Virus record (IMG/VR): IMGVR_UViG_3300023179_000340
Span: 1-31,770 of that record
Direction: 5' to 3' (one strand)
DNA from: a virus
DNA length: 31,770 nucleotides
In this document: piece after piece, positions 1 to 31,770 of the stretch
Layout of the letters: each line of letters begins with the position of its first letter
Numbering within the stretch: the stretch's first letter is position 1
The notes under the pieces: generated by a model
What the model was told of the DNA's origin: nothing
What the model saw: the letters and a program-made list of their open reading frames with translations, nothing else
The model's database searches: none
Translations under genes and position numbers: made by a program

Positions 1-3000
1 CAAGTGGTAAAAAAACCAATGACCCCATTTAAAACGCAAGGTATGACAGAAGAGGTTGTAGAGAACAACCCAGTAGTTCAAGCTATAGCAAGACGTTTAC
101 TAAATCAGCGCTCAGATTTATTGCAGAAATACGGTCCCGAAAAAGTGGCAGCAGCTATTGATGATGTTGCTGACTTTGTTGGCAGTGTAGACGAAATTGG
201 CAGCAGCGATATTAGCGTGTGGGTCAAACAGGTAGAACAATCATTGTCTGCTATGGGGGGAAGCATCTCAGAGGCGGCAAAATGGCGTCAAGGATATAGT
301 GCATCTGGCCATCCAGCCGGATACAAACATAAGTCAGGCGATGTAGGCCCACTTGGCGGAACATTCACTAACGAGCCAAGTGGCTATGATGGTGACACCA
401 AGAAAGTTCCTGTACAAAAGCATCGCGATAAGTCAGATGAATTAGCTGATAGAGCTAACACAAAGTTATCAACTAGCGGCAAACCATTACTTCCCAAGAA
501 CGCACAAAGAAATCTCAAGAGCGCAATCAAACAATCATTGGGTAAGCACGGTCCAGTTGGAATATTGCCCGAGCAAACTGTGACGGAAGGCGAGAGTGCC
601 GGAGTCAGACCATTTTTAATCACCGCAAAACTAGCTGATGGTAATGAGCATCAGTTCCAAGTTCACGCACAAAATGAGCAGCAGGCCCGTGAGAAGTTAG
701 CTAAAAATTATAATCAAATCACTATTCTAAGCGTTAAAGATGATTTTGAAGGCCTGGATCCTAAGGACGATGCGGCCAAACTACTTTCACTCTTAGGGAT
801 CAGACCCCCCGCAGAACCAGATCCCAAGCTATGGAGTAACTTAAAACATGGGCCACTAATTAATCACATTTTGGCATCAGTAAAGAACCATCCACAGCAA
901 TGGGCTGAGGCAATGGAAGAGTGTTTGGGTAAGTATGGGTGGTCTGATCGTTTTGAAAATGCCGATAATAATAGGATAATCCCATGGCTAAATCATTATG
1001 AAGATAAGGCTAAAATATACAAGGTATTAAGAAGAAAGATTAGTTTTGATAATCTTCCACCAATGGCCGTTAGGGCAGTTGATGCTGCGTTGAAGGAGCT
1101 TGTAAGTGAGTACAGTAGTTCAGTTGACAGAATACTCAAAATGCCCAGCGAAAAAGTATGGCGGGAGGCTATTAATACAGGAATGCCAGTTTCTGTTATG
1201 CTGCTACCAGCGGTAGTTGCATTTGAAAAGATTAATGAACTTGGGCAAACCGCTAATAACAAAAAGCAAGGTGTGACTGAAGGAATGTTTAGTAATTGGT
1301 CCAGGAAAGATATTCGTAATAAAGATGGCAACAAAACAGAGCCGATGAAGAAAGCCGCTAAGAAAAAGGTAAAAGAAGGTGAAACAAAACACACCAGTAC
1401 TGGTAGAATTCACAAAGGTACTTATGGTACAAGCTTTGATGATGACTACAAAGCACCACCTACACAGCGTGGACGTGGTCGCCCACGATTAGGTGCAGAT
1501 AGTACTACAGGTGAAGTCATGAAGCCCGATTGGAGTGCTTTCTCTAAGAAAGTATCACCTAAGACCAAGTTACCAACCACACGTCATAAAATGGTGGGAG
1601 AAACAACACTGTCAGAAAAAGCCAAAAGCCAACAACAACAAAAATTCTTTGGTATGGCTCATGCTTTGCAAAAAGGCGAAAAAATCAAAGGCGCAAGCCC
1701 AGAATTAAAAAAGGTAGCAAGTACTATGGGAAAACAAGATGTTAAAGATTTCGCAGCAACCAAACACAAGGGTTTGCCTAAGAAAGTATCTGAGGGTAGA
1801 ATTAAAGAATTAGCCATGGATCTGGATAATCTGACAGATGCAGCTTTCTTAAAAAAATACAAAATGACCAAAGCTCAAGCTAAAAAGAATATGACCGGCA
1901 CAGTTACAACAGCTGAAAAGAAAGTCGATGAAACCTATGCCAAAATTAACAGTATGATTAATGAAGAATTTGGTGTAGACGATGCAGCAGATGATGCTGA
2001 ATCACAATTGACTTATGAACAGGAACAACTCAAGGAAGCTCTTGGTGAAGAACTTTATACAGAACTAACTGAGATAATGAAAACCGGCGATATACCCAGC
2101 GAGGAACTCTATAGTGCATTAGCTCAACATTTCCGAGATACTGGTGAAATACCCGAGGACAGTGATGAGGATGAATCAGAATGGTTAAGTAACCGTGTTT
2201 ATGAGATATTTTCAGACTCAGTAACAGAGGGAGCATATACACAGCATTATATGGATGCAAACAAACCCAGCAAAGATCGCCAATCTGCAGAAGCTGGTTC
2301 GCAAAAATACAGCGAAATTGAGCCAGTTAGTTTCAAAGATGATCCCATACAAGCAACTACCGATCGAGCACTAAAATATGGTGCCAAAGGTTTGGAAAAG
2401 GTGCAGGGAATGGTTAAACGTGGATTAGATGAAGCTGTATGCCCTACCTGCAATCAAACCAATTGCACTTGCCAAAATTCTGAATTATCCGAAATGCTGC
2501 GTCTTTCTGGATTGACATTGGAGTCGGGGGAAGTAGATGAAGGTAATGAATTTACACTGGCACGTAAAGAAGCTATCAAAGCAGGAAAAGACACGTTTAC
2601 TGTAGCCGGAAAGACTTACAAAGTTACCGGTGACACAAGCGACGAAGAAAAAATCGAAGAATGTACTGATGGCAGCATGAGTCCAGTGCCTGAATCAGGA
2701 CAAACTACTGGCGACATCAGTGTTAATAGCTCAATAAGTAGTCGAGGTGACAAATCAGTATCCGTGACTGCCACAGGCGATCAGGCCGATATACTGAATC
2801 AATTATTGTCCTTGGCTGGCCTATCTGGGGGAGCCGAAACATCATATTCTGAGACCCCAGCCGTAGATGTTGTGGATATTATGGGATCAGAACAAGAAAT
2901 GTCTGAGGAAAAAGATTCAAGATATCAGGCTAACACTACTCCTGAAGAGCATTTATTTCCTATACAGGCAATTACCAAAGGCGGCGACGGAGAAGTAGCA

Positions 3001-3129
3001 GGTAAAGAAAAGAAGATGAATTCACGTGGATATAAATTCGTTGACAACCCATTGGCAATGAAGGAAAGTAATATGAGCGCTAGATTGATGCGTGAATATG
3101 AAAGCATTAAATTACATACTACTAAATAA
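1..3129 (+). CDS. large internal head / structural polyprotein-like protein (5' end outside window)
   Basis: The frame is open to the left edge, so the true start may lie upstream; the first usable starts inside are GTG at 4 and ATG at 19. The protein is over 1040 aa, hydrophilic, and rich in Lys, Glu and low-complexity linkers, with one Cys-rich patch (CPTCNQTNCTC, about residue 817). Counting from GTG 4, short (I/V)xE sites followed by A or G recur at E90, E195, E426, E458, E597, E742 and E846. T4 prohead protease gp21 cuts after (I/L)xE, so I infer a head-interior protein cut into several pieces. Two motifs, LRLSGL and LLSLAGL near the C-terminus, match LAG(I/L) motifs in neighbouring proteins. 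A gene with its own similar leader follows directly. I do not recognise a specific family. Confidence 0.75.
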   Translation, partial: QVVKKPMTPFKTQGMTEEVVENNPVVQAIARRLLNQRSDLLQKYGPEKVAAAIDDVADFVGSVDEIGSSDISVWVKQVEQSLSAMGGSISEAAKWRQGYSASGHPAGYKHKSGDVGPLGGTFTNEPSGYDGDTKKVPVQKHRDKSDELADRANTKLSTSGKPLLPKNAQRNLKSAIKQSLGKHGPVGILPEQTVTEGESAGVRPFLITAKLADGNEHQFQVHAQNEQQAREKLAKNYNQITILSVKDDFEGLDPKDDAAKLLSLLGIRPPAEPDPKLWSNLKHGPLINHILASVKNHPQQWAEAMEECLGKYGWSDRFENADNNRIIPWLNHYEDKAKIYKVLRRKISFDNLPPMAVRAVDAALKELVSEYSSSVDRILKMPSEKVWREAINTGMPVSVMLLPAVVAFEKINELGQTANNKKQGVTEGMFSNWSRKDIRNKDGNKTEPMKKAAKKKVKEGETKHTSTGRIHKGTYGTSFDDDYKAPPTQRGRGRPRLGADSTTGEVMKPDWSAFSKKVSPKTKLPTTRHKMVGETTLSEKAKSQQQQKFFGMAHALQKGEKIKGASPELKKVASTMGKQDVKDFAATKHKGLPKKVSEGRIKELAMDLDNLTDAAFLKKYKMTKAQAKKNMTGTVTTAEKKVDETYAKINSMINEEFGVDDAADDAESQLTYEQEQLKEALGEELYTELTEIMKTGDIPSEELYSALAQHFRDTGEIPEDSDEDESEWLSNRVYEIFSDSVTEGAYTQHYMDANKPSKDRQSAEAGSQKYSEIEPVSFKDDPIQATTDRALKYGAKGLEKVQGMVKRGLDEAVCPTCNQTNCTCQNSELSEMLRLSGLTLESGEVDEGNEFTLARKEAIKAGKDTFTVAGKTYKVTGDTSDEEKIEECTDGSMSPVPESGQTTGDISVNSSISSRGDKSVSVTATGDQADILNQLLSLAGLSGGAETSYSETPAVDVVDIMGSEQEMSEEKDSRYQANTTPEEHLFPIQAITKGGDGEVAGKEKKMNSRGYKFVDNPLAMKESNMSARLMREYESIKLHTTK

Positions 3130-3146
3130 TGCTATAGGGGTCTATT

Positions 3147-3539
3147 ATGAACATATATGAAATTATAACTGAGGGGTTGTCAGTACAGCCCGCAGGAAAA
3201 ATGGATCCCACATATACTGCGGCACGGGGTGGGGTGTTTTTGGCTCGAGATGTTGGGGGCTATGATAGAATATACCATATGAATAGACTCATGATGGCTA
3301 TGGCACTGGCTGATGGTAAATCTAAATCCCCAGTTAAAATGAATTCTAGCTCATGGTCTGAAAAGTATAACACAGTTCATCCATATTCTGACGAAGAGTA
3401 TAATATGGTGTATTCGGCCATGGCCACAGTACCCACTGACGGAGAGGAACACTTTAAAGATCGTCGTAGCTTAGAGATCGATGGCACTAACAAAACAAGT
3501 CCTTATCCTTCGAATCTAGGTCCTATTAAGAAAAAATAA
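3147..3539 (+). CDS. small internal head-type protein, paralogue A
   Basis: 130 aa. The start ATG is preceded by AGGGGT at normal spacing. The N-terminus reads MNIYEIITEG, a nine-residue leader ending in I-T-E before Gly, like the capsid-targeting peptides that T4 gp21 removes. The rest matches the next gene: an aligned YDRIYHMNRLMMAMAL / DPYLQYRMGLAMSAA segment, a YSDEEYN / YSQEDQE segment, and C-termini NKTSP...GPIKKK / VNTTSP...GPIQRKR. Role as a packaged head protein is inferred from the leader and the location among late genes. Molecular function unknown. Confidence 0.75.
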   Translation: MNIYEIITEGLSVQPAGKMDPTYTAARGGVFLARDVGGYDRIYHMNRLMMAMALADGKSKSPVKMNSSSWSEKYNTVHPYSDEEYNMVYSAMATVPTDGEEHFKDRRSLEIDGTNKTSPYPSNLGPIKKK

Positions 3540-3938
3540 ATGAAAATTGCAGAGATTCTTAATGAAGGGGCAGATATAAGTCTAATTCCGAAAGACTTAG
3601 GACCAGTGCCGTCAGACGTAGCTGGCGCACTACCTGCCACTTATTCATTGCCTAACTTAAGAAATCAAGACCCATATCTTCAATATAGAATGGGTCTTGC
3701 AATGTCGGCGGCCCGCAGCGGCGCCGAATATCACGCAGCTAGCGCGTTCGGCGAAAATATGACAATAGTAGCATATTCTCAAGAGGATCAGGAAACAATA
3801 GCATTAGCATTAAAATTAATGGGCAAACAATATGGCCAAGGTGCTAGACTGATTGGTGATCCTAAATCTCAGGAATCGGATTCGGTAAACACAACCAGCC
3901 CAGTGATACCACGTGGGCCTATTCAGCGCAAACGATGA
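3540..3938 (+). CDS. small internal head-type protein, paralogue B
   Basis: 132 aa, starting on the base after the previous stop (TAA ATG), so translation is probably coupled. The leader MKIAEILNEG ends in L-N-E before Gly, a prohead-protease-like site. The body is a diverged copy of the preceding protein (shared YRMG/MNRL helix, acidic YS-D/Q-E stretch, basic GPI(Q/K)+K+ tail), which indicates tandem duplication. It ends with TGA, two bases before the next ATG. No enzymatic motif is visible. Confidence 0.75.
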   Translation: MKIAEILNEGADISLIPKDLGPVPSDVAGALPATYSLPNLRNQDPYLQYRMGLAMSAARSGAEYHAASAFGENMTIVAYSQEDQETIALALKLMGKQYGQGARLIGDPKSQESDSVNTTSPVIPRGPIQRKR

Positions 3939-3939
3939 T

Positions 3940-4149
3940 ATGGACGAGTTGCAGCAACTTAAATTGTTAGCGGGTATAGGCAACAGGCCTAATTTACAGC
4001 CCTACACGGGATTAGAGGGCAGTAATATCAGTATTACGGGAAATGAAAAGGCCCAGTTGATGCGTGAACACGACATCAAACCAGGCACCGAAGCTTGGTT
4101 CAGACTCTGGTTTAGTAGGCCATTCTTAACCAACGAAAAACCTATTTAA
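3940..4149 (+). CDS. small conserved phage protein with LAG motif
   Basis: About 69 aa from ATG 3940, which follows the previous TGA by one base and so suggests coupled translation; a longer form from GTG 3913 would overlap the previous gene. The N-terminus MDELQQLKLLAGI carries the LxxLAG(I/L) motif also seen at the C-terminus of the 6379-7743 protein and in the large protein at the left edge. The C-terminal part (LMREHDIKPGTEAWFRLWF) looks like a small folded helical unit. It converges with, and overlaps by 8 bp, the HNH gene on the other strand. Function not recognised. Confidence 0.65.
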   Translation: MDELQQLKLLAGIGNRPNLQPYTGLEGSNISITGNEKAQLMREHDIKPGTEAWFRLWFSRPFLTNEKPI

Positions 4150-4669
4150 TGGGTTTTTCTAAACCTAGGTACTGATACCAACTATCATGCTTAACTTGTA
4201 CACGACGTTCCTTCCAGAGGTTGATCAACTGAAAATGGTCGGGTTTATATGGCGGTCGAATCGGTTTAATGATTCTGTGCCCCTTTTTATGATTACAGGT
4301 CTTGCAAGCAGTTGAGCAATTTTCCCAAGTAGTTTTCCCACCTTCCATGCGCGGTACAACATGGTCAATAGTCAATTCTTTATATTCAAAAGTTTCACCA
4401 CAGTATTGGCATCTAAACATGTCACGCAAAAACAGATTGCTGCGACTGAACTTGGCTGATTTTTTAAATTTAAAGTATTCTTTGCTTACTACAACAGACG
4501 GTACCTTCATGCTAAAGTGTTCACTGCGAATAATCCAGTCGTGGTACTCCTCAATGACACTTACCTTGTCAAGGAAAACCAATTTTATACAGTGCTGCCA
4601 ATCAATCACACTCAGTGGTAACACTGACACTGGATTAAAATCTGCATTTAAAAGTAAACAATCTGACAT
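4142..4669 (-). CDS. HNH endonuclease
   Basis: 175 aa. I chose the start at 4669 because GGAG lies at correct spacing upstream; a longer open frame to 4786 has no such site. The nuclease core has a zinc knuckle CxxC at about residues 87-90, the catalytic DH pair at 102-103 (TIDHVVPRMEGG), Asn 117 and a second CxxC at 122-125: the classic HNH beta-beta-alpha-metal fold. The N-terminal part (LLLNADFNPVSVLPLSVIDW) matches a family found in bacteria and phages. It is encoded against the terminase gene. It could act with the packaging machinery, as in other phages with HNH-terminase pairs, or be a selfish endonuclease; the sequence does not decide. Confidence 0.85.
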   Translation of the reverse strand: MSDCLLLNADFNPVSVLPLSVIDWQHCIKLVFLDKVSVIEEYHDWIIRSEHFSMKVPSVVVSKEYFKFKKSAKFSRSNLFLRDMFRCQYCGETFEYKELTIDHVVPRMEGGKTTWENCSTACKTCNHKKGHRIIKPIRPPYKPDHFQLINLWKERRVQVKHDSWYQYLGLEKPIK

Positions 4670-4767
4670 TTTAGTACTCCATTTTTTTAGACCATTAGGG
4701 CTGATTATAACAACACCTTTATTTTTTGTCAATTTTTGCGTTGACTCAAAAATTAATAAATAATTAT

Positions 4768-6339
4768 ATGCCAAAACCAAAAACACTTGAAACGGTTTTA
4801 ATTAAAAAACCCAATACCATTGAAACATATACACAAGCACAATTACAAGCAGTGATAAACTGTGCGGATCCAATTAGTGGGCACAAATTTTTTTTAGAAA
4901 ACTATTTTTATATTCAGCATCCAACACGTGGCCGAATGAAATACAGCCCATTTGAATACCAGGTGAGGCTAGTAGATACTTATCATAATTATAGATACAG
5001 TATAAATTTAATGCCTAGACAATCAGGAAAATCAACAACTGCTGCGGGCTATTTACTGTGGTATGCTATGTTTGTGCCGGACTCCACTATTTTGGTGGCT
5101 GCTCATAAATATATGGGTTCTCAGGAAATTATGCAGCGTGTACGTTATGCCTATGAAAGTGTCCCAAATTATATACGGGCAGGAGTAGTGGACTACAATA
5201 AAGGAAGCATAGTATTTGATAATGGGTCCAGGATTGTATCAACTACAACCACTGAAAATACAGGTCGTGGTATGAGTATTTCATTGCTTTATCTAGATGA
5301 GTTTGCGTTCTTACGACCCAACGTGGCAAAAGAGTTTTGGACTTCTATTAGTCCTACACTATCCAATGGTGGTAAATGTATAATAACCTCTACGCCCAAC
5401 AGTGATGAAGATCAATTTGCACAAATTTGGAGGCAAGCAAATAAATGCGTTGATGAATATGGCAACGCCACCGATCTGGGAGTAAATGGTTTTAAAGCAT
5501 TTAGGAGCTATTGGCAAGAACACCCGGAACGTGACGCCAAATGGGAAGCTGAACAGCGAGCCCAGTTAGGAGAAGAAAGATTTAGACGTGAAATGGGTGG
5601 GGAATTTATTATTTTTGAAGAAACATTGATAAACCCCATTAAACTCACTGAAATGTCAGGCATTGACCCAATTGAAAAACAAGGCCAAGTACGTTGGTAT
5701 AAAAAACCCAAACCTGGGCATGTTTATATTGTGGCATTGGATCCCAGTTTGGGCACTGGGGGTGATTTTGCGGCCATGCAGGTGCTGGAATTACCGGGTA
5801 TGCATCAGGTTGCTGAATGGCAACATAATAGAACTCCTATCCCGCAACAAATTAAGATACTCAGTGAAATCACCAAATATCTAGTAGATATAACAGGCTC
5901 AAATACCGATGTTTATTATAGCTTGGAAAACAACACATTGGGGGAAGCAGCATTGGTTATGATAGAAGAGTATGGTGAAGAAAACATAAGCGGTATTTTC
6001 CTGACTGAACCCAATAAAGTTGGCTCCACCCGTCGTCATCGCAAAGGGTTTACAACAACGAACAAAAATAAACTAACTGCTTGTGCAAAATTAAAAAGTT
6101 TAATCGAAACAAATCGACTGCATATTGCCAGTAAATCTTTACTCAGTGAGTTTAAAACATTTGTTGCTTTGGGCAGTAGTTATGCAGCCAAGCCAGGCGA
6201 AACCGATGACTTAGTTATGGCATTAATCTTAGCGATTCGAATGACTATCTTTTTAAGAGAATATGACCCCAATCTCGACGAAGCGTTAAATGATCGTGAG
6301 GATAATTTGATACTTCCTATGCCATTTATTATGACATAG
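4768..6339 (+). CDS. 17: terminase large subunit (T4 gp17-like)
   Basis: 523 aa from ATG 4768; there is no Shine-Dalgarno, but an AATAAATAAT late-promoter-like box sits just upstream. This is the ATP-driven packaging motor and headful nuclease. ATPase: Walker A PRQSGKST at 83-90, Walker B LLYLDEFA at about 173-180, coupling motif STPNS at about 208-212. RNase H-like nuclease: IVALDPSLGTGGDF (Asp 325), an acidic residue in YYSLENN, and DDLVMAL near the C-terminus. Length is below T4 gp17 (610 aa) but typical of cyanophage-like versions. No small subunit is visible next to it. Confidence 0.93.
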   Translation: MPKPKTLETVLIKKPNTIETYTQAQLQAVINCADPISGHKFFLENYFYIQHPTRGRMKYSPFEYQVRLVDTYHNYRYSINLMPRQSGKSTTAAGYLLWYAMFVPDSTILVAAHKYMGSQEIMQRVRYAYESVPNYIRAGVVDYNKGSIVFDNGSRIVSTTTTENTGRGMSISLLYLDEFAFLRPNVAKEFWTSISPTLSNGGKCIITSTPNSDEDQFAQIWRQANKCVDEYGNATDLGVNGFKAFRSYWQEHPERDAKWEAEQRAQLGEERFRREMGGEFIIFEETLINPIKLTEMSGIDPIEKQGQVRWYKKPKPGHVYIVALDPSLGTGGDFAAMQVLELPGMHQVAEWQHNRTPIPQQIKILSEITKYLVDITGSNTDVYYSLENNTLGEAALVMIEEYGEENISGIFLTEPNKVGSTRRHRKGFTTTNKNKLTACAKLKSLIETNRLHIASKSLLSEFKTFVALGSSYAAKPGETDDLVMALILAIRMTIFLREYDPNLDEALNDREDNLILPMPFIMT

Positions 6340-6363
6340 AGCTCATGGTATTTGCACAGAATA

Positions 6364-6371
6364 TATAAATA
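6364..6371 (+). promoter_or_regulatory. T4-type late promoter (TATAAATA)
   Basis: TATAAATACATTACT matches the T4 late consensus TATAAATACTATT. The distance puts the expected transcript start within a few bases of ATG 6379, so the mRNA would be almost leaderless. Confidence 0.65.
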
Positions 6372-6378
6372 CATTACT

Positions 6379-7743
6379 ATGGCATTAGAAATTAACAAAA
6401 TTGCAGAATCACTGTTTGACAAAATTCGAAGTCGATTCGAAAAAGTAACGATCACTGATGAAAATTCGGAAACCACCCTTGAGCCTGAAAACGCTAGATT
6501 TTTTAGTTTCGCGTTTGTAGCGAATGGTAAAAACTACGGAACTGTAACGATTAGCTTGATAGATGAGAAAAATTTAAAAATCTATTATGATAAATCAATG
6601 ACTAGCAACAACGATCCCAGGGGTAAACAAATTTGGTACGATTTTCTCAGGGACATAAGAATGTTTGCCAAACGTAATATGCTGAGTTTTGATGTTCGTG
6701 ACATAGCCAAGTCTGGTCTGGAACTTAGAGACCAAACGCATGCTTCAGCAGATGCTCAGATCTATAACCCCAAAGAGTTAAAAGTCTCTGAAAGCAAACT
6801 GAGTCCTGTGACAGGAACTCGCAGATCTAGTTATCAGAAATTGGAATCAGTCAAGATTATTGTACGTCATAGTAAGCCAATTGATGAAGAGCAGCGTGGG
6901 GCTCGTAGTCGCAATATTCACTCATTGTTTATTGAAACCGACCTAGGTGAGCGTTTTAGATTACCAGACGGCACTACGTTAAATGGTGCTAGAGCCTATG
7001 CACGTCATATTAAAAATGGTGGATCTATCAATGATGATTTGGGCCAACACATAGGCAAAATCATCAAAGAAATGACTGATCTAAAACATTTTGTTCGTAA
7101 TATGCGTGGTAGAAAATTTGAAGATACCGAAACATCCTGTATGGTTGAAGCAGCAATAGATCACTATGGTGGATTGCATAGAGATTTATTTGGGATAAAA
7201 AGCCAGCGTGGTTACGAACAATATCGAGAAAATTGGAGCCCAGATCAAGCGATTACCGATGATTATGACATCGATGAGCTTAAGGAACGATTTGTTAAAC
7301 GCATATTCGATGACCGTATGCTTGGTGCATTGCCCATAGTTTATCGTGCATACAAAACACGTAAAGATTTGGTTGGGGAGGAATTTGAAAAGTGGGCCAA
7401 TGAGGTATTAGAAACCGCAAATACAGACGACATACCATTGGCCAACAGCATTAGTGATAACCATAATGATCTAGATGGTGAAACACAGGATGAAACGTTC
7501 AAAGATTTATTTGACAGCAATGAATTTCATTATCAGTTTTCAGATGGCAAATATTGGTTTCAAAGCCAGGAAGAATTGGAAAGAGCCAAAGACATAATAG
7601 CAGAACACGACCCTGATATGGAATTTCCAGACATGGGAGTGCATAATGTAGAATTCGGTAATTCCAATACCACTACTTGGGATCAGAAACAATCAGACAC
7701 AGATTTGGACTCTGTTAAAAAATTGGCTGGTATTACCAAATAG
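6379..7743 (+). CDS. late protein of unknown function with prohead-protease-like leader
   Basis: About 454 aa from ATG 6379, which sits 8 bases after a TATAAATA box; an upstream ATG at 6352 would overlap the promoter. The N-terminus MALEINKIAES carries an I-A-E/S site, the same pattern as the T4 leader sequence FIAEA. The middle is basic and Arg-rich (RHSKPIDEEQRGARSRN, HIKNGG), suggesting nucleic acid contact. The C-terminus is acidic and ends SVKKLAGITK, the LAG(I/L) motif shared with other late proteins here. Position directly after the terminase and the late promoter argue for a virion or packaging role. I do not recognise a family. Confidence 0.75.
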   Translation: MALEINKIAESLFDKIRSRFEKVTITDENSETTLEPENARFFSFAFVANGKNYGTVTISLIDEKNLKIYYDKSMTSNNDPRGKQIWYDFLRDIRMFAKRNMLSFDVRDIAKSGLELRDQTHASADAQIYNPKELKVSESKLSPVTGTRRSSYQKLESVKIIVRHSKPIDEEQRGARSRNIHSLFIETDLGERFRLPDGTTLNGARAYARHIKNGGSINDDLGQHIGKIIKEMTDLKHFVRNMRGRKFEDTETSCMVEAAIDHYGGLHRDLFGIKSQRGYEQYRENWSPDQAITDDYDIDELKERFVKRIFDDRMLGALPIVYRAYKTRKDLVGEEFEKWANEVLETANTDDIPLANSISDNHNDLDGETQDETFKDLFDSNEFHYQFSDGKYWFQSQEELERAKDIIAEHDPDMEFPDMGVHNVEFGNSNTTTWDQKQSDTDLDSVKKLAGITK

Positions 7744-7744
7744 T

Positions 7745-7773
7745 TTGTTTTTAGCAGACAGTGTTGCTATACT
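7745..7773 (+). promoter_or_regulatory. sigma70-type promoter upstream of gp32
   Basis: TTGTTT, 17 bp, TATACT. The -10 lies inside a hairpin-forming sequence (CAGAC ... GTCTG, about 7756-7781). Just downstream a TATAAATA late box (7812-7819) offers a second start, so gp32 may be expressed both early and late. Confidence 0.45.
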
Positions 7774-7811
7774 AAGTCTGTGTTTAAAAATTTTTACTTT
7801 CCAATCTAAAG

Positions 7812-7819
7812 TATAAATA
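7812..7819 (+). promoter_or_regulatory. T4-type late promoter box
   Basis: TATAAATACATAG, about 80 bp upstream of the gp32 start; a good match to the late consensus. Confidence 0.5.
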
Positions 7820-7897
7820 CATAGTTACGTAATACAATAGGTGTACTACGTATCTGGATAAACTAAGACCATCTTAAAACAATTAAAGGAACTCATC

Positions 7898-8908
7898 ATG
7901 GCAACAACACTAGCAGAAATGCGCGCAAAATTACTCGCTCAAGAAAACAAACAAGCCGGCGGCAACAGCGGCGGGAGCGGAGACAACGTAATATTTCCCC
8001 ACTGGAACATTCCCGAAAACACAATCGCACGTCTAAGATTTCTACCAGACGCAGATCCCAAAAACACTTTTTTCTGGGTTGAACGCAATCTAATTAAATT
8101 ACCATTTGCTGGGGTCAAAGGACAACCAGACAGCAAGCCAAACATTGTACAAGTTCCATGTATGGAAATGTGGGGAGAGGCTTGCCCAATACTAGCAGAA
8201 GTTCGTACTTGGTTCAAAGACAAAAGTTTGGAAGAAATGGGTAAAAAATACTGGAAAAAGAGAAGTTATCTTTTTCAGGGGTTCGTTCGCGAGAATCCCT
8301 TGGCTGATGACAAGACTCCTGAGAATCCTATTCGTCGATTCATTATCAGTCCTCAGATCTTTACTTTGGTCAAGGCGGCGGTAATGGATCCGGAACTTGA
8401 AAACCTACCCACAGACTACGAAGGTGGTCTTGACTTCACTGTGAAGAAAACTGGCAAGGGTGGATATGCTGATTACAATACAAGTTCATGGTCGCGCAAG
8501 GAAACAGCATTGACTGCCAAGGAACGAGAAGCAATTGAGAAATACGGACTATTCAATCTAGCTGATTATTTGCCTAAGAAGCCAGGTGAGGTTGAGCTGC
8601 GTATTATCAAAGAAATGTTTGAAGCCAGCGTTGATGGTGAGGCCTTTGACTTAGAACGTTGGGGCGCATACTACAAGCCATTTGGGGTAGGTAATTACGA
8701 AAATACAGCTTCTGTTACAACTTCTTCGACCACCACTGGTACGTCAGGAACTGCAACAACAGTTACTACTACCAAATCATTGCCAGAATCTCTGGATGAT
8801 GACAGTGACGAACCCGAAGTAGCAGCTCAACCTGTACCATCGACAAAACCCAGCAGCCAAAGAGCAGAAGATATTTTGGCTATGATTCGCAATCGTCCAA
8901 GGACCTAA
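7898..8908 (+). CDS. 32: single-stranded DNA-binding protein (gp32-like)
   Basis: 336 aa; ATG preceded by AAAGGAAC. The N-terminal basic segment (AEMRAKLLAQENK) fits the gp32 cooperativity domain. The core has the aromatic, basic OB-fold features (FPHWNIPENTIARLRFLPD, NTFFWVERNLIKLPF) and a CMEMWGEACPILAE segment where T4 gp32 has its zinc-binding Cys; only two Cys are visible here, so the zinc site may be altered. A Thr/Ser-rich linker (about 263-290) leads to the acidic tail (SLDDDSDEPEVAA) and a C-terminal AEDILAMIRNRP helix for partner binding. It lies upstream of uvsX and uvsY, its known partners in T4 strand exchange. Confidence 0.93.
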   Translation: MATTLAEMRAKLLAQENKQAGGNSGGSGDNVIFPHWNIPENTIARLRFLPDADPKNTFFWVERNLIKLPFAGVKGQPDSKPNIVQVPCMEMWGEACPILAEVRTWFKDKSLEEMGKKYWKKRSYLFQGFVRENPLADDKTPENPIRRFIISPQIFTLVKAAVMDPELENLPTDYEGGLDFTVKKTGKGGYADYNTSSWSRKETALTAKEREAIEKYGLFNLADYLPKKPGEVELRIIKEMFEASVDGEAFDLERWGAYYKPFGVGNYENTASVTTSSTTTGTSGTATTVTTTKSLPESLDDDSDEPEVAAQPVPSTKPSSQRAEDILAMIRNRPRT

Positions 8909-8930
8909 GCTGAATAAAAACAGTTATATG

Positions 8931-8965
8931 GGACTCACTTATAGAGAGTGAGTCCTACTTTATTA
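8931..8965 (+). terminator. hairpin terminator after gp32
   Basis: A 9 bp perfect stem GGACTCACT / AGTGAGTCC (8931-8939 with 8947-8955) is followed by TACTTTATT. The T tract is weak, so termination may be partial and uvsX may be read through. Confidence 0.6.
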
Positions 8966-8998
8966 CGGCTAATTACACAAAATAACAGGAGAAATATT

Positions 8999-10066
8999 AT
9001 GGGAAAACCCTTTGACGTAGCAAAATTTAGAAAGTCAATTACTAAAAGTATTGAGGGATTAAGCGTGGGGTTCAATGACCCCACAGATTGGATTAGCACA
9101 GGCTCATATGCACTGAATTATCTTATTTCTGGTGATTTCAATAAAGGAGTACCACTGGGTAAGGTAACAGTGGTAGCTGGACAATCAGGCAGCGGAAAAT
9201 CTTTTATCTGTTCAGGTAATTTAATTCGCAGCGCTCAAAAACAAGGTATTTATGTAGTTTTGATAGACAGCGAGAATGCACTAGATGAGGCTTGGCTCAC
9301 TGATTTGGGAGTAGATACCAGTGAAGACAAGTTGTTAAAACTCAATATGGCAATGATTGACGACGTGGCTAAAACTATTAGTGAATTTGTCAAAGGTTAC
9401 AAGGAATTACCAGATACAGAAAAACCCAAGGTTTTATTTGTGATTGATAGTTTGGGTATGTTGATGACACCCACTGATGTAAACCAATTTGAAGCAGGTG
9501 ACATGAAGGGTGATATGGGACGTAAGCCCAAGGCCCTAACAGCATTGGTTCGTAATTGTGTTAATATGTTTGGTAACCTAAATATTGGTCTAGTGGCAAC
9601 CAATCACTCCTATCAGTCGCAGGACATGTTTGACCCCGACGATAAAATAAGTGGTGGACAGGGTTTCATCTATGCATCCAGTATTGTTATTGCAATGCAA
9701 AAATTAAAACTCAAAGAGGATGCAGAGGGCAACAAAGTCACCACTGTACAGGGTATCCGTTCTAAATGTAAAATTATGAAAACCCGTTATAATAAACCTT
9801 TTGAAGAAATCGAATTGAGGATACCCTGGGACACGGGCATGGATCCCTATACAGGATTGTTCGACCTAATGGAGAAAAAAGGTTTGTTGACCAAAGATGG
9901 CAATCGTTTTGCATATGTGGATTTGAATGGTACTGTACACAAATATTTTAGAAAAGAATGGCTGAAGAATCAAAACAATGTGTTTGATTTAGTAATGTCA
10001 GAGTTCACGCAAAAACAAACAGCTTTGGGGTCAGCATTGACTTTGACTGATGAATCTGTAGAATAG
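8999..10066 (+). CDS. uvsX: UvsX RecA-like recombinase
   Basis: 355 aa from ATG 8999, preceded by AGGAG; the longer open frame to 8948 includes the terminator and is unlikely. Walker A GQSGSGKS at 61-68, Walker B KVLFVIDSLGML with Asp about 150, RecA L1/L2-type segments around FGNLNIGLVATNHSY and DDKISGGQGF. It forms filaments on gp32-coated ssDNA and drives strand exchange for recombination-dependent replication and repair. The C-terminus ends in an acidic, Thr-rich tail. It heads a run of recombination genes that includes uvsY. Confidence 0.95.
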   Translation: MGKPFDVAKFRKSITKSIEGLSVGFNDPTDWISTGSYALNYLISGDFNKGVPLGKVTVVAGQSGSGKSFICSGNLIRSAQKQGIYVVLIDSENALDEAWLTDLGVDTSEDKLLKLNMAMIDDVAKTISEFVKGYKELPDTEKPKVLFVIDSLGMLMTPTDVNQFEAGDMKGDMGRKPKALTALVRNCVNMFGNLNIGLVATNHSYQSQDMFDPDDKISGGQGFIYASSIVIAMQKLKLKEDAEGNKVTTVQGIRSKCKIMKTRYNKPFEEIELRIPWDTGMDPYTGLFDLMEKKGLLTKDGNRFAYVDLNGTVHKYFRKEWLKNQNNVFDLVMSEFTQKQTALGSALTLTDESVE

Positions 10067-10098
10067 ACTAAGTAAAGAGATATATTCAAGGAATAATT

Positions 10099-10326
10099 AT
10101 GGACATGGATTTATTGACAGAAGTTTATCAAACACTTAAACAATATATTTCATCTAAGGATAGGCAAGAAGCCAGTGATACTTTAATGAGTATACTTGTG
10201 GATCAATTAAGTGATGAGGACATCAAAATTTTTGGTAGCACAGATTCCTATACTAAGCGCAGCCTAGAGGAATATTTCAGCGATTTAGATGATGATGAAG
10301 ACCTTGACGAAGACTTTGAAGATTAA
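10099..10326 (+). CDS. small acidic protein, unknown
   Basis: 75 aa; ATG preceded by AAGGAAT. Helical N-terminal half (LLTEVYQTLKQYISSKDRQ) and a very acidic C-terminus (DLDDDEDLDEDFED). It sits between uvsX and uvsY, with only 2 bp to uvsY, so the three genes are probably one transcript. The acidic tail could mimic DNA or bind gp32/UvsX, but that is speculation. Confidence 0.7.
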   Translation: MDMDLLTEVYQTLKQYISSKDRQEASDTLMSILVDQLSDEDIKIFGSTDSYTKRSLEEYFSDLDDDEDLDEDFED

Positions 10327-10328
10327 CG

Positions 10329-10781
10329 ATGTGGTATAATAAAGTGGTGGCGGATCTGACTCAGATACCATCATGCATTAGTTACTATGAAGCTGAGTTG
10401 GCATCTGCAAAATATGAAACATCGGTCAAGGGCAATTTGGAAAAAAACCTATCAAACTTGCCGGGAATAACAGAACACAGATTCAACCAGCTTCAGGAAA
10501 TTGAGGCAATTTTAAATTATCTCAATATACAACTCAGAAAGATAAAGCGCAAACATTTTCAAAAGTATCTAGAATCCTATGCAAGAGCACTGACCAGTAG
10601 AGATGCAGAAAAATATACCGAAGGCGAGGATGAAGTAGTTGATTTTGAAACTATTATCAACAGTGTAGCATTGATTAGAAACAACTATCTTGGCCTTCTA
10701 AAAGGGTTAGAATCTAAGAATTTCATGTTGGGACACGTTGTTAGACTCAGGGCCGCTGGACTTGAAGATGTTTCTATATAA
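10329..10781 (+). CDS. uvsY: UvsY-like recombination mediator
   Basis: 150 aa, slightly longer than T4 UvsY (137). Helical, basic N-terminal and middle parts (YYEAELASAKYETSVKGN, IQLRKIKRKHFQKY), and a C-terminal segment LLKGLESKNFMLGHVVRLRAAG that aligns in pattern with the T4 UvsY end (GALDAIKSRGFAIKHIQDMRA). UvsY loads UvsX onto gp32-covered ssDNA. Location directly downstream of uvsX supports the call. Confidence 0.8.
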   Translation: MWYNKVVADLTQIPSCISYYEAELASAKYETSVKGNLEKNLSNLPGITEHRFNQLQEIEAILNYLNIQLRKIKRKHFQKYLESYARALTSRDAEKYTEGEDEVVDFETIINSVALIRNNYLGLLKGLESKNFMLGHVVRLRAAGLEDVSI

Positions 10782-10790
10782 GGAAGAACT

Positions 10791-11546
10791 ATGAGAATTG
10801 TTATATGTACAGGCGGCTATGATCCAATTCACAGTGGGCATATTGCTTATTTTAAAGCAGCCAAAGCATTGGGTGATAAACTAATTGTTGGGTTAAACAG
10901 TGACCAATGGTTAATACGCAAAAAAGGCCAGGCCTTTTTACCATTGCAAGAACGTTTTGCAATTGTCAGTGCTCTAGGGGTAGTAGACGAAGTTTTGGTT
11001 TATAACGATGATGATAATTCCAGTTGTGATGCGATAAGATTGGCTAAACTTCGATATCCCAATGATACTTTGATTTTTGCCAATGGTGGTGACAGAAACA
11101 AAGACAATATTCCAGAAATGATTTTTGACGATGTGGAGTTTGCTTTTGGAGTAGGTGGCAATAACAAAATTAACTCTAGTAGCTGGCTACTTCAAGAATG
11201 GAAAGCACCAAAAACTGATCGTAACTGGGGCTATTATAGAGTTTTACATACTGTGGGGTCCAAAGTTAAACTCAAAGAACTCACAGTAAATCCCAAAACC
11301 TGTTTGAGTATGCAACGGCATGCCGAAAGGTCAGAATTTTGGTTTGTCGCTCAGGGCACAGCTTCAATATATACGTTGGACTCCAGTACAGATCGTGAGT
11401 TAACATCCGAGTTGCAGGCACATGAATCTACCTTTATCAAACTCAATGAATGGCATCAATTGTGCAATGAAACAGATTTCCCACTTAAACTAATAGAAAT
11501 ACAGTACGGTGATACATGTATAGAAGAGGATATACAGAGGCATTGA
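10791..11546 (+). CDS. cytidylyltransferase-like / cupin (sugar-phosphate isomerase type) fusion
   Basis: 251 aa; AAGGAAG precedes the ATG. N-terminal domain: nucleotidyltransferase fold with HxGH (H14-H17, TGGYDPIHSGH) as in glycerol-3-phosphate cytidylyltransferase and the RfaE C-terminal domain. The ISSSxxx signature typical of the family appears as INSSSW at about residue 126. C-terminal domain from about residue 140: a cupin (VKLKELTVNPKTCLSMQRHAERSEFWFVAQG) like the C-terminal part of type II mannose-6-phosphate isomerase/GDP-mannose pyrophosphorylase. The fusion suggests sugar nucleotide or surface glycan chemistry; substrate unknown. It ends in TGA. Confidence 0.82.
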   Translation: MRIVICTGGYDPIHSGHIAYFKAAKALGDKLIVGLNSDQWLIRKKGQAFLPLQERFAIVSALGVVDEVLVYNDDDNSSCDAIRLAKLRYPNDTLIFANGGDRNKDNIPEMIFDDVEFAFGVGGNNKINSSSWLLQEWKAPKTDRNWGYYRVLHTVGSKVKLKELTVNPKTCLSMQRHAERSEFWFVAQGTASIYTLDSSTDRELTSELQAHESTFIKLNEWHQLCNETDFPLKLIEIQYGDTCIEEDIQRH

Positions 11547-11572
11547 ACTCGCAATGAAGATAAATAAATATT

Positions 11573-13057
11573 ATGCGTGAACTAATTAATCGTCTACTTC
11601 TTATTGAAGCTACTATGCTTGATCCCACACAGATCAAAAAGCGTTTCCATTTATTCAAAGCACATATTGAAAATGGTCGCCCATTTTATACATCAGATGG
11701 AACTCCAGTGGTATTAAAGACCTCAGAGGCTGAAAGATTTCAAAATATGTATGATCAAGACATGTTTCAAGGATCTATAAAAGCTGAGGATGAAGATGGG
11801 AAACTTTGGCCATTGAGTAGTTTTTTAAAGACCCGGGACTTTGGTGGTCAAGCTATACCGCCGGGTCAAGGTGGTGGTGACACTGATGTAGGTAAGGAAA
11901 CAGCAGCAGTAAAACCCACACAGATTGGTATAACTGACAAAGATTATACTGGTGCCACTTTAGCAGAAGCAATTATAAACAATGAAGTACTTGCTAGTAC
12001 AAGTTACGGTCGCGCAGTGATCGACATGGCTCAAAGTATTATCAGCGGTGACCCAGCAATTATACCCAAGGAATTTTTAAAACAAGAAGCAATTAAAAAA
12101 GCCATTGTTGATTATGCAGGAGAATATCTGGGGGTTTTGGCCTTGGTCTATGGCCGCAGTGATTTTCCCAAGAAAAAGGATTTTTTAGGTTGGTTAGGTG
12201 GTAATCTTCAAGATCTGACATTGAGATTTCCCAGCATTTCTAATCTTGCCATTGCAGACAGTTTTGCCACAATCATTAATACAGAAACTGACCATCAAAT
12301 TAACATCAGTAGTAAAGGCACAGGCGGCGGCGCCGCACCCAGCGTGAGTGGTCTAGTAGTACCAGATCATATTAGAAGTAAAAAGAACTATAAAACAGCA
12401 ATTGACTTTATTGAACTTTGCCAAAATAAAAATTTACCCAAACCTGCCACAGTGAGTCAGGTATTTTTGGCCATGAACCTACTTCAAGAACGTGTGCCAG
12501 ACAGCATCCCTGCAGAGTTTTCGGGTTATGCTCCTTGGGAACGCCGTATAGTTGATCAAGTAAACGATAGCATTCGTTACGGGACCCCTATGCCCGAATA
12601 TGAACCATTGTGGGCGGGAGTTAGATTTAGCAACAAAGCATCAGATGGCGGTAAGCTAACTTATATGGTGAAACAGGCCGTGTTGAACGCAGTAAACGGT
12701 GGTGCTTTGCCTGAGTTTGAGGCTGCGGTTCTTGAGATCTTGGATTATAATTTTATACAGCAATACACTACAGTTGTTGGCAAATCTGGACATTTACAAT
12801 TTCATACACAGTGGCCAGCCAAATTAGATGGTACAATATCACTAGAAACCAAATCAGGCAGCACAGATCCAACCAAAGGATCTTTTAGCTTTAAATTGAA
12901 GCCAAAAGGTGCTAACACACAGGACGAAGGTCCAGAATCAGTTTCTGATACAACATCAGAACCAGCAGCAGAACCAAAGCCAGAACCAGTTGATATAAGG
13001 CCCAGAGGCGCAATAAGCAAAGAGCCCGAAATCAGCATAGGCAGAGAACGTCGATGA
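11573..13057 (+). CDS. late head-associated protein of unknown function
   Basis: 494 aa; the ATG is preceded by GATAAATAAATATT, a late-promoter-like box 5 bases upstream, with no ribosome binding site. The N-terminus MRELINRLLLIEA has an L-I-E/A site at residue 12, a T4-like capsid-targeting leader. Mixed Gly-rich (IPPGQGGGDTDVG, GTGGGAAPS) and globular segments follow, then a Pro/Glu-rich C-terminal tail of about 45 aa. No catalytic motif recognised. Leader and promoter together argue that it is packaged inside the head. Confidence 0.75.
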   Translation: MRELINRLLLIEATMLDPTQIKKRFHLFKAHIENGRPFYTSDGTPVVLKTSEAERFQNMYDQDMFQGSIKAEDEDGKLWPLSSFLKTRDFGGQAIPPGQGGGDTDVGKETAAVKPTQIGITDKDYTGATLAEAIINNEVLASTSYGRAVIDMAQSIISGDPAIIPKEFLKQEAIKKAIVDYAGEYLGVLALVYGRSDFPKKKDFLGWLGGNLQDLTLRFPSISNLAIADSFATIINTETDHQINISSKGTGGGAAPSVSGLVVPDHIRSKKNYKTAIDFIELCQNKNLPKPATVSQVFLAMNLLQERVPDSIPAEFSGYAPWERRIVDQVNDSIRYGTPMPEYEPLWAGVRFSNKASDGGKLTYMVKQAVLNAVNGGALPEFEAAVLEILDYNFIQQYTTVVGKSGHLQFHTQWPAKLDGTISLETKSGSTDPTKGSFSFKLKPKGANTQDEGPESVSDTTSEPAAEPKPEPVDIRPRGAISKEPEISIGRERR

Positions 13058-13067
13058 TTTAAAATTG

Positions 13068-13096
13068 TTGACTTTAAATCCTACCTAGCATATAAT
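13068..13096 (+). promoter_or_regulatory. strong sigma70 promoter for the first tRNA
   Basis: TTGACT, exactly 17 bp, TATAAT, followed by ACATGCATA, a downstream sequence repeated at several RNA-gene promoters in this window. Confidence 0.85.
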
Positions 13097-13105
13097 ACAT
13101 GCATA

Positions 13106-13183
13106 GGGCGGGAAGCTTAAATGGTTATAAGCACTGGTCTCATAAACCAGAGACAAGGGGTTCGAATCCCCTACCGCCCACCA
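13106..13183 (+). tRNA. tRNA with anticodon CAT (Met or Ile2)
   Basis: Full cloverleaf: acceptor GGGCGGG/ACCGCCC with one mismatch at the inner pair, anticodon arm CTGGT-CTCATAA-ACCAG, T arm AGGGG-TTCGAAT-CCCCT, encoded CCA. CAT is elongator Met unless C34 is changed to lysidine, which would make it Ile2 (AUA). The nearby tilS gene makes the Ile2 option plausible. Confidence 0.92.
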
Positions 13184-13195
13184 TTTTATTAAAAT

Positions 13196-13224
13196 TTGAC
13201 ATGTAATCCAAACAATACTGTAAT
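13196..13224 (+). promoter_or_regulatory. sigma70-like promoter
   Basis: TTGACA, 17 bp, TGTAAT. The predicted start is near 13231, which would leave the next gene with a very short leader or favour its internal ATG at 13268. Confidence 0.55.
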
Positions 13225-13228
13225 TTAT

Positions 13229-13453
13229 ATGACAATCTTAAAAACGGATTCCGACATTAAATTTACGATGAGTGCTAACCTAACTCCTACAGCAGTGGAG
13301 GCATTGATTCGAAAACTGCTTCAGGAAAAAACTGGTAAGAAAGTAGCGTCAGTGACGTTCAAAATTCGAAATGTAGCAGATGCCACCGATCGATATAACA
13401 CAACCGTCTTTGATGGCTGTACCGTTACATTTGAAGATGAATATACTAAGTAA
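13229..13453 (+). CDS. small protein, unknown
   Basis: About 74 aa from ATG 13229; an alternative start ATG 13268 gives about 61 aa and fits the promoter better. Regular alternation of one helix (TPTAVEALIRKLLQEKTG) and strands (SVTFKIRN, CTVTFEDE) suggests a small alpha/beta fold. Stop TAA is 4 bp before the tilS-like ATG, so the two may be co-translated. Confidence 0.6.
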   Translation: MTILKTDSDIKFTMSANLTPTAVEALIRKLLQEKTGKKVASVTFKIRNVADATDRYNTTVFDGCTVTFEDEYTK

Positions 13454-13457
13454 TAGT

Positions 13458-14084
13458 ATGGCTAAGAAAACTTGGATTTATGCCAAATCTGTACCAAAAA
13501 AGCTCTATGTGGCATGTAGTGGTGGAGTTGATAGTGTTGCAGCAGCAGCCATTCTCAGTGAGTGGAGAGACGTAACTCTAGCTCACTTTAGCCATTGGGA
13601 TCATGCTTCAGAGCAAGAACTTGAAACAGTATCGGCATTAGCCCATAAGTTGAATCTACCATTGGTAGCCGGGTATCAGGAATCGCAGAGTAAAGGCAAT
13701 GCAGAAGCTAATTGGCGAGCAGCTAGATACACTTGGTTCCACTCATTGGATGCACCTGTGGCCACCGGGCATACACTGACTGATGCTGTGGAATGGTATT
13801 TGATGACTTGCCTTCGAGGGCGCGGCGAATTTATGCCAGTTCAGAACAAGAATGTATTTAGGCCGTTTTTATTCACAAACAAAACAGAATTGGTTGAGTA
13901 TGCACAGGCTAAAGGTCTAGAATGGTGGGATGATCCCACCAATAATGATCCAGATTTTGCCTTGAGGAATCGAATTCGTAGTCAACTGCTACCACAGGCC
14001 ACCTCTTGTGAACCAGGATTGGTGAATATGGTTCGTCGACGTATTGTTGAGAAAACGAAAAAAGAAGTTGAAATTACTAGTTGA
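13458..14084 (+). CDS. tilS: TilS-like tRNA(Ile) lysidine synthetase
   Basis: 208 aa; the size matches the catalytic domain only (E. coli TilS is about 430 aa). PP-loop SGGVDS at residues 21-26; TilS-type motifs ATGHTLTDAVEWYLMTCLRG and DDPTNNDPDFALRNRIRSQLLP. TilS adenylates C34 of tRNA-Ile(CAU) and attaches lysine so that it reads AUA. This window holds at least three non-initiator CAU tRNAs (13106, 19852, 24529), so a phage-supplied substrate is likely present. The missing C-terminal domains, which help tRNA recognition, may change specificity. It ends in TGA directly before a promoter. Confidence 0.85.
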   Translation: MAKKTWIYAKSVPKKLYVACSGGVDSVAAAAILSEWRDVTLAHFSHWDHASEQELETVSALAHKLNLPLVAGYQESQSKGNAEANWRAARYTWFHSLDAPVATGHTLTDAVEWYLMTCLRGRGEFMPVQNKNVFRPFLFTNKTELVEYAQAKGLEWWDDPTNNDPDFALRNRIRSQLLPQATSCEPGLVNMVRRRIVEKTKKEVEITS

Positions 14085-14109
14085 CAATAAATATCTCGTC
14101 AACTATAAT
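14081..14109 (+). promoter_or_regulatory. strong sigma70 promoter before tRNA-Leu
   Basis: TTGACA, 17 bp, TATAAT; the -35 overlaps the stop codon of the tilS-like gene. Confidence 0.8.
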
Positions 14110-14176
14110 AGATACAAATTAAGACTACTCAATGTGTTTAAGTTGAAAAATATGCACATTTTGTAAAAGTAAATAA

Positions 14177-14266
14177 GCGACTGTAGCCGAATTGGTCTAG
14201 GCATCAGACTTAAAATCTGACGGTTCCGTAAGGGCCTTGTGGGTTCGAGTCCCACCAGTCGCACCA
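14177..14266 (+). tRNA. tRNA-Leu(TAA), class II
   Basis: Acceptor GCGACTG/CAGTCGC, anticodon arm TCAGA-CTTAAAA-TCTGA, long variable arm, T arm GTGGG-TTCGAGT-CCCAC, A73 and CCA. Typical bacterial tRNA-Leu shape. Confidence 0.95.
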
Positions 14267-14293
14267 AATTTTTTGAAAAAGATAAATAAAGTA

Positions 14294-14322
14294 TTGACAA
14301 TAAAGTATAAATAAACTATAAT
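14294..14322 (+). promoter_or_regulatory. sigma70 promoter with embedded late box
   Basis: TTGACA, 17 bp, TATAAT; a TATAAATA box (14306-14313) lies in the spacer, so early and late polymerase forms could both use the site. The ATG at 14334 is only about 11 bases after the -10. Confidence 0.7.
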
Positions 14323-14333
14323 AGACACAAATT

Positions 14334-14474
14334 ATGAAAAACCAGCAATTATTGCAGCAATTTAAATGTTTTGACCTCGAAGGCGGCTCAATGCCCACCT
14401 ATTGGTCCGCGTTTGAACATGCCACCAATGATCGCGCACCAGAGATTATCGGGGTCCAGGAGACCAAAGTGTAA
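14334..14474 (+). CDS. short ORF / possible leader peptide
   Basis: 46 aa (MKNQQLLQQFKCFDLEGGSM...), directly behind a strong promoter, without a clear ribosome binding site. Its last codons and stop lie inside a hairpin (GGGTCCAGG / CCTGGACCC) whose 3' strand overlaps the 5' strand of the terminator that follows. That layout resembles an attenuator in which translation could decide termination. It may equally be a small protein in its own right. Confidence 0.5.
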   Translation: MKNQQLLQQFKCFDLEGGSMPTYWSAFEHATNDRAPEIIGVQETKV

Positions 14475-14498
14475 AAAAGCTTACACCAAACACCCTGG

Positions 14499-14535
14499 AC
14501 CCTGAGATCGAAAGACTCAGGGTTTTTCGTTTTTA
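14499..14535 (+). terminator. Rho-independent terminator
   Basis: Stem CCCTGAG/CTCAGGG (14500-14506, 14516-14522), extended by A-T, then TTTTTCGTTTTT. Strongest classical terminator in the window. Confidence 0.88.
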
Positions 14536-14545
14536 TTAAGGAAAA

Positions 14546-14701
14546 ATGATAGAAGATAAACAATTAAAAAATTTAGAGTGGTTGCAAAAGTACACACTTA
14601 CCAAACAACAAGTCAATCAATTGATTTTAAACAAGGTAGTACGTGCTCAAGCAATGCAAGCTGAAATGAAAAAGCGAGAGATGCTCTGCGGAGATCGTTA
14701 G
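14546..14701 (+). CDS. small basic ORF, unknown
   Basis: 51 aa from ATG 14546 with AAGGAAA upstream. Two amphipathic helical stretches (LKNLEWLQKY, QVNQLILNKVVRAQAMQAEMKKRE). It sits just after a terminator, so it is expressed by read-through or by a promoter I cannot see. Confidence 0.5.
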   Translation: MIEDKQLKNLEWLQKYTLTKQQVNQLILNKVVRAQAMQAEMKKREMLCGDR

Positions 14702-14904
14702 AATCGCAAAGTGTGAAGTATACCAGTAACGAGGACTGGGCCCTGCACTTTAAACATGGGGCAAACGGGCGGGACTGGGGATGGCTTATCTTCTTGTAGA
14801 TAAAAAAATCCAGTTATATTAAAACATACCCCGTGCAGGGTTCGTAGGATAGGATTCCTAGTGTGTTTTAATATACACATTGGAAACAGTGTGTTTAATA
14901 ATAC
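14702..14904 (+). ncRNA. structured non-coding stretch with inverted-repeat cassette
   Basis: No gene. Nested helices: AAAGTG (14708) with CACTTT (14746) enclosing CCAGT/ACTGG; TTATCT/AGATAA; and a cassette closed by TATATTAAAACATAC (14815-14829) with GTGTGTTTTAATATA (14861-14875), 15 pairs including one G-U. It belongs to the TGAAACACA cassette family described in the findings. Confidence 0.6.
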
Positions 14905-14990
14905 GGATGTGTAGGAAAACTGGTAACCCCAGAGGACTGTAAATTCTCCGCCTCACGGCACTGTTGGTTCGACTCCAACCGCATCCACCA
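14905..14990 (+). tRNA. tRNA-Tyr(GTA)
   Basis: Acceptor GGATGTG/CGCATCC, anticodon arm GAGGA-CTGTAAA-TTCTC, long variable arm as usual for bacterial Tyr, T arm GTTGG-TTCGACT-CCAAC, A73, CCA. Confidence 0.93.
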
Positions 14991-15229
14991 ATTTTGAAAG
15001 TCGACTGCGAAAATGTGTTATAGACACTTAGAAAGAGTCAAGTAGAGGATCACCACTTTCCGTACAAAGTAACGGACTTTCAATAAAATATGGGCTGATA
15101 GTTTAAACTAGGGCACTTAGACACCCGCCAGTCAGCAAATATCACGTAGAGTATAATCGTGAGGCGTTGACACACTGTACTCGTTGGGCTGGCGTATTAC
15201 CAACGTTAAATTCAAGTCTACACATTTTC
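14991..15229 (+). ncRNA. structured non-coding stretch
   Basis: No gene. A cassette closed by ATTTTGAAAGTC (14991) with GACTTTCAATAAAAT (15075-15089), then GCTGA (15093) with TCAGC (15131), a TCACG/CGTGA hairpin and a CGTTGG/CCAACG hairpin. A tRNA-like D-arm sequence (AGTTTAAACTAGGGC) lies near 15101 but no cloverleaf closes around it. Confidence 0.5.
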
Positions 15230-15304
15230 GGGGGATGGGTCTGCTAGGCGTGGACACCTGGCCTGCAACCAGGATACAGATCGGTTCGAATCCGATATTC
15301 TCCA
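15230..15304 (+). tRNA. tRNA, probably Ala(TGC)
   Basis: Acceptor GGGGGAT/ATTCTCC with a G3-U70 pair, the classical Ala identity element. Anticodon arm CCTGG-CCTGCAA-CCAGG puts TGC at 34-36, but position 33 is C rather than the near-universal U. T arm ATCGG-TTCGAAT-CCGAT; no added CCA tail. The first unpaired position 8 is G, also unusual. Cys(GCA) would need a shifted loop and is less likely, since a good Cys tRNA exists at 21339. Confidence 0.7.
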
Positions 15305-15379
15305 AATGTTTTTTAGAGTTCGTCTACATTAGTATCCACCAATGTATAAATAACTATATAGAAAACATCTGGAGAATTA
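15305..15379 (+). promoter_or_regulatory. late promoter region of the HNH gene, with a tRNA 3' remnant
   Basis: Contains ATCCACCA (ends 15341), a likely orphan tRNA 3' end, then TATAAATAACTATAT (15345), a late promoter box, and CTGGAG before the GTG start at 15380. Confidence 0.5.
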
Positions 15380-16273
15380 GTGAATACAAAAGTTGAATGC
15401 AGTTGCGTAATTTGTAAAAAGATATATACTGTAAAAGGTATACATACACATTATGATAGAAATCATGCTCTGAAAGAAATAAGATTAAAATATTCTTCCG
15501 GAAACAATGGAAGTTATGATATAATTTCTAAAAGAATTGAGCAGAAAAAAATTGAACAGATTGAAGAATATATAAAGTCTCCGAACACTTGTATTATCTG
15601 TTCTAACATATTTGATTTTGAACGTAGAAATAATAAATTCTGTTCTCATTCGTGTTCTGCTACTTTTACCAACAATAAAAGAAAAGAAGATGGATGGAAA
15701 TTATCAGATGAATCTAAATCAAAAATAAGCAGTGGAGTTAAAACTCATAATTCTATCTTCGGATTAAAAGGCGGCAGATCAGTTAACCCATTATTAGAAC
15801 AAACATGCAAACAATGTGACAAAGTATTTTACTCAAAAAAGATAAAATTGTACTGTGGTGTTAATTGCTCAAAAATAATTAAAAAAGCCGAAGTAGAATC
15901 TCGAAGAACTCCACTACAAAATTATAGAGCTAACTGTGCTTTTAAGTTTAGCCTGAAGGATTATCCTGATGAGTTTGATTTTGCATTAATAATTACACAT
16001 GGGTGGTATAAAGCAAAAAATCGAGGTAATAATCAAACCGGAGTTAGTAGAGATCATGCAGTTAGTGTTAGATACGGATTTGATAATAATTTACCATCAG
16101 AACATCTAGCACATCCTGCTAATTGTATTTTGATGCAACATAATAAAAATGTGTCTAAAGGAATTAAGAATACATTTTCATATGAAGATTTGTTAATTAA
16201 AATTAAAGAGTGGGATGAAAAATATCCTCCTCGGCAGGAGTTCGATTCCCCGTCTGGTCCACCAAGTTTTTAA
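15380..16273 (+). CDS. HNH homing endonuclease with zinc-finger and NUMOD3-type region
   Basis: 297 aa from GTG 15380 (GGAG upstream, late box before it). N-terminus: CVICKK...GIHTHYDRNH zinc-finger-like segment; then CIICSNIF...NNKFCSHSCSATF, a second Cys cluster; then LSDESKSKISSGVKTHN, a NUMOD3-like DNA-binding helix; a third Cys pair; and a C-terminal HNH core (GVSRDHAVSVRYGF...HPANCILMQHNKNVSKG). The last 17 or so codons and the stop lie in tRNA 3'-half sequence (16235-16264), so the gene was inserted into or against a tRNA gene. It shares its N-terminal half, but not its nuclease domain, with the gene at 23481-24389. Confidence 0.88.
   Translation: MNTKVECSCVICKKIYTVKGIHTHYDRNHALKEIRLKYSSGNNGSYDIISKRIEQKKIEQIEEYIKSPNTCIICSNIFDFERRNNKFCSHSCSATFTNNKRKEDGWKLSDESKSKISSGVKTHNSIFGLKGGRSVNPLLEQTCKQCDKVFYSKKIKLYCGVNCSKIIKKAEVESRRTPLQNYRANCAFKFSLKDYPDEFDFALIITHGWYKAKNRGNNQTGVSRDHAVSVRYGFDNNLPSEHLAHPANCILMQHNKNVSKGIKNTFSYEDLLIKIKEWDEKYPPRQEFDSPSGPPSF
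16235..16264 (+). pseudogene. tRNA 3'-half remnant inside the HNH gene end
   Basis: T-loop GAGTTCGATTCC followed by TCTGGTCC-A-CCA. I find no matching 5' half (GGACCAG) upstream of the endonuclease, so the tRNA is broken or rearranged. Confidence 0.6.
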
Positions 16274-16274
16274 T

Positions 16275-16350
16275 GGAGCGATAGCATAGCGGCTAATGCA
16301 TCTCCCTGTCTAGGAGACTATCGTGGGTTCGAGTCCCATTCGCTTCGCCA
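16275..16350 (+). tRNA. tRNA-Asp(GTC)
   Basis: Acceptor GGAGCGA/TCGCTTC, anticodon arm TCTCC-CTGTCTA-GGAGA, T arm GTGGG-TTCGAGT-CCCAT, G73 (Asp identity), CCA. Confidence 0.93.
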
Positions 16351-16359
16351 GTTTTTAAT

Positions 16360-16477
16360 GCCGCTGTCGTCTAATGGATAGGACACTTAAAAAGTGACTC
16401 TGTTTAGAGTACGTTCAGCATAAATTATTTTCCATGTCAAGGAAGGAATCTGGGTTCAAATCCCAGCAGCGGCGCCA
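16360..16477 (+). tRNA. tRNA-Asp(GTC)-like gene interrupted by about 44 nt between D arm and anticodon arm
   Basis: Acceptor GCCGCTG/CAGCGGC, D arm GTC...GAC, then an extra 43-44 nt, then anticodon arm TTTCC-ATGTCAA-GGAAG, T arm CTGGG-TTCAAAT-CCCAG, G73, CCA. The insert carries GTGACTC-TGTT-TA-GAGTAC-GTTC-AGCA, the building blocks of the pseudoknot family found elsewhere in this window but in permuted order. It may be an intron-like insert that has to be removed, or a dead gene. The anticodon assignment depends on my fold. Confidence 0.7.
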
Positions 16478-16547
16478 CAGTTTATGGGACTAAAATATGA
16501 TTCTGTAAAGAATTTATACTGCATTTTTTAAAGTCCCGCCATATTAT
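16478..16547 (+). other. hairpin-forming spacer
   Basis: GGGACT (16486) pairs with AGTCCC (16532) around an AT-rich loop that contains ATTC...GAAT. No gene seen. Confidence 0.4.
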
Positions 16548-16623
16548 CTCGCATTCGGTTAGCGGCTATGCCACCTGGTTTGGGACCAGGATTTCGAAGG
16601 TTCGAGTCCTTCATGCGAGACCA
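16548..16623 (+). tRNA. tRNA-Pro(TGG)
   Basis: Acceptor CTCGCAT/ATGCGAG with C1-G72 (Pro identity), anticodon arm CCTGG-TTTGGGA-CCAGG, T arm GAAGG-TTCGAGT-CCTTC, A73, CCA. Confidence 0.93.
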
Positions 16624-16629
16624 TCATTA

Positions 16630-16663
16630 TGTGTCGCAGGTTCAAATCCTGCCACACAGACCA
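16630..16663 (+). pseudogene. acceptor/T-arm minihelix with CCA
   Basis: TGTGT-C-GCAGG-TTCAAAT-CCTGC-C-ACACA-GACCA: a continuous T arm plus acceptor-like stem with no D or anticodon arm. Either a deletion remnant of a tRNA or a deliberate minihelix. Confidence 0.6.
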
Positions 16664-16668
16664 TATTT

Positions 16669-16743
16669 GCCGTTGTAGTCCTCTGGGAGGGCACTGGATT
16701 GTCTATCCAATTAAGGCGGGTTCGATTCCCGTCGGCGGCGCCA
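16669..16743 (+). tRNA. tRNA-Asp(GTC), third copy
   Basis: Acceptor GCCGTTG/CGGCGGC with two G-U pairs, anticodon arm CTGGA-TTGTCTA-TCCAA (C-A mismatch at the outer pair), T arm GCGGG-TTCGATT-CCCGT, G73, CCA. Confidence 0.88.
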
Positions 16744-17160
16744 AACATAAGATAGTCCTTATTGTTAGGACTGTAACGTCAAGGGAGTCGGGGCTAACCT
16801 TGTAAATCACGCCCGGCAGAAATACTAAGACAACACTTAGTAAGATGAGTAGATGGAAACCGAGCCATGCGAGACTGCGTGGTCTTCAGCAGCATATGAG
16901 GTGGCTGACGATGCGAGAGTAAGTCGGTCCAGTAGGGTATGAAAAGTGTTGTTGGCGGAAAAACTGCAACAAGGACAGAAGTTATATAATAACGCCGTGT
17001 ATTCCTTGACTAATTTAAGAATCAAGTGGAAAGCAAGAGCCACAAAGTAAATAGTAGACTATCATGGAACTGCGGTAGTCTTTGCAGTGATCAACTGCGT
17101 CAGCCGTACGGTTGAGCAACACTGGGGTAAGAGTCCCAACGTAGCAGTTTCAGAAATTTT
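16744..17160 (+). ncRNA. structured non-coding stretch, about 400 nt
   Basis: No credible ORF on either strand. Many local helices: GTCCT/AGGAC (16755), ACTAAG/CTTAGT (16826), ACAACACTT with AAGTGTTGT (about 16831 and 16943) closing a roughly 120 nt domain, AGACTA/TAGTCT (about 17055-17080), GCAGT/ACTGC (17083). Looks like a large folded RNA between tRNA genes; not RNase P, tmRNA or 4.5S RNA as far as I can recognise. Confidence 0.5.
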
Positions 17161-17235
17161 GCCCGGGAGACCGAATGGGGAGGTAGCGTCTTGATAAGGC
17201 GTTTGTAGTCAGATCGAAACTGACTCCGGGTACCA
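17161..17235 (+). tRNA. tRNA-Ile(GAT)
   Basis: Acceptor GCCCGGG/TCCGGGT with G-U at both ends, anticodon arm GCGTC-TTGATAA-GGCGT, T arm GTCAG-ATCGAAA-CTGAC (A in place of the usual T54), A73, CCA. Confidence 0.82.
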
Positions 17236-17241
17236 AGTTTT

Positions 17242-17316
17242 GTCCCTGTAGATTATCGGTTAGATCAACAGCCTTTCACGTTGTAGAGCCCGGTTCGATT
17301 CCGGGTAGGGACGCCA
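17242..17316 (+). tRNA. tRNA-Glu(TTC)
   Basis: Acceptor GTCCCTG/TAGGGAC, anticodon loop CTTTCAC, T arm CCCGG-TTCGATT-CCGGG, G73, CCA. The CCA also forms the first pairs of the RNA cassette that follows. Confidence 0.93.
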
Positions 17317-17434
17317 TATTGAAATACATTGTAAGCCGTGACAGGTTGAGCCTGAACGAACACACAGCACTATCGAGGTGGCTGGTCGTAGCCGAGGTAA
17401 CGAGCATCGCCTAAATCAGTGTGTTTCAATATGG
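17314..17434 (+). ncRNA. inverted-repeat RNA cassette
   Basis: Left arm CCATATTGAAATACATTG (17314-17331) starts with the CCA of tRNA-Glu; right arm CAGTGTGTTTCAATATGG (17417-17434). Inside are a CAGG...CCTG hairpin and GGTGGCTGGTCGTAGCC-type structure. Confidence 0.7.
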
Positions 17435-17763
17435 TTGTATGAAGTAGATAGAAAAGGATTCAAGACGCCGGGGCAGTGCCGGCCAGGTCCACCATAAGGA
17501 AATTGACACGGTGTACAACGTGCGTCACTGCGTCAAGCATACGGTCAGAACATAGAGTCTGAATTTAGTTTCCTTTTGATGGGCCTGACACAGGATCGAT
17601 TGAGTCAAGAGTATAGAAATGGACAACTCGGCAATGTAGAAGCCGTTAGGATTGGGGTGACCTGGTCGTAGACACAAAAACTTTATCTGCAAATGATGAA
17701 AAATTCCTAATGGCTGCGTAAGCAACCTAGGCGAGGTAGTTATACCTTGTAACCAAAAATAGC
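17435..17763 (+). ncRNA. structured non-coding stretch
   Basis: No gene. Contains AAGGAAA (17497) paired with TTTCCTT (17570), several GC hairpins, and an orphan tRNA-like 3' end GGCCAGGTCCACCA (ends about 17493). Confidence 0.45.
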
Positions 17764-17785
17764 ATTAGACTCTACGGAGTCTAAT
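17764..17785 (+). terminator. stable hairpin with TACG tetraloop
   Basis: ATTAGACTC-TACG-GAGTCTAAT: 9 bp stem capped by a UNCG-type tetraloop. No T run follows, so it may be a 3' end protector or processing site rather than an intrinsic terminator. Confidence 0.5.
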
Positions 17786-17853
17786 TACCCAATTTGAGTA
17801 GATGAGTTGTAGCAAATTATTATTTAATTTAATTTTAGTATGCTATACTCATG

Positions 17854-17861
17854 TATAAATA
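17854..17861 (+). promoter_or_regulatory. late promoter box before tRNA-Asn
   Basis: TATAAATACTT, preceded at 17843 by a possible sigma70 -10 (TATACT). Confidence 0.45.
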
Positions 17862-17882
17862 CTTCGCAACTGAGCGATATGC

Positions 17883-17965
17883 TCACCAGTAGAGGAACTG
17901 GTAAACTCACCGGACTGTTAATCCGACTCTTAATTGAACTGCTGGTTCGAAGCCAGCCTGGTGAG
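17883..17965 (+). tRNA. tRNA-Asn(GTT) inside an extended acceptor helix
   Basis: Acceptor TCACCAG/CTGGTGA, anticodon arm CCGGA-CTGTTAA-TCCGA, long variable region (about 13 nt), T arm GCTGG-TTCGAAG-CCAGC. No CCA: instead the acceptor continues as GCGATATGC / GCATATCGC (17874-17882, 17965-17973), giving 16 perfect pairs. Needs 5' and 3' trimming and CCA addition to work, or may serve another role. Confidence 0.8.
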
Positions 17966-18028
17966 CATATCGCTTTAATTGTTACAACTGTTAATTTATG
18001 AATTAATAGTACGAAGATAAATAAGTAT

Positions 18029-18922
18029 ATGAAATATTATTATCTTTATAAAATTACTAACACCGCAAACAATAAAATTTATATCGGCGTACACGAGACT
18101 AATAATCTTGATGACGGGTATATGGGCTCTGGTAGATATTTGTCAAATGCTATAAAGAAACATGGACTAGTAAAATTTAAGAAAGAAATTCTAGAATTCC
18201 TCCCCTCATCTGAAGAAATGTATGCCCGAGAAGCAGAGATAGTAAATGAAGAATTCCTAAAACGCAAAGACATATATAATTTGAATTTAGGAGGTACAGG
18301 TAGTTGGCACCAAGTGAATTCGTCTGGTAAAAACGTATACGGCAAAAATGGACAGCTAGGTTACGGGGGTGAAAATTTACACAAATCTGTCACCTCCGAA
18401 AGAATGAAGCAACAAGGTAGATATCAAGAGTATATTAATAAAATTTCAAATAGTCTTGCTGCGAAACACGCTAGTGGAGAATTAGTATCTATTTTCACTA
18501 CTAATAATCCTATGTACGACCCGAACATAATACAAAAAGTAAAAGAGTCATATAAAAAAATAAAACATCAGCAAGGCACAACTAATTCACAATACGGGAC
18601 TTGTTGGGTCATACATGAGATGTTTGGAAAAAAGAAAATAAAAAAAGAATTATTGCCCCTTTACATAGAACAAGGATGGTATGCTGGTGCATCATTCAAG
18701 TTTGTTAGGCAAAAGAAAAAACGAGAATATGTATCGGCAGAAGTCAGAGAAAAAGATATACGAATATATAGAGAATATTATAGAATTTATCAACAAGTAA
18801 GTTTTGATGAATTCGTCAAGATTACTGGATATAAACATTCTAGACCAAATTTGGTACAGCGGTTAAGTGACTTGCTACCAGAATTTGTTCCACAAAACGG
18901 AAAACGTAGAGTTACTAAATAA
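18029..18922 (+). CDS. GIY-YIG homing endonuclease
   Basis: 297 aa; ATG preceded by GATAAATAAGTAT, a late-type box, without a ribosome binding site. N-terminal GIY-YIG domain: YYYLYKITNTANNKIYIG (residues 3-20), Arg and Glu of the fold in VKFKKEILEFL and EEMYAREAEIV, then NLNLGGTGSW. The C-terminal part is Lys-rich (KQKKKREY, VSAEVREKDIR) and ends in a helix-turn-helix-like region. Seg-like family: cuts DNA to spread its own gene between phages. It is followed directly by one of the repeated pseudoknots. Confidence 0.9.
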   Translation: MKYYYLYKITNTANNKIYIGVHETNNLDDGYMGSGRYLSNAIKKHGLVKFKKEILEFLPSSEEMYAREAEIVNEEFLKRKDIYNLNLGGTGSWHQVNSSGKNVYGKNGQLGYGGENLHKSVTSERMKQQGRYQEYINKISNSLAAKHASGELVSIFTTNNPMYDPNIIQKVKESYKKIKHQQGTTNSQYGTCWVIHEMFGKKKIKKELLPLYIEQGWYAGASFKFVRQKKKREYVSAEVREKDIRIYREYYRIYQQVSFDEFVKITGYKHSRPNLVQRLSDLLPEFVPQNGKRRVTK

Positions 18923-18928
18923 ATTTAG

Positions 18929-18980
18929 AATCCTTTCAGCAAAAAAATACACTCGAAATGTAAAAAAGAGGATTCTGTTA
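18929..18980 (+). repeat. pseudoknot family copy 1
   Basis: P1 GAATCC, TTTC, AGCA, A-rich loop with inner TACA/TGTA, P1' GGATTC, then TGTT. AGCA can pair with TGTT, which lies outside P1, making an H-type pseudoknot. It ends about 6 nt before the initiator-type tRNA. Confidence 0.7.
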
Positions 18981-18985
18981 TATAT

Positions 18986-19064
18986 CGCGGAGTGGGGGAG
19001 TCTAGCCGTCCCCGATGGTCTCATAAGCCATAGATCGCAGGTGCGAATCCTGTCTCCGCAACCA
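18986..19064 (+). tRNA. initiator-type tRNA-fMet(CAT)
   Basis: C1-A72 mismatch (CGCGGAG / CTCCGCA) followed by A-CCA, exactly as in bacterial initiators; D-arm pattern TGGGGGAGTCTAGCC also fits. Anticodon arm ATGGT-CTCATAA-GCCAT has GG/CC but U31-G39 instead of the third G-C pair. T loop TGCGAAT is atypical. Phage initiator tRNAs are uncommon. Confidence 0.8.
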
Positions 19065-19077
19065 GGTAGTTAATATT

Positions 19078-19161
19078 GCGTTTGTGATGTAATTTGTAGC
19101 CATGCGAGTCTTAGAAGCTTGTGCCGAAAGGCGTGTCAGTTTGAATCTGTCACCCGCATCA
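19078..19161 (+). pseudogene. degraded tRNA-Leu(TAG) copy
   Basis: Nearly identical to the intact tRNA-Leu at 25966 through the variable arm (TGATGTAATTTGTAGCCATG, TCTTAGAAGCT), but the T stem (GTCAG / CTGTC) and acceptor 3' strand (ACCCGCATCA) no longer pair. A decayed duplicate. Confidence 0.75.
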
Positions 19162-19185
19162 AAGCATCTTACTTTGTGTAATTAT

Positions 19186-19261
19186 GTCCCGTTCATCTAG
19201 AGGCCTAGGATAGTACCCTTTCACGGTATTTACAGCGGTTCGAATCCGCTACGGGACGCCA
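19186..19261 (+). tRNA. tRNA-Glu(TTC), second copy
   Basis: Acceptor GTCCCGT/ACGGGAC, anticodon arm GTACC-CTTTCAC-GGTAT, T arm GCGG-TTCGAAT-CCGC, G73, CCA. Confidence 0.92.
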
Positions 19262-19267
19262 AGTTTA

Positions 19268-19329
19268 GGATCAGTTCAGCAAACTCAAAAATTTTTTTAT
19301 CATTCAAAAAAACCAAAGTTGATCCTGTT
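19268..19329 (+). repeat. pseudoknot family copy 2
   Basis: P1 GGATCA, GTTC, AGCA, A/T-rich loop, P1' TGATCC, TGTT. Located between tRNA-Glu and a truncated tRNA. Confidence 0.7.
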
Positions 19330-19334
19330 TTATG

Positions 19335-19366
19335 TTGCTTCATTAGCTCAGTGGTAGAGTATTCAA
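19335..19366 (+). pseudogene. tRNA 5'-half remnant
   Basis: TGCTTCATTAGCTCAGTGGT plus AGAGTA: acceptor strand and full D arm, then cut off. The next tRNA begins a few bases later. Confidence 0.6.
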
Positions 19367-19369
19367 AAA

Positions 19370-19443
19370 GCCTTTGTAGTTAAATGGTATAACGTTCGCT
19401 TGATAAGCGATTATTACAAGTTCAATTCTTGTCGAAGGCACCA
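19370..19443 (+). tRNA. tRNA-Ile(GAT), second copy
   Basis: Acceptor GCCTTTG/CGAAGGC, anticodon arm TTCGC-TTGATAA-GCGAT, T arm CAAG-TTCAATT-CTTG, A73, CCA. Confidence 0.92.
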
Positions 19444-19488
19444 GTGACCCAGTTTACTCTTTTTAAACCCGATGATGTGAAAAATTTA

Positions 19489-19578
19489 GGAACGGTCCCA
19501 TAATGGTATTGGAGAAGATTGCTAATCTTTCGATCGTAGTAATACGGTTTCTGAGTTCGAGTCTCAGTCGTTCCGCCA
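19489..19578 (+). tRNA. tRNA-Ser(GCT)
   Basis: Acceptor GGAACGG/TCGTTCC, anticodon arm AAGA-TTGCTAA-TCTT, long variable arm, T arm CTGAG-TTCGAGT-CTCAG, G73, CCA. Confidence 0.92.
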
Positions 19579-19660
19579 AAATAAAGGAAGATGATGCAGG
19601 TGCGTTGGTGCGCGCCTTGGTTGTATAACAAAGACTATATTAGTCTATAATGAATAAATT

Positions 19661-19751
19661 GGAAGTGCTACCGTCTAGGAGAGCGGCACAGTCTTGAAAA
19701 CTGTTTGATTCAGAAATGGGTTAGAGGGTTCGAATCCGTCCACTTCCGCCA
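19661..19751 (+). tRNA. tRNA-Ser(TGA)
   Basis: Acceptor GGAAGTG/CACTTCC, anticodon arm ACAGT-CTTGAAA-ACTGT, long variable arm, T stem GAGGG/CCGTC with one mismatch, G73, CCA. A small AGACTA/TAGTCT hairpin lies just upstream. Confidence 0.92.
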
Positions 19752-19762
19752 ATAATTTATAA

Positions 19763-19841
19763 GGGTCGTTCTTCTAATTGGCAAGATCCCTGACTCCAAA
19801 TCAGGATGTTAATGTAGGTTCGAGTCCTACGCGGCCCGCCA
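19763..19841 (+). tRNA. tRNA-Trp(CCA)
   Basis: Acceptor GGGTCGT/GCGGCCC, anticodon arm CCTGA-CTCCAAA-TCAGG, T arm GTAGG-TTCGAGT-CCTAC, G73, CCA. The D stem has U11-A24; A24 is the change that turns E. coli tRNA-Trp into a UGA suppressor, but some normal bacterial tRNA-Trp also have it. Confidence 0.93.
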
Positions 19842-19851
19842 GTTTTTCAAT

Positions 19852-19925
19852 GGTAATTTAGTTTAATGGTAAAACCCTAGTTTCATACGCTGGTGACGAA
19901 AGTTCGATTCTTTCAATTACCACCA
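19852..19925 (+). tRNA. tRNA with anticodon CAT (Met or Ile2)
   Basis: Acceptor GGTAATT/AATTACC, anticodon arm CTAGT-TTCATAC-GCTGG, T arm GAAAG-TTCGATT-CTTTC, A73, CCA. Candidate TilS substrate. Confidence 0.88.
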
Positions 19926-19940
19926 CTGCTACCAAATATC

Positions 19941-20017
19941 GCCCCTGTACGCTAATAGGTAGTGCGGGTTGACTTAAAATCAGCTGGATGTGGATTCGAA
20001 TTCCTCCAGGGGCACCA
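19941..20017 (+). tRNA. class I tRNA with Leu anticodon TAA
   Basis: Acceptor GCCCCTG/CAGGGGC, D stem CGC/GCG, anticodon arm GTTGA-CTTAAAA-TCAGC, short 5-nt variable loop (TGGAT), T stem with one mismatch, A73, CCA. Bacterial tRNA-Leu normally has a long variable arm, as the Leu(TAA) at 14177 does. True charging identity is uncertain. Confidence 0.8.
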
Positions 20018-20032
20018 AATAGAAAGGTCATA

Positions 20033-20317
20033 ATGAAACTTAGAAATATAGTGTTAGCATTGAAAGATCAAGGTCCGTTTAAACGATTCTATAGGAATTT
20101 CTTTGTAACACGTAATGCCTGGGGATTGTTCCACAAAAACTCACACATAGCCGCAGGATCAGGTAATCCAAAGGTTATGTATAATTCAAAGGCATCAGCC
20201 GAAAAAGCTGCTGCTTCGATGACAAAGAAACATGGTGTTTGGTTCTCTAACTATAAGTGCTTACACTGCGATGGCTATCATTTAGGTAAGAACAGAGATA
20301 ACAAATATAAAGAATAA
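20033..20317 (+). CDS. small protein with CxxC...H knuckle, unknown
   Basis: 94 aa from ATG 20033 (AAAGGT upstream); the frame extends back through the tRNA but that part is not coding. Basic N-terminus (FKRFYRNFFVTRNAWG), a helical KASAEKAAASMTKKHG segment, then YKCLHCDGYHLG, a zinc-ribbon-like end. Lies between two class I Leu-anticodon tRNAs. Confidence 0.65.
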   Translation: MKLRNIVLALKDQGPFKRFYRNFFVTRNAWGLFHKNSHIAAGSGNPKVMYNSKASAEKAAASMTKKHGVWFSNYKCLHCDGYHLGKNRDNKYKE

Positions 20318-20320
20318 TTT

Positions 20321-20397
20321 GCCCCCGTACGCTAATTGGTAGTGCGGATTGATTTAGGGTCAGTTGGTTGGGGGTTCGAATCCGCCCGGGGGTACCA
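20321..20397 (+). tRNA. class I tRNA with Leu anticodon TAG
   Basis: Acceptor GCCCCCG/CGGGGGT, D arm almost identical to the tRNA at 19941, anticodon arm ATTGA-TTTAGGG-TCAGT, 5-nt variable loop, T stem GGGGG/CCGCC with a mismatch, A73, CCA. Likely a duplicate of the 19941 tRNA with a changed anticodon. Confidence 0.78.
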
Positions 20398-20423
20398 AGT
20401 ATAAGTAAAGGACGTTAACAGAT

Positions 20424-20615
20424 ATGAAAATTCAAAAAAGTAGAAAGCCAAGAACAACCGGTAGCAATCTCGATTATGATGGTTCTCATATATTTGGGCA
20501 ACCTTTTTTTGGAGATACTCCAGCAACCAAAAAACTGTGGGAACGACTCACGCTAAAACTGTGCCTAGGATGCGGACAAAAAGATTGCCGCTGCAAGAGT
20601 AAGGCAAGTAATTAA
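20424..20615 (+). CDS. small Cys-rich protein, unknown
   Basis: 63 aa; AAAGGA upstream of ATG. Basic N-terminus (KIQKSRKPRTT), middle GSHIFGQPFFGD, C-terminal CLGCGQKDCRCKSK likely binding one zinc. Small proteins of this kind are common between phage tRNAs; function unknown. Confidence 0.65.
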   Translation: MKIQKSRKPRTTGSNLDYDGSHIFGQPFFGDTPATKKLWERLTLKLCLGCGQKDCRCKSKASN

Positions 20616-20623
20616 AAAAATAC

Positions 20624-20700
20624 GCCCTTGTGCTGCAATTGGTAGACAGCACAGTTTGAGAAATTGTGAGGTAGAGGTTCGAGTCCTCTCAAGGGCACCA
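20624..20700 (+). tRNA. class I tRNA with Leu anticodon GAG
   Basis: Acceptor GCCCTTG/CAAGGGC, D stem GCTG/CAGC, anticodon arm ACAGT-TTGAGAA-ATTGT, 5-nt variable loop, T arm AGAGG-TTCGAGT-CCTCT, A73, CCA. Confidence 0.82.
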
Positions 20701-20791
20701 AATTTTGAGATAGACGAGGGAGTCGAATCGCAAGTAACGGCGTGCTGGAAAATATTGTTATTGTTGAAAAAGAACAATACGAAAAGTTTTT

Positions 20792-20870
20792 GGGGGGTGA
20801 GCTAGTTTGGTAATTTCAGCGACTGCCTGAAGAGCAGTAGAACTAGGTTCGATTCCTAGACCTCTCACCA
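20792..20870 (+). tRNA. tRNA-Phe(GAA)
   Basis: Acceptor GGGGGGT/ACCTCTC with G-U pairs, anticodon arm ACTGC-CTGAAGA-GCAGT, T arm CTAGG-TTCGATT-CCTAG, A73, CCA. Confidence 0.88.
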
Positions 20871-20880
20871 AATATAGTGT

Positions 20881-20909
20881 TGCAGGTTCGAGTCCTGCCT
20901 AGGGCACCA
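20881..20909 (+). pseudogene. tRNA 3'-part remnant (T arm plus acceptor strand, CCA)
   Basis: GCAGG-TTCGAGT-CCTGC then CTAGGGC-A-CCA; no 5' half. Same kind of remnant as at 16630 and 26056. Confidence 0.6.
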
Positions 20910-20914
20910 AAAGT

Positions 20915-20967
20915 TTTGATGACGCCATAGTCGGCTGCTACTACAATGGCAAAGCAGCCCATCAAAT
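20915..20967 (+). ncRNA. long hairpin
   Basis: TTTGATG...GGCTGCT pairs with AGCAGCC-CATCAAA; an inner bulge ACGCCATAGTC. A compact member of the structured-spacer group. Confidence 0.55.
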
Positions 20968-20974
20968 TTAATTT

Positions 20975-21050
20975 GCCCCTGTAACTCAGTGAACAGAGTA
21001 CTTGGCTTCGAACCAAGGAGTCGAGGGTTTGAATCCTTCCAGGGGCTCCA
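20975..21050 (+). tRNA. tRNA-Arg(TCG)
   Basis: Acceptor GCCCCTG/CAGGGGC, anticodon arm CTTGG-CTTCGAA-CCAAG, T arm GAGGG-TTTGAAT-CCTTC, T73, CCA. The CCA is also the start of the next RNA cassette. Confidence 0.9.
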
Positions 21051-21133
21051 TACGCAAACACATTTGCACCTCTTACGGTGTTAGGGAAGTTCATGCATGG
21101 CGACCCGGCGCAGGCTTAGTGTGTTTACTTATG
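21048..21133 (+). ncRNA. inverted-repeat RNA cassette
   Basis: Left arm CCATACGCAAACACATT, right arm TAGTGTGTTTACTTATG. The loop side differs from the canonical TTGAAACACA, yet both arms changed (GCAAACACA / TGTGTTTAC). Confidence 0.65.
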
Positions 21134-21142
21134 ATTTTTAAT

Positions 21143-21228
21143 GCGGGTGTAGCCTAGAGGTCAGGCACTTGCTTGCCAAGCAAGGGTGCGAAAGCCAAAC
21201 GTCGGTTCGATTCCGACTACCCGCTCCA
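21143..21228 (+). tRNA. tRNA-Gly(GCC) with long variable arm
   Basis: Acceptor GCGGGTG/TACCCGC, anticodon arm CTTGC-TTGCCAA-GCAAG, variable arm GGTGCGAAAGCCAAAC (16 nt), T arm GTCGG-TTCGATT-CCGAC, T73 (Gly identity), CCA. Gly tRNAs normally have 4-5 nt here. Confidence 0.88.
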
Positions 21229-21254
21229 GTTTTTAAAAAAGAAATAGATAAAAT

Positions 21255-21329
21255 AGGGGTTAAATCGATAAGAGCAGATACTAGTCTTTGAAACTAGGTG
21301 AGAAGGAGCGTTACCTTCAACCCCTACCA
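21255..21329 (+). tRNA. tRNA-Gln(TTG), divergent
   Basis: Acceptor AGGGGTT/AACCCCT and anticodon arm CTAGT-CTTTGAA-ACTAG are good, but the T loop is AGCGTTA and the D loop lacks GG, so tertiary D-T contacts would be lost. A73, CCA. Possibly decaying. Confidence 0.65.
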
Positions 21330-21338
21330 ATAATTTAT

Positions 21339-21420
21339 GCACCAATGTCAGAATGGGATTGAAGCAGTCTGCAAAACTGTTCCGAAAGGGGAGTAGGTTC
21401 GATTCCTACTTGGTGCTCCA
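21339..21420 (+). tRNA. tRNA-Cys(GCA) with enlarged variable region
   Basis: Acceptor GCACCAA/TTGGTGC, anticodon arm GCAGT-CTGCAAA-ACTGT, 12-nt variable region TCCGAAAGGGGA, T arm GTAGG-TTCGATT-CCTAC, T73 (Cys identity), CCA. Confidence 0.88.
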
Positions 21421-21424
21421 TTAT

Positions 21425-21499
21425 AGACGTTTAGCACAGCGGTAGTGCAAGGCTTTGACGTAGCCTAGGTCAGTGGTTCAACTCCACTAGCGTCTACCA
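21425..21499 (+). tRNA. tRNA-Val(GAC)
   Basis: Acceptor AGACGTT/AGCGTCT, anticodon arm AGGCT-TTGACGT-AGCCT, T arm AGTGG-TTCAACT-CCACT, A73, CCA. Confidence 0.9.
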
Positions 21500-21508
21500 A
21501 AATTTAAT

Positions 21509-21588
21509 GCGTCCTTATACCCTCTGGCTACGAACCAGTTGAAAGGTTAACTGGATACATAGAGGTTCGACTCCTCTAGGGCGCTCCA
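21509..21588 (+). tRNA. D-arm-less tRNA-Arg(ACG)-like
   Basis: Acceptor GCGTCCT/AGGGCGC, T73, CCA and T arm AGAGG-TTCGACT-CCTCT are intact. Only about 8 nt separate the acceptor from CTGG-CTACGAA-CCAG (ACG at 34-36). After it comes CCAGTT...AACTGG, which competes for the same CCAG. No D arm exists in its usual place. Confidence 0.65.
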
Positions 21589-21594
21589 CTATAA

Positions 21595-21672
21595 GGACAA
21601 TTGAAGGGAATTGGCATACCTTGGATACTCAAAATATCTAGCTTCTGAGTTCGAATCTCAGATTGTCCACCA
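21595..21672 (+). tRNA. class I tRNA with Leu anticodon CAA
   Basis: Acceptor GGACAAT/ATTGTCC, D stem AAGG/CCTT, anticodon arm GGATA-CTCAAAA-TATCT, 5-nt variable loop (AGCTT), T arm CTGAG-TTCGAAT-CTCAG, A73, CCA. Fourth short-variable-arm tRNA with a Leu anticodon. Confidence 0.82.
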
Positions 21673-21674
21673 AT

Positions 21675-21703
21675 TTGACAATAAATAAAAAATCAAGTAT
21701 AAT
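21675..21703 (+). promoter_or_regulatory. strong sigma70 promoter
   Basis: TTGACA, 17 bp, TATAAT, then ACATGC. It starts 2 bp after the preceding tRNA CCA. Confidence 0.85.
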
Positions 21704-21729
21704 ACATGCTTAGAAAGCAGAGAACAATC

Positions 21730-21864
21730 ATGGCACATAAACAACAAGGCAATCTTACTCGCAGCCCACAATGGTGGCGACATTTGAAAGACTGGAAGCG
21801 AGTCTGGCACAAACAAGAGCGTCAAGCGTATCGTCGTGTGATTGGTAAGTTGCTTGACAAATAA
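21730..21864 (+). CDS. very small basic Trp/Arg-rich protein
   Basis: 44 aa (MAHKQQGNLTRSPQWWRHLKDW...), no clear ribosome binding site, about 20 bp after a strong promoter. Highly basic with WW and RR pairs; may bind RNA or a host protein. Not recognised. The promoter of the next gene lies in its 3' end. Confidence 0.6.
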   Translation: MAHKQQGNLTRSPQWWRHLKDWKRVWHKQERQAYRRVIGKLLDK

Positions 21865-21883
21865 TCAGCTTTAGTGCTATAAT
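21854..21883 (+). promoter_or_regulatory. sigma70 promoter
   Basis: TTGACA, 18 bp, TATAAT, drives the 21911 gene cluster. Confidence 0.75.
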
Positions 21884-21910
21884 AGACACATAGCAACAAG
21901 TAATCCAAGA

Positions 21911-22132
21911 ATGGCTAGAATGAACGAACGAATTGAAAAACTAGCACAAGACTGTTTTGAATACTTTGAGCCAAACTGTAATGGTGATTCTATGGAATTC
22001 AATTACAAAAAGTTCGCCGAGTTGATTGTGCGGGAAGTTAACTCTAAATTAGATGACATTGGGGTTATTGATAGGGATTCTCGGACGATGGCAATGAAAG
22101 TTATATCAGAATATTTCGGAGTTGAAGAATGA
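21911..22132 (+). CDS. small conserved phage protein (MNERI...YFGVEE type)
   Basis: 73 aa. MARMNERIEKLAQDC...FAELIVREVNSKL...YFGVEE: a small helical protein type frequent in large phages, function unknown. It overlaps the next gene by 4 bp (ATGA), typical of coupled translation. A related C-terminal remnant (YMLEHFGVEL) lies at about 27960-28049. Confidence 0.75.
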   Translation: MARMNERIEKLAQDCFEYFEPNCNGDSMEFNYKKFAELIVREVNSKLDDIGVIDRDSRTMAMKVISEYFGVEE

Positions 22133-22329
22133 ATCGTCTAGAGCAAAGTAAATGCTATCTAAGACAATATTTACTTGCAAGAAAACTAGTGCCATGGATT
22201 GCCACAACGGATCATAGCATAGAAGAACGTGCTCGATGGTGTTTGCAAGATTTAGGTGGTATGGCGGGCGACTGGAATACTAGTCGTCACTATACTACTT
22301 ATTACATGTTAAAAGTTGACAGTAAATAA
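22129..22329 (+). CDS. small protein, unknown
   Basis: 66 aa, start overlaps the previous stop (ATGA). Helical and basic, with RARWCLQDLGGMAGDW in the middle. No family recognised. A GTTGT/ACAAC-type hairpin follows near 22337. Confidence 0.65.
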   Translation: MNRLEQSKCYLRQYLLARKLVPWIATTDHSIEERARWCLQDLGGMAGDWNTSRHYTTYYMLKVDSK

Positions 22330-22367
22330 GAAGTTTGTTGTGCTAACAACTTAGCAAGGAGATGAAT

Positions 22368-22565
22368 ATGACAGTTACAGTGGCAAAAATGATGGACGGC
22401 AGAGTAGTCGAAATTGTTAAGACTGCTGACACTGTTGCATTCTCAGACGTCAAGAATTGGATCATGGTGTGCTTTGATTTTGAAAAAGTCAATCGTCGTC
22501 GTGAACAATTTAAGTGGGTACCTGCAGACACCAAGTTTGAATGGGTACGTGAATTTGGGTTTTAA
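22368..22565 (+). CDS. small protein, unknown
   Basis: 65 aa from ATG 22368, chosen over ATG 22362 because AAGGAG is then at proper distance. Alternating strands (TVTVAKMMDG, VVEIVKT) and a basic C-terminal half (FEKVNRRREQFKWVP). Precedes the release-factor gene by 20 bp. Confidence 0.65.
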   Translation: MTVTVAKMMDGRVVEIVKTADTVAFSDVKNWIMVCFDFEKVNRRREQFKWVPADTKFEWVREFGF

Positions 22566-22575
22566 GAAGAAAGTA

Positions 22576-22594
22576 AAGGAACTATATGAAACGA
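22576..22594 (+). repeat. 19-bp direct repeat, left copy
   Basis: AAGGAACTATATGAAACGA: contains the ribosome binding site and first codons of the release-factor gene. Identical copy at 23265-23283. Confidence 0.85.
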
Positions 22595-23254
22595 GTGATT
22601 GAAGTCCGTTCCGCCGAAGGTGGCGAAGACTCTAAACTATTTGTTAAAGATTTGGCACAAGCCTACATTAAATTTGCACAAAGTAAGGGCTGAACTAGCC
22701 GCCTGATAAATGAGTATCTTGGCGAAGTTCATATCTTAGTTGAAGGTACTGATTTATCTGGCTTATACAATGAGTCTGGTGGACACAGAATACAGCGTGT
22801 ACCTCCGACTGAGCGAAAGGGTCGGGTTCACACGAGCACTGTAACTGTTGCCGTTATTGATCCTTGTGTTCCAACCACATATATCAAAGAATCTGATTTA
22901 AAGATTGAATGGTATAGTGGCACTGGCGCAGGTGGACAGCATCGTAACAAGCATCAAAATAGTTGTAGAGTTACGCATATACCATCTGGTATTGTGGCAA
23001 CTGCACAATGTAGAAGTAGACAGAATAGTCAAACAGAAGCCGTTGCAACAATACAACGGCGGGTTGACGAAATATCAAAGATATCGTATAATAGCGGTAT
23101 AGCAAGTGATAGAAAAACACAAGTGGGTTCAGGTATGCGAGGGGACAAAATTCGCACCTATCGCTTTCAAGATGATGTAGTCAAAGATCATATAAGTGAC
23201 AAGACTGCAAGTGTCAAGAAAGTTATGAGTGGTAACTTTGAATTGCTGTGGTAG
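22586..23254 (+). CDS. RF1-type peptide chain release factor with in-frame UGA at codon 36
   Basis: 222 residues in one frame if the UGA at 22691-22693 is read as an amino acid. Good ribosome binding site (AAAGGAAC). Homology continues in the same frame on both sides: RF core EVRSAEGGEDSKLFVKDLAQAY before it and VHILVEGTDLSGLYNESGGHR after it. Motifs: PPT at 73-75 (RF1 PxT, stop codons UAA/UAG) and GGQ at 116-118 (hydrolysis of peptidyl-tRNA), ending GDKIRTYRFQDD. The N-terminal domain of RF1/RF2 is absent, as in PrfH-type factors. The UGA falls where RF1/RF2 have an aromatic residue (RRW/RGF), so Trp insertion would fit. Either a recoding switch analogous to prfB or a nonsense-mutated gene. 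Confidence 0.8.
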
Positions 23255-23264
23255 AAAATTTAAC

Positions 23265-23283
23265 AAGGAACTATATGAAACGA
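23265..23283 (+). repeat. 19-bp direct repeat, right copy
   Basis: Identical to 22576-22594. It starts a dead-end ORF (MKRKSRKL, stop TAG at 23301), so the release factor gene looks inserted between, or duplicated with, the repeat. Confidence 0.85.
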
Positions 23284-23301
23284 AAATCTCGTAAACTATA
23301 G

Positions 23302-23340
23302 TGTCAACTCGAATCCGTATATTGGTCCGGGTTGGCACTT
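23302..23340 (+). terminator. hairpin, possible terminator
   Basis: GTGTCAAC pairs with GTTGGCAC, with an inner CGAATCC/GGTCCGG-like segment, followed by TTTAAAG. Weak T run. Confidence 0.4.
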
Positions 23341-23363
23341 TAAAGACAATTTAATATGCACAA

Positions 23364-23439
23364 CCCGAGGAAACTTTGATTGATGAAGTCCGGACTCTTA
23401 ATCCGAGAGAACGCAGTTTGAATCTGCGCCGCGGGACCA
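23364..23439 (+). tRNA. tRNA-Lys(CTT)
   Basis: Acceptor CCCGAGG/CCGCGGG with one A-G mismatch, D stem ACTT/AAGT, anticodon arm CCGGA-CTCTTAA-TCCGA, T arm CGCAG-TTTGAAT-CTGCG, A73, CCA. Confidence 0.8.
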
Positions 23440-23445
23440 ATATAC

Positions 23446-23533
23446 GGGACAGACACCGAAGTGGCTGCGGTTCCAGACTTTTAATCTGGCGAGAGTAATC
23501 TCCTTGTGGGTTCGACCCCCACCTGTCTCACCA
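23446..23533 (+). tRNA. tRNA with Lys anticodon TTT on a class II body
   Basis: Acceptor GGGACAG/CTGTCTC, Ser-like D arm CCG...CGG, anticodon arm CCAGA-CTTTTAA-TCTGG (TTT), long variable arm (about 16 nt), T arm GTGGG-TTCGACC-CCCAC, A73, CCA. Its 3' part overlaps, antisense, the end of the endonuclease gene on the minus strand. Confidence 0.82.
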
Positions 23534-24389
23534 ATAGTTTTAGTAATTCAGATTTTTTAGAACCTGCTTGATATTCATCATAAGAAATTCTAAAAACATT
23601 TAAATTTAGATGAGTTATTATATATTCATCGCGGATTTTATCTGCTTCTTTATGTTTAGGCTTTTCGTGTTGCTTGCCATCAAGTTCAACTATAAGATTT
23701 ATTTCGGGAAAATAGAAATCCACGAAATACCATTTCTGTGTAATATGATTTCTGATAGTATGTTCAGATTCATATTTTAGAGAAATGTTATTATCTACTA
23801 GCCAAGTTTCAAACGATTTTTCAAGATACGATTTTTTATCTCGACGATAATTGCTTCTTCTATTTTGCTTAATTCGCTCGGTCATGTTGTTTGATGCTAG
23901 TGTAAATTTGCACTCAGGGGAACAGGTTTTAACAATTTTGTTTTGTATTACAGAATTACATATACAACAAAATGATACATTACAAAATAATTTTTTCAAC
24001 CCCGTATACGGATTTTCGCGGTTAAACTTGAGAACGCTGGCAGAAATCTTTTGCTTAACAGAAGCATCAAGAGCAACCCCTTTTCGATCCGTGTTGTAAA
24101 AACTTGCCGAACAGGATCTTGAACAGAATTTATTATGACGTTGGTTATATACAAGATTAGTATCGCATTGTTTGCACTTGCTGGGATTTTCTAAATATTG
24201 ATTTTGAATTTTCTGAGCATTTTGTCTAGAGATTTCAACACCTAATAAGCTTCCGGCAAGACGATTTTTACGATTTCTCGCTTTGCCTTCTTCTGTGTGA
24301 GCAATGAGATAATGAGAATGAATACCTTTTGAGGTTTTTAGTTGTTTGCAGACTATGCAAGAACAAGGAAATGTTGTATAATTAGACAT
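23481..24389 (-). CDS. homing endonuclease: zinc-finger/NUMOD region plus Vsr-like nuclease
   Basis: About 302 aa from ATG 24389; a CATAAATAAGTGT late-type box lies 5 bases upstream on the same strand. N-terminus CSCIVCKQLKTSKGIHSHYL, then a second Cys cluster (CKQCDTNL...NKFCSRSCSASF) and a NUMOD-like helix (VKQKISASVLKFN), closely parallel to the HNH gene at 15380. The C-terminal domain differs: YFVDFYFPEINLIVELDGKQH...IRDEYI...VFRISYDE is a Vsr/EDxHD-type nuclease. The last 17 codons and stop run antisense through a tRNA, so the true folded protein probably ends near KKSELLKLL. Confidence 0.87.
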   Translation of the reverse strand: MSNYTTFPCSCIVCKQLKTSKGIHSHYLIAHTEEGKARNRKNRLAGSLLGVEISRQNAQKIQNQYLENPSKCKQCDTNLVYNQRHNKFCSRSCSASFYNTDRKGVALDASVKQKISASVLKFNRENPYTGLKKLFCNVSFCCICNSVIQNKIVKTCSPECKFTLASNNMTERIKQNRRSNYRRDKKSYLEKSFETWLVDNNISLKYESEHTIRNHITQKWYFVDFYFPEINLIVELDGKQHEKPKHKEADKIRDEYIITHLNLNVFRISYDEYQAGSKKSELLKLLVRQVGVEPTRRLLSPD

Positions 24390-24402
24390 ACACTTATTTA
24401 TG

Positions 24403-24426
24403 CATCGAATCCCACTGCCCCTACCA
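24403..24426 (+). pseudogene. tRNA 3'-half remnant
   Basis: TCGAATCCCACTGCCCCTACCA: T loop, T-stem strand, acceptor strand and CCA. The endonuclease start region occupies the place of the 5' part. The CCA begins the next cassette. Confidence 0.6.
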
Positions 24427-24515
24427 TAAGCAAACACACTTACCCTACGCCCGATTAGTAAGGGAGATAGCGACTAAACGCTGAAGGAAGGTTTAAGAGT
24501 GTGTTTACTTATGGT
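24423..24515 (+). ncRNA. inverted-repeat RNA cassette
   Basis: Left arm ACCATAAGCAAACACACTT, right arm AAGAGTGTGTTTACTTATGG plus T. Variant arm sequence shared with the 21048 cassette. Confidence 0.7.
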
Positions 24516-24528
24516 AACTAAAAATACC

Positions 24529-24605
24529 GGAGATATAGTTCAGTTGGTAGTAACGACAGTTTCATATGCTGTATGTCGCAGGTTCGAATCCTGCTATCTC
24601 CACCA
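24529..24605 (+). tRNA. tRNA with anticodon CAT (Met or Ile2)
   Basis: Acceptor GGAGATA/TATCTCC, anticodon arm ACAGT-TTCATAT-GCTGT, T arm GCAGG-TTCGAAT-CCTGC, A73, CCA. Confidence 0.9.
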
Positions 24606-24682
24606 TAACGAATTGTTCCTGTGATAAACGGAACTACAACTTTTGAGTTAGACGAAATTTCGAATCTTTACTTGGCGCCAAT
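24606..24682 (+). pseudogene. degenerate tRNA-like sequence
   Basis: GTTCC...GGAAC hairpin, an AACT/AGTT hairpin, TTTCGAATC and a GGCGCCA end. The order suggests a decayed tRNA, but I cannot fold a cloverleaf. Confidence 0.35.
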
Positions 24683-24757
24683 CTCTCTGTCGTCCAAAGG
24701 ATAGGACTATTCCCTCCTAAGGAATAAATGTCAGTTCGAATCTGGCCAGAGGGACCA
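24683..24757 (+). tRNA. tRNA-Arg(CCT)
   Basis: Acceptor CTCTCTG/CAGAGGG, anticodon arm ATTCC-CTCCTAA-GGAAT, T arm GTCAG-TTCGAAT-CTGGC, A73, CCA. Confidence 0.88.
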
Positions 24758-24763
24758 TAATAT

Positions 24764-24839
24764 GGTAGAAGTAGCTTAATGGTAAAGCCTTTGACTGTGA
24801 ATCAAAGAGATGCGGGTTCGAGGCCCGTTTTCTACCCCA
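24764..24839 (+). tRNA. tRNA-His(GTG)
   Basis: Acceptor GGTAGAA/TTCTACC, anticodon arm TTTGA-CTGTGAA-TCAAA, T arm GCGGG-TTCGAGG-CCCGT, C73 (His identity). The CCA is incomplete in the DNA (CCAA after C73 counts one C short), so 3' repair would be needed. Confidence 0.88.
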
Positions 24840-24847
24840 AATAACTT

Positions 24848-24921
24848 GCTGGGTTGAGGTAGTGGTAACCTAGATGCTTGGTAAGTATCATCCGGGAGTT
24901 CGATTCTCCCACCTAGCACCA
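24848..24921 (+). tRNA. tRNA-Thr(GGT)
   Basis: Acceptor GCTGGGT/ACCTAGC, anticodon arm GATGC-TTGGTAA-GTATC, T arm GGGAG-TTCGATT-CTCCC, A73, CCA. Confidence 0.92.
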
Positions 24922-24940
24922 AATTGTTCAATCAAATCGC

Positions 24941-24969
24941 TTGCGAAAGCATTGTTATTAGTGTAAAAT
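24941..24969 (+). promoter_or_regulatory. sigma70 promoter for rpoZ-like gene
   Basis: TTGCGA, 17 bp, TAAAAT. Confidence 0.55.
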
Positions 24970-24988
24970 AGACTTTTAAAAGGCAATT

Positions 24989-25204
24989 ATGAAACAACTA
25001 AATGCAACTAACTTGGACATGGAAAAATGTGTGGGTATGATTGGAAATCGATTTGAAATGATTTTGATTGCCAGCGAACGTGCACGTGAATTGAATCGTG
25101 GATATAAATCTAAATTAAATACCAACAGGCGCTCAATCAGTACTGCGTTGCATGAAATACAAGCAGGATTGATTGGTAGGGAATATTTGTCTAAAATTAA
25201 ATAA
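24989..25204 (+). CDS. rpoZ: RNA polymerase omega subunit-like protein
   Basis: 71 aa; AAAGGC upstream of ATG 24989. The sequence follows the omega pattern: MEKCVGMIGNRFEMILIASERARELNRG...RRSISTALHEIQAGLIG matches E. coli omega ([21 protein letters not shown]...TVIALREIEEGLI), including GNRF and EI..GLI. Omega binds the beta' C-terminal region and helps assemble RNA polymerase. A phage copy could replace or compete with host omega and adjust promoter choice, for example with a T4-type late sigma. It is shorter than E. coli omega (91 aa), lacking the variable C-terminus. Confidence 0.85.
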   Translation: MKQLNATNLDMEKCVGMIGNRFEMILIASERARELNRGYKSKLNTNRRSISTALHEIQAGLIGREYLSKIK

Positions 25205-25216
25205 TTTACAAAAAAC

Positions 25217-25303
25217 CCGACCTGTCCACGCAACGGTCTTCTAAGCCGTTGGCATAAACTAGCGTGACGGAGCCAAGAGGTTCAATTCCTCCAGGTCGGT
25301 CCA
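25217..25303 (+). tRNA. D-arm-less tRNA-Arg(TCT)-like
   Basis: Acceptor CCGACCT/AGGTCGG, T73, CCA; anticodon arm ACGGT-CTTCTAA-GCCGT. Instead of a D arm, CACGC (25226) can pair with GCGTG (25262), enclosing the anticodon arm. T arm AGAGG-TTCAATT-CCTCC is imperfect. Same unusual plan as the Arg(ACG) gene at 21509. Confidence 0.7.
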
Positions 25304-25321
25304 TTATTAATCAAGGTAAAC

Positions 25322-25495
25322 ATGAAAAATTCAACAACATTTAAACTAAGTAAACGCAGCAAAACTATTACAGCTTTGAGCAAATTTGTCAATCAAGATC
25401 AACGTGATGCTTTTCGACGTATGATGATTGAAGCAGAGCAAGTCAGTGCTCAACGTGTCCGCGAAAAACGATCAGCTGATAATTCGACAGAATAA
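25322..25495 (+). CDS. small basic protein, unknown
   Basis: 57 aa, AAGGT upstream. Highly charged, predicted helical (LSKFVNQDQRDAFRRMMIEAEQVSAQRVREKR). Function unknown. Confidence 0.55.
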   Translation: MKNSTTFKLSKRSKTITALSKFVNQDQRDAFRRMMIEAEQVSAQRVREKRSADNSTE

Positions 25496-25532
25496 ATACT
25501 TGGTTGAAAAACAATTTAACCGGGGAATTATT

Positions 25533-25706
25533 ATGGAAAAAAAGTGGTATAAGTCTAAAACTATTTGGGTTAATGTGTTGAGCATTGCTGCTCTGTATGC
25601 ACAGATAACATCGGGATTTATATTTTCGATTGAATCTCAAACAGCAATGCTGGCATTGATTAATCTCATGCTTAGAGTTGTAACCAAAGAAGAAATAGTT
25701 TGGTGA
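25533..25706 (+). CDS. small membrane protein (holin-like?)
   Basis: 57 aa from ATG 25533 (GGGGAA upstream); the frame extends further back but overlaps the previous gene. N-terminal KKWYKSKTIWVN, then a hydrophobic segment VLSIAALYAQITSGFIF and a second weaker one (AMLALINLMLRVV), ending TKEEIVW. The KKWYxSKTIWVN pattern occurs in small phage membrane proteins, some near lysis genes; a holin role is only a guess. Confidence 0.65.
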   Translation: MEKKWYKSKTIWVNVLSIAALYAQITSGFIFSIESQTAMLALINLMLRVVTKEEIVW

Positions 25707-25719
25707 AATAGAAGATATA

Positions 25720-25746
25720 CACTACTGTAAATATACAGTATAATAA
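25720..25746 (+). promoter_or_regulatory. palindrome overlapping a -10 box
   Basis: TACTGTA-AATA-TACAGTA directly followed by TAAT (TATAAT overlaps the right arm). Could be an operator or a small hairpin; no clear -35. Confidence 0.45.
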
Positions 25747-25755
25747 GTTATATTA

Positions 25756-25818
25756 GGATGCGTTCAGCAAACTTTATACATTTGACTTCTAATCAAAACT
25801 GTAAAAAAGCATCCTGTT
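25756..25818 (+). repeat. pseudoknot family copy 3
   Basis: P1 GGATGC, GTTC, AGCA, A-rich loop, P1' GCATCC, TGTT. Followed by a homing endonuclease remnant. Confidence 0.7.
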
Positions 25819-25821
25819 AAA

Positions 25822-25980
25822 TACGGTGAGGAAGAAGCTAAAAGAATGAATTCCAAAATACGTAAAGGAAATACAAATGGTTCTGGCAATAAGGGTAAAC
25901 CTAAAAGCGAGGAACATAAAAGAAAAATTGCCGCTAACCGTAAAGGTGGGCGACAGAAAATTAATGCGTCTGTGATGTAA
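25822..25980 (+). pseudogene. homing endonuclease C-terminal remnant (NUMOD3)
   Basis: Open frame without start: YGEEEAKRMNSKIRKGN... with KPKSEEHKRKIAANRKGG, a NUMOD3 DNA-binding motif of GIY-YIG/HNH homing endonucleases. The stop (25978-25980) lies inside tRNA-Leu(TAG), so again an endonuclease gene ends in a tRNA. Confidence 0.75.
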
Positions 25981-26050
25981 TTGGTAGCCATGCGAGTCTT
26001 AGAAGCTCGTGCCGTGAGGCGTGTCAGTTCGAGTCTGACCAGACGCACCA
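25966..26050 (+). tRNA. tRNA-Leu(TAG), class II
   Basis: Acceptor GCGTCTG/CAGACGC, anticodon arm CGAGT-CTTAGAA-GCTCG, long variable arm, T arm GTCAG-TTCGAGT-CTGAC, A73, CCA. Intact parent of the decayed copy at 19078. Confidence 0.93.
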
Positions 26051-26055
26051 AATTT

Positions 26056-26090
26056 GCCCTATAAGAGTTCGAGTCCGGGCTGGGGCACCA
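26056..26090 (+). pseudogene. acceptor/T-loop minihelix with CCA
   Basis: GCCCTA ... TTCGAGT ... TGGGGC-A-CCA: an acceptor-like stem closes directly on a T-loop segment; D and anticodon arms missing and the T stem does not pair well. Confidence 0.55.
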
Positions 26091-26100
26091 AAAGTTATAA

Positions 26101-26232
26101 GGTTAGGTTCAGCAATCCTTAAATTTAACGAAACTGCTAAAAAATGTTTGGGCATCAAACTCCGATACTTTTTAGATAGAGGATTTTCGATATTTACCTC
26201 GATAAAAATTAAAAGTAGACAACTAACCTGTT
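26101..26232 (+). repeat. pseudoknot family copy 4 with enlarged loop
   Basis: P1 GGTTAG, GTTC, AGCA, a loop of about 108 nt, P1' CTAACC, TGTT(G). The loop has its own helices, e.g. TTTTTAGATAGAGG and CCTCGATAAAAA. Confidence 0.65.
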
Positions 26233-26520
26233 GAAAACCCGGTTACACTTTTACGTTAAAAAAGTGGGTGGGGCAGTCACCATAGAGAGTGCTAGGCACA
26301 TACTGTAATGGCCATCGGTCCCGCTAATATGGGATACCGGAAACACAGTAGGTAAGGTACAACGCCTATACCATAAGAATAAATGTTGTGGCCAGGGTAA
26401 CAACTCGGTTTAGTGACTCTTGTGGTGAGAGGCGACTAGACACTTTAATGAAGCATATCGGTAAGGGGCTTGATCAACCTGTACTGTGACGTAGCAACAG
26501 CGGTGTGTTTCAATAAAGTT
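26233..26520 (+). ncRNA. structured non-coding stretch ending in a cassette
   Basis: No gene. CACTTTT/AAAAAGTG hairpin (26249), CGGTCCC/GGGATACCG hairpin (26315-26339), then a cassette with arms ACTTTAATGAAGCATAT (26442-26458) and GTGTGTTTCAATAAAGT (26503-26519). Confidence 0.55.
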
Positions 26521-26531
26521 TAAAAAAACAC

Positions 26532-26560
26532 TTTACAAACATACAAAAGTTTGTTATAAT
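26532..26560 (+). promoter_or_regulatory. sigma70 promoter of boxA-led RNA
   Basis: TTTACA, 17 bp, TATAAT, followed by AAATACATGC, as at the other RNA promoters. Confidence 0.8.
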
Positions 26561-26589
26561 AAATACATGCACTAAGCAATTAGCGCATT

Positions 26590-26626
26590 TGCTCTTTAAA
26601 AATTTAAGTATAAGAAGTTCTTATAC
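26590..26626 (+). promoter_or_regulatory. boxA-like antitermination site plus hairpin
   Basis: TGCTCTTTAAAAATTTA differs from E. coli rrn boxA (TGCTCTTTAACAATTTA) at one base. It is followed at 26608-26626 by a perfect palindrome GTATAAG-AAGTT-CTTATAC, giving a nut-like boxA-hairpin order. Confidence 0.75.
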
Positions 26627-26632
26627 AAATCG

Positions 26633-26717
26633 TTATTCTAAAACACATTTTGATACCTATTAGGTTAACTAGTTGATCGCAGTTAATACGGTGCGTGATG
26701 AGTGTGTTTCAGAATAG
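26633..26717 (+). ncRNA. inverted-repeat RNA cassette
   Basis: Left arm TTATTCTAAAACACATTTTG, right arm GAGTGTGTTTCAGAATAG. It lies directly behind the boxA/hairpin leader. Confidence 0.7.
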
Positions 26718-26723
26718 ATAAAT

Positions 26724-26750
26724 GCGGGGTTCATTTAATGGTAATTTTTA
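26724..26750 (+). pseudogene. tRNA 5' remnant
   Basis: GCGGGGTTCATTTAATGGTA: acceptor strand and D arm of a Gly-like tRNA, then truncated. Confidence 0.45.
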
Positions 26751-26761
26751 GATGACTGAGA

Positions 26762-26844
26762 GCAGGTGTAGCCTAGAGGTCAGGCACCGTCCTTCCAAGT
26801 CGGCAAGCGAAAGCTGAACGCAGGTTCAAATCCTGTCGCCTGCT
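26762..26844 (+). tRNA. tRNA-Gly(TCC) inside an extended acceptor helix
   Basis: Acceptor GCAGGTG/CGCCTGC, anticodon arm CCGTC-CTTCCAA-GTCGG (one mismatch), long variable arm CAAGCGAAAGCTGAAC, T arm GCAGG-TTCAAAT-CCTGT, T73, no CCA. The acceptor is extended by ATGACTGAGA / TCTCAGTCAT (26752-26761, 26844-26853) to 17 pairs. D arm and variable arm resemble the Gly(GCC) gene at 21143. Confidence 0.82.
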
Positions 26845-26891
26845 CTCAGTCATTTAAGTAAACGATAAATTAATTCAACTTTAGTTTTTAG

Positions 26892-26947
26892 GATTCTTTC
26901 AGCAATTAAAAATTTATATTGAAAATAAAAAAAGCGAATCCTGTTAT
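26892..26947 (+). repeat. pseudoknot family copy 5
   Basis: P1 GGATTC, TTTC, AGCA, A-rich loop, P1' GAATCC, TGTT. Followed by a truncated tRNA 5' half. Confidence 0.7.
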
Positions 26948-26951
26948 ATTT

Positions 26952-26991
26952 TGCCTGGGTAGTTTAATGGCAAAGTGATCCGACTTACAGA
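26952..26991 (+). pseudogene. tRNA 5'-half remnant (Val-like)
   Basis: TGCCTGGGTAGTTTAATGGC then CCGACTTACAGA: acceptor strand, D arm and anticodon loop with TAC, then lost. The intact tRNA-Val(TAC) starts 9 bp later. Confidence 0.6.
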
Positions 26992-26999
26992 TATATTAT

Positions 27000-27079
27000 G
27001 GGACATTGGTGCGAGTGGTCGAAGCCGCTATCCTTACAAGATAGAATTACCGAAGGTTCGAATCCTTCATGTCCTACCA
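27000..27079 (+). tRNA. tRNA-Val(TAC)
   Basis: Acceptor GGGACAT/ATGTCCT, anticodon arm CTATC-CTTACAA-GATAG, 7-nt variable loop, T arm GAAGG-TTCGAAT-CCTTC, A73, CCA. Confidence 0.88.
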
Positions 27080-27193
27080 ATTTTTTAATATAATTTATCG
27101 TTATATTTTCTATATATGGGACAACGATCTAACTCATCGCTGGAAATATGTTCTAGCATATTTCCTAACCATATACTTATTTAGTCGAGTCTG

Positions 27194-27472
27194 TCACCAG
27201 GTACCAAGTCTATTTAAAATGTTTAATGCTCGTTGTTTCAATCGTTCCATAAAAACAGATTCGGGTAAGATGCCTTTGGCAAGATTACATTTTCGGCAGG
27301 TTACTTGCAAATTATTGTATGAAGTTTCACCGCCTCTTGATTCTGGAATGACGTGGTCCAAGTGTACTTCTGAATTTGATAAATCATCGTCGCAATAAAC
27401 ACAATGCAAGCCATCTCGTTCAATAACTCTACGCCGCAGATTACTTGGTATACGTTCTTTGTGGTTTAACAT
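27194..27472 (-). CDS. small HNH endonuclease
   Basis: 92 aa. HNH core: HCVYCDDDLSNSEVHLDHVIPESRGGETSYNNLQVTCRKCNLAKG with both CxxC pairs, catalytic DH and Asn. Upstream on the same strand is TAAATAAATAATTGA, a late-type box 5-6 bases from the ATG. A compact HNH nuclease, free-standing homing type. Confidence 0.88.
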   Translation of the reverse strand: MLNHKERIPSNLRRRVIERDGLHCVYCDDDLSNSEVHLDHVIPESRGGETSYNNLQVTCRKCNLAKGILPESVFMERLKQRALNILNRLGTW

Positions 27473-27500
27473 TCAATTATTTATTTACCTAAGGATCATT

Positions 27501-27725
27501 ATGAAAACATTAATCAGTGCAAATCAAGCATATTCTGTATTTGCAGAAATTATAACTCCAGTTGCTCCAGAAAACCTGGTGCAGTTAAAGTTTTCAACTA
27601 AATTTGCTGATGCTAAAAATCCCGACGAATATCATGATAAATTCTCAATGATGCTGAGTCTTCAGGAATTGCGTGGTTTAGAATCTATGTTGATGGCATA
27701 TACTCAGCATGACACTATTTTGTAA
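27501..27725 (+). CDS. small conserved phage protein, unknown
   Basis: 74 aa from ATG 27501 (AAGGAT upstream); the frame extends back to 27459 over the promoter of the opposite gene. QAYSVFAEIITPVAPENLVQLKFST...DKFSMMLSLQELRGLE is a mixed alpha/beta small protein of a type common in large phages. Function unknown. Confidence 0.7.
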   Translation: MKTLISANQAYSVFAEIITPVAPENLVQLKFSTKFADAKNPDEYHDKFSMMLSLQELRGLESMLMAYTQHDTIL

Positions 27726-27773
27726 ACTTTCGAACTTACATAGTATCATCTATTTGTGAAAGGATATTTCTCA

Positions 27774-27905
27774 ATGATGCCGCATATACACGAACTTTCC
27801 AAAGGCAAGGACAAATTTTGGCGCGACTTGCAACAAACAGTTATGTTCATCACCGTAGTGGCTTTTACTCTATTGAGTTTTGCCATTTGGGTAATATTTG
27901 CATAA
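27774..27905 (+). CDS. very small membrane protein
   Basis: 43 aa (ATGATG start, AAGGAT upstream). Basic N-terminus (HELSKGKDKFWRDLQQ) then one transmembrane segment VMFITVVAFTLLSFAIWVIF reaching the C-terminus, so N-in topology is likely. Unknown role. Confidence 0.65.
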   Translation: MMPHIHELSKGKDKFWRDLQQTVMFITVVAFTLLSFAIWVIFA

Positions 27906-27959
27906 CTGTATACCAATTATATGATGTAAACAAGATTGAGAAATTTTGGCAAATTGATT

Positions 27960-28049
27960 GCAGTGGAATTTTCCCTAGGTGACCAAGAATTTGATGTGAA
28001 TCACGATGCAAGAAAATATATGTTAGAACATTTCGGAGTTGAACTATGA
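27960..28049 (+). pseudogene. remnant of a YFGVEE-type small protein
   Basis: Frame from about 27960: EFSLGDQEFDVNHDARKYML plus EHFGVEL, ending TGA at 28047. It resembles the C-terminus of the 21911-22132 protein and has no good start. Its stop overlaps the next ATG (ATGA). Confidence 0.5.
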
Positions 28050-28354
28050 GTGATATAAAAATTGAAATTGAGTTAGAGGATTTTTTGATCGATCATTTGA
28101 AAATGTGGAAAGACGAAGGAGTCCCTGCACCAGTAAATGAGCTTCAGAGTATTGCGGCATGGCTGCGAGAGTCTAGTTATGGGTTGAAACAAATGCAAGA
28201 TAAAATGCGGCAGCGAATGTTGCTTTTGATGAAAACTGCCAACGCACTGGATGAACAGCATGGCATTGATGGTGCTGTTCTAGCTGGAATATACGCCAAT
28301 AGACCCGACTTGGAACTTGAAGCTAGAGCAGCATTGGCAAAAGCAGCAGAATAA
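28046..28354 (+). CDS. small helical protein, unknown
   Basis: 102 aa; start overlaps the previous stop. Almost entirely helical with heptad-like charged stretches (LKQMQDKMRQRMLLLMKTANALDEQ). No family recognised. Confidence 0.7.
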   Translation: MSDIKIEIELEDFLIDHLKMWKDEGVPAPVNELQSIAAWLRESSYGLKQMQDKMRQRMLLLMKTANALDEQHGIDGAVLAGIYANRPDLELEARAALAKAAE

Positions 28355-28380
28355 ATGATATCAGTATTCAGTGAGCTAGT

Positions 28381-28572
28381 ATGAACTTTAGACAACGATT
28401 TGAGCAGTGGCATTTAAGTAAATATCGCTATATTTGTGGGGATGGATCTGGGACAGCACTTGATTACCGTTATCGTCTTGAAATAGTTCAGGCACGATGG
28501 GAAGCATGGCAAGCCAGCGCAGAGTTTTGCTCAGATTTGATTACTATGACCGCAAATAAATTTGACGAATAA
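28381..28572 (+). CDS. small protein, unknown
   Basis: 63 aa. Aromatic and Trp-rich (FEQWHLSKYRYICGDGSG, ARWEAWQASAEFC). No clear ribosome binding site. Its 3' end contains the -35 of the next RNA promoter. Confidence 0.6.
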   Translation: MNFRQRFEQWHLSKYRYICGDGSGTALDYRYRLEIVQARWEAWQASAEFCSDLITMTANKFDE

Positions 28573-28590
28573 TCGCAAATCCTATATAAT
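28562..28590 (+). promoter_or_regulatory. sigma70 promoter, structured RNA unit A
   Basis: TTGACG, 17 bp, TATAAT, then ACATACATAG. Confidence 0.8.
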
Positions 28591-28618
28591 ACATACATAG
28601 ACAGCGACAAATGATAGA

Positions 28619-28648
28619 GTTAGTTGCTAACAAGTTCATTAAAAATTA
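28619..28648 (+). promoter_or_regulatory. hairpin plus boxA-like leader, unit A
   Basis: Hairpin GTTAG-TTG-CTAAC followed by AAGTTCATTAAAAATTA. The hairpin-then-boxA order is that of bacterial rrn leaders. Confidence 0.65.
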
Positions 28649-29038
28649 GTTTGAACATTTTGAAACACTATCCGAACGGTTGGCTTAGAAGCAGCCATTG
28701 GTACAAGAGGTCTATATTAAACGATCTTTCAGGGCCGACAGAAGAAATTCTGCCGCTAAGAAGTGGGACAAGGGCATATAGTGACACTGTACTGTAGTGA
28801 AGGACATCAATCTACAGGAAAGTTCAATAGGGTTCAGGCTTTTGAGAGTTATAAGTCTCCCATCCCTGAATCACGCCGAGACAGTTTCGCTAGCTGTTGA
28901 AAGAATGGGATAGCTTCCCTGCGAACGAGTTGCGTATGAGTCACCTAGTAAAGTTACTTAGGCACACCTGAGAGGGCAAGTGCAGAAGATTCCTTTGGCG
29001 TAATAGCATATCTGATAGTGTTTCAAAATGTTCAAACT
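28648..29038 (+). ncRNA. 391-nt structured RNA closed by a perfect 25-bp inverted repeat (unit A)
   Basis: Arms 28648-28672 and 29014-29038 are perfectly complementary over 25 bp and contain TTTTGAAACACTATC / GATAGTGTTTCAAAA. Inside: GACAGAAG-AAATT-CTGCC-type, GGGTTCAGGC...CCTGAATC, ACTAAGTAACTTTACTAGG-like (CCTAGTAAAGTTACTTAGG) and other helices; no ORF. Layout promoter, hairpin, boxA, stem-enclosed RNA is like an rRNA precursor in miniature. Confidence 0.75.
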
Positions 29039-29041
29039 GAT

Positions 29042-29070
29042 TTGACAATAAATCTCATGTATGTTACAAT
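29042..29070 (+). promoter_or_regulatory. sigma70 promoter, unit B
   Basis: TTGACA, 17 bp, TACAAT, then ACATGCATAAG. Confidence 0.82.
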
Positions 29071-29080
29071 ACATGCATAA

Positions 29081-29124
29081 GTTGATCGAGCATTGTCTGG
29101 GTCAACAAAGTTCATTAAAAATTA
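29081..29124 (+). promoter_or_regulatory. hairpin plus boxA-like leader, unit B
   Basis: GTTGATC (29081) pairs with GGTCAAC (29100-29106), then AAGTTCATTAAAAATTA (29108-29124). Unit C has GATCAAC instead of GGTCAAC, a pair-preserving change. Confidence 0.7.
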
Positions 29125-29419
29125 AAGTCAGTTGGACTAGGAAGCCCTTAGAGTCATATGCTGAATGGGTGTATGAATTGGGTGTGTACTGTTCGGAGTA
29201 ACTTGATCTTGTATCAAGGGAAGCTGTTTCCGTCTAAAACGGAGCAGGGAATGCCGATCTAACAATTGACTTTTCTTTTTGCTCATTAAAATTCTAACTG
29301 TATTAGCTCACAAGCAACCGCAGGACTTGTGTTAAAAAGATGCGGAGTTGAGGACGACAATATTTGCTAAGTCCTGTCTTAAATGACCCAACAGTAGATC
29401 GCTAATGTAGTTAGAATTT
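29124..29419 (+). ncRNA. structured RNA unit B: two stem-closed domains
   Basis: Domain 1: AAAGTCAGTTG (29124-29134) with CAATTGACTTT (29263-29273). Domain 2: AAATTCTAACTGTATTAGC (29289-29307) with GCTAATGTAGTTAGAATTT (29401-29419), 19 pairs with two G-U. Between them TTGCTCATTAAAATT repeats the boxA-like motif. No ORF. Confidence 0.7.
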
Positions 29420-29421
29420 AT

Positions 29422-29450
29422 TTGACAATAATTAGCATGTGTGTTACAAT
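29422..29450 (+). promoter_or_regulatory. sigma70 promoter, unit C
   Basis: TTGACA, 17 bp, TACAAT, then ACATGCATAAG; almost identical to the unit B promoter. Confidence 0.82.
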
Positions 29451-29460
29451 ACATGCATAA

Positions 29461-29504
29461 GTTGATCAAGCATTGTCTAGATCAACAAAGTTCATTAAAA
29501 TTTA
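29461..29504 (+). promoter_or_regulatory. hairpin plus boxA-like leader, unit C
   Basis: GTTGATC (29461-29467) with GATCAAC (29480-29486), then AAGTTCATTAAAATTTA (29488-29504). Confidence 0.7.
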
Positions 29505-29516
29505 AATGATTATGTT

Positions 29517-29606
29517 CTTCCTTGCTGAAGACAACATTGAGCCCGATAACGTGGCAATATATGATAACAGTCCGCATTGTCGTGATGACATAGCGTAGCG
29601 AGGAAG
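29517..29606 (+). ncRNA. cassette C1
   Basis: CTTCCTTGCT (29517-29526) with AGCGAGGAAG (29597-29606). Directly abuts cassette C2 without a spacer. Confidence 0.6.
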
Positions 29607-29685
29607 CCATATTGAAACACATTGTCCGAACCCGAGGTAGCAATGGCATTGCAGAGGTTTAATTGTATAGTGTGTTTCAATATGG
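29607..29685 (+). ncRNA. cassette C2
   Basis: CCATATTGAAACACATTG with AGTGTGTTTCAATATGG (29669-29685). Inner GCAAT/ATTGC hairpin. Confidence 0.75.
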
Positions 29686-29761
29686 TATATGTAAGTGGCG
29701 GGTGGTATAACCTAAGTTGCCGATAGGTGATAAGCAGTTGTAATTACTGCATCTGTCTCTT

Positions 29762-29895
29762 ATACCATATTGAAGTATACTCGACGGGTGCCATACCGCA
29801 GGTTCAAACGCGGTCAACATTCGGTAGCCCTGGCAGGCTGCGAAAATCTCTTATGCCAGTAGGGGAGAATTATTGAGTGTGTTTCAATATGGTAT
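29762..29895 (+). ncRNA. cassette C3
   Basis: Arms 29762-29782 and 29875-29895 form 21 consecutive pairs, three of them G-U, because the left arm reads GAAGTATAC where the right arm keeps GTGTGTTTC. Contains a T-loop-like ACCGC-AGGTTCAAAC-GCGGT hairpin. Confidence 0.78.
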
Positions 29896-29900
29896 AGAAA

Positions 29901-30012
29901 TCATATAAAAACACATTACTTCGCAGGACTGCCGATCCAGTCTGTAACTCCTTGTCGTAACCTAGCGTGAGAACTAGGGGAGTGCGATTCTCATTAGTGT
30001 GTTTCAATATGG
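29901..30012 (+). ncRNA. cassette C4
   Basis: TCATATAAAAACACATTA with TTAGTGTGTTTCAATATGG (29994-30012), two mismatches. Inner GGACTG/CAGTC and CCTAG/CTAGG hairpins. Confidence 0.65.
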
Positions 30013-30016
30013 TATT

Positions 30017-30111
30017 ATATTCAAGTACACTGCTTGCCCGACCGAAAAAGTCGAGGAAAACTACTAGAGAAACGGGTTCGAGTCCCGGGGACTGGTAGTG
30101 TACTTGAATAT
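30017..30111 (+). ncRNA. cassette C5 with T-arm-like hairpin
   Basis: ATATTCAAGTACACT with AGTGTACTTGAATAT (30097-30111), 15 perfect pairs; both arms differ from the TGAAACACA consensus in a matched way. Encloses CGGG-TTCGAGT-CCCG (30073-30087). Confidence 0.75.
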
Positions 30112-30218
30112 GGTGAGTAGGCAAGTGGGTTTTTGATAGGGAGAAATTATTTGCGCTCTGTAAGTTCACGCCATAGTAGAACCTCTACAACGTCATCAAT
30201 CTATCGCGAAACTTGTCG

Positions 30219-30295
30219 CCATATTAAAACACATTGACTAGCAGGGTCGCGAAGCCTGCTTTCAGGGTAGCTCCCATCTGTGTGTTTCAATATGG
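30219..30295 (+). ncRNA. cassette C6
   Basis: CCATATTAAAACACATTG with TGTGTGTTTCAATATGG (30279-30295). Inner AGCAGG/CCTGCT hairpin. Confidence 0.72.
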
Positions 30296-30345
30296 TAAGA
30301 GAGTAATTAACTCTAATCATAATCGGGAATAGCTAACCCGATGAC

Positions 30346-30470
30346 CCGTGGTAGTTTAATGGCAAAATGAGAGAGACATGGGTTCGAATCCCATCCGTCC
30401 GCTTATACGGGCGGTAGCTTAGTGGTTAGAGCGCAGACAGATGGCAGTTTCGAAACCTGCCCCACAATGG
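30346..30470 (+). other. two tRNA-like segments with D and T arms but no anticodon arm
   Basis: Segment 1: GGTAGTTTAATGGCAAAATG (D-arm-like) goes straight to ATGGG-TTCGAAT-CCCAT (30378-30394). Segment 2: GGGCGGTAGCTTAGTGGTTA followed by GGCAG-TTTCGAAAC-CTGCC. Neither has an anticodon stem. Confidence 0.5.
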
Positions 30471-30474
30471 GTCG

Positions 30475-30553
30475 CTATATTGAAACATATTGTCACAGTA
30501 GCAGGCGAAAGTCCTACGCTCGAAGTTAAAACTAGGCAGTGTGTTTCAATATG
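30475..30553 (+). ncRNA. cassette C7
   Basis: CTATATTGAAACATATTG with CAGTGTGTTTCAATATG (30537-30553). Inner GTAG...CTAC hairpin. Confidence 0.7.
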
Positions 30554-30698
30554 ATGTGGTGTAAGCAGGTAAACACGGTCGAGGACAAGCCAATACGGAT
30601 GGCCATTAACAGTAATATGTTAGGTCTGCACTCATGGCAAAAGTTGATCGGAATAGCTAGTGCAACAGACTATTCCAGTACAGGTTCGAATCCTGTCG

Positions 30699-30774
30699 TC
30701 ATATTGAAACACACTGATTGTGTATGGCTCGCAAAATCCGAGACTCCCAGCCTTTGTAGTGTGTTTCAATATGG
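30699..30774 (+). ncRNA. cassette C8
   Basis: TCATATTGAAACACACTG with TAGTGTGTTTCAATATGG (30757-30774). Preceded by GAATAG...CTATTC and T-arm-like ACAGG-TTCGAAT-CCTGT (30680-30696). Confidence 0.72.
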
Positions 30775-30777
30775 TAT

Positions 30778-30886
30778 CATAGTTTAGTGTTTAGCCGATA
30801 AATTAATAACAGCAGGTAAGTTCGCGATAAGCTCCTGCGGGGTAGTGATAGGGTTGCAAACCTATTACGTTGAGCACTAAACTATG
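30778..30886 (+). ncRNA. cassette C9, different arm sequence
   Basis: CATAGTTTAGTG (30778-30789) with CACTAAACTATG (30875-30886), 12 perfect pairs. Inside, GCAGG...CCTGC and ATAGG-GTTGCAAA-CCTAT, the latter like a Cys anticodon arm. Confidence 0.65.
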
Positions 30887-30996
30887 GTAAGTAATGTAGA
30901 TCGGAATGAAACAGGGCGACTAGTCATCGTCAATGTCGTGAAGGAATCGCATGAAGTTCAGACAATAACCCCTTGACCGGGGCGACGATATGAACA

Positions 30997-31109
30997 CCAT
31001 ATTGAAACATATTGGTACGAATATGTCGTGCAAGTGATTGTCCCGTGAGGGTTTGTCAAATAATCAATCTCTACAGCCTCCAAAGCAGGGCTAGTATGTT
31101 TCAATATGG
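30997..31109 (+). ncRNA. cassette C10
   Basis: CCATATTGAAACATATTGG with CTAGTATGTTTCAATATGG (31091-31109): A-U pairs replace the G-C pairs of other cassettes on both arms. Confidence 0.75.
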
Positions 31110-31117
31110 AGATGAAA

Positions 31118-31230
31118 CATAATTCAAGTATATTTCAGGTTGGGTAGTATTCGCGGTACTGCTATTTGGGTCTGTAGACAGGATTTGATGCCAGGTCGTG
31201 ACTAAGATACGAAGTATATTTGAATTATGG
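31118..31230 (+). ncRNA. cassette C11
   Basis: CATAATTCAAGTATATTTC with GAAGTATATTTGAATTATGG (31211-31230), a further matched variant. Inner CAGGTTGGG...CCAGGTCGTG and AGTATTCGCGGTACT hairpins. Confidence 0.7.
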
Positions 31231-31330
31231 AGACTGAAACTTATTTTTTGCGGACACGATGAGAACCAAACGATAAGCGGATAAAGTGGACGGGATATGG
31301 GTCATGCCTGTATCTAGGCTGTCTCCACCA
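31229..31330 (+). other. tRNA-like segment with CCA end
   Basis: GGAGAC (31229) pairs with GTCTCC (31321-31326), followed by A-CCA. No recognisable D or T arm between. Confidence 0.4.
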
Positions 31331-31404
31331 ATTTTATGTACATGAGCCCGAAGATTGAGGGTACCGGCCAGAGTCCGGCGAAAGACGATTGAAATGATCT
31401 CCAT

Positions 31405-31548
31405 GTACGCCGAGTTATGTGCGTGTCGTTTAAAATGGCCAAGACCGGAGGGCCACATAAGTCTATGCCGAAGGGCAACACTAGTATTCTAGTGCAATAG
31501 CGGTGGAATAACCTCATGATGCGGGTTCGAGTCCCGTAACGTACACCA
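31405..31548 (+). other. tRNA-like RNA of about 144 nt with T arm and CCA
   Basis: GTACG (31405) pairs with CGTAC, then A-CCA (ends 31548). T arm GCGGG-TTCGAGT-CCCGT (31521-31537). The middle has TGGCC/GGCCA and CACTAG/CTAGTG hairpins instead of D and anticodon arms, reminiscent of a tRNA-like domain attached to a folded RNA. Confidence 0.5.
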
Positions 31549-31554
31549 AGTTAA

Positions 31555-31636
31555 GCAGAGCCTGACTGAAACGGGCATGAGAGTACTGGCGAGTAGGGAA
31601 AGGGGTTCGAATCCCCCACTCTTATTTCAGTCTGCT
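31555..31636 (+). other. stem-enclosed T-arm-like element
   Basis: AGCAG...ACTGAAA pairs with TTTCAGTCTGCT (31625-31636); inside, AGAGT/ACTCT closes on GGGG-TTCGAAT-CCCC (31602-31616). Confidence 0.5.
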
Positions 31637-31770
31637 TATTAATTTATAGGCCGAGTGGACCAACAGTTTGATCATCCCGCAGAAGCCGGACTCACGCTGC
31701 CACTTTGCTTTAGTTTCGCGTCATAGGATGTAACGGGGTGCGGTTGCCTCAACCTTGAAGTGTCAAGGTT

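Follow-up and report, generated by a model that had tools for sequence, protein, structure and literature searches.

RNA genes in the window

The DNA analysed here (the window, 31,770 nt) is a 31.8-kb virus fragment (IMG/VR record IMGVR_UViG_3300023179_000340) that carries a T4-type terminase gene, 33 tRNAs and a permuted tmRNA (17433-17721). Among isolated phages, those closest to it by terminase are Pseudomonas phage PA5oct (57%) and the jumbo phages Phosso and Atu_ph07. At 29607-31229 lie ten RNA units, or cassettes, each of which folds with a predicted closing stem of about 15-22 bp (the clamp) around an insert (the cargo), and five further copies of the array clamp are found at 14815, 17314, 21049, 24424 and 26633 (Table 1). 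The first-pass annotation of this DNA had described at least ten stem-closed cassettes in tandem at 29505-31230, ten of which were recovered by folding, and the arm changes that it had read as matched are real (30016/30099 in cassette 4, near 30999/31094 in cassette 9, and the G-U pairs at 29766 in cassette 2). Two of the ten clamps contain an A.C-type mismatch column (29900 and 30219). Homologues in other phages were found for eight of the ten array inserts (29608, 29766, 29902, 30016, 30220, 30476, 30700 and 31118), and none for 30777 and 30997.

Table 1. Positions of promoters, boxA elements, cassettes and other stem-closed RNAs predicted in the window
Feature	Position	Strand	Remarks
Cassette	14815..14875	+	33-nt cargo
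Cassette	17314..17434	+	starts exactly at CCA of tRNA-Glu (17242-17316); ends at permuted tmRNA
Cassette	21049..21131	+	imperfect clamp, behind tRNA-Arg CCA; 96% homologue in L338
Cassette	24424..24514	+	precedes tRNA-Met (24529); cargo in 12 other loci
Promoter	26532..26560	+	TTTACA-17-TATAAT
boxA	26591..26604	+	GCTCTTTAAAAATT; E. coli rrnB boxA is GCTCTTTAACAATT
Cassette	26633..26717	+	behind promoter and boxA; cargo in 11 other loci
Sigma-70 promoter	28562..28590	+	TTGACG-17-TATAAT
boxA-like	28634..28647	+	GTTCATTAAAAATT, behind hairpin
Larger RNA, about 400 nt	28643..29043	+	clamp-like closing stem, core CATTTTGAAACACT/AGTGTTTCAAAATG; cargo resembles 23S GTPase-associated centre
Promoter	29042..29070	+	TTGACA-17-TACAAT
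boxA-like	29110..29123	+	GTTCATTAAAAATT, behind hairpin GTTGATC/GGTCAAC
Stem-closed RNA	29289..29419	+	19 bp arms; between second and third promoters
Promoter, cassette array	29422..29450	+	TTGACA-17-TACAAT
boxA-like, cassette-array leader	29490..29503	+	GTTCATTAAAATTT
Cassette 1	29607..29685	+	clamp CCATATTGAAACACA/TGTGTTTCAATATGG, 49-nt cargo; cargo homologue in L224
Cassette 2	29761..29896	+	clamp rich in G-U, 98-nt cargo; cargo homologue in L097
Cassette 3	29900..30013	+	clamp flavour CATATAAAAACACA; homologues in L324, L242, L053
Cassette 4	30014..30114	+	compensated clamp TTCAAGTACA/TGTACTTGAA; T-arm in cargo; cargo family in 12 other loci
Cassette 5	30219..30295	+	homologue in L300; family cluster 10
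Cassette 6	30475..30553	+	homologue in L004, 93%
Cassette 7	30699..30774	+	homologue in L300, 97.5%
Cassette 8	30777..30887	+	variant clamp CATAGTTTAGTG/CACTAAACTATG; homologue not found
Cassette 9	30997..31109	+	clamp GAAACATA/TATGTTTC; homologue not found
Cassette 10	31118..31229	+	variant clamp CATAATTCAAGTATA...; homologous cargo in 6 loci

The cassettes have no match in Rfam, and the first-pass annotation likewise knew no described phage RNA of this plan. Its nearest idea, GOLLD- or ROOL-type RNAs, is not supported: the location in a phage near tRNAs is the likeness, but among all Rfam families only tRNA and tmRNA scored above the gathering threshold in the window, and the best 150 matches for 15 cassette-rich loci comprised only tRNAs and one group I intron, leaving membership in such a large phage RNA family with hardly any likelihood. 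A second reading, that the inserts are phage-borne pieces of fragmented ribosomal RNA, was made tempting by the RNA adjacent to the array, where 28679-28698 and 23S positions 1059-1078 share 20 identical nt, by the GTPase-centre hairpin and by GATGAAAAGACCC in one cargo. It was rejected as exceedingly improbable, as the similarity of cargoes to E. coli 16S, 23S and 5S rRNA did not exceed that of dinucleotide shuffles and the LSU model found no match in 20 records.

Distribution of the cassettes among phages

The recurrence of the clamp is not due to chance: the exact 18-mer AGTGTGTTTCTATATGGT gave at least 120 matches in a scan of viral contigs, and the exact arm patterns match hundreds of IMG/VR contigs, from which 727 cassettes (589 distinct) were extracted at 322 loci. 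The units are thus a widespread cassette system of uncultured phages, placed for the most part in the gaps that separate tRNA genes, not a tandem array peculiar to the window; the first-pass annotation had overlooked their anchoring at tRNA CCA ends, the exchange of cargo between phages and the rRNA-type leaders, all of which are described below. By terminase, 14 cassette-bearing records sort into at least three deep groups with identities down to about 24%, namely a PA5oct-like group, a group of T4-like kin of cyanophages, Pelagibacter phages and Methylophilales phages, and a third group (about 25% identity); cassettes therefore cross phage lineages. No cassette was matched in 50,697 phage records, and isolated phages gave no match to the array, to the 1.6-kb cassette set or to the clamp arms (a weak search for arms of 17 nt). 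The tRNA clusters of PA5oct, Atu_ph07 and Phosso, the nearest isolates by terminase, contain no CCA-anchored clamp. Bacterial and archaeal genomes yielded 45 matches to a 17-mer, about the number expected by chance, with a single pairing that was spurious.

The clamp and its anchoring at tRNA ends

One clamp is common to all cassettes, approximately RCCAUAUUGAARCACAYU...AGUGUGUUUCAAUAUGGY, the conservation of its arms being partly a product of the arm-pattern search by which the cassettes were collected. Two flavours occur, UUGAA/UUCAA and UAAAA/UUCUA, an A.C mismatch being conserved in the second. Standard pairs make up 94.9% of all pairs in 356 distinct clamps, as compared to 86% when partners were shuffled and 30-53% when the arms were slid against each other, and changes on both sides of a pair occupy 496 cells vs about 125 with shuffled partners. 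Because cassette detection had required pairing, the analysis was repeated without the pairing filter, which left 298 two-sided-change cells, whereas 200 shuffles gave 67 on average and 90 at most. With the mismatch column left out of this unfiltered set, G-U combinations filled 168 cells and A-C combinations 38 (265 and 137 in the shuffles), so that the excess of G-U over A-C is greater in real clamps than in shuffles, on the tRNA-sense strand. Arms that covary and tolerate G-U point to the RNA as the object of selection, and on this comparative evidence the clamp is under selection for RNA pairing on the tRNA-sense strand, which is what the first-pass annotation had claimed from the window and what the homologous phages bear out. 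Pairing of a right arm with the left arm of the next cassette was tried as an alternative partner and is the weaker: in consecutive cassettes the arms match better within the cassette than with the neighbour by 94 to 13.

In 458 of the 589 distinct cassettes the clamp starts with CCA, and in 261 this CCA is exactly that of a tRNA called by ARAGORN. At about 20 of the cassettes anchored in this way, the first nucleotide of the next tRNA is the G that closes the 14-nt right arm. Some of the RNAs upstream of cassettes are not canonical tRNAs: among 154 CCA-ended cases with neither a tRNA nor a T-loop, an acceptor-like stem of 7 bp was found in 25, vs 36 of 770 control positions.

Diversity and structure of the cargo RNAs

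The differing inner sequences reported for the ten units extend to the whole collection, in which the 589 distinct inserts fall into about 289 sequence clusters. With 171 of these being singletons and a Good-Turing coverage of 0.71, the cargo pool is far from exhausted. A single cluster can sit behind different tRNAs, e.g. the family of cassette 4, which was found behind tRNAs for Arg, Thr, Gln, Leu and Glu. In the 38 families that comprise four or more distinct sequences, two-sided changes occur at 124 base pairs, as compared to 26 in shuffled alignments; the cassette 4 family (cluster 8) is one of those with covariation. Taken alone, cargoes have a median folding energy barely below that of shuffles (z -0.4); since this energy signal is weak, we relied on covariation, by which cargo structure is shown for the 38 families of sufficient depth.

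T-loops, noted earlier as recurring in the array, are frequent in the collection also (a T-loop motif in 67 of 589 inserts vs 5 expected), and a T-arm is conserved in several families (clusters 8, 11, 29 and 35). These counts would suit the idea that all cargoes are decoys only, i.e. degenerate tRNAs or tRNA mimics that absorb tRNA-cutting or tRNA-modifying enzymes. About 89% of the inserts lack the motif, however, and the folds of different cargo families are unrelated to one another, which makes this a very improbable account of the cargoes as a whole.

The same cargo can also be found under another clamp. A 31-nt cargo (ACTAAGAGTCCAGGTTCAGAGCGTGGCATAG; ACTAAGAGTCCAGGTTCA...GCGTGGC) is present in at least 36 distinct contexts with the canonical clamp and also in the linkers of permuted tmRNAs of betaproteobacterial type. 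In the linkers of eight phage permuted tmRNAs the 31-nt cargo is enclosed by a different clamp, AAAGTATA/TATACTTT; all eight of these tmRNAs match RF04321, seven of them beta_tmRNA (RF01850) and one alpha_tmRNA. Judged by these sequence contexts, cargo is independent of the clamp. The shared cargo means that the geometry of the cassette is that of the tmRNA linker, i.e. a CCA end, a stem-closed insert and the next 5' end. Cassettes are flanked nearly always by tRNAs or other RNAs, apart from the eight tmRNA cases; the betaproteobacterial tmRNA type hints at betaproteobacterial hosts.

These results bear on a simpler explanation, in which the clamp does no more than space the flanking tRNAs for maturation or insulation (as an RNase III site, an exonuclease barrier or CCA protection) and neutral filler makes up the insert. 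Several features are as this would predict: the clamp starts on the CCA and its other end often coincides with the next 5' G, its 18-20 bp would make a plausible RNase III substrate, and the inserts vary greatly in length and sequence. Neutral filler, on the other hand, is at odds with inserts that are kept across phages with compensatory changes and that recur under the other clamp in tmRNA linkers. Most neighbouring tRNAs of the window are separated by spacers with no clamp, and empty sites exist. No phage RNase III was found among 41 cassette-bearing records; a dedicated clamp nuclease of the RNase III family is therefore unlikely, and clamp cleavage, if any, would be left to host or other enzymes. 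On balance we regard the spacer explanation as quite unlikely.

Exchange of cargo and empty sites

Cassette sites were compared between loci in which the 120-nt flanks are at least 95% identical. At 26 of 117 such sites a different cargo was present in the same kind of clamp, as compared to 7 of 153 tRNA units (Fisher, p=1.8e-5) and 3 of 91 random windows (p=7e-5). In several pairs of loci (among them L418/L191, L289/L035 and L284/L267) the flanks are 100% identical and the cargo is entirely different. The fast-moving part, as judged from these alignments, is the cargo and not its neighbourhood. Empty sites with varied short spacers also exist, e.g. CCA-TT-GG and CCA-AAT-GG, and no target-site duplication was found at empty sites.

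Exchange of cargo, empty sites, insertion at CCA and inverted arms of fixed sequence could also be the marks of selfish DNA, namely MITE-like or integron attC-like terminal inverted repeats that target tRNA 3' ends, fold as single-stranded DNA and carry the cargo as a passenger. We consider this unlikely: the clamps tolerate G-U above A-C mismatches on the tRNA-sense strand, the cargoes have covarying folds of their own, the ends do not resemble attC core sites, and the spacers of empty sites differ from one another with target duplication absent. Nor do the cassettes have the conserved common interior of a mobile element with terminal inverted repeats, given the 289 insert clusters.

Promoters and boxA leaders

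Each of four units of the window (26.5k, 28.6k, 29.0k and 29.4k) has a putative promoter, a hairpin and a boxA. In 2.9 Mb of sequence, rRNA-type boxA elements number 100 on the transcript strand and 0 on the opposite strand; a tRNA or cassette lies within 150 nt of boxA in 65 of 85 distinct copies, and a sigma-70-like site is found no more than 110 nt upstream in 47 of the 85, vs 41 of 966 random positions. The natural reading of these leaders is that they head long untranslated operons which may be subject to rRNA-type antitermination.

Proposed RNA-cassette system

We propose that the cassettes are exchangeable accessory RNA genes of a phage RNA-cassette system, released by tRNA-end processing, a reading that we hold to be probable. 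Sigma-70 promoters would start untranslated RNA operons, i.e. tRNA arrays and the dedicated array of the window, in many cases together with a hairpin and a boxA of rRNA type, and the boxA leader would probably allow the host RNA polymerase to pass through long untranslated RNA without Rho termination. Cassettes would be co-transcribed with the tRNAs. Each lies downstream of an RNA that ends in CCA and upstream of the 5' end of the following RNA, as an 18-bp clamp of almost constant sequence around a structured cargo of 30-130 nt; the clamp would insulate the fold of the cargo from its neighbours, with the upstream CCA paired to the downstream GG. Release, we infer, could follow from tRNA maturation itself: RNase P would make the 5' end of the downstream RNA and 3' maturation the CCA end of the upstream RNA, which would set free a stem-closed small RNA in a manner likened to the removal of the linker from permuted tmRNA. 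The near-identical clamp DNA would provide homology for exchange, and homologous recombination through the clamps is the assumed route by which different phage lineages may swap cargo and keep the socket.

For the cargoes, a role in host takeover or against host defence is the most plausible, and they might act as binders, decoys or tRNA mimics. In a wider form that we put forward only tentatively, several phage lineages would share an open-ended pool of hundreds of structured RNA effectors, traded in standardised clamp cassettes at tRNA and tmRNA ends, freed by the tRNA-maturation enzymes of the host and probably driven by an arms race against host defences, as an RNA counterpart of integron cassettes. 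No description of the cassette system was found in the literature searched, which took in few subscription papers and lay outside preprints, and the system looks like an undescribed viral way to collect and trade RNA genes. Accessory genes traded by phages are thought of as protein genes; here structured RNAs would be the traded units, each in a standard socket, and hundreds of unrelated cargo families sit in stretches that annotations usually call "tRNA spacer". Should the cargoes act on the host, they would make up a large set of RNA effectors (decoys, inhibitors and regulators) yet to be explored and would answer in concrete terms the old question of what extra stable RNAs do in phage tRNA clusters. 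The clamp and CCA geometry is a simple handle for finding cassettes in any metagenome.

Comparison with known systems

The nearest experimental precedent is the pair of T4 stable RNAs known as species 1 and 2 (rnaC and rnaD), which are small and follow immediately on tRNA-Arg in the tRNA cluster of that phage. Like them, the cassettes are small structured RNAs inside phage tRNA clusters, as seen in the 261 that abut a tRNA CCA; T4 rnaC has a T-arm, and the end of rnaD adjoins a CCA. The T4 RNAs differ in being only two in number, with no shared clamp, no series and no exchange seen; no clamp was found in T4, and no sequence relation of the cassettes to rnaC or rnaD. The species 1 and 2 RNAs are not known to have a function. 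GOLLD and ROOL likewise occur in phages beside tRNA genes, but these are single large RNAs. YrlA (bacterial Y RNA-like, RF02553) offers a likeness in its tRNA-like modules, and a partial YrlA match of 26 bits came from the RNA that separates cassettes 5 and 6; the YrlA scores (26.0 and 17.0 bits) are far under the cut-off of 69, and the cassettes themselves are unmatched. CRISPR arrays have direct repeats and unique spacers, whereas the cassettes have paired inverted arms and structured cargoes that are shared.

Integron gene cassettes and their attC sites resemble the RNA cassettes in having an open pool of exchangeable modules, arrays and a standard folded site. The integron modules, however, are genes between the sites, whereas here the RNAs lie inside the folded site, with RNA-type wobble and another core sequence (the clamp consensus is RCCATATTGAARCACAYT/AGTGTGTTTCAATATGGY, in which the attC core RYYYAAC/GTTRRRY was not found). 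In geometry the intervening segment of permuted, two-piece tmRNA (RF04321, RF01850 and RF01849) has the same order of CCA, stem-closed linker and 5' G, and the permuted tmRNA of the window has itself a stem-closed linker of this kind. In permuted tmRNA both ends belong to one molecule, whereas the cassettes join the ends of neighbouring tRNAs or other RNAs and hold hundreds of different cargoes.

Similarity to the 23S rRNA GTPase-associated centre

The twenty nucleotides at window positions 28679-28698 are identical to positions 1059-1078 of E. coli 23S rRNA, and GGCGTAATAGC is found approximately 300 nt downstream of them. The H43 18-mer of this RNA is carried by 117 IMG/VR contigs, of which 115 contain no longer similarity to 23S rRNA, and covariation is visible in the H43 stem. 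A strict H44 motif is located 3' of H43 in 39 of the 93 distinct copies and 5' of it in none. H43-type RNAs, unannotated, are also present in isolate phages (Pseudomonas pf16, Xanthomonas XacN1, Aeromonas 4_4572, Astolliot and Cronobacter GAP32, among others), with adjoining tRNAs in most. When the RNA was searched against Rfam, no family match was detected. We propose that this phage RNA may bind L11 or translation GTPases.

Features of the tRNA region and cassette array (window positions)
Feature	Position	Remarks
Mimic of 23S GTPase-associated centre (H42-H44)	28643-29043	also collected phage loci L424-L540, isolates L541-L545
Conserved RNA separating cassette 5 from cassette 6	30296-30475
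Acceptor-stem RNAs	30113-30221; 31230-31331	no cloverleaf
Lone T-arm + CCA pieces	16236-16266; 16630-16663; 20875-20908; 26052-26090
Permuted tmRNA	17433-17721	RF04321, 97 bits
Untranslated conserved stretches (two)	16814-17157; 26170-26450
Repeated hairpin element among tRNAs	18930; 19258; 25757; 26105; 26880	by eye
TilS-like PP-loop protein	13380-14084	start of tRNA array
Release-factor-like protein frame	22668-23254	GGQ motif (GAGGQHRNK), by eye

Other RNAs and proteins

The TilS-like protein is probably a tRNA-modifying enzyme. The permuted tmRNA has its own stem-closed linker and is directly preceded by a clamp cassette. Both untranslated stretches have conserved counterparts (71-90% identity) in other cassette-bearing phages, and the repeated hairpin takes, by eye, the form AGGATnC-TTCAGCAA ... 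GAATCCTGTTA.

The lone T-arm pieces resemble tRNA 3' halves with the 5' half missing, and the acceptor-stem RNAs have a 6-7 bp acceptor-like stem, a discriminator base and CCA (GGCAAGT/ACTTGTC-G-CCA and GGAGAC/GTCTCC-A-CCA). In the conserved RNA between clamp cassettes 5 and 6, one covarying 7-bp acceptor-like stem encloses two D-arm-like and two T-arm-like hairpins, and the 3' end lies near CCA. This RNA matches YrlA weakly (26 bits) and has relatives in about 17 other phages.
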